NCBI GenBank assembly: GCA_021300015.1
Contig: JAJTFB010000032.1
Location: forward strand, 21,932-63,849
Reading direction: 5' to 3'
DNA length: 41,918 bases
From: Pirellula sp.
GTDB lineage: Bacteria; Planctomycetota; Planctomycetia; Pirellulales; Pirellulaceae
Of the stretch, positions 1 to 41,918 are shown in pieces. Each line of letters begins with the position of its first letter. Position 1 is the stretch's first letter. The notes below the pieces were generated by a model. The model saw only the letters and a list, made by a program, of their open reading frames with translations. It was not told the DNA's origin and ran no database searches. The translations under genes and the position numbers were made by a program.

Positions 1-1293
1 GTCCGAACCTCATGCGATGCTCTCTACGCAAGCCAGCTCGAACCTTGGAGTTACTACCTGACGGGTCAGCAAGGCAAAGCGCCAGAGCCTTGGTACGATC
101 CGCTCGAGTTCTGGGTTGAAGAAACCCACCGTCGCGGGATGGAGCTTCATGCTTGGTTCAACCCTTACCGAGCGCGCAACTCCGGGCAGAAATACACCGA
201 GTCGGATTCCCATATCAGCAAAACGCACCCCGAACTGGTCAAGCGTTACGGCAACGAAAAAACCAATTACCTTTGGCTCGATCCAGGCGAAACCCAATCG
301 CGAGAGCACACCCTAAAGGTATTCCTCGACGTGGTTCAACGCTACGACATCGACGGCATTCACATCGACGATTACTTCTACCCCTACCCCATCGACGATG
401 CACCCTTCCCCGACGATAGAGCTTGGGACAACTACGTCAAAACCGGAGGTAAGCTATCTCGCGACGACTGGCGACGCGATCAGATGAATCAGTTCATCCA
501 GAGTCTCTATCAGCAGATCAAAGCGACCAAGCCGCACGTGAAATTCGGAATCAGTCCCTTTGGGATCTGGAAGCCTGGCTTTCCCGCGAGCGTCCAAGGC
601 TTCAATCAATACGAAAAACTCTATGCCGATGCCAAACTCTGGCTCAACGAGGGCTGGTGCGACTACTACTCGCCCCAGTTGTACTGGCCTATCCACGCCA
701 AACAACAAAGCTTTCCAGCCCTGCTCCAGTGGTGGGTCTCCGAAAACACCCAACACCGAACCATCGCACCGGGAATCTTCACCAGCCGTGTCGGCGACAA
801 AAATCGGCCCTTTTCCGTCGAGCAGATCGAAGACCAAGTCTTCTTGGCCCGAACCATGCGAGGTAGCTCGGGCACCATCCATTTCAGCATGAAAGCCATC
901 ATGGAGAATCGCGAAGGACTCACCGATCGACTCAAGACCAATACTTATCTGTCCCCAGCCCTGAGCCCCCAGACCCCTTGGCTCAACGTCGAGAAAACCA
1001 CCGCTCCTGTGGTCGCGATCCTCAAGCCATCCGACCTTAAGTCATCCGATCAGAATAGCTCCGGAGGAGGCCCACAGGTCACTTGGAGCTCTTCGAACCC
1101 CCAGTCGGTTCGCCGCTGGTGCCTCTACCGCTTGATCGAAGACCGTTGGGAAGTCTCGATCCACGGATCGCAAATCGACCGTGCACCGATCGAATCCGAC
1201 GAAGCGCCCGGCAAGAAAGTCCGAGCCGTCGCCTTGGCTGCGGTCGATGGGGCCGGTGCGATCGGCCCTCCGACAATCCTTGCTATCGAATGA
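1..1293 (+). CDS. GHL10-type glycoside hydrolase (DUF187-like), 5' end outside window
   Basis: The reading frame is open from base 1, so the true start lies upstream; 430 residues are visible. The protein resembles the glycosyl-hydrolase-like 10 (GHL10) family, TIM-barrel proteins thought to act on polysaccharides. Typical family signatures are present: HRRGMELHAWFNPYRA near visible residue 40, WLDPGE followed by the YDIDGIHIDDYFYPYP strand, GISPFGIW, and the C-terminal barrel segment ending in GTIHFSMKAI. The acidic HIDDY and DYYSPQLYWP segments are candidate active-site strands. After the barrel comes a short Ser/Gly-rich linker and a beta-rich C-terminal domain of about 90 residues, usual for this family. 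The signal peptide expected for an exported enzyme would lie off the window. The substrate cannot be read from the sequence. The gene is followed 76 bases later by argH, which does not suggest a shared function. Confidence 0.82.
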   Translation, partial: VRTSCDALYASQLEPWSYYLTGQQGKAPEPWYDPLEFWVEETHRRGMELHAWFNPYRARNSGQKYTESDSHISKTHPELVKRYGNEKTNYLWLDPGETQSREHTLKVFLDVVQRYDIDGIHIDDYFYPYPIDDAPFPDDRAWDNYVKTGGKLSRDDWRRDQMNQFIQSLYQQIKATKPHVKFGISPFGIWKPGFPASVQGFNQYEKLYADAKLWLNEGWCDYYSPQLYWPIHAKQQSFPALLQWWVSENTQHRTIAPGIFTSRVGDKNRPFSVEQIEDQVFLARTMRGSSGTIHFSMKAIMENREGLTDRLKTNTYLSPALSPQTPWLNVEKTTAPVVAILKPSDLKSSDQNSSGGGPQVTWSSSNPQSVRRWCLYRLIEDRWEVSIHGSQIDRAPIESDEAPGKKVRAVALAAVDGAGAIGPPTILAIE

Positions 1294-1369
1294 ATTGGTG
1301 CTCTGCTAAAATCTTGGCCCCGAGCATGCTGCCAACGATCCATTCCCCGATGTTCCAAAGGTCAAGACC

Positions 1370-2746
1370 TTGAGCTCCCCATCCCGTAGCGGTGTTTTTT
1401 CCGGTGATATGGATCAATCGCTCGCGCGGTTCAGCGAAAGTATTTCCTTCGACCACCGACTCTACAAACACGACATTCGCGGATCGATCGCGCATGCCCG
1501 GATGTTGGCCAAACAAGGGATCTTGACCGACCTGGAGTTCGCCCAAATCGAACGGGAACTCCTGAGTATCCAAGAGCGAATCGATCGCCAGGAGCTCCCG
1601 TTTCGCATCGAACTCGAAGACATCCACATGCACATCGAGCAAGCCTTGATCGATGCGCTCGGAGACGTCGGACGCAAGCTTCACACGGCGAGATCACGGA
1701 ACGATCAAATCGCAACCGACCTGCGGCTCTGGGTCCGCGACCAACTCGATCATGTCGACGAACTTTTAGAGCAACTCCAGAGAGCATTTCTCTCTCGGTG
1801 CGATCTGGATCATGGAGTCATCCTGCCGGCCTACACCCACATGCAAAGGGCACAACCGGTGCTCGCAGCCCACTACTGGCTGGCTTACATGGAGAAACTC
1901 CAGCGCGATCGATCTCGACTTGCCGACTGCCGACGCAGGGTCAATAGCTGCCCACTCGGGGGCGCGGCAGTCGCTGGTACCAGCATGCCGATCGATCGAC
2001 AGATGACGGCCCAGTTGCTCGGCTTTGAATCGCTTGCGGCCAACAGCATCGATATCAGCAGCGATCGGGATTTCGCCGTCGAATCGGTGTTCGTTCTGAG
2101 CATGATCGCAACGCACCTGAGCGGTTGGGCCGAGGAATGGATCCTGTGGTCGACCACCGAATTCGGATTCCTGAAACTTCCGCAAGCCTTCTGTACCGGA
2201 AGCTCGATCATGCCCCAGAAAGTCAACCCCGATACGCTTGAACTGACACGCGGCAAGTCGGCTCGAGTCATCGGCAATCTCCAAACCCTCTTGGTCCTGC
2301 TCAAAGGTCTACCCCTAGCCAACAACCGCGATCTCCAAGAAGACAAACCTCCCCTGTTCGACGCCTTCGATACCGTGATCGCATGCCTGGAACTGGCTGT
2401 CCCGATCGTCCAAGGCTCACAGCTCCAGACCGAGGCGATCGCCAAAAGGCTCGATCAAGGCTACCTCGATGCGACGGCGCTGATGGAAGCGATCATGCTC
2501 CAGGGAATCCCACAGCGGACTGCGCACCACAAGGTCGGCGCACTGGTCGCCTTGGCCAAAGAACAAAACATCACCCTGGCCGAACTGAGCGATCAGGACT
2601 TCCTCAAAGTCGACCCGAACTTTGACGGTAAGTCGCTTCGCAAGAGCTTAGGGGTCCAAGGTGCCGTCGAGTCCTATCGCTCGTTGGGTTCGAGCGGTCC
2701 AAAGTTTGTCGCCGAGCAAATCGCTCTTTGGAAAAACAAACTCTAA
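1370..2746 (+). CDS. argH: Argininosuccinate lyase
   Basis: Cytoplasmic enzyme of the fumarase/aspartase superfamily that splits argininosuccinate into arginine and fumarate, the last step of arginine biosynthesis. The 458 residues match the usual family length. The signature loop GSSIMPQKVNPD is at residues 277-288, TARSRNDQ is present near residue 108, and the C-terminal region carries the family's RTAHHKVG segment. I use the TTG at 1370, preceded by AAAGG at 1357-1361, because the protein then begins SSPSRSGVFSGDMDQ, which lines up with the LWGGRF region of known ArgH proteins; starting at the ATG at 1409 would lose it. No other arginine genes are nearby, so argH is dispersed here. It ends tail to tail with yraN, sharing 4 bases. 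Confidence 0.95.
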   Translation: MSSPSRSGVFSGDMDQSLARFSESISFDHRLYKHDIRGSIAHARMLAKQGILTDLEFAQIERELLSIQERIDRQELPFRIELEDIHMHIEQALIDALGDVGRKLHTARSRNDQIATDLRLWVRDQLDHVDELLEQLQRAFLSRCDLDHGVILPAYTHMQRAQPVLAAHYWLAYMEKLQRDRSRLADCRRRVNSCPLGGAAVAGTSMPIDRQMTAQLLGFESLAANSIDISSDRDFAVESVFVLSMIATHLSGWAEEWILWSTTEFGFLKLPQAFCTGSSIMPQKVNPDTLELTRGKSARVIGNLQTLLVLLKGLPLANNRDLQEDKPPLFDAFDTVIACLELAVPIVQGSQLQTEAIAKRLDQGYLDATALMEAIMLQGIPQRTAHHKVGALVALAKEQNITLAELSDQDFLKVDPNFDGKSLRKSLGVQGAVESYRSLGSSGPKFVAEQIALWKNKL

Positions 2747-3273
2747 GCGTGCATCTGAAATGCCTCGGGGCTCTCGAAGGCCGCCTCGATATGCCGAAAA
2801 ATTGGTCGGCACGGCTCGGATCCTAAAACGACCTCAATGACGTCCATGCGACCTTGCGCCTCGAGCAAGCCATGGCGTTTGGCATAGTGCAATGCCGACC
2901 GACATATCTTCCGCTGCTTGATCGCGTCGACCGCGTCGCTAGGGCCACCTTGATTCTCTCGCTGGCAGCTCCAAGTCTTGACCTCGACAAAAACCACCAT
3001 GGAGGTTTTCCAGGCCGCGACGATGTCGATCTCACCCATCGAGCAAGCATACGATCGCTCCAGAATCATGTAGCCGGATCGTCGCAGGTACTCGATCGCC
3101 AATCGCTCGCCATAGGCTCCGGTGGTTTCCTGGGGCTTAGGCGGGAAATAGCGAAGGGACTTGCGAAAACTCCACCAGTAGCCCTGGAGTTTAGCGAACA
3201 GTCCCCGGGCGTTTTTGCGAACGAAACGCCGAGCCGTCCGGTAGCGATGCAGAAGTGCCCCAATCCCATCCAT
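2743..3273 (-). CDS. UPF0102/YraN family endonuclease-like protein
   Basis: A 176-residue protein of the YraN family, which has a restriction-endonuclease-like (PD-(D/E)xK) fold and is associated with DNA recombination or repair; its biochemical role is poorly known. The conserved core is clear: GAYGERLAIEYLRRSGY, ERSYACSMGEIDIVA (E and D of the active site), VVFVEVKTW (the ExK pair), and then DAVDAIKQRKICRSALHYAKRHG. An N-terminal extension of about 50 basic residues precedes the core. I place the start at the ATG at 3273, which has a G-rich stretch (TTGGGGG) 8-13 bases upstream; an in-frame TTG at 3312 would add 13 residues. Its 3' end overlaps argH by 4 bases in convergent orientation. Confidence 0.85.
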   Translation of the reverse strand: MDGIGALLHRYRTARRFVRKNARGLFAKLQGYWWSFRKSLRYFPPKPQETTGAYGERLAIEYLRRSGYMILERSYACSMGEIDIVAAWKTSMVVFVEVKTWSCQRENQGGPSDAVDAIKQRKICRSALHYAKRHGLLEAQGRMDVIEVVLGSEPCRPIFRHIEAAFESPEAFQMHA

Positions 3274-3466
3274 GTTTTGGCCCCCAAGATCCCGAGTGCG
3301 CCGTGCGAACAAACCGCCGGGAGAACTTATTGTGGGGATTTCGAGACGGAGTCAACGATTTTGCGCGAAGTATCTCTAAGATTTTTGGCGCGTTCGAAGC
3401 CTACGGATGGCCAGTACGCCTATGGCTGACTGTTAAACAAGATCAAGCTTAGCGGAGACACGGCGT

Positions 3467-4228
3467 CTAGGGTTGCAGAGCGACCACCCCGGCGGCCGTC
3501 GCCGCCGCCTGCACCTTCATCGCCGTGGGATCATAAGGTGCACGCTGGCGAAGAGCAGGTGCGCACGATCCGGGTCGGTAATGGCCCGTGCTTGGAATAT
3601 CCTGCAAGGGAGGACGAAGCGTCGCGAGGTACGGAGTAAAGAAAATCCCTGTGTAGAACCTGGCCCCTGATAGAACCGGTTGCAACGCGACGCAGCGCTC
3701 GTGTCCATGATGTTCGAGCATCACGTCCTCGTAATACGTCGGTTGGTGGCAATACACAGGAGCGACCCAATGCTTGGTTTTGACCGACCATCCAGCCTCG
3801 CGATCCGGGCCATAGGGAAGCGGCATGGGGGTAGGCAAACGGCCCGCTGTTGCGTCCTCGGGAGTCGTTCCAGTACCGATCCCAGAGATCGACGTGTTCG
3901 GAATCGAGAGGGTCCCTACGCGAAGAGGCTCTTTGCTCCTGGGGATCGAGGGAGATTCCTCAATTTTCGCTGGTTCATCAAGCGCGGGGTCATCAAGCTT
4001 TGGGCTATCAAGCTTCGGAGGAATCGAATCCGAGGGTGGTTGGTCGCCAGGTTGTTTCTCGGACGGCAAATCCACGGGTGTCTGCTCGATCAAAGTGACC
4101 TGGGCCAAAGTGACCTGGTTAAAGCCCATGCCCGAGCCGACCAAGAGCAATGCCAACGACGCATGAGCAACAACTACCGAAGCTAGCATTGTTGGAACGC
4201 ATCGATTGAGTAGAGAATCTCTTGCCAT
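3467..4228 (-). CDS. Planctomycete-type secreted or membrane-anchored protein of unknown function
   Basis: About 253 residues from the ATG at 4228, chosen because GGTGG lies 8 bases upstream; ATG 4234 and GTG 4249 are also in frame. The N-terminus has one hydrophobic helix (TMLASVVVAHASLALLLVG), followed by a Pro/Asp/Ser-rich linker with near-repeats of PKLDxPxLD to about residue 105. The C-terminal half has the pattern CHQPTYYEDVMLEHHGHERC, then QPVLSGARFYTGIFFTPYLATLRPP and GHYRPGSCAP. I remember this pattern (xYFEDxxLExxG...QPxxSxARFFxxxxxLPY...GYYRPGxC) from uncharacterised proteins common in planctomycetes. That suggests an envelope protein with a conserved cysteine-containing outer domain. 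No function can be assigned. The gene stands alone, facing the same way as the GYF-like gene about 340 bases upstream. Confidence 0.72.
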   Translation of the reverse strand: MARDSLLNRCVPTMLASVVVAHASLALLLVGSGMGFNQVTLAQVTLIEQTPVDLPSEKQPGDQPPSDSIPPKLDSPKLDDPALDEPAKIEESPSIPRSKEPLRVGTLSIPNTSISGIGTGTTPEDATAGRLPTPMPLPYGPDREAGWSVKTKHWVAPVYCHQPTYYEDVMLEHHGHERCVALQPVLSGARFYTGIFFTPYLATLRPPLQDIPSTGHYRPGSCAPALRQRAPYDPTAMKVQAAATAAGVVALQP

Positions 4229-4568
4229 GACCATCACCACCGATTCCACTGAAGCGAACTCTGTGTTATGTGTAAGAAAAAGTCGGCTTAGGGGTGCCCC
4301 GAGTGCGCACGTCCAAAGACGGAACCATCAGGGTAGCCGACTATCGGTACTATTCGGCAAAATCGGTACGACCCCTGCAAAGTGCTTGGGGGAATTCGAG
4401 CGACGTTTCAACATGGTGCCGTCGTGGGCAACCTAACCGGCAAGCTTTAACATCTTGGCTTGGGATGGCTTGGCATGTTTTGCGATGGGCGCAGAAAAAA
4501 AGCGTGGTTGAGCCCACGCCTCTTGATTCGGCCAATCCTGGACCCCAAGCCGTTGGATCACCAACTTG
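4229..4568. other. Intergenic spacer, 340 bp
   Basis: No convincing gene. The right part holds the minus-strand terminator of the GYF-like gene (4495-4519). A hexamer CGGTAC occurs twice around 4344-4364, separated by an AT-rich stretch. The open frames across this spacer have no ribosome-binding sites and no recognisable protein pattern. Confidence 0.6.
4495..4519 (-). terminator. Rho-independent terminator of the GYF-like gene
   Basis: On the minus strand the sequence forms GCGTGG, a 6-base loop, then CCACGC, followed directly by a run of seven T (4495-4501 on the plus strand is A7). It lies about 50 bases after the stop of the gene at 4569-4793, in the right orientation to end that transcript. 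Confidence 0.75.
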
Positions 4569-4793
4569 CTAGCTAGGGCCCGATTGGGACTTTTTCTTGA
4601 GCAGTTGGTCTGACCCCCGAATGTCCTTCAGGTGCAACCAATGCCCATGGGTCTTGGTGGTGCTCGAAACCATCGTCTCTGGAACGATCTCACCCTTCTG
4701 TATTTTTTTGACAAACACAGATTCGGCGATCGGTCCGACGGTCTTCGATCCACCAAAAAAACCCTTCTTCATGAAATACCAGTCAGCAGACAT
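4569..4793 (-). CDS. Small GYF-like domain protein
   Basis: A 74-residue protein starting MSADWYFMKKG. The start at 4793 is supported by a strong ribosome-binding site (AGGAGAAG) 6-7 bases upstream; the longer frame to 4811 has none. The pattern WYFMKKGFFGGSKTVGPIAESVFVKKIQKGEI followed by GHWLHLKDI resembles the GYF_2-type domain (W-Y-F/Y...GP...L..L...G.I...T.V...G..W), often found in planctomycete proteins and thought to bind peptides. Here it makes up the whole protein, except for a short Lys/Ser-rich tail. It has its own terminator, so it is probably monocistronic. The binding partner is unknown. Confidence 0.68.
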   Translation of the reverse strand: MSADWYFMKKGFFGGSKTVGPIAESVFVKKIQKGEIVPETMVSSTTKTHGHWLHLKDIRGSDQLLKKKSQSGPS

Positions 4794-5154
4794 CGATCTT
4801 CTCCTAGTCAAAAAACCCGTCTAAAAACCCGACAAAAAACCGGATAGGGAATGACTGCAGATCGAAATCTCCTAGGGGGCATCGTTGCCTGCTCTTGGAA
4901 TTCAACACTCCAACTCTATACGAAGTTTCGGCCGAAGGAAAACTTAGATTGCCGGAGATTTTGAAAATGGCTTGGGAAAATCCCCAATAAATCCCCAAGA
5001 TAGGGGGTTTCTAATCTCACCGATTACCCACCTCGAATTACCCGCGTCGAGACATTCGACAGGTGTGCGTCGGGTGGGTGCCCTCGGCTCTGCGCTACGC
5101 GCCGGAATTGATCTTGTCCCGCGCTATCGAATTGCCCTACAAGCTCAAGGCATT
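4794..5154. promoter_or_regulatory. Divergent intergenic region, 361 bp
   Basis: Separates the GYF-like gene (minus) from the gene at 5155 (plus), so it must hold two promoters. Visible features are an A/C-rich segment with imperfect repeats of AAAAACCCG at 4809-4842, and a C-run/G-run pair around 4979-5009 (TCCCC ... TAGGGGG) that could form a small hairpin. An in-frame extension of the downstream gene reaches back to 4972, but it has no ribosome-binding site and no recognisable protein pattern, so I treat it as non-coding. Confidence 0.45.
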
Positions 5155-5631
5155 ATGGCAAAACCCAAGAGAGTGACGAAAGCCTTAGACAAGTCCAATT
5201 CGCAGCGGATCATCGAGACGCTGTTGATGTTCGCACCGGCTCCGATCCGCGCCATCGCTTCGAGCCCCCTGGGCTCGCGCATCATCATGACCCTTGGGGC
5301 AGGTCTTTTGGCAACCGGCGCCATGTCGATCGACTGGAAAAACGGGATTCCCCAACTCCAATTCCATAAAGACAAAATAGGCGATGCGACTCAGAATATC
5401 GCCGATGAAATGGACAAGCAGAGCTTTACTTGGTCTGCTCAGCAACAGCCCAACTGGCTGCCTCCACCCCCCCAGCAAAACTGGCCCCAGCAAAACTACC
5501 CACCCCAGAACTATCCGCCCCAGAACTATCCGCCTGTGTTTCCGCCCACCCAAAACGGCAGCACGCTGCCCCCAGGCTACGGATACGGTCAAGCGCAAAA
5601 TCCAGCTTATCCGCCCGGTTACTATCGCTAG
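5155..5631 (+). CDS. Small membrane protein with Pro/Tyr/Gln-rich tail, unknown function
   Basis: 158 residues from the ATG at 5155 (AAGG 5 bases upstream). The order is a basic N-terminus (MAKPKRVTKALDKS), an amphipathic segment, one hydrophobic helix (RIIMTLGAGLLATGAM, about residues 43-58), a short polar segment, and from about residue 98 a low-complexity tail with the repeat QNYPP three times in a row plus several PPGY motifs. Such tails are common in planctomycete envelope proteins and are probably disordered. I do not recognise a family. The gene ends 4 bases before the end of the convergent gene 5636-6409. Confidence 0.65.
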   Translation: MAKPKRVTKALDKSNSQRIIETLLMFAPAPIRAIASSPLGSRIIMTLGAGLLATGAMSIDWKNGIPQLQFHKDKIGDATQNIADEMDKQSFTWSAQQQPNWLPPPPQQNWPQQNYPPQNYPPQNYPPVFPPTQNGSTLPPGYGYGQAQNPAYPPGYYR

Positions 5632-5635
5632 GCGA

Positions 5636-6409
5636 TTACCAACGCTTTGCCGCCTGGGCTTGGACGAGCATCTGCATTGCTTCTTGGCTCAGTCCATAGC
5701 GGTCTGCGGGGGGATTGATTTCTAAATAAAAGGCGAACCTCGCGTTTGGGCTCGCCGATGTGACGACCGGAGCAGGGGCCACGTGCATGAAACTCGTCAC
5801 GCGATTGTTCCAACGAGTCGTCAACAACTGCCCCCCAAGGCTTGGTTCAGGGCCGAGCCGGTAGTGCTGGACCATCAACTCGATGAGCCCGCGAGCATCT
5901 CCCGTTACCCCTTGCATCTGAATTCGCCGCAGCTTTTTGTTGATGTCGAAATAATAAGTCAGCGAGCCGGCCACATCATAGGCCTGCGTACCGCTTACCA
6001 ACGGGACCCGTAGGCCGTCTAAGCTCAGGTCCGAAAGAACGGTCGAGACCCTAGCGAAACGTCGATAGACAAAGTCCGGATCGATATCGAATCGAAGGAC
6101 TTCTCGCAGGTCGATCGGGGGCTGGAGGTCGGAGGCAGGTCCAAGTGGATCAAGCCCACTGAGTCGAACCGACGGCGGTAAGACGGGATTTTGAAGGCTC
6201 TCGGCCCTAGGGCTCTGGAGCATAGGGCTCTCAAGCAGGGCATTCTCTGGCAGAGTATCTTCGGGTAGGGCATTCATGGGCGATGTCGCCTCCAAAGCCA
6301 CCGCGCGTCGGATCTGTTCGCCGGGTTCGGTCTCGAAGAGAATGTAAGGAGTCCCTAGGGCGGATCCTAAGAGAAGCGTCGCTCCAAGAGGTTTTTGAAA
6401 AAAGGTCAT
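5636..6409 (-). CDS. Planctomycete-type membrane-anchored protein of unknown function (DUF6690-like)
   Basis: 257 residues from the ATG at 6409 (GGTGG upstream); a TTG at 6469 would add 20 residues. The N-terminus holds a hydrophobic anchor (PLGATLLLGSALGTPYILF), followed by a variable Pro/Glu/Ser linker with repeated xLPExxLLES units, then a conserved-looking globular part from about residue 105: DLREVLRFDIDPDFVYRRFARVST, LRVPLVSGTQAYDVAGSLTYYFD, QMQGVTGDARGLIELMVQHYRL. This pattern matches my memory of a planctomycete-restricted family; the DUF number is from memory and should be checked. The C-terminus ends with ADRYGLSQEAMQMLVQAQ. The role is unknown. The anchor suggests a position facing the periplasm. 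Confidence 0.68.
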   Translation of the reverse strand: MTFFQKPLGATLLLGSALGTPYILFETEPGEQIRRAVALEATSPMNALPEDTLPENALLESPMLQSPRAESLQNPVLPPSVRLSGLDPLGPASDLQPPIDLREVLRFDIDPDFVYRRFARVSTVLSDLSLDGLRVPLVSGTQAYDVAGSLTYYFDINKKLRRIQMQGVTGDARGLIELMVQHYRLGPEPSLGGQLLTTRWNNRVTSFMHVAPAPVVTSASPNARFAFYLEINPPADRYGLSQEAMQMLVQAQAAKRW

Positions 6410-6583
6410 TTTTCGAGCCACCCATTCTGCGGTCCGCCAACTGTCCAATGATTCGATTGTGACGCTCAATCCCCCCCGAGGTTTCTCAATTTCCGCGGAT
6501 CTTGGACCATCCTAGGTAACTTCGTTTGGTAAAATTCCTATTATTCCAAGTGTGACGCGTGTAGTTCCAAGCCCCAAGCGGTT

Positions 6584-7663
6584 GTGATCAACTCGGACTC
6601 GCTATCGATGGACTCCTTCTCCAGCTTACCTCGAAAAAGCCACCCTCGAATCCGACCTATTTGGATCGTTGCAAGCCTGTGCGCGATCCTTGCGGTATGG
6701 GGCTACTTCAGAGCCAATCCACCATCGATGCTCGCACCGGCAACGCAGAGTGCAAAGTCCTCTCGGGCTGTTCGGGAACTGGCTGTTCGGGAGCTTCTTG
6801 AGAAACATCTTCAGAATTCCGAATCCGAAATCCAAGGGCTCGCAGAACAGGGTTATCCAGCCATTGAGATCATCTTTGGCAAAGCCTTCGACAATGTACC
6901 GGCCTTCGCCGACTCGATCCTTGGATTCCAAAGCAAGTGGAAATTGGTCTTGGACAAACTTCCATGGAACGACAAAGACCGCCACGACCGCTTCTTGAAG
7001 GATCAATTCGAGGAGCATCTTTTTTCGTCTGACCAACTCGAATCGGCCGTTCGGCAAGCCGTCAAAGAGCGCCTCAATCAGGTCCGCGATATCGAAAGCC
7101 AAATGCTCATCGGCATCCGAGCCGACATCGAAGGGCTCCCAGAGCTTGCTCAAATCGAATCGCTCGATGCAAGCGAGCTTGAACTTCGATTCCAGCAGGC
7201 CATCGCACAAGCCTCCCAAGTGGTCTCTCAGGACCTCTCATCGAATATCGAAAGCCAGTTGATTTCGTTGGTCGCCGGGGAAGTCATGGCCCAGGTGGCA
7301 ATCCGCATGGGGGTTTCGGCTGGCATCCTCTCGACGGGGGCCGCAAGCGGTTGGGCGACTCTGGGCATTGGCCTAGTCGCTGGGATCCTTGTCGATCAGC
7401 TCGTCACGCGGATCTGGGACTGGTGGTCTGAGCCCGAGGTCGAGCTGCAGTACCAGGTCTCCAAGCAACTTTCCTTGGTCCACGATCTGATCTGCAAAGG
7501 GGAGCCCGGTACACCAGACACACCGGATCTACCGACTGCATCAGGGCTTGATGGTCGATTCGCCCTATGGATCAACGAACGAAATCAAATTCGACGCGAC
7601 GCAGTTTTCCGAGTCTTCCTACCCAACGAGGCCAAGCATGCCCTTTCAACGACGAAGCTTTAA
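6584..7663 (+). CDS. Membrane protein of unknown function
   Basis: 359 residues from the GTG at 6584; an ATG at 6608 would give 351. Neither has a strong ribosome-binding site. One transmembrane helix lies at about residues 26-43 (PIWIVASLCAILAVWGYF). Residues 60-230 are largely helical and charged. Around residues 235-275 there is a glycine-rich hydrophobic hairpin (MGVSAGILSTGAASGWATLGIGLVAGILVDQLV) followed by a Trp-rich WDWWSEPE motif. This topology is like proteins that insert a glycine-rich hairpin in a membrane, but I recognise no family. The stop lies 26 bases inside the next gene, indicating a two-gene operon. Confidence 0.7.
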   Translation: MINSDSLSMDSFSSLPRKSHPRIRPIWIVASLCAILAVWGYFRANPPSMLAPATQSAKSSRAVRELAVRELLEKHLQNSESEIQGLAEQGYPAIEIIFGKAFDNVPAFADSILGFQSKWKLVLDKLPWNDKDRHDRFLKDQFEEHLFSSDQLESAVRQAVKERLNQVRDIESQMLIGIRADIEGLPELAQIESLDASELELRFQQAIAQASQVVSQDLSSNIESQLISLVAGEVMAQVAIRMGVSAGILSTGAASGWATLGIGLVAGILVDQLVTRIWDWWSEPEVELQYQVSKQLSLVHDLICKGEPGTPDTPDLPTASGLDGRFALWINERNQIRRDAVFRVFLPNEAKHALSTTKL

Positions 7664-8495
7664 CGCTCTGCAGATCCTGCCGATGCTCGTAGTCGCACTG
7701 GTCTTGAGCCAGAGCAATCTATGGGCACAAGGTTCCGTGACGGTGGCCAAGGAACTTGCCGAGCAACTCATTCGCCGCTTCTCGAAAGAAGTCGCCGACG
7801 AAGGGGTCGAGAAACTGACGACAAGGGTCCAAGCCGTCTTGGTGCAATCGGGTGACGATGCGCTCCGGGCGATCGAAAAAGGTGGACCGCGCGCTTTGCG
7901 AATTCTCGAAGGCTCCGGAGCCGATGCGGCTATCTCTGCTCGGCTTCTCTCGAAGTACGGCGACGAAGCGATCGGAGCACTGGAAAACCCCGTTCGACTC
8001 GGAATGGTCCGCCAATTCGGCCAAGAGGCCGGAGAGGTTCTGATCAAACACGGGGTGGTCGCCGAGAAACTCATCGCTTCGGCCGGTTCCCCCGCCGTCG
8101 GAGCGATGCGTGAACTGACCGAGCAAAGCGCCCGTCGCTTGGCCATGCTAGCCGATGAGGTTCCCACTGCGAGCCTCGCGAAAAACAGCGATCTGCTCGG
8201 AGTCGTAGGCCGCTATGGCGATCGTGCGATGGACTTTGTCTGGAGAAATAAACTCGCCCTGACGGCCGGAACCGCCTTGGCTGTGTTCGTCGCCGACCCT
8301 GAACCATTTCTAGACGGAACCCGACAGCTCGTCGAAAACACGGTCGATACCGTAGCGACCAACATCGGCAAACCCATCGCCGAACAACTCGGGAATGCCA
8401 CGGATTGGACGTGGAGAATCCTAGCCCTAGCCGCCATGCTCCTCGTGTTCTGGGCCTGGAAAACACGTGGATCTCGACAAGCGGCCAACAAGTAG
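7638..8495 (+). CDS. Secreted, C-terminally anchored helical protein of unknown function
   Basis: 285 residues from the ATG at 7638 (GAGG 7 bases upstream). It begins with a signal peptide (ALQILPMLVVALVLSQSNLWAQG; likely cleavage after WAQ) that a start at 7548 would bury. The mature part is helical and alanine-rich with loosely repeated units of about 30 residues, each with a short run like G-D-D/E-A-L-R/G-A-L/I (GDDALRAIEKGGPRALRIL; YGDEAIGALENPVRLGMV; HGVVAEKLIASAGSPAVGAM). A hydrophobic segment at about 215-230 and a C-terminal helix (TWRILALAAMLLVFWAW) with a basic tail follow. The gene overlaps the upstream gene by 26 bases, so the two products probably work together. Function unknown. 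Confidence 0.72.
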   Translation: MPFQRRSFNALQILPMLVVALVLSQSNLWAQGSVTVAKELAEQLIRRFSKEVADEGVEKLTTRVQAVLVQSGDDALRAIEKGGPRALRILEGSGADAAISARLLSKYGDEAIGALENPVRLGMVRQFGQEAGEVLIKHGVVAEKLIASAGSPAVGAMRELTEQSARRLAMLADEVPTASLAKNSDLLGVVGRYGDRAMDFVWRNKLALTAGTALAVFVADPEPFLDGTRQLVENTVDTVATNIGKPIAEQLGNATDWTWRILALAAMLLVFWAWKTRGSRQAANK

Positions 8496-8555
8496 CGCAA
8501 GCATTCCCGGAGAAAACTTGGCATAATACCCACCCCAAGCCCATCGGCTCCCGAC

Positions 8556-8587
8556 TGGCTTTACCCGATTGGCTTTACCCGATTGGC
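8556..8587. repeat. 14-bp tandem repeat before the PVC-type gene
   Basis: TGGCTTTACCCGAT occurs twice head to tail (8556-8569 and 8570-8583) and begins a third time. It sits in the 144-bp spacer between the genes ending at 8495 and starting at 8640. A possible -10 element (CATAATAC) lies just upstream at 8522-8529. It could be replication slippage. Confidence 0.6.
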
Positions 8588-8639
8588 ATTCCTGGTGGAC
8601 CATCAGGGAGTGTTGTTTCCTTTCCAAGGATTTTTTTCG

Positions 8640-11600
8640 ATGCATCGAACGCGAATATCACCGTTTTGGATCTGCCTGATTCTCGTGTCCGGACTCGGGT
8701 TGACCGTTCGAATCGCACCGAGCCTTGAGGCCCAGGAAATCTACGATAGCCAAAAGGAGACCATCCCCAAGATGACTCCCAAGGAGGTTGTCGAAACGGT
8801 CCGATTGCCCGAAGGCTTTTCGATCACTGCGGCTGCCTCGGAACCGAATGTCCAGCAACCGATCGCGATGGCATGGGATCCCTCGGGCCGACTCTGGATC
8901 GCTGAAAACTATACCTATGCCGAATCGGCCAAAAAAGTCGATGCCTCCCTTTCCGACCGCATCGTGATCCTTGAGGATGCCGACAACGACGGCGTGTTTG
9001 AAAAGCGCAAGGTCTTCGCCGAAGGCCTCAAAGGACTCACGAGCATCGAAATCGGAGGCTCCTCAACCCGCGGAGTTTGGGCTCTTGCCCCTCCCCATTT
9101 GCTTTACCTAAAAGACACAAACCTAGACGATGTCGCCGACTCGGAGCCACAAATTGTCCTGTCAGGTTTCAACGCCGATATCCGCCATAATTTCGCCAAT
9201 GGCTTGCGATTCGGACCCGACGGGTGGCTCTATGGCCGACACGGCATCCTCGGCCCGAGCGAAGTCTACGCCCCAGGCCCCCCATTGCCACCGGGCGCCT
9301 TAGCACCCGGCGCCTTGGCACCACCGGCAATACCAAGAGCACTACCAATACCAACAGTAAAACCAATACCGCCAGTGAAAACCAAACTGACCTGTGGGAT
9401 ATGGCGCTACGAGCCTGCAAGCCAACGCGTCGAGATGGTCTGCGAGGGGACGACCAATCCATGGGGAATGGATTGGGACGATCACGGAAATCTATTCTTC
9501 ATCAACACCGTCATCGGTCATCTTTGGCACGCGATCCCCAACGCTCACCTGCAGCGCATGTACGGGGAGGACTCGGACCCCTACGTCTATGAGCTTCTCC
9601 CGCAAATCGCTGACCACGTCCATTGGGACCAAAGCGCCGAAGACTGGCGAGAGACTCGCAAAGGACCACCGAGCGACCGAACGGATGCGGCCGGCGGTGG
9701 TCATGCCCATAGCGGGTTGATGATCTATCAAGCCGACCAATGGCCCAAGGAGTACCATGGCAACGTCTATGCTCTGAACCTCCATGGCCGTCGGATCAAT
9801 CGCGATTTCATCAAGCCGTCCGGGGCGGGCTTCTTGGCCTCCCATGGGCCGGACATGGTCTTTTGGCAAGACCCTTGGTTTCGAGGTTTGGACCTTACCC
9901 AATCCCCCGACGGAAGCGCCATCGTGATCGATTGGTCCGATATCGGGGAATGCCACGACGACGACGGGGTCCACCGTACCAGCGGCAGAATCTATAAGGT
10001 GGCTTATAACAATTCAGACCAAGTGCCCTACATCGATTTACTGAAAACACTCAGTGGTCTGTACCGAGCGGATCGAACAAAGCAACCGACCGTTACGGGC
10101 CAAGACGTCGTCTCGATCGTCTCGCATCCGAACGTCTGGTTTACCCAGCAGTTTTTCAAACACTACACCCTGAATGGATTTGCAAGCCCCGTGAAGGACC
10201 CCGGCCCCCTTGTTCAGATGGCCATCAACGCACCCAAGGACTTCCGTTCCCAGGAGGCTCGCTTCGAAGTGACCAAACAGCTTCGAGCCCTTTGGGCGTT
10301 GAAGGCCTGCAATTTGCTCGACAGAGAAAAACTTCTCCAGCTCCTCAAAACCAAACAGCATGAATCTGTCCGTATCTGGGCCATCCGATTGCTTCTGGAT
10401 CCTCTTTGGAAATCGGGCCCCATACCTACCAGCAACCCGGGCGATCGGGAAATCCAACTCGAAATTCTCGATTGTTTATTGGCCAACTCACAACCCTATG
10501 CCCCTCCTCATTTGCGACTGACCCTCGCTTCGCATTTGCCCAAACTTCCCGAAGTGTTTGAACCCATCATGAACAAATTGCTCATGAGCGAGGATCTTGC
10601 CGACGATCTGACGTTCTCACTGGTCCTTTGGTACGGGATCAAAGACCAAGTCGTCGAGAATCCCATGGCGATGGCCAAATCGATCCAGTCGAGCCCCTTG
10701 CATAAAGTTCAGGAGTTGGTCCTCAGGCGGCTTGCCTCGATGGTCACCGAAAAGCATCCCGATGCCCAACTGGCTGTCGATGCCCTCTCGTTCGTTTTTG
10801 CAGACGCTGTCCAAAGGGACAACCCCAAGCTGCATGCGGCTTGCATCCGGGCTCTTTGGGGGGCTTACCAAGGCCGCCAGCAGGTTGACAAGCCAGCCTA
10901 CTGGGATCAGCTTAAATCCCTGGCAAGCAAACATCCAGACCCTGCCGTTACGCGATTGACCGTCCTGGTCGACTCGATTGTCGATCGAGCCGACGACCCA
11001 GAACCCCTTTTGCGAATGATCGCCATGAAGGATATCCCCCTGGCAGAGCGCAAGGCGGCTCTTGAGGCTCTCGGTACGATCGATACCGCAGAAGCCATCG
11101 AGCAGCTCGAGCGACTCATGGAGGATCCGGATCTGGGGAACGCCGCAGCGTTTGCCATGCGGCGCACTCTGAGCAAACCCCGCGCAGCGGCCTTGGTCGC
11201 ACGCTATTCCCAAGCCAGCCAAACGGCACGCGCGGGGATTATCACGGCCCTTGCAAGCAGAGTCGATTCGATGGATGTCCTGCTCGGAGCGATCGAAAAA
11301 AACACGATCCCCCAGGATCACGTCGATGCGACGACTTGGAGGCAATTCCAATCGGCAGGCAATTGGGAGCTGCTTGAACGCGCGAGAAAAATCAACAAGT
11401 CGCTTGAGCTTCCGGGAAACCGCCAGGAAATAATCGAAAAGGAAGAATCCCTCCTGACGCCAGAAGTGATCCAAAAGGGGGACGTTAACTTCGGACGAGG
11501 AATCTGGATCACCAAGTGCGGAAACTGCCACAAACTCTATGGAGAGGGAGGCCAAATTGGACCGGAACTCACCGGAGCCCAGCGAACGAACCTCCGATAC

Positions 11601-11951
11601 TGGCTCGAAAACATCCTCGCTCCGAGCGCCCTTGTCGCTGAAAACTACCGCGTCACGGCCCTGCGTATGCAGGATGGACGTGTCATTACCGGTGTGGTCG
11701 TCTCGGAAACCCCTCGCGAATTGACGGTGCAAACCGCACAGGAGCGAGTCGTGGTCTTCGCGAGTGAAATCGAACAACGATCCGCCTCTCAAATGTCGCT
11801 CATGCCCGAGGGACTCTTCGAGGGGCTCACCGAGGACCAAAAAGCCAGTTTGCTCAAGTACCTCATGTCCAGCCCGCAGGAGCTAGCACGCCAAAAAAGA
11901 ATCAATGACCCGCAAGAGCGAGCAAGCCAAAAAAGAAACGATGAACCGTAA
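8640..11951 (+). CDS. PVC-type membrane-bound dehydrogenase/haem-binding protein
   Basis: 1103 residues from the ATG at 8640, preceded by AAGGA and followed by a signal peptide (ISPFWICLILVSGLGLTV...SLEAQE). Order: an N-terminal NHL/sorbosone-dehydrogenase-like propeller (about 40-450; PEGFSITAAASEPNVQQPIAMAWDP, LRFGPDGWLYGRHG, NPWGMDWDDHGNLFF), a helical HEAT-like middle (about 520-930), and a C-terminal cytochrome c-like domain with CGNCH at 960-964 and the usual GEGGQIGPELTG and LAPSALVAENYR blocks. This is the very large family seen almost only in planctomycetes and relatives, thought to oxidise sugars or sugar derivatives outside the cytoplasm; substrates are mostly unknown. Odd points are a Pro/Ala-rich insertion at about 9275-9385 and a repeated C-terminal 12-residue unit overlapping nth. 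Confidence 0.88.
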   Translation: MHRTRISPFWICLILVSGLGLTVRIAPSLEAQEIYDSQKETIPKMTPKEVVETVRLPEGFSITAAASEPNVQQPIAMAWDPSGRLWIAENYTYAESAKKVDASLSDRIVILEDADNDGVFEKRKVFAEGLKGLTSIEIGGSSTRGVWALAPPHLLYLKDTNLDDVADSEPQIVLSGFNADIRHNFANGLRFGPDGWLYGRHGILGPSEVYAPGPPLPPGALAPGALAPPAIPRALPIPTVKPIPPVKTKLTCGIWRYEPASQRVEMVCEGTTNPWGMDWDDHGNLFFINTVIGHLWHAIPNAHLQRMYGEDSDPYVYELLPQIADHVHWDQSAEDWRETRKGPPSDRTDAAGGGHAHSGLMIYQADQWPKEYHGNVYALNLHGRRINRDFIKPSGAGFLASHGPDMVFWQDPWFRGLDLTQSPDGSAIVIDWSDIGECHDDDGVHRTSGRIYKVAYNNSDQVPYIDLLKTLSGLYRADRTKQPTVTGQDVVSIVSHPNVWFTQQFFKHYTLNGFASPVKDPGPLVQMAINAPKDFRSQEARFEVTKQLRALWALKACNLLDREKLLQLLKTKQHESVRIWAIRLLLDPLWKSGPIPTSNPGDREIQLEILDCLLANSQPYAPPHLRLTLASHLPKLPEVFEPIMNKLLMSEDLADDLTFSLVLWYGIKDQVVENPMAMAKSIQSSPLHKVQELVLRRLASMVTEKHPDAQLAVDALSFVFADAVQRDNPKLHAACIRALWGAYQGRQQVDKPAYWDQLKSLASKHPDPAVTRLTVLVDSIVDRADDPEPLLRMIAMKDIPLAERKAALEALGTIDTAEAIEQLERLMEDPDLGNAAAFAMRRTLSKPRAAALVARYSQASQTARAGIITALASRVDSMDVLLGAIEKNTIPQDHVDATTWRQFQSAGNWELLERARKINKSLELPGNRQEIIEKEESLLTPEVIQKGDVNFGRGIWITKCGNCHKLYGEGGQIGPELTGAQRTNLRYWLENILAPSALVAENYRVTALRMQDGRVITGVVVSETPRELTVQTAQERVVVFASEIEQRSASQMSLMPEGLFEGLTEDQKASLLKYLMSSPQELARQKRINDPQERASQKRNDEP

Positions 11952-12579
11952 GCAGCGCGCTCAGATCGTTCACCTTAGACTCGATGAGCTCTACCCAACG
12001 ACCGACATCCCACTCGACCATGCCGATCCTTATACGCTCCTTGTCGCGGTCGTTCTGAGCGCTCAGTGCACCGATAAAATGGTCAACCGAGTCACCCCGG
12101 ATTTGTGGAAGCTGGCCGATACTCCTGAAGCGATGAGCCGAGTCCCGGTCGATCGGATTCAGGCGATCATTCGTCCCTGTGGACTGAGTCCTCAAAAAGC
12201 CAAAGCGATCTCAGGGCTCTCGAGGATCCTCGTCGAAGAGCACGCCGGTCAGGTCCCCCAAGACTTCGAAGCCTTGGAGCGGCTCCCAGGCGTCGGTCAT
12301 AAGACGGCATCGGTCGTCATGGCCCAAGCCTTCGGCGTACCTGCGTTCCCGGTCGATACGCACATCCACCGACTGGCGCAGCGTTGGGGACTGACCAATG
12401 GAAAGAATGTGGTACAGACCGAATTGGATTTGAAAAAGCTCTTTCCGATCGAGGCTTGGAACCGTCTCCATCTGCAGATCATCTTCTACGGCCGCGAGCA
12501 CTGCTCTGCCCGAGGGTGCGATGGAACCGTATGCGGGATTTGCCGAGAGGTCTATCCGACTCGCAAGCGGAAATCTTAA
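11941..12579 (+). CDS. nth: Endonuclease III (DNA glycosylase/AP lyase)
   Basis: 212 residues. Base-excision-repair enzyme that removes oxidised pyrimidines and cuts the abasic site. The helix-hairpin-helix LPGVGHKTA carries catalytic Lys121 and the VDTHIHR segment carries Asp139, one position off the E. coli residues Lys120 and Asp138. This supports the ATG at 11941 over the ATG at 11905. The [4Fe-4S] loop is unusual: the cysteines are spaced C-x4-C-x4-C-x2-C instead of the classic C-x6-C-x2-C-x5-C, and the protein ends soon after. The start overlaps the upstream gene by 11 bases. The last 79 bases of the gene are duplicated at 13671-13750. Confidence 0.93.
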   Translation: MNRKQRAQIVHLRLDELYPTTDIPLDHADPYTLLVAVVLSAQCTDKMVNRVTPDLWKLADTPEAMSRVPVDRIQAIIRPCGLSPQKAKAISGLSRILVEEHAGQVPQDFEALERLPGVGHKTASVVMAQAFGVPAFPVDTHIHRLAQRWGLTNGKNVVQTELDLKKLFPIEAWNRLHLQIIFYGREHCSARGCDGTVCGICREVYPTRKRKS

Positions 12580-12580
12580 G
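12501..12580 (+). repeat. 80-bp direct repeat, copy A (3' end of nth)
   Basis: Bases 12501-12580, covering the end and stop codon of nth, match 13671-13750 with three differences by eye (12507, 12552 and 12563). Similarity fades upstream of 12501 and stops after 12580. Copies A and B bracket the Uma2 gene and decayed gene fragments. Confidence 0.9.
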
Positions 12581-12607
12581 GACCACAAAACGGATCTGTC
12601 CTTCGGC

Positions 12608-12685
12608 CAGAGCCACCAGCAGTTCCCACAAATGCCATGGCTTCGGGCAGTCTCTTGTCGTCAGAGTCCGTGACGATGAATATTG
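12608..12685 (+). pseudogene. Decayed fragment of an AztD-like gene
   Basis: This stretch matches 18818-18893, inside the AztD-like gene at 18576-19976, at roughly 85% by eye over 76-78 bases. The best-preserved parts are CACCAGCAGTT, CGGGCAGTCTC and GTCCGTGACGATGAA. Two single-base insertions relative to the intact gene break the frame, and the similarity ends abruptly on both sides. It is therefore a relic of a second copy of that gene, or of a related one, left between nth and the Uma2 gene. Confidence 0.7.
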
Positions 12686-12731
12686 TCCGTTGATTGATCA
12701 AGGGCCGAATGCGGAACGGAGTGCGCTGCAC

Positions 12732-13292
12732 TTAGGAATCGAGGTCAAACAGTTCGGCCAACGATAGCGTTGCGGCTGGCTTGCAGAGTGGGCTGATCAA
12801 CGCGGATTTGTCAACCGTCTGGATCGATTGGTACTTTCCTTGGCTAGGTGTTCGGTGAATGTGAACTTGTTCGGCCCGAACATCGATCACCCAATACTCA
12901 GGTATATCGTGTTCGGCATATAGCCGGGCCTTTTCACCCAAATCCTGCTCCGTGCTGGAGTCAGAGACCTCGATCAATAGGAACAGATCTGCATGCGTCG
13001 GACGTATGCGTTTGGCTGACATCCTGCGTGACCATACAAGGTCTGGTTCAGGACGATGATCGCCACAATGGATACTGGACTGCACTCGAATGGATACTTC
13101 TTGACGAGCCGTATTGGCATAGGACCAATTGGTTAAGTACTCGATCTGTCCGTCATGCACTGGACCTGCTGGATTCATAAAGCGAATCTCCCCGTAAATC
13201 AACTCCACTTTTTTGGGTTCGATATCAACAAAAGCTCCTCGTAAAACCATGCGGTCAAAATCATTTCCACTAAGTTTGGTGATGGTGCTCAT
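12732..13292 (-). CDS. Uma2 family (DUF820) restriction-endonuclease-like protein
   Basis: 186 residues, the usual length for the family. Uma2 proteins have a PD-(D/E)xK nuclease fold and are abundant in cyanobacteria and planctomycetes; their targets are largely unknown. Visible signatures: KVELIYGEIRFMNPAG near residue 28, EPDLVW near residue 82 (the PD motif), LFLLIEVSDSSTEQDLGEKARLYAEHDIPEYWVIDV at about 103-138 (the E-x-S variant core with the downstream K and Y), and a C-terminal LSLAELFDLD. The start at 13292 has a modest GAG 9 bases upstream. The gene lies inside a segment bracketed by 80-bp copies of the nth tail, so it was probably gained or moved together with that segment. Confidence 0.88.
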   Translation of the reverse strand: MSTITKLSGNDFDRMVLRGAFVDIEPKKVELIYGEIRFMNPAGPVHDGQIEYLTNWSYANTARQEVSIRVQSSIHCGDHRPEPDLVWSRRMSAKRIRPTHADLFLLIEVSDSSTEQDLGEKARLYAEHDIPEYWVIDVRAEQVHIHRTPSQGKYQSIQTVDKSALISPLCKPAATLSLAELFDLDS

Positions 13293-13670
13293 AGCTGCTT
13301 ACTCAAGAAAATTCACTTGCCGTCACCGGCGAGACATCGATCCTTCTTCATACATTCTAGTTGGTTTTTAACAAGCAGTCGAATCCAAGATCCGGATCTC
13401 GTGCCAGCGCGTTTTCGAATGTCCGCACGTTCAAGGACCCCAGGTAAACAGGTACCCGCACCCATTCGAGCAACGCACGTTGAAGGTCTCGCCTGAGGAC
13501 CAAGCTGTCTTTCTATCGTAATGGAAACACCGACACGATCGAGTCGGATACGTCTAGCTCCCAAGATTTCTCGAGAGGCCCGTCGTCACGACGGGTGCAA
13601 CTGGGCGTCGATCGCTTTCGACACAACCGATGCATTGCCATTCCTGTGCTTGGCACCGGTCGCGGTGCTG
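13293..13670. other. Intergenic segment with gene relics, about 380 bp
   Basis: No intact gene. It contains a decayed minus-strand frame (13357-13560, listed separately) and a short perfect palindrome CCCGTCGT-C-ACGACGGG at 13579-13595. The rest shows no pattern I can name. Confidence 0.5.
13357..13560 (-). pseudogene. Decayed reading frame of unknown family
   Basis: On the minus strand an open frame runs from about 13509 to a TAG at 13357-13359 and reads like a real protein C-terminus: VLRRDLQRALLEWVRVPVY, then GSLNVRTFENALARDPDLG, ending in a short basic tail. Directly upstream in this frame is a stop (13513-13515), but a neighbouring frame continues with RLDRVGVSITIERQLG, as if a frameshift near 13510 split one gene. 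There is no start codon with a ribosome-binding site. I do not recognise the family, and the call rests only on protein-like composition. Confidence 0.35.
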
Positions 13671-13750
13671 CTGCTCGGCCCGAGGGTGCGATGGAACCGT
13701 ATGCGGGATTTGCCGAGAGGTATATCCGACTCGTAAGCGGAAATCTTAAG
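13671..13750 (+). repeat. 80-bp direct repeat, copy B (detached nth 3' end)
   Basis: Second copy of the nth tail, with three differences from 12501-12580. It starts 1170 bases after copy A and ends 9 bases before the stop of the convergent DUF1559 gene. It carries no functional nth sequence by itself. The arrangement suggests that nth and the DUF1559 gene were once direct convergent neighbours. Confidence 0.9.
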
Positions 13751-13759
13751 AGGTACAGA

Positions 13760-14890
13760 TTACTCGAAGTTGACGAAGGTCTCACCACCGTTGCGGGAGC
13801 CGAATCCCCACCAGACGCGATCTTCGATCGAACCGCTGACATAACGGATGTGCCCATCGGCGACCGCCACATGCACGCCACTGCCGTGCTGGCTGCTGGC
13901 CGTGACCATGTTGTTGCCACTGGCTTCCCCACCGGTGATATGGCAGTTTCGTTGATTCGGCAGCATCACATGCATGTAGGTATTGCCTGCGAGGGTTAAG
14001 CCTGAAATCCAAGCTTTGCCGTGAGGTGCCGAGTAAAGCGGATCGGGCGACGAGACGCCTTGGCAATAGCTGACCCACTGAGGAAGAGTACGGGTCGTAC
14101 CTCCACCGCCGCAAAAGGACATGACCTTTGGCGGGCCAGGTGGCATCGATGCGCCGAAGAGTCCTTGGACGGGCACCAAGCTGTTGATCACACGTTCGGC
14201 CAAGAGTGCGGTGTTCGAAGATCCATCGACGAGATCGCGGAACCTCATTTTGGGTTGGTACCAGAAGCGATTCGTATCGGCTGGATTGTCGATCGGCATG
14301 GCTCCGTTGGTCTGTCCGAGTGGACCGCTCTGACCGGTGATCCCGGTAGTCTGTCGAACCCATCCGATGTTGGCTGCATAGCTTCCCGGTGCTGGCGAGG
14401 CGGTCCCGGCGACTTGAGTCGGGACCCAAGCATCCGAGGGGCAAATGAAGGTGGGGATGACTTGCGCGGCGGCTTGCGCATTGCGATGGTTGGCTTGGAT
14501 ATTGAGGCTCAAATAATTCGGAGCGGTGGTCCCTACCGTGCTGGTCATCGGCACGGCGAAATCGATCGATTGGTAGAGTGGAAGTTGCTCGACCTGGGGT
14601 AGGATCATCGCAAGCCAACTGTAAAGACCGCTGCCTCGCGGGTTGCCCGGAACTCCGCTGCCGGTGATTGTGACCGGAAAGGTTTTGAAGGCCGATTCGT
14701 AGCTGTGTATCGCAAGCGAAAGCTGTTTGAGGTTGTTGCGAGCGGCTTGGACGGCCGGGAGCAAAAGTCCCACCAGGACACCGATAATGGCGATGACGAC
14801 CAGAAGTTCGACCAAGGTAAAACCAAGCCTTGTTCGGCATGGTGAAACTCGGGGGATCCCGTGGAAAACCGGGGTAAAGGGCTTTGGCAT
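13760..14890 (-). CDS. DUF1559 protein with pseudopilin-type N-terminus (first of three)
   Basis: 376 residues from the ATG at 14890 (GGAGAG about 8 bases upstream). After a basic leader comes the type IV pilin-like cleavage/methylation motif [26 protein letters not shown], then the DUF1559 domain ([53 protein letters not shown]). DUF1559 proteins are greatly expanded in planctomycetes, are presumed to be surface pseudopilins, and have no proven function. The usual EAARRMxCS segment between AVQAAR and NNLKQ is missing (9 residues), unlike the other two copies in this window. The upstream region carries two copies of the inverted repeat shared with the CobW/PEP-CTERM and DUF1559/AztD-like promoters. 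Confidence 0.9.
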
Positions 14891-14966
14891 GAAGTTTCTC
14901 TCCGGGCGAATCACAAATCCGTAACCAGTCTCGATCGACGCACAAGCCTAGTATTTACAAAAGAGG

Positions 14967-15010
14967 TTTGTAATCAATTGCAAAAAATAAGATTTGCAAT
15001 ATTTTTGCAT
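14967..15010 (-). promoter_or_regulatory. Candidate Fur/Zur-type operators upstream of DUF1559 gene 13760-14890
   Basis: Two inverted repeats lie 77-120 bases before the start codon. Bases 14995-15009 read TGCAATATTTTTGCA, fitting TRCAA-N5-TTGCA. Bases 14967-14984 read TTTGTAATCAATTGCAAA, a near-perfect 8-2-8 palindrome containing TGTAA-N4-TTGCA, a spacing variant. The region is AT-rich, as expected for a promoter, but I cannot single out -35 and -10 boxes. Confidence 0.5.
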
Positions 15011-15076
15011 AAGCGAAACCCTGAAAACCCTAACGATCGCCCCATGGGCCGCGGATCAACCGAATGTTGTTCCAAT

Positions 15077-15119
15077 AAAAGCAGCAGGCCAGCGGATTGT
15101 CCGCTGGCCTGCTGCTTTT
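15077..15119 (-). terminator. Strong terminator after the PEP-CTERM gene
   Basis: A perfect 15-bp stem, GCAGCAGGCCAGCGG at 15081-15095 and its complement at 15101-15115, with a 5-base loop. It is flanked by A4 on the left and T5 on the right, so it can act in both directions. It lies 26 bases after the stop of the gene 15145-15894 and shields the DUF1559 promoter from read-through. Confidence 0.92.
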
Positions 15120-15144
15120 TATATCGACCGATGCTCAGGGCCAA

Positions 15145-15894
15145 TCAACTCATCTTGCGACGTCGAAGCCTGCGATAGCCCGAACCGATGGCCAAGACCG
15201 AGAAGATCGCCATCGAACCCGGTTCAGGAACCTCACCCCCATTAGGTACCGAATCGACGTAGAACGTGAAGGTACCATCGCCTGAAAAAGTTTGACTATC
15301 CGAGATTCTCGTCGCAGAGACTCGAAGGCTCACATCAAACGTTCCTGCTCGGTTGAACCCCACGTTGAAGTGATCGTGCGATCCTCCAGGAAGCGAGAAT
15401 GATTTCGCAAAACCATCGACCGAGGATAGCTTGACGTTCGTTACACCAAACGATTCGGCGAAGACCGAAAAGACCCCGCCTGCAGGCCCATTGACCGAGA
15501 GCAACGAGAAGGTGACGTTGGACCAAAGACCAGGGGCCAATTCCTCGGCGCCCCATCCCAAATAGGGCTTGTTTGGGTCGTTGTTCAGCGGAAGAAACCA
15601 TACCGAATCGCCGGGGGTTCCTGCAAAATCCCAGCCTGTTCCGGGTAGAGTGATCGGCGCTCCAGGGACGAAAATCTGATGCTCGTCGGCCTCATGATGG
15701 CCCTCGGGGAGCGTCCCGCCCCCGAAGGCTCCGACACCACCGCTATGGAAGTGCAGACCTATCTCCAATGCCCCGTCGTGGAAATGGGCATCGATATCAC
15801 CGTGCCCATTTGCCCAAATTCCAGCCTCAAGACTCGAAACCATCCCTAAACCAAAAACGATAGCCGCCATCCATGCGGCAAGATGCATTCTCAT
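15145..15894 (-). CDS. His-rich choice-of-anchor M domain protein with PEP-CTERM signal
   Basis: 249 residues from the ATG at 15894, with a strong AGGAG. A signal peptide (residues 1-24) is followed by a histidine-rich stretch: GHGD (31), HFH (37-39), HFH (48-50), GHH (65-67), EHQ (71-73). Residues 88-180 match the choice-of-anchor M/surface-anchored domain: GDSVWFLPLNNDPNKPYLGWGAEEL, then GSHDHFNVGFNRAGTFDVS. The end is a PEP-CTERM sorting signal: VPEP at 222-225, a hydrophobic helix, and RRLRRRK. The protein should be exported and then processed by an exosortase. In actinobacteria this domain is linked to zinc/manganese-type ABC transporters. The histidines and the divergent CobW gene fit metal binding at the surface, which is inference. 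Confidence 0.85.
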   Translation of the reverse strand: MRMHLAAWMAAIVFGLGMVSSLEAGIWANGHGDIDAHFHDGALEIGLHFHSGGVGAFGGGTLPEGHHEADEHQIFVPGAPITLPGTGWDFAGTPGDSVWFLPLNNDPNKPYLGWGAEELAPGLWSNVTFSLLSVNGPAGGVFSVFAESFGVTNVKLSSVDGFAKSFSLPGGSHDHFNVGFNRAGTFDVSLRVSATRISDSQTFSGDGTFTFYVDSVPNGGEVPEPGSMAIFSVLAIGSGYRRLRRRKMS

Positions 15895-15934
15895 TGCAAA
15901 CTCCTTTTTGTAGAATGAGTAAATTCATCATTTA

Positions 15935-15977
15935 TACAATCGTATTGCATATAAGGATTCGATGCAATAAGATTGCG
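15935..15977. promoter_or_regulatory. Divergent promoter with two candidate Fur/Zur-type operators
   Basis: Two inverted repeats lie 28 bases apart between the PEP-CTERM gene (minus) and the CobW gene (plus). 15935-15949 is TACAATCGTATTGCA and 15963-15977 is TGCAATAAGATTGCG, both fitting TRCAA-N5-TTGCR. A plus-strand promoter can be drawn as TTGCAT (15945-15950), a 17-base spacer, and TAAGAT (15968-15973), so one box covers the -35 and the other the -10. A minus-strand promoter TTGCAT-N17-TACGAT also overlaps both. Bound repressor would shut both genes. Metal dependence is inferred from the genes. Confidence 0.6.
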
Positions 15978-16066
15978 GCATCGGAAGAGGGGAATTTCGC
16001 GGGAATTTCCCTTTTTTCAGAAAAGACCTGTTTTTCTTGCAGTTTCCAACAAAAAAAGGGACGCGA

Positions 16067-17287
16067 ATGCCTCGCAACAAACTTCCAACGACCGTGCTCT
16101 CGGGATTTCTCGGCGCTGGAAAAACCACCGTTCTGAACCACGTACTGGCCAATCGAGAAGGTCTCAAAGTCGCTGTCATCGTCAACGACATGAGCCATAT
16201 CAACATCGATGCGGCGATCGTCCAAGGCCAAGGCACACTCAGCCGAACCGAAGAGCAACTCGTCGAGTTCTCCAACGGTTGCATCTGCTGTACCCTTCGC
16301 GAAGATCTCTTGATCGAAGTCCGCCGCCTGGCCGAAGAAAACCGCTTCGATTATCTGTTGATCGAATCGACAGGTATCTCCGAACCTTTACCCGTGGCCG
16401 AAACATTCACCTTCGCCGACGAACAAGGAAGCTCACTCTCGGAGGTAGCGACCATCGACACGATGGTCACCGTCGTCGATGCCTTAAACTTTTGGAAGGA
16501 TTACCAGTCGTTCGACGACCTGAAAGAAAGAAACATCGGGATCAATGACCAAGACCAACGCAATATTGTCGATCTGCTGATCGATCAAATCGAATTCGCC
16601 ACCGTGATCCTCCTGAACAAATGCGACCTGGTCGAACCCTCCGAACTCGACGCAATCGAAGCCTTCATCAAAGAACTCAATCCCTTCGCCAAAGTCCTTC
16701 GGACACAACAGGGACGCGTCGCGATCGAGGAGATCGTCGGCTCGAAATCCTACGACGAACAATGGGCAGCAGGGCACCCCGATTGGCTTGCCGTCGCACG
16801 CGGAGAAGAAGTCTCCGAAACGGATGAATATGGAATCACTTCGTTTGCCTTCGAAGAACGCCGTCCGTTTCACCCCGATCGCTTGATGAAGGCCCTGAAT
16901 TTTCAAGACGGAATCCTCCAAGGTGTCCTGCGATCCAAAGGCTACTGCTGGATCGCCTCGCGAAACGATCAAGCCTTCCGTTGGTCCCAAGCCGGCGTGT
17001 CGGTCCAAATCGAACACGATGGAGACTGGTTTGCATCGGTCGACCAAGACCAATGGCCTGAAGACCCAGACGATATCGCTTCGATCCGTGAAAGCATGGA
17101 GGAACCCTGGGGCGATCGCCGGCAAGAACTCGTCTTTATCGGCACCGATATGGATCAGGTCGTGCTGCTCTCACGCCTCGAGGAATGCCTGCTGAGCGAC
17201 CAGGAAATGGAACTCGGACCGGCCGTCTGGGAAACTTGGGAGTCCAACCTCCCGATCGATCCTCCCTCGGACCCCAATGCCGATTAG
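16067..17287 (+). CDS. CobW/COG0523 family GTPase, probable zinc metallochaperone
   Basis: 406 residues from the ATG at 16067 (AAAAGGG 6 bases upstream). COG0523 proteins are GTPases that hand metal ions, most often zinc, to target proteins, and are frequently induced under zinc limitation (YciC, ZigA, ZNG1). Walker A is GFLGAGKTT (13-21), the metal-binding CxCC motif is CICC (72-75), the switch segment is ESTGISEP (100-107), and the guanine-specificity motif is NKCD (184-187). The C-terminal CobW domain follows (HPDRLMKAL..., GYCWIASR near 295). No long His-rich loop is present. The divergent, co-regulated-looking His-rich surface protein favours zinc over cobalt; no cobalamin genes are nearby. 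The C-terminus is acidic. Confidence 0.9.
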
Positions 17288-17343
17288 CTCCCGCTTGATT
17301 CCTGATGGATCCAAAAAACCCGGCCGCAAAAATCTTTCGAGGC

Positions 17344-17367
17344 CATCGATTTGATCGCAAATCGATG
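17344..17367. other. Inverted repeat after the CobW-type gene
   Basis: CATCGATTTG, 4 bases, CAAATCGATG: a perfect 10-bp stem starting 57 bases after the stop of the CobW-type gene. No T-run follows, so it is not a standard terminator. It may end or stabilise the transcript, or bind a protein. It shares GCAAATCG with the operator at 17406-17422. Confidence 0.5.
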
Positions 17368-17405
17368 ACAAATGAATCGCTAATGAAAAACGTCAGGTTT
17401 CTCAC

Positions 17406-17433
17406 TTGCAAATCGTTTGCATGTGGATATTAT
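17406..17433 (+). promoter_or_regulatory. Promoter with candidate Fur/Zur-type operator for DUF1559/AztD-like operon
   Basis: Bases 17407-17421 read TGCAAATCGTTTGCA, the most symmetric copy of the shared inverted repeat, in the 7-1-7 layout TGCAAAT-C-GTTTGCA. A promoter can be drawn as TTGCAA (17406-17411), a 16-base spacer, TATTAT (17428-17433), so the operator covers the -35. The start codon follows at 17507. Confidence 0.6.
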
Positions 17434-17506
17434 TTGCTCGTGCGTTCTAGCACAGTTTTGAGTTTCTTTCTCTGGTTATTCCTCATTCAGGATTCAGGAG
17501 TCGCAA

Positions 17507-18544
17507 ATGTCTCGCAACCATCGCGCCCGTCGCGGATTTACCCTCGTGGAACTGCTCGTCGTGATCGCCATCATCGGTATCCTTGTCGGATTGCTCTTGC
17601 CGGCTGTGCAAGCCGCCCGAGAAGCCGCTCGAAGAATGTCCTGCTCGAACAACGTCAAGCAAATCAGCCTCGCAATCCAAAACTACGAATCGGCCTTCAA
17701 ACGCTACCCAGGCCTGCTCGGTAGCAGCACCTATTCGGCCCAAGCTCGAATCCTCCCCCATATCGAACAAGCCAACCTCTCTCAGAGGATCGACTTCGCA
17801 CGACCGCTGCTGCTTGGACCCGCGTTTGCCGCCCGGTTCGATGCCGCAATGGCACCCTTGGTATCGCAACCTATCCCAACCTTCTTATGTCCAAGCGATG
17901 GCGAGTCGCCCCTGTTTCCCACAACCCTCTCGGACAACACCGCTAGCTTCTCCGCCGGCTTGAACTACATGGTCAGCATCGGTAGCGGTCGCAATCTGTC
18001 CTACGATGATCGATTCGAAACCGACGGAATGTTCTGGACGGGGGCGTTCGCTAAACTCGCCAAATGCGTCGATGGAACAAGCAATACCGTCATCTTGGCC
18101 GAAACCATCCTCGGGGATAAACAATTCAGCAACACCATGCCCGTGCAACAACCCGTACGACGCATCGGCAATTGGGCCGGAACGACCCTAAATAACGCCG
18201 GCCAAGGCTTCCTCTTTAACGGCAGCCTGATCTCCAACCCGAACCTCACGGCATTGTTCCCAGGCATCGTTAACTCGTACCGAGGGAATCGTGGCGAAAG
18301 CTGGATCCGAGGGGTCCCCCATGCGACGACCATCAACGGATACCTTACCCCCAACAATCCTATCCCCGATATCGGATTCCATGGACGGGGCTTCTATTCG
18401 GCTCGCTCCATGCACGGCAGCGGGGTGCAACTCGGGTACGCCGATGGTTCGGTCCGCTTTATCTCGAACAACGTTCAAGAACTCGCCTACCGAAATGCCT
18501 TCTCGGCCAACGGGGGCGAAATCAGCGTTTCCCTCGACGATTAA
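17507..18544 (+). CDS. DUF1559 protein with pseudopilin-type N-terminus (second of three)
   Basis: 345 residues; the ATG at 17507 follows AGGAG. The leader RNHRARRG precedes [25 protein letters not shown] and the intact [12 protein letters not shown] segment. The DUF1559 body has [42 protein letters not shown] and the C-terminal NGGE. It is expected to be a prepilin-peptidase substrate exposed outside the inner membrane. The AztD-like gene starts 31 bases after its stop, so the two are almost certainly co-transcribed from the promoter at 17406-17433. The pairing suggests that this DUF1559 protein serves metal handling at the envelope, which is inference. Confidence 0.92.
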
Positions 18545-18575
18545 TCCCTGCTTGAACCCACTCGGAGAATCTGCA

Positions 18576-19976
18576 ATGAACCTCAAAAAAATTCGCCAAG
18601 CTGCCTTCCACTCGCTTCTAGCCGGTATCCTGTCGGCCAATTCAATCGAAGTTTGCCTCGGTCAATCGGCCAGCAAAGAAACACCGCCGCGCAAGATCGC
18701 AAGGGTGCTCTGGCAGGACAATGAAACCCAATCGATGCGTTGGGGGGATCTGGAGCGGACTGATTCGAACTGGTCCCTCAAACCCCAGGGGATCGCCAAT
18801 GCACCTAGCCTCGACCCAGAGCACCAGCAGTTCTCTCAAATGCAACGACTCGGGCAGTCTCTGATCGTCGGAGTCCGTGACGATGAAGATGGAACTCTCG
18901 GAAGTGGGTGGATCGCGGTCGATTCAGGGGTGAGTCTTGAGGAACACGGCGACCATTTCCATGCCCACTACGGCGCTGCTCCGAGCATCGCCGGTGTGCA
19001 GCTCGATGCCGACCAGGGCAACCCAGCCCACGTCTATCGAATCGGGAACCAAGTCTTTCTGGCCAATGATGCCAAACAAGGCTTTACCATCCTGGGAGCT
19101 TGCTCGGCCGATGCTCCTAAGACCAACCCGCCGAGCTCTTACACCGCGAAATTCCATCCCGGTGGAGGCTCACATATCACTTTGGCGGCCTTCGAAGACC
19201 GCTATTGCTTTGCCACCTGGCCGGACCGCGAAGGCGAAAATGTAGGCCGTGTCGATATCGTCTCGATCGCTGCAAAAAATGCGGAGTCTCTAGCGTCTTT
19301 CAAAGTCAGAAGCGGTGGACTTCATGGCGCGACGGCCAACACCAAACGCATCTTCTTTGCCCCAAGCGATGGCGTCGATTGGATCGATGCGGGCAACTGG
19401 AAGCCAGGTACTGTACCGACCGTTGAGCATATCGACCTGGGCAAGGATCCTGAATCCGGGAAGCCTTATCGAACCGGCGCGTTCGAAAACCATCTCCATT
19501 ATGTCCTATTCGCCTACGGCACTGGTGCAAACTCCAAAATCGGTATGCTCGATGCCCGCAGCAAGGACATGACGCTCGCATCGTTGGCTCTCGATGCGAC
19601 CGAAGGCCTTGCGCTGAGCACTCCCGTCGCTTTCGTCGCGGCCAACGATAAACACTATGCTTGGGTCGTCCACCATCGCCGTGGATCGAACAACGAAGAA
19701 AAGCTTACCTCGATCGATCTCGATCCCAACGGAGATGGTCGCTTCGATGACGCTCGAATTCACAAGCAGCTAGCGATCGGAGCCAGCAAGATCTCGAACC
19801 ACTCGGGAATGCACGATATCGCTCTGCTGGCGGACCGACGGACCGCTTGCATCTCGATGCCTGGAGACTCGGAGATCTGGATCGTCTCGATCTACGGGAT
19901 GGAGATCCTTGCCAAACTCAAAGTGGGTGGAACCCCGACCAAACTCGAGGCCTTCGGCGCTGCTCCCGATCGATAA
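18576..19976 (+). CDS. AztD-like beta-propeller, probable periplasmic zinc chaperone
   Basis: 466 residues from the ATG at 18576 (GGAGAA 8 bases upstream), with a signal peptide (HSLLAGILSANSIEVCLGQSA). I remember AztD, the periplasmic zinc chaperone of the aztABCD transporter, as a beta-propeller with an HGDH-type metal motif, a PAHV strand and a GLHG block. Here EEHGDHFHAHY puts His at 124, 127, 129 and 131, followed by NPAHVYRIGNQVFLAND, GGGSHITLAAF and SGGLHGATANTKRIF, in the same order. Further His occur in NHLHY, KHYAWVVHHRR and the NHSGMHD end. No azt ABC transporter genes are in the window. The assignment is from memory. A more distant YVTN/NHL-type propeller is the alternative. A decayed fragment of a related gene sits at 12608-12685. 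Confidence 0.65.
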   Translation: MNLKKIRQAAFHSLLAGILSANSIEVCLGQSASKETPPRKIARVLWQDNETQSMRWGDLERTDSNWSLKPQGIANAPSLDPEHQQFSQMQRLGQSLIVGVRDDEDGTLGSGWIAVDSGVSLEEHGDHFHAHYGAAPSIAGVQLDADQGNPAHVYRIGNQVFLANDAKQGFTILGACSADAPKTNPPSSYTAKFHPGGGSHITLAAFEDRYCFATWPDREGENVGRVDIVSIAAKNAESLASFKVRSGGLHGATANTKRIFFAPSDGVDWIDAGNWKPGTVPTVEHIDLGKDPESGKPYRTGAFENHLHYVLFAYGTGANSKIGMLDARSKDMTLASLALDATEGLALSTPVAFVAANDKHYAWVVHHRRGSNNEEKLTSIDLDPNGDGRFDDARIHKQLAIGASKISNHSGMHDIALLADRRTACISMPGDSEIWIVSIYGMEILAKLKVGGTPTKLEAFGAAPDR

Positions 19977-19995
19977 GCACCGTCGGCTAGGTAGT

Positions 19996-20014
19996 GGATC
20001 TCGCGCAGAGATCC
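19996..20014. other. Short inverted repeat between convergent genes
   Basis: GGATCTC, 5 bases, GAGATCC: a perfect 7-bp stem 20 bases after the AztD-like gene. No T-run follows, so any terminator role is uncertain. Confidence 0.4.
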
Positions 20015-20036
20015 TGAGGCTGATCGGAAGAAGTTG

Positions 20037-20075
20037 AACGCAAAGGCGCAAAGAGGCAAAGGCGCAAAGAAAGCC
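20037..20075. repeat. GCAAAGGCGCAAAG-type repeat
   Basis: The core CGCAAAGGCGCAAAG occurs here, repeated imperfectly (AGGCAAAGGCGCAAAGAA follows), in the spacer between convergent genes. The same core is found at 40027-40041. It looks like a dispersed intergenic repeat family. Confidence 0.65.
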
Positions 20076-20112
20076 TAAAGCCTAAACGCAAAGCAAGTGT
20101 TATCGCGCTGGG

Positions 20113-20592
20113 CTACTGAGGTTTGCGAGGTGGAGCGAATTTGATCCTTTCGACCAAACGCTTGATCTCATCACCCTGCCTTTGCCCTGTGATGGTCGAG
20201 ATCGCATTAATCACATGCGAATAACGCAGGTTGTAATCCAAATCGATCTCCACCTCCGGGCCCTCTTCTGGGCTTGGTGGAGCGTTGCCACCGGTCTGCT
20301 GAAGGATGAACGCTCGGAGCTTTCCAAAGTCGTTGCCAAACGATCGGGTGTCATCCACGACGATATCGACCAACTCCCCGTCGGTGTTCGATCGCAATCG
20401 AAGTTTGATCGGTAAGTTCGTCGTATCGGCGGCACCTGAACCACCTCCGATCGGCATGCGGATATTGAAGTCCCCTTCCTGGGCAGCGATCTTGAACGTC
20501 ATGACAAAGAAGATCAGCAACAAAAAGATGATGTCGATCATCGAGGTCAGTTGCATCTCGACCTTTTCGTCGCTTCGGGATTTGAATTTCAT
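20113..20592 (-). CDS. ExbD/TolR family biopolymer transport protein
   Basis: 159 residues from the ATG at 20592, 4 bases after the stop of the upstream exbD-like gene, so probably translationally coupled. One transmembrane helix, QLTSMIDIIFLLLIFFVMTFKI, contains the conserved Asp of the ExbD/TolR proton channel (SMIDIIF). The periplasmic part ends with a typical ExbD alpha/beta domain (LDYNLRYSHVINAISTITGQ). It differs from the neighbouring copy in its basic N-terminus and a Gly/Ser-rich insertion after the helix. The two ExbD proteins may form a heterodimer within the ExbB pentamer. Confidence 0.87.
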   Translation of the reverse strand: MKFKSRSDEKVEMQLTSMIDIIFLLLIFFVMTFKIAAQEGDFNIRMPIGGGSGAADTTNLPIKLRLRSNTDGELVDIVVDDTRSFGNDFGKLRAFILQQTGGNAPPSPEEGPEVEIDLDYNLRYSHVINAISTITGQRQGDEIKRLVERIKFAPPRKPQ

Positions 20593-20596
20593 GGTA

Positions 20597-21040
20597 CTAC
20601 TGACCGATCTCCTCTTTGGCACGCAAGGCAAACTTCTCGTAGCCAGATTCTTGACACTTCTTGATCAATTCCTGGACCAAACCGCCGGATGTATTGCCGT
20701 CGGCTCGGATGATCACGTTGGCGTCTTTGGCACTCTTACCGTTGGACTTCAGTACATTGGCTTCCAGCTCCAAAAGCGGACGTAGACCAGCGATCGTTGC
20801 GGTTTCGGCTCCCAAATAGATATTTCCGTTGAACGCCAAGTTCAAAACGAGTGGATTTTCCAACGGAGTCTCGGCTGGCTTGGCCAACTCGCTCGTCGGT
20901 AATTTGATCGCTTGATTCTGGTCATCTTGGGAAAAATTGATCAGCACCATGAAGAAGATGATCAACTGGAAAACCATGTCGATCATCGCCGTCATGTCCC
21001 CTTCGGCTGCCTTCGCACCGAACTTTGATTTGAGTGCCAT
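20597..21040 (-). CDS. ExbD/TolR family biopolymer transport protein (first copy in operon)
   Basis: 147 residues. The transmembrane helix with the channel Asp is MTAMIDMVFQLIIFFMVLINF, followed by a periplasmic domain with DANVIIRADGNTSGGLVQELIKKCQESGYEKFALRA, the usual ExbD fold. With ExbB it should form a motor that uses the proton gradient to move a partner across the periplasm. It starts 49 bases after the exbB-like stop. No TonB or TolA follows; a second ExbD does. The ribosome-binding site is weak. Confidence 0.9.
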   Translation of the reverse strand: MALKSKFGAKAAEGDMTAMIDMVFQLIIFFMVLINFSQDDQNQAIKLPTSELAKPAETPLENPLVLNLAFNGNIYLGAETATIAGLRPLLELEANVLKSNGKSAKDANVIIRADGNTSGGLVQELIKKCQESGYEKFALRAKEEIGQ

Positions 21041-21089
21041 AGCGTCGTTTTCTAAGGAAAGCTCTGTGACTTAGCGATTCGATCCGTAA

Positions 21090-21857
21090 CTACTTCGCCG
21101 CATCTTGGAATTTTTCAATCAGCTCTTCGCTCTTAGCCCCGGCATGCTGGATCTGCCGTTGGACTAGGTTCCGAAGAATGTTGTAGATGACGATTGCGGG
21201 GATTGCCAAATACAAGCCGACGAGTGTTGTGTAAAGGGCCTGCTCGATACCGACGGCCAACACGCTGGGCTTGGGCGTCTGGGGACTTGTCGCGATCGCG
21301 CCGAAGGAAGCGACCATCCCTTGGACCGTGCCTAGCAGACCAACCATCGGAGCGATGTTTCCAATCAAGGCGATGTAGCTGAGCATATGCTCGACTCGCA
21401 TCGTCTCGGCGTCTCCTGCGACCTGCATGGCTTCGAGAACGGCCTCTTTGCCCTTGGTCAATTGGCCAAGCCCAGCATTGAGCAGGTTCCCCAGGAAGCT
21501 TTCGTCGGCTTTGACCAACTCGGCAGCAGCTTGTGGATTGTTCTCTGCCAAACTCGCTTCGATGCCTTGGACCAAATCTTCAGGTACAAAATTCGCTTTC
21601 TGAACCGCCAAAATCGCTCGGACAACCAACGCCACCAAAATAATCGACATGAGTAAAAACACGATGGCGTACATCGTCCCCAAGGCATTCCACGTTTTGA
21701 CCAGCATGTTCTCGCCTGCTGCAGCCTGGGGCGCAGCGTCGGCTGCTTCTTGAGCCAACGAAACACCTGCCGTGTAGACGATCGCAAAGGCAACAGCGAG
21801 GATCCTAGAAAAGCGGATGAGCAGTTGGGCGGACCAAGTGCGGGAACAAGACGGCAT
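21090..21857 (-). CDS. ExbB/TolQ/MotA family proton channel protein
   Basis: 255 residues; the ATG at 21857 follows GGAG. An N-terminal signal-like helix and a short Ala-rich segment precede the three-helix ExbB core. Helix 1 is MYAIVFLLMSIILVALVVRAIL, a cytoplasmic domain follows (about residues 85-160), then the conserved pair IALIGNIAPMVGLLGTVQGMVASF and ALYTTLVGLYLAIPAIVIYNIL. An extra N-terminal signal sequence is common in planctomycete and related ExbB proteins. It is the stator of an energy-coupling complex with the two downstream ExbD proteins. The TPR genes upstream on the same strand suggest what the motor may act on. Confidence 0.92.
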   Translation of the reverse strand: MPSCSRTWSAQLLIRFSRILAVAFAIVYTAGVSLAQEAADAAPQAAAGENMLVKTWNALGTMYAIVFLLMSIILVALVVRAILAVQKANFVPEDLVQGIEASLAENNPQAAAELVKADESFLGNLLNAGLGQLTKGKEAVLEAMQVAGDAETMRVEHMLSYIALIGNIAPMVGLLGTVQGMVASFGAIATSPQTPKPSVLAVGIEQALYTTLVGLYLAIPAIVIYNILRNLVQRQIQHAGAKSEELIEKFQDAAK

Positions 21858-22055
21858 GGTGACTCCGGTAGGATGAGAAAGGTGATGTGCGTGGAATGCG
21901 TCGGTCTCGTGCAGGGCAACCGGCTTGCAAGGCTACCTCTTTGCGATGCACCGTTACAAGCTGATTAACAATAATTCTAGCCAACTCTGTGGCCCAAGGG
22001 GGCTAGCTTGTCAAGAAACCAATCCGTTTTTCGACCAAGCCAGTATGGCACAGGA

Positions 22056-23120
22056 TTACTTGCGAACCCAAGCCGACGTCGGATAGAGTTTTTCGAGCTT
22101 TTGCTTTGCGTCGGCTGCACGCTGGGCCGAGCCCATCTTGGTCCATAACTGGGTTAGCCGATACAAGGCCTCTGCATGCGGTTCGCTCTGTGCTCCATAA
22201 AGCAAATCGGTCTTGAGATAGGACAAAACGGCCTCCTCGTTGCGACCGGCCGCAGAGAGCATCGAACCGAGTGTGTTGTAAAGCTCTGCGAAGAGCTCTC
22301 CGTCGGTCGAATCCCCTTCGTCGACCATTTTCTCGAGCTCACCGATCGCCTCGGTCGCTTTGCCTTCCAAAGCGTCGCACTGAATGATCCCGATCTTGGC
22401 CATCTTCTGGTATTTCAGCGATACGACATCCGACAGCTTGGCCTCAAGCACCGCCTGAAACTTGGACTTGGCATCCGAATTCTGTTTCGAAGCCATCAGC
22501 GCCTTGCCTTGCAAGAAACTCCCCTTGGTTTTGAGCTCCGGAAACGGAGCAGCCGCTAAGCCGCCGTAGTACTTGGCTGCTTGGTCGGGAGTTCCTGCGG
22601 CCACGGCCAAATCGCCCATCAATTCGGCTGCGGGGTAAAATTGATAAGACTGCGCGTTGTCTTTGACCCAGTTGGTCATCAGCCCCAACGCGTTTTTCGG
22701 ATCCCCTTTGCCCTTGATCGCCAAGGTTCCTGCGATGTAACCCCGCAGGAATTGGTAGTCCTGCTTCATGTCCTCCGATGGCAATGAAGCCCCATCGATC
22801 TTCTTGAACTCCTCGACGGCCTGCTCGAGTTGCCCCTGAGCGACCAAGTCCTTGGTCCGCGAAAGGGTCGGTGGCTCCCCCTCATAGAGGACTCGTAGGA
22901 TCTCATTGGAAGGGAAATTCTGGTTGTTGCCCCTGACCTCGATGACGACCCGATCGCGACTTTTCTCGACAATCTTTCCGGTCACGGCCGCTCCCTTGAT
23001 GGGAAACACCCGGTCGCGTTCTTGGGCCTCTAACGGCCCGAACCCGATGGACAAAAACACAAGACCCACGAGCGCAGAAAATCGGCTTGGGAGCAAACGG
23101 TTGGATCGATGAATCATCAT
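22056..23120 (-). CDS. Secreted TPR-type repeat protein
   Basis: 354 residues with a signal peptide (SALVGLVFLSIGFGPLEAQ). Residues 35-85 form a small beta-rich module (GAAVTGKIVEKSRDRVVIEVRG) of the kind that often precedes TPR arrays in planctomycete proteins. The remainder is helical repeats (KDLVAQGQLEQAVEEFKKI; FYPAAELMGDLAVAAGTPDQAAKYYGGL; AGRNEEAVLSYLKTDLLYG; EALYRLTQLWTKMGSAQRAADAKQKLEKLYP). It should act as a periplasmic protein-binding scaffold. Two adjacent ATG codons (23118-23120 and 23115-23117) are possible starts, with no clear ribosome-binding site. It lies 84 bases after the large TPR gene and 198 before exbB; the last gap may contain a second promoter. Confidence 0.8.
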   Translation of the reverse strand: MMIHRSNRLLPSRFSALVGLVFLSIGFGPLEAQERDRVFPIKGAAVTGKIVEKSRDRVVIEVRGNNQNFPSNEILRVLYEGEPPTLSRTKDLVAQGQLEQAVEEFKKIDGASLPSEDMKQDYQFLRGYIAGTLAIKGKGDPKNALGLMTNWVKDNAQSYQFYPAAELMGDLAVAAGTPDQAAKYYGGLAAAPFPELKTKGSFLQGKALMASKQNSDAKSKFQAVLEAKLSDVVSLKYQKMAKIGIIQCDALEGKATEAIGELEKMVDEGDSTDGELFAELYNTLGSMLSAAGRNEEAVLSYLKTDLLYGAQSEPHAEALYRLTQLWTKMGSAQRAADAKQKLEKLYPTSAWVRK

Positions 23121-23204
23121 AAGGGACTTTGCTATCGGAAAAGGGGGCTGTCGAATGTGGGGGTTAGTCGGATGGGGATTAGTCAGATCAGAAGGATGGC
23201 CGCT

Positions 23205-26200
23205 TTATTTCTCGGGAGTCGGCTCGGTTGGAAGCTTGGGCAAACCGGCCAAGCCTGTCGCTGGCTTGCTGGCTTTTTGCTGCATCTCCCGGAGCAAGCG
23301 ATCGAATTCATTGCGGGTTTCTGGAGTGCCCAATTCGGGGAATCGGGAATAGGTTTGCGAGATATCGGCGATGGCTGCCTCGTAGAGCTTCTGCTTTTCT
23401 GCGCCAGAGCTGGCATCCCCGATGAGACCTCGGCAACGGGCGATATTGAGCCTAGCTTCAAAAAACTCCTTTTGGAAATTCGGGTACCGGGCGGTGACCT
23501 GAGCGATTTGACCCCAGCCCCAAATCAACTTCTTTTTGTTGGGCAACGTCTCGGCTCCGAGCATGGCCGATTTGAGCTTCTCGATGTCCTTGCCACCGGA
23601 GGATAGCTGCAGGTTTCTAGCCGCCTCGATCTGCACGGTGATGTTGCTTTGATTCTTCTGAAGCGCCTCGATAAACAGCTTGTTGGCCTCGTCGAACTTT
23701 TTGGCCCCTCGCTTGGCAAGCCCGAGTTTGAGCATGATCTCTTCGGGTTTGCGTTTGATTTTTTCGAGCTCTTCAGGGGACAGGGTCGAGAGTTTGGCGT
23801 AGGCCTTCTCGGCCGTTGCCATCATCTCCGGTGCGCGTGCTGCGAGTGCAGGGACCTTCTCTAAATTGGTGGCCAAAACGATCATTGCCGCTCCTGCCGA
23901 TTCGATCACCGCAGGATCGCTGCTGACGCCGGTCAACTGGTCGATCAGGATCTTGAAGCAACTGGCAAGCTTGGCCTGCTGCTCGGGATTCTTGTTGACC
24001 TCCATCTGATTTTGCAACTCGGCGGCGAGATTCTGAAGCGACTTGGGTAACATCGTCGTGTCCCCCGCTTTGTCGCATAACCCCTTCATCGTGCGGATCG
24101 CTTCATCGATCTGCTCGGCGCTTAAGTCCGATCGGCCTTGGCCAGCCGATTGCACCATGGCTTGGAGATTCAATCGGTAGGTATCGAGTTGTGCCGCCAG
24201 GGGCGCATCGGGCGATCCTTTCATCACGGCGATCGCACCTTTGCCCGGCTCGTTGAGAACCTTCATCGCCTCTTCGAGCCGGCCCGATTGAAGATACAAT
24301 CCGACCAAGTCGTTGCTTCCTTCGAGTACCCCTGTAGCACTGCTCTCGAGGGATAGATTGCTCCAAGCGTCCGAGAGAAGTTTTTCGGCCCGTTGGCGCA
24401 ACGCTTCATCGGCCGCTGTGGGCTCGGTCTTGGCCTGACGATGCGCATAGATCGCCTTGCGATACTCGGCCCATAAGATCCGCCCGAGCAAGAACGCTTT
24501 ATCACCCCCTGCGGTCTTCTTGCTCTTGAGATATTGCTCGGCCTTGTCGTACTGCTTCTCACGCAACGCGAGGCTTACCAAGATATCGACTGCCTGCTCC
24601 CCCTCGGGAGAGCCCGGTGCTGATTCGTTGAGATTGTTCGCGAGGCGTTCCAAGCTTGAGATCAACTCAGCTTGGCTCTCGGCCGGCGAACTTTCGATGA
24701 TCTGACCGAGTGACATCAAGGCAAACGAACCGGCCTTCTGCGCCGTTTCGGTCCCCTTGCCGGTCCGAAGCAGAACCTCGGAAATCGCCAAGCATTCCCA
24801 GTAGTTTTGCAGACGCAGGTGCAAGTAGGCTTGCAGGAATCGGATCTGTGCCAGGTCCTCGCGTGAATCGTCGTCTCGGTACAATCGCAGGGCCATGTCG
24901 TTTAACTCGATGGCTTGCTCTCGATCCCGCTTCGAGTCCGACTCGACCAATCGAACCTGATCTTCGATCGCTTTGCGCTCGGACTCCGGAGCTCCTGCAA
25001 GTTGCTTTTCGAGCAGTTTGATCGTGCCATCCCCTTCCTCGGCGCGGTCGAGCCTCGAGCGGGCTGCTTTCATCGCTTCGGTGAAGTTCTTGACCTCCGG
25101 TAGTTTCGTGTCGTCATTGGCTTTGGCCTCGATCCCAAGATCCTTGAGATAATCCCGTGCCCTGTTGGCCACAGGGCTGCTCTTTTTGGCAAGTGCTTGA
25201 AAAGTCTCGCGCGCTTCGCGACGGATGTTTCGAATCTTGCCGTCATCTGCTTTCGGGTCGAGAGCTTTGGTCCAAGCGATACGAGCCTCGGCGACGGCTA
25301 AGGCCAACTCTTGCCACTCGGGCTTCTCTCGCTCGCGAAAGTCGGCTTGCTTGAGCTGTTCCTCGCCTGCCATGACGGCCGCTTCGTACTTGCCCGAGGC
25401 CGGTGTGCTGTCCAGGCGGACCATCTCCGCGATGGCCTGGATCCTCCACGTTCGGAAAATCCCAGCTTCGTCATTCTCCGCAACACGCTTGAACGTCTCG
25501 CGTGCGCCATCGATCTGACCGAGCAAGGCTTGGACTCGTCCGCGGTTTAGCAAACTCAAATACTTTGAGCCTGCGTACTTCGCACCGGTGCTCTTCTCGG
25601 CCACGTCGTAGAGCTTCTTGTCGGCCTCCTCGAGCCGCTGCTTCCACTCAGGTGTATTAGGTTCAAACGTCTCTGCGATCAACTTCGAAGTGATCGCCTG
25701 AAGGATCTGCGCTTGGCGATACTCCTTTTGCAACTTTTCTCTTAAGGCCAATCGCTCGGTCTCGCTGGGCTTGACGTTGGCCCCTTGCAACTGCTCAAGC
25801 GTGGGTCGCAAGGTCTCTAGCGTCGTGGAGAAGGTGTCGAAGGCTTGTTGGAACGAAGGCCTAGCTTTTTCGCGAAGCTCCTTGGCCTTGGCCTCCGTCT
25901 CCGGCTTGCCAAGCGCTTCCCTGCTATCGTCCAAGTATTTCGTACCACGGTTCAGGTACAAATCAGCAAGCTTCAGCAACGTCTCCCCTCGACGTGGGTG
26001 TTCGGGAGATTTTGTCAGGAACTCTTTAAAGCCCAACTCGACTTGTCCGAGCTTCTCGTCGAGGTCCTTCGATGTGCGAGCCTCGGCGAGCGAAAGCTGC
26101 AAAAGCATCACCTTCTCCAGACCGATGTCTCCCTTCATCGACTCTGGAAGCCGATTTCGCGCGGAACTGATCTCCAGATACTTCAACGCCTCGTCATAAT

Positions 26201-26411
26201 ACCCGGCGTCCTTGAGCCCCTGGAGAAACTTCGCTGCAGGCTCCTCTGCCCAAGCCCTCGGAGCGGTATGCCAATACGGCAATAAACCGACACTGCCGAG
26301 CAGTAACGCCAAAAAACGTATTCGTTTTCGATTCCCGCGATGGTTTCGAACCACCTCGTAATCAGGAGATGTTCCGACTCCAGTAGGCTGCCGATTGCAA
26401 CTTGGAAGCAT
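23205..26411 (-). CDS. Very large secreted TPR-repeat protein
   Basis: 1068 residues from the ATG at 26411. The N-region is long and basic (about 35 residues), then a signal peptide (IRFLALLLGSVGLLPYWHTAPRAWAEE). Starts further upstream to 26606 would overlap the divergent gene and have no support; a GTG near 26356 is also possible. The mature protein is almost wholly helical with degenerate TPR-like units, for example GLKDAGYYDEALKYLEIS, LADLYLNRGTKYLDDSRE, LGQIDGARETFKRVAEN and GLYLQSGRLEEAMKVLNEPGKGAI. The C-terminus is Pro/Thr-rich. It is the first gene of a minus-strand operon with a second TPR protein, ExbB and two ExbD proteins. That suggests a periplasmic scaffold coupled to a proton-driven motor, by gene order only. 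Confidence 0.82.
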   Translation of the reverse strand: MLPSCNRQPTGVGTSPDYEVVRNHRGNRKRIRFLALLLGSVGLLPYWHTAPRAWAEEPAAKFLQGLKDAGYYDEALKYLEISSARNRLPESMKGDIGLEKVMLLQLSLAEARTSKDLDEKLGQVELGFKEFLTKSPEHPRRGETLLKLADLYLNRGTKYLDDSREALGKPETEAKAKELREKARPSFQQAFDTFSTTLETLRPTLEQLQGANVKPSETERLALREKLQKEYRQAQILQAITSKLIAETFEPNTPEWKQRLEEADKKLYDVAEKSTGAKYAGSKYLSLLNRGRVQALLGQIDGARETFKRVAENDEAGIFRTWRIQAIAEMVRLDSTPASGKYEAAVMAGEEQLKQADFREREKPEWQELALAVAEARIAWTKALDPKADDGKIRNIRREARETFQALAKKSSPVANRARDYLKDLGIEAKANDDTKLPEVKNFTEAMKAARSRLDRAEEGDGTIKLLEKQLAGAPESERKAIEDQVRLVESDSKRDREQAIELNDMALRLYRDDDSREDLAQIRFLQAYLHLRLQNYWECLAISEVLLRTGKGTETAQKAGSFALMSLGQIIESSPAESQAELISSLERLANNLNESAPGSPEGEQAVDILVSLALREKQYDKAEQYLKSKKTAGGDKAFLLGRILWAEYRKAIYAHRQAKTEPTAADEALRQRAEKLLSDAWSNLSLESSATGVLEGSNDLVGLYLQSGRLEEAMKVLNEPGKGAIAVMKGSPDAPLAAQLDTYRLNLQAMVQSAGQGRSDLSAEQIDEAIRTMKGLCDKAGDTTMLPKSLQNLAAELQNQMEVNKNPEQQAKLASCFKILIDQLTGVSSDPAVIESAGAAMIVLATNLEKVPALAARAPEMMATAEKAYAKLSTLSPEELEKIKRKPEEIMLKLGLAKRGAKKFDEANKLFIEALQKNQSNITVQIEAARNLQLSSGGKDIEKLKSAMLGAETLPNKKKLIWGWGQIAQVTARYPNFQKEFFEARLNIARCRGLIGDASSGAEKQKLYEAAIADISQTYSRFPELGTPETRNEFDRLLREMQQKASKPATGLAGLPKLPTEPTPEK

Positions 26412-26534
26412 AGATCGCTCGTTTGACAAACGCGGGTACAATGAGGAAAAGTCGTCGAGCGCATTATAACGGTCTTCAGACCGGATAGAACAACCCCGCA
26501 GAAAACTCGTTCCAGACTCCTCGGATCCCCACAC

Positions 26535-29294
26535 ATGTCTCCCAAACGCCGCGAAAGATGGTACTCCATGGATGGCCAACGCCGAATCCATCAGTCGGCC
26601 CTCCAAAGCAACGCAGGGCCAAGACGCCTGATTTCACTCATCGTGCTGCTTGTCCTGGTCCTGATCATGATCCAGCAAGTCTCCGACCCGAAGAAAGTCG
26701 GCAAGGTCGCAGGCGCAGTCGGTCTTTTACCCCAATCAACCCAAAACAACGCAACCCAAAACAACCCACCCCAGAGCAACACCGCCTCGCCCAGCAACCC
26801 GTCGGGTGCCTCCTCGGTTCTTGCCCCCCAAAGCCCAACCGACCTACCCAAGAGCACCGACCTACCCTCGGAGCAGGTGCCCGATGGGCTCTCCACGGCC
26901 GTCGAAGCCCTAGGCCTCGCATCCCCAGACCCCGACGTCGAACGTCAATCCCAAGTTCTCGAAGTGCTACTAAAGAACCTGCCCGACGGCGTCAAAGCGA
27001 CACTTGCCGATCGCCTCTTTGGCATCCTCGACCAAAGAGCCCCACAATCCCCCGACCCGACGGCTAGCGATCGCCAAGCTGGCCTGAAACTCTGGTCGAG
27101 CGATGCCCAACGATCGATCTTGCGTTGGATCGATCTGAGCGACTCGACCACAGCGGACCATACGATGCTCACCGAGGTACGTGAGAGTCTCGAGCGTTGG
27201 ACTCAACTCGAACCCCTCGCAGGATTTCAACGCAGCTTGCAATTGGCTATGGACCGCGCCCTGATGTCGGACCTCGCGGACAATACGCCATGGAAAACCA
27301 CCGAACGCCTAGCTCTGGCCCGACTGCTGGTTCGTGCCTCCGATCTTTCCCGGCAATTCGACACCTCGATCCGAATCGATGCTGTTCCTACCATCGCTAT
27401 CCCTCAATTGCTCTCGCAGACCGATACGCTGCGAGGTCGATGCTTTCGCACCCTAGGAACCATCGGACGGATCGACCAACCCAGCAGCATGGAACTTGCT
27501 GACGGACGCAAGCTGAACTATTCGGTTTTTTGGCTTAGGCCAGAAGACCTTAGCGACCAACCGATCAATGTGTATGTCCCCGAGGGGGTCGCAGCGGCCA
27601 GGGAGCTTCAAGTCGGAGACTCGCTGCACGTCGCTGGTCTAATCGCCAAACGAAGAGCCTATGCATCCAAACGCGGGGGCGAAATCGCGCCGGTCCTGAT
27701 CGCGACTGGATTGCTTCTTGACGATGCTTCCGAACCCCAGGGTCCATCCTTGGCCAACAACGGGCAATCCTTGGTGATATCCAAAGAACTCGCTCGACTC
27801 CGAAATCCGATCCCTTGGATCCCCCCGGTCGATCGACAAATACCGCTGGATTTGGTCGAAAGAGCCCTCTCGGGGCATCTTGGGAAAATCCCATTTGGCT
27901 CCTCCGAAACCAACGATGTCGATTCGCTCGCGAAAAATACCTCCGTATTGGCCTCGCTAGCTACGGTCCTGAAATTTCAAAACGAAATCGACACGGTCGT
28001 CTCAGGCGATAATTCCGCGATGCTTGCAGTCGCTCCGAATCCCTTGGAATTCCAAGGCCAAGGGCTTCTGGGGGCTTGGCACGGCCAGGTGATCGAAGCC
28101 CGAACGATTCGGATCGATCCGAACCTGATGCCTGGACTCGGCTGGAAAGAGGTCTACGCCCTGAAACTCGCACCGAACCTTCAAGTCATCGCCAAGGATG
28201 TGCCCGCGTTGTGGCTCTCGGCAAGCGCGCTGAACCAACCGATCTGTGTTCAAGGCCTCGGGCTCATTTCCATGGAAAAAGAAAGCCAACCCCAGGGAGG
28301 GAACCCGCGCGTTCCCCAAGTGGTGGTCGCCTCACGAGTGGCATGGCAGTCCCATCGAAGCGCGACGGGTTCGAGCACAGCCCAACAGGCCTCAGGATTG
28401 CAACCGGAACTCAGCGCAGGGTGGTCAGCACTGTTGCGATCGAATTGGGACTTGGCCTTCTGCGATGCGATTGAGCTTTTGCAAGGCCAGTCGCTTACAA
28501 GCAAAGACACTCGCCCGTTCTACACGCTCTTGGCCGCATCCAACGAGCCCCAGTCTCAAGAAACCCAAGCTCGAGCCTACAGCGTCATGGAGTGGATTCG
28601 ACGTACCGAATCGATGAAATCCAACAAGTCGCTTGTTCGAGAGCAGCAGCGGTCCGTCGGGGAACGGATCGATGCCCGCGTCCAAATTCGACGTATTCAG
28701 CGCGTCGATGTCCGCAATGCCCAAAGCCAAGCTTGGCTAGGTAGCAACCACTACTTCCAGCTCGACGGCCTAGCCGATATCGGTCCGAGTCGAATCGAGG
28801 TCAAGTACGGCAAGGATTACGAACCTATTGCTTATGAGCGGGAATTTCCGATCACGTTGGTCGCGACAAAGCTCCCAGCATGGCTGCTTTCGGATCCGAC
28901 AACGTTGATCTCGTCTAGCGATTTATCGCAAGAAACAATCGACCTGGATTCGGCATCTTCAATCGCTTGGACGACGAAAATCCGCGTGGATGTCTCTGGG
29001 TATGCCTACCGGATTTGGCGGTTTCGGACACCCCAAGTCTCTGCGGTGACCCAAGACACAGGCTACCAGCAAGCTCCGATGCTGGTAGTCGATCGCTGGA
29101 ATCTCCCCGAGGGACCCTTGGTATCAGACAGCTTGGAATCCGATCGAGCCTCTGTACCCTCGAATATGTGGTCCATCGGATCGATCCTCACGACGCTTCT
29201 CGGGCTCTTGGCGATCGCATGGTTTGCATACCGCATGAACGCAACGGCAAAACCTCGGCTCAAGCCCCCCGAGCGTCGCAAAGACCGGATCTGA
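26535..29294 (+). CDS. Large membrane-anchored protein of unknown function
   Basis: 919 residues, divergent from the TPR/ExbBD operon with a 123-bp spacer. There is a single N-terminal anchor (LISLIVLLVLVLIMIQQV), then a low-complexity Asn/Gln/Pro/Ser linker (about 65-120) made of imperfect QNNxxQ units. Two separate beta-rich segments look like related OB-fold-type modules: one around residues 295-400 (RGRCFRTLGTIGRI..., VGDSLHVAGLIAKRRAY) and one around 535-615 (NQPICVQGLGLISMEKES). A C-terminal helix (SIGSILTTLLGLLAIAWFAYRM) and a basic tail end the protein. I do not recognise the family. No clear ribosome-binding site precedes the ATG at 26535; another ATG is at 26568. Its position suggests a link to the TPR/ExbBD genes, but that is weak evidence. 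Confidence 0.7.
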   Translation: MSPKRRERWYSMDGQRRIHQSALQSNAGPRRLISLIVLLVLVLIMIQQVSDPKKVGKVAGAVGLLPQSTQNNATQNNPPQSNTASPSNPSGASSVLAPQSPTDLPKSTDLPSEQVPDGLSTAVEALGLASPDPDVERQSQVLEVLLKNLPDGVKATLADRLFGILDQRAPQSPDPTASDRQAGLKLWSSDAQRSILRWIDLSDSTTADHTMLTEVRESLERWTQLEPLAGFQRSLQLAMDRALMSDLADNTPWKTTERLALARLLVRASDLSRQFDTSIRIDAVPTIAIPQLLSQTDTLRGRCFRTLGTIGRIDQPSSMELADGRKLNYSVFWLRPEDLSDQPINVYVPEGVAAARELQVGDSLHVAGLIAKRRAYASKRGGEIAPVLIATGLLLDDASEPQGPSLANNGQSLVISKELARLRNPIPWIPPVDRQIPLDLVERALSGHLGKIPFGSSETNDVDSLAKNTSVLASLATVLKFQNEIDTVVSGDNSAMLAVAPNPLEFQGQGLLGAWHGQVIEARTIRIDPNLMPGLGWKEVYALKLAPNLQVIAKDVPALWLSASALNQPICVQGLGLISMEKESQPQGGNPRVPQVVVASRVAWQSHRSATGSSTAQQASGLQPELSAGWSALLRSNWDLAFCDAIELLQGQSLTSKDTRPFYTLLAASNEPQSQETQARAYSVMEWIRRTESMKSNKSLVREQQRSVGERIDARVQIRRIQRVDVRNAQSQAWLGSNHYFQLDGLADIGPSRIEVKYGKDYEPIAYEREFPITLVATKLPAWLLSDPTTLISSSDLSQETIDLDSASSIAWTTKIRVDVSGYAYRIWRFRTPQVSAVTQDTGYQQAPMLVVDRWNLPEGPLVSDSLESDRASVPSNMWSIGSILTTLLGLLAIAWFAYRMNATAKPRLKPPERRKDRI

Positions 29295-29719
29295 AGTCGG
29301 CGCGATGATTCTTATCATCTGCGCTAGCCCAGGACGAGCGGACACCGGCGAAATGGAATACGCATCGAATGGCATCTTTTGTCTCCGCTCCAGAGTCGAG
29401 GGGTTGCGATGAAGAAATCCATTTTACGCTGACCCAATACGGATTGGAAACACAGAGGCACCAGAGGACACAGATAGGAACCAGCGCGGGCAGAGCGGTT
29501 AAACCAATTTCAACACTCGGAGGCGGTTGATTGGTAAAATCAAGGACATCCCTCTGTGCTCTCTGAGCCTCTGTGTTTAAAGAAGTATCTTCATCGAATC
29601 CTCTCGATTCCTTCATCGTTCTATGCGACCTAGAAATCCACTGTGCTTCTATACTTCGTAGATTGACGTCGAAGTGGTTTTCACACTTCATTCAATTCTC
29701 TGAACCGAAGGTCTAAAGG
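29295..29719. other. Intergenic region with CACAGAGG-type inverted repeat, 425 bp
   Basis: No gene found. Two arms face each other: 29448-29478 beginning AAACACAGAGGCACCAGAGG and 29549-29578 ending CTGAGCCTCTGTGTTT. The outer 12 bases pair perfectly and the inner parts imperfectly, around a 70-base middle. This family of CACAGAGG repeats is one I remember from intergenic regions of planctomycetes and other environmental bacteria. The last 100 bases must hold the promoter of the DUF1559 gene; TTGACG at about 29663 is a possible -35. Confidence 0.65.
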
Positions 29720-30661
29720 ATGCGTTTTCGAAGTCGTAAGGGCTTTACTCTTGTGGAACTGCTTGTGGTCATCGCTATCATCGGAGTTCTCGTCGGATTG
29801 CTCCTGCCTGCTGTGCAGCAAGCCCGTGAGGCTGCTCGCCGGATGAGTTGCTCGAACAACATGCGGCAACTCTCGTTGGCGACCCTGAATTACGAAAGCT
29901 CTTTCAAAGTACTCCCCCCGGGTTGGAATAACCACGGCACCCTCTGGAGCGCGGCGATCCTCCCACAGATCGAACAAGCGAGCCTCTACAGCACGCTGAT
30001 TTTTGCCGAGTCTGGGATCGGGAATTGGGACAATGTTGCAAGCCCCAATTACCGGGCCTGCCAAACCCCAATCTCCATGTTCCAATGCCCCTCTTGTCCC
30101 AACCTCGCGCCTGCGAACTATAACGGTATCGAACGCCGCGTTCCGATCAGCTACCGCGCCAACGGCGGGAGCCGTGTCAGCTCCGATGACGCGTCGACCC
30201 GCCCTCTGCCCAACACCCAATCCTTCGAGGAGCTCAACCTTGACGGGGCGATGTTTGGTTGCAGCCGGATACGGCTAAGAGATTTCACCGATGGATTATC
30301 GCGGACAGTCCTCTTCGGTGAATCTCGCACCGATCCTGAATTCGTCAAGGATGGTCAAGGGATGGATTGGTGGGCCTTTGGCAGCCCTCAAGCAGATCCA
30401 TGCCGTTGCGATGGAGGAACCGGAGGTACCGAATTCACCGAAGCAGCAGGTAGCATGCTCGTCCAACCGAATGCAGCCGTTATCGATCCTTCGACCCAAG
30501 GTCATCTGCTGGAAGTCGCTTTCGGTAGCTTCCACTCCGGCGGAACCATGTTTGGCAAAGCCGATGGCTCTGTCGCTTATGTATCCGACAGCACCGATAT
30601 CAAAATCATTCGCGCTGTGGGTTCCCGAAACGGTGGGGAGACCTTCGACTTTGAAGACTAA
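29720..30661 (+). CDS. DUF1559 protein with pseudopilin-type N-terminus (third of three)
   Basis: 313 residues from the ATG at 29720 (GAAGG 8 bases upstream). A short basic leader (RFRSRKG) is followed by [42 protein letters not shown], complete in this copy. The DUF1559 body includes MFQCPSCPN with two extra cysteines, RLRDFTDGLSRTVLFGE, FHSGGTMFGKADGSVAYVS and the C-terminal [12 protein letters not shown]. It forms an operon with the overlapping small lipoprotein gene, a pairing I remember as very common for DUF1559 in planctomycetes. The shared 15-bp inverted repeat of the other two DUF1559 promoters is absent here, so this copy probably belongs to a different regulon. Confidence 0.92.
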   Translation: MRFRSRKGFTLVELLVVIAIIGVLVGLLLPAVQQAREAARRMSCSNNMRQLSLATLNYESSFKVLPPGWNNHGTLWSAAILPQIEQASLYSTLIFAESGIGNWDNVASPNYRACQTPISMFQCPSCPNLAPANYNGIERRVPISYRANGGSRVSSDDASTRPLPNTQSFEELNLDGAMFGCSRIRLRDFTDGLSRTVLFGESRTDPEFVKDGQGMDWWAFGSPQADPCRCDGGTGGTEFTEAAGSMLVQPNAAVIDPSTQGHLLEVAFGSFHSGGTMFGKADGSVAYVSDSTDIKIIRAVGSRNGGETFDFED

Positions 30662-31169
30662 AACATCACTCGTGAACCTCGGCTTGCTTTATGCGCTGTT
30701 CATGGGCATCTTCGGATGCTCACCGACGAGCAGCCCAAACTATGCCTCGCTGGGTTTGGTCAAGGTCTCTGGTACTCTCAAACTCGATGGCGCACCTCTG
30801 TCGAATGTTGAAGTACGTTTTGAGAATCCCGAAACCTCGATCTACTCCTACGGGACAACCAACGACTCGGGACGATTCTCCTTGATGTTCGACAGCCGAA
30901 CCGCTGGGATCATCCCCGGACGTAAACTCCTGCGTGTCCTTCCTAAACAAAAGTCCGAGTCGTCAACGACAGACTCCACGGGTGCCTCCGAGGGCGAGCA
31001 GGATGACCCCGACCGAGCAGCCCCCGCGGCAGAGCAATCCTCCGCAGGACCGAAGGTACCCGAGTGCTACTCGCGCAAGTCGGCTTATTTCATCCAAATC
31101 ACCGGAGCGACCAGCTCTTTGGATTTGGACCTCAAAAGCGACTGCTCGAGCGTCTCGGAAGGGAAGTAA
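30651..31169 (+). CDS. Small lipoprotein with carboxypeptidase-regulatory-like domain
   Basis: 172 residues if translation begins at the TTG at 30651, which overlaps the upstream stop by 11 bases and has GGGGAG 10 bases before it; a GTG at 30672 is possible. The N-terminus (LGLLYALFMGIFGC) ends in a lipobox-like Gly-Cys, followed by SPTSSPN. The next 70 residues fit the beta-sandwich of the carboxypeptidase-regulatory/transthyretin-like family (VSGTLKLDGAPLSNVEVRFEN, then TNDSGRFSLMFD). After that comes a Ser/Glu/Pro-rich disordered part and an ending with two further cysteines. It is probably anchored to a membrane and partners the DUF1559 protein. No enzymatic activity is expected. Confidence 0.8.
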   Translation: MKTKTSLVNLGLLYALFMGIFGCSPTSSPNYASLGLVKVSGTLKLDGAPLSNVEVRFENPETSIYSYGTTNDSGRFSLMFDSRTAGIIPGRKLLRVLPKQKSESSTTDSTGASEGEQDDPDRAAPAAEQSSAGPKVPECYSRKSAYFIQITGATSSLDLDLKSDCSSVSEGK

Positions 31170-31171
31170 GT

Positions 31172-31453
31172 CCCAACCGCTGGCGCTGGTTGGCTCACAA
31201 GTGGTTCACCCTGTGAGCCGCTTAGGCGCAAGCCGCGGGCGATGGCTATAGGAATCGCTAGCCTGCTCTTGCCCAAACGCAGCGTCCTGGCGGGCTGATT
31301 CAAATCGCCCAACCGCTGGCGCTGGTTGGCTCACAAGTGGTTCAACCTGTGAGCCGCTTAGGCGCAAGCCGCGGGCGATGGCTATAGGAATCGCACACCT
31401 GCTCTTGCCCAAACGCAGCGTCCTGGCGGGCTGATTCAAATCGCCCAACCGCT
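31172..31453. repeat. 136-bp tandem repeat, two copies plus 10 bases of a third
   Basis: 31172-31307 and 31308-31443 are nearly identical (a handful of differences by eye), and CCCAACCGCT starts again at 31444. Each unit contains GGCTCACA, 12 bases, TGTGAGCC (31192-31219 and 31328-31355), a perfect 8-bp hairpin, and a second GC-rich inverted part (CCGCTTAGGCGCAAGCCGCGGG). It fills the spacer between two convergent genes. It is of the REP/dispersed-repeat kind and may also work as a two-way terminator. Confidence 0.88.
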
Positions 31454-31457
31454 CGGA

Positions 31458-34400
31458 TCAAGCCAACTCGTGAAAGAATACCTGATCGCTTGGCAGTGTC
31501 TCTCGGGCTAAATCCAACAAGTGCTGGTGGTGGGTAAAGAAGATCACCTGGGATTGGGACGATATTCGCACGAGTTGTTTGAGCGTCTCGACCGACCGAT
31601 GGTCGTCGAAATGGACCAAAATATCATCGACGACCAACGGCAGTGGCTCGTGCAGCTTGCTCCATTGCTCAAGACTCGCGAGCCTCAGAGCTAGATACAA
31701 TTGATCCCGCGTTCCATCGCTCATCTGCTCGACGAGCACCTCGGATCCTGGACCATCCTCCGATCTGCGTCCGACCAACAGGTGCTTGCCTGCATCGTCG
31801 AGCGAGATCTCGATCCCACGGAATCGGCCTAGGGTCATTTGGTGAAAGGATTCGCTGGCTAACTTGAGGATCGGGTCCTCGTTGGCGGATCGGTAGCGTT
31901 CGATGCCAGCGGTCAAGGCTGCCGAGGCGAGCCGCAAGGTCGCCAACTCTTGGACGGCTTCCTCGATCTCGAGTCCCACGCCACTTGCCTGTGTGGCAAG
32001 CATCGCCGCTCTGCCGCTTGTATCCAATTGGTCGTAGTCTCTTTGCAAAGCACTCGTGGCTCGAATCGCTTCCTCGCGAGCTTGATCGATCCTGCGGATC
32101 TCTTCGCTCAGATGCTTGATATCGATGGTGATTTGATCTGCGTCGGCTTGTTCGACCCGCTGAACAAATGGGTCGATATCGCGGCTGTTGCATTCGGCAA
32201 AAAGTCTCTCTTGGAGCTCCTTTCGGTCCGTATCGAGCACGTGATACTCTCTCGAATTGCGAGCCAACTCGCGAAGTTGCTCTTGGTCTTGTGCCCCTGC
32301 GAGTTCTTGCATCTGCTCGAGTTCGCGATCCAAAAGACGAATTCCGCCGAAAGCTTGATCCAATTGCTCTTGCGCCGTTTTTCTCAGGGTCTCGAGTGTC
32401 ACTCGCTTTTCTTTTTCTTGACTGGAACGCTTGCTCTGCCGTTCAAGCCACCGGACCTTGGATGCCGTTGTGGCCTGTGCAACGATCGATTCTGCCAAGT
32501 CAGGACTCGCGCCGGCCAGCCATTCGAGCACTGGTCTGAGGTCCGATTCGTAGCGATCGATTCGCTCCTGACTCTCGCGCAATCGGACTCGGGTCGCTTC
32601 GATTTCATCGGTCGTCTGCTGCAATTCGGTGACTTGATCGAGGATCGTCTGAACTTCGACGGGAGTGGCATCGTCGGGCAATGCGATGTCTGCCAATGCG
32701 TCAAACCACTGAGTTTTGAGCTCCTTGAACTGGTCCTCAAGACCCTGGATTTCGCTGGTCTGATCCTGGTACTCTTGTAGATTCAACTGGCGCTGCCCCT
32801 CGATAGCCTCCGCTTTTCCACGAGCTTCATTGGCCTTGTTCAAAACCAGCTCGGCCCGGGTCAAGGCCTGGGTCAAGGCTCGGTCGAGTCCTTCGCAAGG
32901 TTCGGCTGCAAATCCGCATGCGGCTAAAGACTCATTCAAAACCACAATCGCTTGTTGCATCGCTGTTTGTATCTGCTCGATGCGAATCTTCTTGTCGAGC
33001 AAATCCTGCGCCTCTCGCTGCAGGGAACTGACGGCCTGGCTCCATTCCAAAGCTTCGGTGGGGGTTTCCGCAGCGATCCGATGCTCGGAAACAAACGCTT
33101 GCCAAGCTTGCTGGCTAAGCGTCCATTCGTTTTGGCGTTCTTGGCATGCATGTGCCCATTCGGCCACCTGGGCCTCGAGCTCGAGGATCGCCTCCTGCAA
33201 TTGCTCGCGCTGGGCGACCAACTCGGCTTGATCGAGCAGTTCGGCGGCCATCGCATCGGCGGATTGCACGCTGGCTAAATAATCCTCCGAGAATTCGTTC
33301 CACTGCTCCGTCGAACCGGAGCGGTGCTCGGCGAGCATTCCGAAGAGCCCGTCGCGAGCTTGCTTGCCGGCTTCCCATTCCTGCCTTGTGGGAACGCGAA
33401 TTTTCTTCGCTTCGCGGTCCCATTCTCGCTGCTTGGCCGACCTCTTGCGATCCAGCTCATTTTGCTCCGATTTGGCCTTGTCTAGAGCTTCCTGCCGCTT
33501 GTCGAGCTCCTTTCCCCAACGCTCGATCGATGGGAGACTTGCGACGGGAAATCGGACAAACTCCTCAGCCGTCTGAAAGGGAATTCTCCATCGTTGAATT
33601 CCTTTCTCTAAGCGATCTTGTCCTCGTTGGCTATCCTCGAGCAACGCGGTCAATGGACCGGATTGACCTGCCAAGGGCCTGTATTGCTGGATCCTTTGCT
33701 CGAGCATCTTCAACGACTCATCGCTGAGCGGAAGCGACTCGGAGTTCTTGTCTTCGTCGAGCCGTTTCTTAAGCTTCGATAGCCTGAGTTTCCGGTCGGC
33801 GACTTGCTTCTCTAGGGCTTCGTACTGGTTGGCCAAAGTCCCGATCCACTTCTTGTGCGAAAGCGGAATCCTTTGCTTTTCGAGCTTATCGCGAAGCGTA
33901 TCGAGTTTGCCGATCTCCTCCCATTTCTGCTCAGCTCGTCGGGCTAATTGCTCGCTTTGGATCTTCAACTTGGGAAGCTCCTCGAGGGCTTGCAGGTAGA
34001 TTCCTAGTCCGGAGAGCAAGCTTCGGACATTGTTGTCCTGCTCGTCATCCCAGACACTCTCGGGGATCTTTGCAAGTTCCGCTTCGATGCTTCGCAATTG
34101 GTTGGCGATCTCTTCACAGGCGACTTGTTTCTCAGCTTTTGTTCCAAGCACTTTTTGCACGCGCTCTTGGAAATCTTGTGGCAGTTTCGAAGCTGCTCCA
34201 AGCGTCGAGATGGTTCGAAGGCGTTCGAGATACTTGGCAACCGTCGGGATCGAGCGTTGGATTCTCTGCGCTTCGAGCAACTGCCTTTGAACCGCATCGC
34301 TTTGGTTCCTGGACTCCTCGAGCTGGTCCTTGGACTCCTGGAGCTGCTTCTCGAGTCTCCGCCACTGATCCATCGACAGGGCGACTTTTTTCTCCTCGTC

Positions 34401-34982
34401 GCGCAGCGCTTTGTACTGCTTGAGACTGTCAAACAATCGCCCTTTCTTTCCGGCCTTCCCGTAGAGCTCCTCGATGCGATCCTCGAGCGACTGATGCTTC
34501 TGTTGCAAATTGGCGATCCCCGACGCGCTCGAAAAGAGGGCTTGGCCAGAATCCCCCCCGCCGCGGACCAAGTCCTCTCCACCCTTGCGGAGTGACTCAT
34601 GGGTCAATCCGAACATTCGCAGGAAATGATCCTCCTGGATCTTCGGGAAAAACTCGGCCCAATGCGACTCAGTGACTTCCTGGGAGCTTTCGGCATGCAG
34701 GAGCGTCGCGGTTCTCGCTTTGCGGCGTACGCACCTGAGTACCTTGCCGTCGCGATTTTCCAAGATCGCTCCGACTCGCAGGTCTTTGTTGGCATGCTTG
34801 AAATTGTCGTCTGTCCTGGTAGGAAAACCGAAAAGCAATGCCGTCAGGCCCCGCAGCGAGGTGCTCTTGCCCGCTTCGTTCGGCCCATAAATGATGTGGA
34901 GCCCATAGCGACCGGCGCTCAGGTCGATGCTGTAGTTGGTGAAATGTCCGAATGCTGTCAGGTCCAAACGCTGTAGCCTCAT
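31458..34982 (-). CDS. SMC-like ATPase, YhaN type (AAA_27)
   Basis: 1174 residues. The N-terminus MRLQRLDLTAFGHFTNYSIDL and Walker A GPNEAGKST (33-41) are typical of the YhaN family, Rad50/SbcC relatives that pair with a YhaO nuclease. The C-terminal half-site has the ABC signature MSDGTRDQLYLALRL, Walker B LPLVVDDILVHFDD and the switch His in FFTHHQH. Between them lie about 800 residues of coiled coil rich in Glu, Gln, Leu and Arg, without a clear CxxC zinc hook, as in YhaN. It presumably handles DNA ends or controls its nuclease partner. The start overlaps the stop of the SbcD/YhaO-type gene by 4 bases (ATGA), so the two are coupled. Confidence 0.9.
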   Translation of the reverse strand: MRLQRLDLTAFGHFTNYSIDLSAGRYGLHIIYGPNEAGKSTSLRGLTALLFGFPTRTDDNFKHANKDLRVGAILENRDGKVLRCVRRKARTATLLHAESSQEVTESHWAEFFPKIQEDHFLRMFGLTHESLRKGGEDLVRGGGDSGQALFSSASGIANLQQKHQSLEDRIEELYGKAGKKGRLFDSLKQYKALRDEEKKVALSMDQWRRLEKQLQESKDQLEESRNQSDAVQRQLLEAQRIQRSIPTVAKYLERLRTISTLGAASKLPQDFQERVQKVLGTKAEKQVACEEIANQLRSIEAELAKIPESVWDDEQDNNVRSLLSGLGIYLQALEELPKLKIQSEQLARRAEQKWEEIGKLDTLRDKLEKQRIPLSHKKWIGTLANQYEALEKQVADRKLRLSKLKKRLDEDKNSESLPLSDESLKMLEQRIQQYRPLAGQSGPLTALLEDSQRGQDRLEKGIQRWRIPFQTAEEFVRFPVASLPSIERWGKELDKRQEALDKAKSEQNELDRKRSAKQREWDREAKKIRVPTRQEWEAGKQARDGLFGMLAEHRSGSTEQWNEFSEDYLASVQSADAMAAELLDQAELVAQREQLQEAILELEAQVAEWAHACQERQNEWTLSQQAWQAFVSEHRIAAETPTEALEWSQAVSSLQREAQDLLDKKIRIEQIQTAMQQAIVVLNESLAACGFAAEPCEGLDRALTQALTRAELVLNKANEARGKAEAIEGQRQLNLQEYQDQTSEIQGLEDQFKELKTQWFDALADIALPDDATPVEVQTILDQVTELQQTTDEIEATRVRLRESQERIDRYESDLRPVLEWLAGASPDLAESIVAQATTASKVRWLERQSKRSSQEKEKRVTLETLRKTAQEQLDQAFGGIRLLDRELEQMQELAGAQDQEQLRELARNSREYHVLDTDRKELQERLFAECNSRDIDPFVQRVEQADADQITIDIKHLSEEIRRIDQAREEAIRATSALQRDYDQLDTSGRAAMLATQASGVGLEIEEAVQELATLRLASAALTAGIERYRSANEDPILKLASESFHQMTLGRFRGIEISLDDAGKHLLVGRRSEDGPGSEVLVEQMSDGTRDQLYLALRLASLEQWSKLHEPLPLVVDDILVHFDDHRSVETLKQLVRISSQSQVIFFTHHQHLLDLARETLPSDQVFFHELA

Positions 34983-36286
34983 CGCGTTTCCCCCAAATCG
35001 CTTTTCAGGGAATCGGCTCTCGCAGAGTCGCTTTGCGAAAATTCGCTTCCTAGCAAGTCGAGCAAACGCTCCTGAGCCTGCTCGAGCAGGATTTCCGATC
35101 CTCCGAGGTACCCATCGAGTTCGGCTGTTCGAAGCTCCGATGGGATTTTGCTCCGTACGGAGCTCATGTCGAACTGGATCTGCTTATAAAAATCGGGATT
35201 GGTTTTTGCGTCTTGAAAGACCTCCATAACGGCTCGTATCGCGTCTTGTGAGGCATCCGACTGCTGGTCGATCTCATTGGGCATCCGCGTATTGCACAGG
35301 ACTTTTTCGATCCATACTCCATCGATCGATAGGCCTGTTGCAACCGATTGGCAACTTTGGAGGATATGCTCCCGCTCGACTCGGAATTTACGATGGAGGG
35401 GACTTTGGCCTTGGAGCTCGACGCGTACGGCAAGCAACCGGTCTTGGCCCCGATCGATGGTCTCTTGCAAGGAGGTTTTGAACAAGTTCGGTAGTTCGCC
35501 GAGATCGCCGATCGGCCCGACATCCAGGGCGAGAGTCTCCCAGCGGAGCACATCGAGGGGTTCAAAGGTTGCCTCGATGCTTTGCTGGTCCGAGACGCTT
35601 ACCAGATAGCATCCTTTGGGGCCGGTCTCCTTGGCGTGCCGGCCTTGGATGTTTCCAGGAAAGACCACCCAGGGCTTTTGGCTCAGGACCTCGCGCTTGT
35701 GGATATGCCCTAAGGCCCAGTAATCGTAATTGCGCGTCCCGAGCCCCTCGAGGGTGCAGGGAGCATAATTTTCATGCCCTTCGCGACCCGTGCAACTGGT
35801 ATGCAAAAGCCCGATGTTGAACCATCCGGGAACCTGTGCGGGGTAGTTCATCGAAAGATCTTCAGTAACGGCTTGCGTTGCAAAACTCTGGCCGTGGATA
35901 GCGACCTGAATCGATTCGATCCGCCGTGTGGTCGCATGACTCGACTCGAACACATGGACGTTGTCCGGATAAGGCAACGAGCGGGACATCTTGTTCTCCG
36001 CATCGTGATTGCCTGCAATCAGGTAAACCGGTATCCGGCAATCGCGCAGCTTGGCCATCTGCTTGACGAAGAATTGACCCGTCGAGTAGTCTTTCCAGTC
36101 CCCGTCGAAAACATCGCCCGCGATGAGCAGAAAGTCGACTTTGGTTCGGATCGCAAGATCTACCAAGTTCTCCAGCGCTCGACGCGGAGCGGTCCGCAAC
36201 CGTTCGATGGGGGCGGAGTCGTAAGCTCTCAGTCCCAGCAGTGGACTATCGAGATGGATGTCGGCGGCGTGAATGAACCGGAACAT
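34979..36286 (-). CDS. Metallophosphoesterase, SbcD/YhaO-type DNA repair nuclease
   Basis: 435 residues from the ATG at 36286. The phosphoesterase motifs appear in order: FIHAADIHLDSPL (residues 4-16), LLIAGDVFDGDW (about 53-64), YLIAGNHDAEN (about 87-97), LLHTSCTGREGHENYAPC (about 160-177), DYWALGHIHKREVL (about 188-201). These bind two metal ions, typically manganese in Mre11/SbcD enzymes. The C-terminal 180 residues are the variable region that contacts the ATPase. It starts 12 bases after the PVC-type gene ends and overlaps the YhaN-type gene by 4 bases. Confidence 0.92.
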   Translation of the reverse strand: MFRFIHAADIHLDSPLLGLRAYDSAPIERLRTAPRRALENLVDLAIRTKVDFLLIAGDVFDGDWKDYSTGQFFVKQMAKLRDCRIPVYLIAGNHDAENKMSRSLPYPDNVHVFESSHATTRRIESIQVAIHGQSFATQAVTEDLSMNYPAQVPGWFNIGLLHTSCTGREGHENYAPCTLEGLGTRNYDYWALGHIHKREVLSQKPWVVFPGNIQGRHAKETGPKGCYLVSVSDQQSIEATFEPLDVLRWETLALDVGPIGDLGELPNLFKTSLQETIDRGQDRLLAVRVELQGQSPLHRKFRVEREHILQSCQSVATGLSIDGVWIEKVLCNTRMPNEIDQQSDASQDAIRAVMEVFQDAKTNPDFYKQIQFDMSSVRSKIPSELRTAELDGYLGGSEILLEQAQERLLDLLGSEFSQSDSARADSLKSDLGETR

Positions 36287-36298
36287 AGGTTCTGGAGA

Positions 36299-39200
36299 CT
36301 AAGGTTTCTTTTCGGGTTGCTGTGACTTCAAGTAGCCGATCAAGGATGCGAGCTCTGCGTCGCTGATGAGTTCCTCAAAGTTCCCTGGCATCAGGGACAG
36401 TTTGCTGATCTTCTCTTGCTCGATGTCACTGCGGGCAAACCGTTGGGATTTGCCTGCCTGGTCGACTACCTCGAGTGAGCTGTCGGTCCGATCGAGTATC
36501 AAACCTGATATGGTCTCTCCATCCTCCATCAAGACATTGGTGATTCTAAACGCTTCGTCCACATTGCGGTTGGGCCACAGGATGTCCTCGCACAACCTCT
36601 CGACGGTCCGCACCACCGCTCCATCGAGCTGCGGTCCGATGACCTTACCGACTCCTCCAAGCTGATGGCACGTGGCGCATCGTTCCTGAAAGACCCTTTT
36701 TCCAACCATCCAATCGCTTGCAAGCTGCTTGACCGCCTGGGCCTTGTTCTGGACCAACACCGCGCGGGCCGTATCGGTCTCCCCCTGCGGCTTCAAATCC
36801 GAAAACCGCTTGGTATTGGACTCCGATAAAGCATCCCACCAGGAGGCGGGCAAGACGCGAAGCGTTTCTTTCGACAACGCCCCACGTCGTATCAAACTTT
36901 CGATCAACGCAATGGCATCCCTGTGGCGCGACCATCGCAAGACCAGTTCCTCCTGGGTCGCCGCATCGGCCCTCTTTCCAAAAGCTTCCGACAATCGCCC
37001 AAGCGTTTCATCCGAACCGGTACTCCAGTCCCAATCGAAACTCCAGGGCTTGCCCTCTTTGCTCGCCGGTGACTTGGTTAGCAAATCCGGTTTGGTCAGC
37101 AAATCCTCTAGACCCCGTTCAACAACCAAAGAAACCAACTCCGAAAGGACCGGTTGCTCTTGGCCTTGCACCCATTGTTGCAAGTTCGCTTTACAAAAGC
37201 AATCGAGTCGATCGGATTTTAGGAGTTGGCTCCATAGGGAGAGGAATTCGGCTTTGCTCGATGGTTCCAAAGCGACGATCGATGAGCCAAAACACTTGGC
37301 CAAACGTACCATCGATTCGAATCGGTCCCGCAAGACAGATCGGGTCAACCCTGGCTCGGAAACATCGGCGATCCCAATCCATGCATAACTGTCCTGTCCG
37401 CATCCATCGACGACCTCGATCCGTACCGACTGACCCTTGTGCTGTGATAAATCGATCTTGGCATACCGGGCCGCATCGTTGCGAGGGGCATAAATGCGAT
37501 AGATCTCAGTCCAATCGCCCGACTGCGAACTGGAGACCAAAACGCGGACATAGTTTTCCTTGCGCTCGGGCTCATTGGGGTTCCCATCATGACCGACCAC
37601 CCAAAACGACAAACTATCCTCGGCGCGGAAAACTCCGCTGGTCCAAGTCCCCTGGTAGCGTTCGGTGAGTCCCAGGCTGCTCCAAAACGGTATCTTTAGC
37701 TCCGGTAGATCTCGGGGGTTGGGGTGGCTCTCGGCCTGGAGCGACCGCTGCTCGAGTGGCCAGGGACGCACCTCCCGACCTTTGGCCGATAAGGCGGTCC
37801 AGCCGGTGAGTCGAACATTCTCGGCGGCCGCTTGGGTTAACCAGGCTCCTGCGGCTTGCGATAGAGACTGCTTACCCAACTCGACAAGAATTGGGGATAA
37901 CTTGCCGTTGCGCTGCTTTTGCGACTCGGCGATCAAAAGGATTTGCTCGGCCTTGGTCGATGATTCCTCAAGCATCGCATCGATCAATCGCAAAACCCGA
38001 GGAATTTGGGTTTCGTCGACGGCCGTTGCGACACGCAGCAGTGCGTCCTTGAGCCAGACGGCCTTGGGACCTTGTCCTGATTTCTTGGAGGCGATTTCGA
38101 TCAGATCCAAGGACCAGCGAGCCGCACTGGGATCCTTGACCGCTTGAAGGACCTTGAGCAAGTCCTCGGTGCGCTGTTGGTAACCGTCGGTGCCAAGATC
38201 CGAACCGATCAACCCATCCTGGGGGAATGCGTCGGACTGCTTTGCTGCGCGCCCTAGGATGTCTCGCAAAGCGATCCAGTGGGCTTGCTTGAGGATCGCA
38301 TCGCGATCATCGACGCTTCGAACCCGATCCAAAAGGCTCGCCGCATCAGCAATGCTTCCGATCTGACCGAGTCGCTCGACGGCCCAGAGCCGCTCGATCG
38401 CCGAATCCGGATCGGCCGCCTGGCCGATGGGCTTGGCAAGAATCGCGATGGTCTCTTGGTAAGTTCGCTCGGAGGGTCGAATCGCCCCGAGTGCGTCTTG
38501 GGATTGGGCGGCTGGGGGCTTGGGGCCATCGGACGGATCTTGAGCGATGCACCGAATCCGCCAGATTCGCCCGCTGGTCCGATCCCGATCCGGATGGTCC
38601 AACGGGACTTCGTAGTGCCCGATGACCTTGTTGTAGAAATCCGCGACATACAAACATCCATCGGGGCCGAACTGAAGGTCGACGGGTCGAAACCAAGGAT
38701 CCTCGCTGGTCAAGAGATCGGGCAACTCGACGGCTTTGGCCGTCGCTCCGAAGTACTCAAGCCCGTTGCGATTGATCCTACAGGTCATGACGTTGCCGCT
38801 GAGCAGATTTCCTCGGAAGCTCGAAGGGAAAGTTTTCCCGGCGACGTAAGCGACCCCGGAAATGGCCGTACTCCCATGCAAATGTTCCATCGTCGAGGGG
38901 ACAAACCCGAGTCCATCATGCGGGCGACCGAAACTCGGATAGCAGCCACCTCGAAGCAATTGCGTGATCGGTTTGCTATGGCAATCCGCCGAAAACCAAA
39001 ACCCATACTTGTCCCTGGTCATCCCGAACGGATTGACTTGTCCCTGAGTGTACAACTCCACTCGGCTTCCATCGGGCCGGAATCGAAACACGTTCCCGCT
39101 GGTCATCTCGATCGCATGGCCGTCGGTCCCTTGAATTTTCGAAACGTTGTTAAAGCCATGGCAAGCGTAGATCCAACCATCGAGCCCGTCGCGCAGCGCA

Positions 39201-39790
39201 TTGACCATCCCGTGCGTATCGCGCGACGTGTCGAATGGTCCAAGGATCACTTTGCGCTCGTCGCACACTCCATCTCCATCGGTATCCCTCAAATGGTAGA
39301 GATTGGGGATCGAAAAGGCGATCACTCCGTCTTGGTAAGGCAATAGTCCAATCGGTATGTTCAAACCATCGGCAAACACGGTCTTGGTTTCCATCGTGCC
39401 GTTGGAGTCTTTGTCCTCAAGGACCACAATTGCATCAGAACCGGGTGCATCGGCTTTCGCGGGGAACGGATAAAGGACGCTCTGGGTCAGCCATAAACGC
39501 CCCTGCGCATCGAAGGCCATGTTCATCGGTTTGGCAATTTGGGGCTCGCTGGCTACCAGCTCAACGACAAACCCCTCGGGGACATGGAATCCGGCTTGTT
39601 CGTCCGCTGGGGATCGCCAAGCCGAGGACCGAATCGTCTGCCCGTACCATTCGGCCGGTGACTTCGGTTCGGCGGCCCTTTGACCGAGTTCCTCGGCCCA
39701 AAGGGAACTGCCGAGGGCTCCTGCGGCGACCAAGAACATCCCCACGGAGAGCAGACGATTCAAGAGGAAAGCCTGAGGGATTCGATGCAT
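36299..39790 (-). CDS. PVC-type membrane-bound dehydrogenase/haem-binding protein (second)
   Basis: 1163 residues with a signal peptide (LSVGMFLVAAGALGSSLWAEE). Order: a six-bladed NHL/sorbosone-dehydrogenase-like propeller (about 60-425; VPEGFVVELVASEPQIAKPMNMAFDAQGRLWL, RDGLDGWIYACHGFNN, LQFGPDGCLYVADFYN, DRTSGRIWRIR), a helical middle, a beta-sandwich part around 690-830 (FWVVGHDGNPNEPERKENYVRVLVSS), and a C-terminal cytochrome c-like domain with CATCH at 1038-1042, LGGVGKVIGPQLDG and the closing SLMPGNFEELI. Compared with the copy at 8640 it has the extra beta-sandwich and no Pro/Ala insertion. It likely feeds electrons from an extracytoplasmic sugar oxidation into haem carriers; the substrate is unknown. 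The ribosome-binding site at 39790 is weak. Confidence 0.88.
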   Translation of the reverse strand: MHRIPQAFLLNRLLSVGMFLVAAGALGSSLWAEELGQRAAEPKSPAEWYGQTIRSSAWRSPADEQAGFHVPEGFVVELVASEPQIAKPMNMAFDAQGRLWLTQSVLYPFPAKADAPGSDAIVVLEDKDSNGTMETKTVFADGLNIPIGLLPYQDGVIAFSIPNLYHLRDTDGDGVCDERKVILGPFDTSRDTHGMVNALRDGLDGWIYACHGFNNVSKIQGTDGHAIEMTSGNVFRFRPDGSRVELYTQGQVNPFGMTRDKYGFWFSADCHSKPITQLLRGGCYPSFGRPHDGLGFVPSTMEHLHGSTAISGVAYVAGKTFPSSFRGNLLSGNVMTCRINRNGLEYFGATAKAVELPDLLTSEDPWFRPVDLQFGPDGCLYVADFYNKVIGHYEVPLDHPDRDRTSGRIWRIRCIAQDPSDGPKPPAAQSQDALGAIRPSERTYQETIAILAKPIGQAADPDSAIERLWAVERLGQIGSIADAASLLDRVRSVDDRDAILKQAHWIALRDILGRAAKQSDAFPQDGLIGSDLGTDGYQQRTEDLLKVLQAVKDPSAARWSLDLIEIASKKSGQGPKAVWLKDALLRVATAVDETQIPRVLRLIDAMLEESSTKAEQILLIAESQKQRNGKLSPILVELGKQSLSQAAGAWLTQAAAENVRLTGWTALSAKGREVRPWPLEQRSLQAESHPNPRDLPELKIPFWSSLGLTERYQGTWTSGVFRAEDSLSFWVVGHDGNPNEPERKENYVRVLVSSSQSGDWTEIYRIYAPRNDAARYAKIDLSQHKGQSVRIEVVDGCGQDSYAWIGIADVSEPGLTRSVLRDRFESMVRLAKCFGSSIVALEPSSKAEFLSLWSQLLKSDRLDCFCKANLQQWVQGQEQPVLSELVSLVVERGLEDLLTKPDLLTKSPASKEGKPWSFDWDWSTGSDETLGRLSEAFGKRADAATQEELVLRWSRHRDAIALIESLIRRGALSKETLRVLPASWWDALSESNTKRFSDLKPQGETDTARAVLVQNKAQAVKQLASDWMVGKRVFQERCATCHQLGGVGKVIGPQLDGAVVRTVERLCEDILWPNRNVDEAFRITNVLMEDGETISGLILDRTDSSLEVVDQAGKSQRFARSDIEQEKISKLSLMPGNFEELISDAELASLIGYLKSQQPEKKP

Positions 39791-40106
39791 GGTGCAAACT
39801 TTTTCCAGGGGGGGGACTGCTGTTTAATTCCGATGGCGGATCGCGTAGATCTGCAATCGGTGGATTATCGTCCAAAGGAGCGTACTTGGGCAACTCCAGC
39901 AAGTGTATTTCCAGGCAATTTGTTAGTCCCAATCCATTGCGAGCTTGGCCTTTGCGAGCTTGGCGGCTTGGCGAGAAACCCTCTTTTGGTGCGGTGCTGG
40001 TTGCTACCCTGGAGCCTGAGTCTCACCGCAAAGGCGCAAAGGACGCAAAGGGAGATAGCCAGGGGATGGATCAGCGACCGCGCAATATGCTGCATCGTGC
40101 TAGAAC
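39791..40106. other. Intergenic region with GCAAAGGCGCAAAG repeat, 316 bp
   Basis: No gene found. It holds CCGCAAAGGCGCAAAGGACG (from 40026) followed by a third CGCAAAGG, the same core as at 20037-20075. A cluster of TTGGC and TTGCGAGC repeats lies at 39950-39979. The promoter of the PVC-type gene must lie in its left part. Confidence 0.6.
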
Positions 40107-41384
40107 CTACTCTCGCCAAAATGCAGCAGGATTCTCATTGCGATAAACCACCTGCATCGAAGGCGTCTGGTAGGTGGCTCCGCCGGATGCAAGCGATTCA
40201 ACCCCACCGATGACCATTCCACTGGTCAATAAAGTTCGCTCGACCGGATAAGGCGTTTTGCCATCCAGAATCAGCGTCTCAATATGACGAGCTAATGGAT
40301 TGAAGAAGTCCGCAGTCGTCGATCCATGCGTCGGCATCGGTAGATACATTTGGCATGAAACGATCTGCCGGTTGTCCGAGCGCATCCCCGCATAATTGAA
40401 GTCGCGGATCGGACACAAAAACATCGTGGTCCGGAACCCGTCGAGATGCTCGATGAAATAAGCGGTCGTACCCGACATGACCTTCTTTCCCCACTCGTAG
40501 CTGACCGGGGCGGTCGGAAAGCCACCTTCGACCGGCAAATTGTGGGACCTTGTCAACGCTGCGACGAACAACTTCCTGGTATCCTCCCTCGTCGATTTGT
40601 CCATCTCGGCCCAAACCGCATCGCCCTGGAGGGCCGTGACCGACGCGATCCCTACCTCTCCCCCTCGCCGCCGCTCGGACATGCATTGCGCGGTCTCCAA
40701 TGCATGGAAGTCGTAACTGTCGACCCCACCATAACCCACGCAAACACTTTCCTTCAGCGGCGTGTCGATCGGCATGTCGATGGAAGGGAATCGCCAAGTC
40801 ACTGGCAAAGAGGATCCGGCTAAGAACGGGAACTTCAGCCTCTTGGAATCCTCGACCATCTCGCGGCATTCGGACCATACCGTCGAGAGATGCTTGTCGT
40901 TGAACACCGGACAACTCTGACCGGTCTGCTCAAAGACTTTGACAATCTGCTTGAACCAATCGTAGCGAGGATACCTGCGTTGACCTTTTTCATTCGTCGG
41001 ATAATCGCCATGCTCGCCGATGAGGACCACGCCGTCGACGGCCAGCTTGGAGGTCCCAAGCGTCAACGCCTCGGCGATGCTCGTTACCCGATTGAGCTTG
41101 TATTTGTCGATCCGCTGCTGCGCTAAATCACCTTGCTTCTGCTCCTGCTCGATGTACACCGATGCGACATCGAAACGGGGTGCTTGCCATTGGCCGCCCC
41201 AGGTATAGCCCATGCAGTGGCGATCGAGGAAATGCTGAGCATGGGAATGCTGAAAAACTACGGTCCCGAGAAATGCGATTCGCTTGCGAGACTCAGTAGC
41301 TCCGAATCCCATAGGAATCAGCTTGGTATGGGCACAAGCAACAGCGGCAGCAGAGCCGGCAAGGAAAGTACGGCGGGGGATCAT
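40107..41384 (-). CDS. Tat-exported protein of unknown function
   Basis: 425 residues from the ATG at 41384, supported by GGAG 10 bases upstream and by the twin-arginine signal MIPRRTFLAGSAAAVACA. Upstream ATGs at 41399 and 41405 are less likely. The mature part starts with a Rossmann-like strand (RIAFLGTVVFQHSHAQHFL) and continues FDVASVYIEQEQKQGDL, SIAEALTLGTSKLAVDGVVLIGEHGDYP, reminiscent of the N-terminal domain of Gfo/Idh/MocA oxidoreductases. The usual cofactor motif GxGxxG is not evident, and the C-terminal half (YGGVDSYDFHALETAQCMSERRRGGE, ...) has no family I can name. I remember similar Tat-exported proteins annotated as hypothetical in planctomycetes. It lies 42 bases after an MFS transporter gene on the same strand, possibly as an operon. 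Confidence 0.72.
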   Translation of the reverse strand: MIPRRTFLAGSAAAVACAHTKLIPMGFGATESRKRIAFLGTVVFQHSHAQHFLDRHCMGYTWGGQWQAPRFDVASVYIEQEQKQGDLAQQRIDKYKLNRVTSIAEALTLGTSKLAVDGVVLIGEHGDYPTNEKGQRRYPRYDWFKQIVKVFEQTGQSCPVFNDKHLSTVWSECREMVEDSKRLKFPFLAGSSLPVTWRFPSIDMPIDTPLKESVCVGYGGVDSYDFHALETAQCMSERRRGGEVGIASVTALQGDAVWAEMDKSTREDTRKLFVAALTRSHNLPVEGGFPTAPVSYEWGKKVMSGTTAYFIEHLDGFRTTMFLCPIRDFNYAGMRSDNRQIVSCQMYLPMPTHGSTTADFFNPLARHIETLILDGKTPYPVERTLLTSGMVIGGVESLASGGATYQTPSMQVVYRNENPAAFWRE

Positions 41385-41426
41385 CTCTGTAGACTCCATG
41401 ATCAAGTGAAAAGGCGGGAAATGGCG

Positions 41427-41918
41427 TTACGTTTCGGAATCGTCAGGCCAAAAGAAATAGAGGGCTAATAACGGGAATACCGGCAAGAAACTGATCAGAA
41501 ACAGCCCGATGTCGTAGTTGCCCGTCTGGTCCTTGAGCCAACCGAACCAAGGCTGCGCATAGGAGGACATCAACCAACCCCCGGTCGCGGATACCGAAGT
41601 CACCTTGCCCTGGTGCATCGGCGAGACGTCTTGGGCAAACGAGTAGTAAATCGGAAAGATCGCCAAGGCACCAGTTCCCGATGCAAGCAGAATCCCAAGC
41701 ATGGCGAATTGAAGCGGCTGCAGTTTAAAAAACGCCTCGGCTTCCTGGCCCCATGTCTTGGGCGCCTGCACTAAAAACTCAGGTCCTGCTGGGGTTGCGA
41801 CTTCTGGGCCAATACGAGGGCCAAGACGATGGTTTAGGAAAGGGACCGCGATGATCGTCGAAAACAACGATACTCCCAAAAGCAACGAGAGGAGCCTTGA
41901 GGATTTGATCGACCATCC
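41427..41918 (-). CDS. MFS transporter, C-terminal part; 5' end outside window
   Basis: The frame is open to the last base; 163 residues are visible. It shows the last membrane helices of a major facilitator protein: LLSLLLGVSLFSTIIAVPFL, FAMLGILLASGTGALAIFPIYYSFAQDVSP, and the final pair SATGGWLMSSYAQPWFGWL and NYDIGLFLISFLPVFPLLALYFFW. The segment FAQDVSPMHQGKVTSVSATGGW and the LKDQTGNYDIGL loop resemble ACS-type (hexuronate/anion) symporters of planctomycetes, but the substrate cannot be stated. An extramembrane loop of about 50 residues (ATPAGPEFLVQAPKTWGQEAEAFF) separates two helices. The gene precedes the Tat-exported protein. Confidence 0.8.
   Translation of the reverse strand, partial: GWSIKSSRLLSLLLGVSLFSTIIAVPFLNHRLGPRIGPEVATPAGPEFLVQAPKTWGQEAEAFFKLQPLQFAMLGILLASGTGALAIFPIYYSFAQDVSPMHQGKVTSVSATGGWLMSSYAQPWFGWLKDQTGNYDIGLFLISFLPVFPLLALYFFWPDDSET

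Follow-up and report, generated by a model that had tools for sequence, protein, structure and literature searches.

A Zur-Type Operator Motif and Conserved Gene Pairs Tie Two DUF1559 Lineages to a Probable Zinc Regulon in Planctomycetota

Genes at the Locus

The window, a stretch of 41,918 nucleotides from Pirellula sp., contains five neighboring genes designated P0001 through P0005. An earlier note, made from the letters alone, had described them as encoding a DUF1559 protein, a choice-of-anchor M protein, a COG0523 protein with a CxCC motif, a second DUF1559 protein, and an AztD-like propeller; the analysis bears out this inventory. The DUF1559 genes P0001 (13760-14914, minus strand; first ATG at 14890) and P0004 (17507-18544, plus strand) match PF07596 at 144 and 195 bits, respectively, and both products have a prepilin-type N terminus. 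P0004 belongs to a lineage linked to AztD-like genes. For the relatives considered below, gene calls come from an ORF scorer written for this analysis, and gene starts are approximate.

P0002 (15145-15894, minus strand) encodes a His-rich, putative surface or secreted protein. Its match to the choice-of-anchor M model NF038134 (93.3 bits) lies over the cut-off of 55; for PEP-CTERM, it scores 17 bits with TIGR02595 (cut-off 16) and 17.8 with the Pfam model, below 20.7. The available portion of PMC10957091 describes ZepA as a PEP-CTERM zinc exoprotein under Zur control in Anabaena, with homologs in other phyla that adjoin COG0523, ZupT, and Fur-family genes. P0002 resembles ZepA in several features: PEP-CTERM; the motif H39-X8-H48-F-H50, an instance of the ZepA-type H-X2-9-H-[FY]-H; a COG0523 neighbor; and Zur-like control. 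The settings differ, in that neither DUF1559 nor AztD appears in the main text on ZepA (PMC10957091).

Among 12 choice-of-anchor M relatives, residues H31, D33, H173, and H175 (P0002 numbering) are invariant and H48 is nearly so; the ZepA-type motif is not general, its first His being missing in most. P0002 also resembles the actinobacterial anchored-repeat transporter-associated proteins (TIGR03772/TIGR03773), and it scores 65 bits with TIGR03773 through the choice-of-anchor M domain. Unlike TIGR03773 proteins, it falls below the cut-off of 190, has a PEP-CTERM anchor, and lies in a group of five genes without an ABC transporter.

P0003 (16067-17287, plus strand; PF02492 and PF07683) encodes a COG0523 GTPase with a CICC motif. 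It scores 574 bits (E 1.3e-172) with the ZigA model NF038288, compared with 182 bits for the next model. Like ZigA and other COG0523 zinc chaperones it has CxCC; unlike them it remains below the curated ZigA cut-off of 600. Judged by sequence, P0003 probably works like ZigA, though it is not filed as ZigA.

P0005 (18576-19976, plus strand) is a putative zinc chaperone, assigned as an AztD-type beta-propeller from fold and ligand alignment. Its profile score is weak (26 bits with NF038015, cut-off 400), and a phmmer search of the PDB with P0005 alone gave no match at 0.001. A profile of 18 P0005 relatives did find AztD in the PDB, and AztD structures, which are 15-16% identical to P0005, rank first through third against the P0005 model. 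In AztD, zinc is bound by H124, H167, and H218 at site 1 and by H99, H102, and D104 at site 2 (PMC6689063). P0005 residues H124, H127, H152, H200, and H250, invariant in 18 of 18 sequences, align to H99, H102, H124, H167, and H218 of structure 6ck1, and the P0005 family has either H or D at the position of D104. Thus, the ligands of both zinc sites are present except the C-terminal His408 (68% in AztD), which P0005 lacks. Also unlike AztD, P0005 has no conserved cysteines for the Cys214-Cys231 disulphide (no Cys is invariant among its relatives), and unlike AztABCD its cluster has no ABC transporter, its partner being a DUF1559 protein. The AztD link proposed in the earlier note is therefore firm by fold and ligands: P0005 is a distant AztD-type protein outside NF038015 membership.

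An Operator in Three Promoter Regions

Exact copies of the inverted repeat TGCAA-N5-TTGCA lie upstream of P0001 (14995-15009) and of P0004-P0005 (17407-17421), with matrix scores of 18.1 and 26.5. Two cores with one mismatch lie between the divergent genes P0002 and P0003: 15935-15949 (16.7) and 15963-15977 (below 12 bits). These two sites may give shared control of the choice-of-anchor M and COG0523 genes. The repeat is best described as a 7-3-7 arrangement of 17 bp, WTGCAAWnnnWTTGCAW.

The matrix was trained on other genomes, not on the window, which has three sites of at least 16 bits, one per promoter region (200 shuffles: mean 0.075, maximum 1). When one mismatch is tolerated, 10 copies of the simple pattern are found in the window against 1.4 expected, a count matched in 0 of 100 shuffles; six of these lie outside the promoter set, including one (15884-15898) that covers the start of P0002. 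Genome-wide, the exact motif occurs at eight places, versus one for a reversed control pattern. The six copies beyond the window's two comprise five within genes and one intergenic. One genome site considered as a possible further target, C75:15736, scores 12.2 bits. In a close relative (L187) the 14995-15009 core is identical, and in two close relatives the 17407-17421 core has symmetric substitutions that retain the site. A promoter-like -35 TTGCAA/-10 TATTAT pair (17406-17433, plus strand) overlaps the operator upstream of P0004; this pattern match is weak by itself, such pairs numbering two in the region with 2.2 expected in shuffles. Together, the counts, shuffles, and matrix confirm that a Fur/Zur-format repeat is present at all three promoter regions.

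The window operator equals the 17-bp palindrome ATGCAACnnnGTTGCAT predicted for Desulfovibrio ZUR in the available text of PMC545781: half-sites and spacing are identical. The targets differ. The Desulfovibrio sites lie before znuABC-zur (PMC545781, same portion), whereas those here precede DUF1559, choice-of-anchor M, and ZigA-like genes and a DUF1559-AztD operon.

The Motif in Relatives

Across the family, 62 intergenic copies of the motif precede 68 first genes, including eight Fur-family and seven zigA-type genes; the genes that host the 41 coding copies include none of either type. (L074 and L114 are the same, and their two sites are counted once; five listed sites fall outside this recount, four in the AztD-like loci L048, L053, and L054, and one, in L007, coding.) The presence of zur and zigA genes downstream is an independent outcome, not foreseen in choosing the pattern. 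At 46 of the 62 sites, the first genes are not recognizable as zur, zigA, or P0004-type. One site sits between a zur-type gene and a divergent ZIP zinc transporter gene. ZIP transporters were rejected as general members, with an upstream site in only 2 of 30 ZIP loci. The earlier note had named, as one ground for giving up its reading, a motif no commoner before metal genes than elsewhere; across the family the reading survives this check, with copies preceding Fur-family and ZigA-type genes.

The matrix was built from the 15 family sites before Fur-family (eight) and zigA-type (seven) genes. Applied to the window and 20 AztD-like loci, it finds sites of at least 14 bits in 22 of 276 upstream regions: 14 of AztD-linked DUF1559 genes, three of other window targets, one of a ZIP gene, and four divergent from a listed site. 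There is some circularity in this result, since both the window and AztD-locus promoters had served to shape the search pattern. A wider, non-overlapping set of 73 planctomycete loci has 24 sites of at least 16 bits, of which 14 fall in the 5.4% of sequence upstream of cluster genes (p 2e-12); among 100 column-permuted matrices, none places more than one site there. (The wider set began as 80 loci; seven share sequence with close relatives of the window or with loci already used, and counts were repeated without those seven.)

Within 300 bp upstream, 11 of 63 AztD-linked DUF1559 genes have a site reaching 14 bits (7 of 57 after removal of the seven overlapping loci), versus 20 of 683 other genes; a rank test over all upstream scores of these two groups gives p 0.18. 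At least three further AztD-linked DUF1559 genes have a site 700-1200 bp upstream. The notion that the motif lies immediately 5' of every such gene was rejected on these counts; across the phylum it is often absent. Among stand-alone choice-of-anchor M genes, 8 of 15 have no upstream site of at least 15 bits.

In the Pirellula genome, the most likely candidate for the Zur-type regulator is encoded outside the window (G000:C81:153744-154034). This zur-type gene has no upstream site. The genome's own ZnuA gene was rejected as a target, no site being found, and no ZIP gene was found in the assembly, which is 81% complete. Another Fur gene, which adjoins a DUF1559 gene on C99 (L001), was set aside as regulator: it differs from the motif-associated type, and no site in its region (L034) reaches 12 bits.

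Two DUF1559 Lineages

P0001 is 40-57% identical to DUF1559 proteins adjoining choice-of-anchor M genes in 11 other loci, and its lineage has clade support of 100/99. Sequence comparison and gene neighborhood indicate two distinct DUF1559 lineages, each with its own conserved, fixed partner: AztD-like for the P0004 type and choice-of-anchor M for the P0001 type. Because tree groups were named partly from bit scores to P0001 and P0004, the monophyly of these groups is only partly an independent result; the gene neighborhood is fully so. The earlier note had viewed the regulon as built around DUF1559 proteins. This holds for two specific lineages, each with a zinc-type partner, and not for DUF1559 at large: this genome has 33 DUF1559 matches, and for the 31 others only one upstream stretch (up to 1 kb) has a site of at least 14 bits. 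The proposed tie to zinc limitation is conserved in the two lineages, while the proteins' role and response to zinc are still presumptive. In the open-access literature searched, whose coverage is partial, DUF1559 is rarely named and never alongside zinc, and no tested function was found.

A Model for Zinc Limitation

These results support the zinc reading of the earlier note, chiefly through the motif before Fur-family and ZigA-type genes and the AztD fold and ligands. The five genes probably constitute one zinc-limitation regulon under a Zur-type Fur-family repressor, in which the DUF1559 proteins may help to handle zinc in the envelope. The basis, by sequence and structural model, comprises the protein families, the motif, its position before zur- and zigA-type genes, the conserved pairings, and the AztD features of P0005. 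From these we infer a zinc-specific Zur as regulator, repression, response to zinc, and DUF1559 function. With plentiful zinc, the repressor would sit on WTGCAAWnnnWTTGCAW in the three promoter regions; a drop in zinc would release it, and the five genes would be expressed. The cell would then make P0005 as an AztD-type periplasmic zinc chaperone, P0002 as a ZepA-like His-rich PEP-CTERM exoprotein, and P0003 as a ZigA-type cytoplasmic zinc-chaperone GTPase. P0001 and P0004 might be pseudopilin-like, membrane-rooted parts of the envelope that hold zinc-loaded partners or pass them between surface and periplasm. A more speculative extension, which we hold only tentatively, is that both lineages are dedicated zinc-scavenging pseudopilins, Zur-controlled envelope structures in which the P0001 lineage takes zinc from the surface ZepA-like protein and the P0004 lineage delivers it to the periplasmic AztD-type propeller.

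The regulon might instead be real but respond to manganese, nickel, iron, or several metals. Sequence alone cannot reveal which metal a Fur-family sensor recognizes; among genes beside the motif, the 25 commonest NCBIfam models listed include Fur and PerR and no Zur model; and only about 30% of the COG0523 members analyzed are zinc-linked, according to the available part of PMC2770081. Three independent pointers favor zinc nonetheless: the AztD fold and ligands of P0005, the wide margin by which ZigA is the best COG0523 match, and the ZIP transporter gene that shares an intergenic site with a divergent zur-type gene. The identity of the motif with the predicted Zur site (PMC545781, in the part available) agrees, and another metal is unlikely. 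It is very improbable that these palindromes arose by chance in AT-rich sequence or that they serve an unrelated factor, even with AT-rich promoter regions and the low score of 15963-15977. Composition-preserving shuffles of the joined promoter regions never gave three 16-bit sites (0 of 2000), the result on which chance palindromes were rejected; cross-genome enrichment before Fur-family genes and the symmetric substitutions in relatives also argue against them.

A real possibility, short of an even prospect, is that the regulon concerns zinc and its DUF1559 members are simply co-expressed, general components of the envelope or of secretion with no zinc role of their own. The family is large: beyond the 33 matches here, the portions available count 68 DUF1559 paralogs in Planctopirus (PMC10632474) and 74 DUF1559 proteins in another model planctomycete, with some of the genes responsive to cold shock and to salt shock (PMC2754498). 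Moreover, the P0004 type shows no obvious zinc motif, H292 and H303 being its only invariant His residues. Against this, the two lineages each hold a single partner across genera, and many of their members have the operator, in contrast to the upstream stretches of 30 of the genome's 31 remaining DUF1559 matches.

Significance

The function of the two DUF1559 lineages becomes directly testable, now that the operator is defined, a Zur candidate is at hand, and each lineage has a fixed partner. A Zur-type motif is now offered for Planctomycetota; none was found in the literature searched, where coverage was partial. On this reading, AztD-type chaperones extend well beyond AztABCD. Zinc-scavenging pseudopilins, if real, would be the first assigned role in one of the largest planctomycete families without known function. 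By extension, further DUF1559 paralogs might then be variants each suited to a different solute as cargo. The operon and its site occur also in Blastopirellula marina (L207) and in Gimesia (L253, a MAG).

The cluster and its operator

Profile scans bear out the five genes that the earlier note had grouped as a candidate zinc-acquisition regulon. Two are encoded on the minus strand and have separate upstream regions: P0001 (13760–14914), a DUF1559 protein; and P0002 (15145–15894), a choice-of-anchor M protein with PEP-CTERM. Three lie on the plus strand: P0003 (16067–17287), a COG0523/ZigA-like GTPase with C-I-C-C; P0004 (17507–18544), a second DUF1559 protein; and then P0005 (18576–19976), an AztD-like propeller. 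The assembly spans 4.26 Mb in 160 contigs and is 81% complete. By P0005 identity in a public scan, its closest named relatives are a Planctomycetota MAG (94%) and a Pirellula MAG (92%) (loci L186, L187).

The Fur/Zur-format inverted repeat described for all three promoter regions also stands: the core, TGCAA-N5-TTGCA, has exact copies at 14995 and 17407 and single-mismatch copies at 15935 and 15963, and shuffled sequence fails to give the three promoter sites. The exact motif occurs at eight places genome-wide, versus one for the reversed pattern; of the six outside the cluster, all but one (intergenic) are within genes. The P0004 operator of two close relatives has changed at paired positions with symmetry retained (window, CTTGCAAATCGTTTGCATG; L187, CTTGCAATTCGATTGCAAG). 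The left half-site at 17406 doubles as a −35-like hexamer, followed 16 bases later by a −10-like one; this overlap is suggestive only, because the chance expectation of such matches is about the number observed. Half-sites and spacing equal those of ATGCAACNNNGTTGCAT, the 17-bp palindromes that a 2004 comparative study predicted to be ZUR sites for znuABC-zur operons in Desulfovibrio (PMC545781).

Three further features of the region are noted. P0001 is missing nine residues right behind the prepilin helix that aligned relatives keep. Inspection by eye identified a long hairpin, near-perfect and flanked by A-rich and T-rich sequence, at about 15078–15123, between the P0001 promoter region and the P0002 end, which is perhaps a bidirectional terminator. 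Also by eye, ORFs adjoining the cluster (20113–21857) resemble two ExbD/TolR proteins and one ExbB/TolQ protein, a possible energiser for outer-membrane uptake.

A putative Zur

The best reading is zinc-dependent repression of the cluster by Zur. Plentiful zinc would keep the cluster repressed; in starvation, the cell would make extracytoplasmic zinc catchers and a cytoplasmic GTPase chaperone, together with two DUF1559 envelope proteins that are prepilin-like.

The pattern MTTGCAANNNNNTTGCAW, picked after viewing the promoters of the window and of AztD-like loci, is present in 42 of 60 genomes of the family (120 strand matches, versus 31 for the reversed control). All but five of the listed sites were retrieved, giving 98 loci and 105 scored sites (two of them scored twice): 64 intergenic and 41 coding, according to our own gene caller. 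Intergenic sites lead into genes for 95 proteins (68 of them first genes, 27 second genes); among these, the top Pfam families are CobW (9) and FUR (8), and the top NCBIfam model is ZigA (10). Neither CobW nor FUR is among the 25 of 103 families listed for the 41 coding-site host genes. That the motif is commoner before metal genes than elsewhere was upheld across the family: in a BLAST check, the first genes behind 62 intergenic sites include eight Fur-family and seven zigA-type genes (46 sites lead to no gene recognised as zur, zigA, or P0004-type), and none of the 41 coding hosts is of either kind.

All eight Fur proteins match best to a single type, FUR_L002, which carries HPHFxCxxCG plus a C-terminal CxxC and is encoded in this genome at C81:153744–154034. 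One site lies between a FUR_L002-type gene and a ZIP transporter. This placement is the pattern of an autoregulated putative Zur; zinc sensing itself is not readable from sequence. This genome's own zur-type gene is without a site.

In L298, a ZIP gene and an AztD-like fragment are found a few kb or less from a zur-type gene; in L301, a ZIP-like gene (identified by eye) and a choice-of-anchor M gene are. A motif precedes the ZIP or choice-of-anchor M gene. In L097, L120, L148, and L151, the gene after zigA, near the motif, encodes a Pyr_redox_3 oxidoreductase (YpdA/bacillithiol-reductase-like by NCBIfam), which also occurs in L117; it may tie zinc control to low-molecular thiols.

P0002 may be related to ZepA, a Zur-controlled Anabaena PEP-CTERM exoprotein with the zinc motif H-X2-9-H-F/Y-H, described in a 2024 paper (PMC10957091); P0002 has H39-X8-H48-F-H50. 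The paper also reports ZepA homologs in other phyla and the PVC superphylum, with COG0523, ZnuA, ZupT, and Fur-family genes close by. The zinc link of P0002 is therefore not new. The paper's main text mentions neither DUF1559 nor AztD nor the TTGCAA half-site.

Two DUF1559 lineages

In 18 of the 20 family loci retrieved (exceptions, L039 and L057), a P0004-type protein (217–484 bits to P0004) is encoded no more than a few genes away from an AztD-like gene. A search of 246 genomes of the order found AztD-like genes in 22, and these 22 belong to a single family. Of 15 stand-alone choice-of-anchor M loci, window included, 12 have a P0001-type protein (227–380 bits to P0001; other DUF1559 proteins, at most 157) encoded alongside; L169, L172, and L180 have no such neighbour within 1.5-kb flanks. 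Choice-of-anchor M genes occur in 17 of 119 genomes. Among the 15 stand-alone genes, six have a site of at least 15 bits within about 250 bp, a seventh has one behind one preceding gene, and eight have none. Both DUF1559 groups form clades (support 99/94 for P0004-type and 100/99 for P0001-type), a result to be read with caution since the group labels drew on bit scores.

Conserved pairing and shared control establish a functional link rather than a mechanism; the action of DUF1559 itself we infer. No paper in the open-access literature searched treats DUF1559 together with zinc, and four there name DUF1559.

Several other genes recur nearby. A PQQ-type propeller with EF-hands stands beside DUF1559/AztD operons and is also encoded divergently from a zur-type gene, the motif separating the two (L048:8598–10139, L041:8969–10498, L137:576–2237). 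A protein of about 400 residues, starting FCPxxNxYVYWLKxPVGWF, accompanies choice-of-anchor M or AztD/DUF1559 genes (L302:3521–4831, L168:3–1172, L213:798–2075). In one genus, a gene for alkaline phosphatase, a zinc enzyme family, adjoins the DUF1559/AztD operon (L047:4864–6492, PF00245 for this copy; same place in L050–L053 and L055).

The operator across planctomycetes

A symmetrised weight matrix, built from 15 sites before zur-type and zigA-type genes, was run over the window and 20 AztD-like loci, where it scored the upstream regions of 276 genes, a partly circular exercise because the pattern was chosen after viewing these promoters. Twenty-two regions reach at least 14 bits: those of 14 AztD-linked DUF1559 genes (including the window's), of window P0001, P0002, and P0003, of one ZIP gene, and of four genes that diverge from one of these sites. 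No unrelated gene among the 276 does so. Five of 18 P0004-type genes in other loci fall below 14 bits (L040, L044, L045, L046, L049). Upstream of the genome's 31 other DUF1559 matches, only one stretch reaches 14 bits: a 17.9-bit site at C16:15037 (L303:338), 7 kb to the left of where the window begins, before a third same-contig DUF1559 gene (C16:14102–14833, minus strand).

The wider set comprises 80 AztD-like loci from public planctomycete contigs. A same-strand DUF1559 gene lies at most three genes away in 63, and is absent in 17, some of which are cut by a contig end. A 14-bit site lies within 300 bp of 11 of the 63 AztD-linked DUF1559 genes; among 683 other genes, 20 have one (Fisher p = 1.5e-5); a rank test on all scores was not significant (p = 0.18). 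Seven loci overlap earlier loci or the window's close relatives; without them, the counts are 57 of 73 for the neighbour and 7 of 57 for the site. The shortfall is partly due to sites before aztD itself or zigA, or 700–1200 bp upstream. The 73 non-overlapping loci hold 24 sites of at least 16 bits, of which 14 fall in the 5.4% of sequence upstream of cluster genes (p = 2e-12); each of 100 column-permuted matrices gives at most one site there. The operator is therefore in use across much, not all, of the phylum.

In L194, L213, and L218, the motif lies 700–1200 bp ahead of the DUF1559 start with no called same-strand gene in between; these gaps may represent long leaders or missed small genes.
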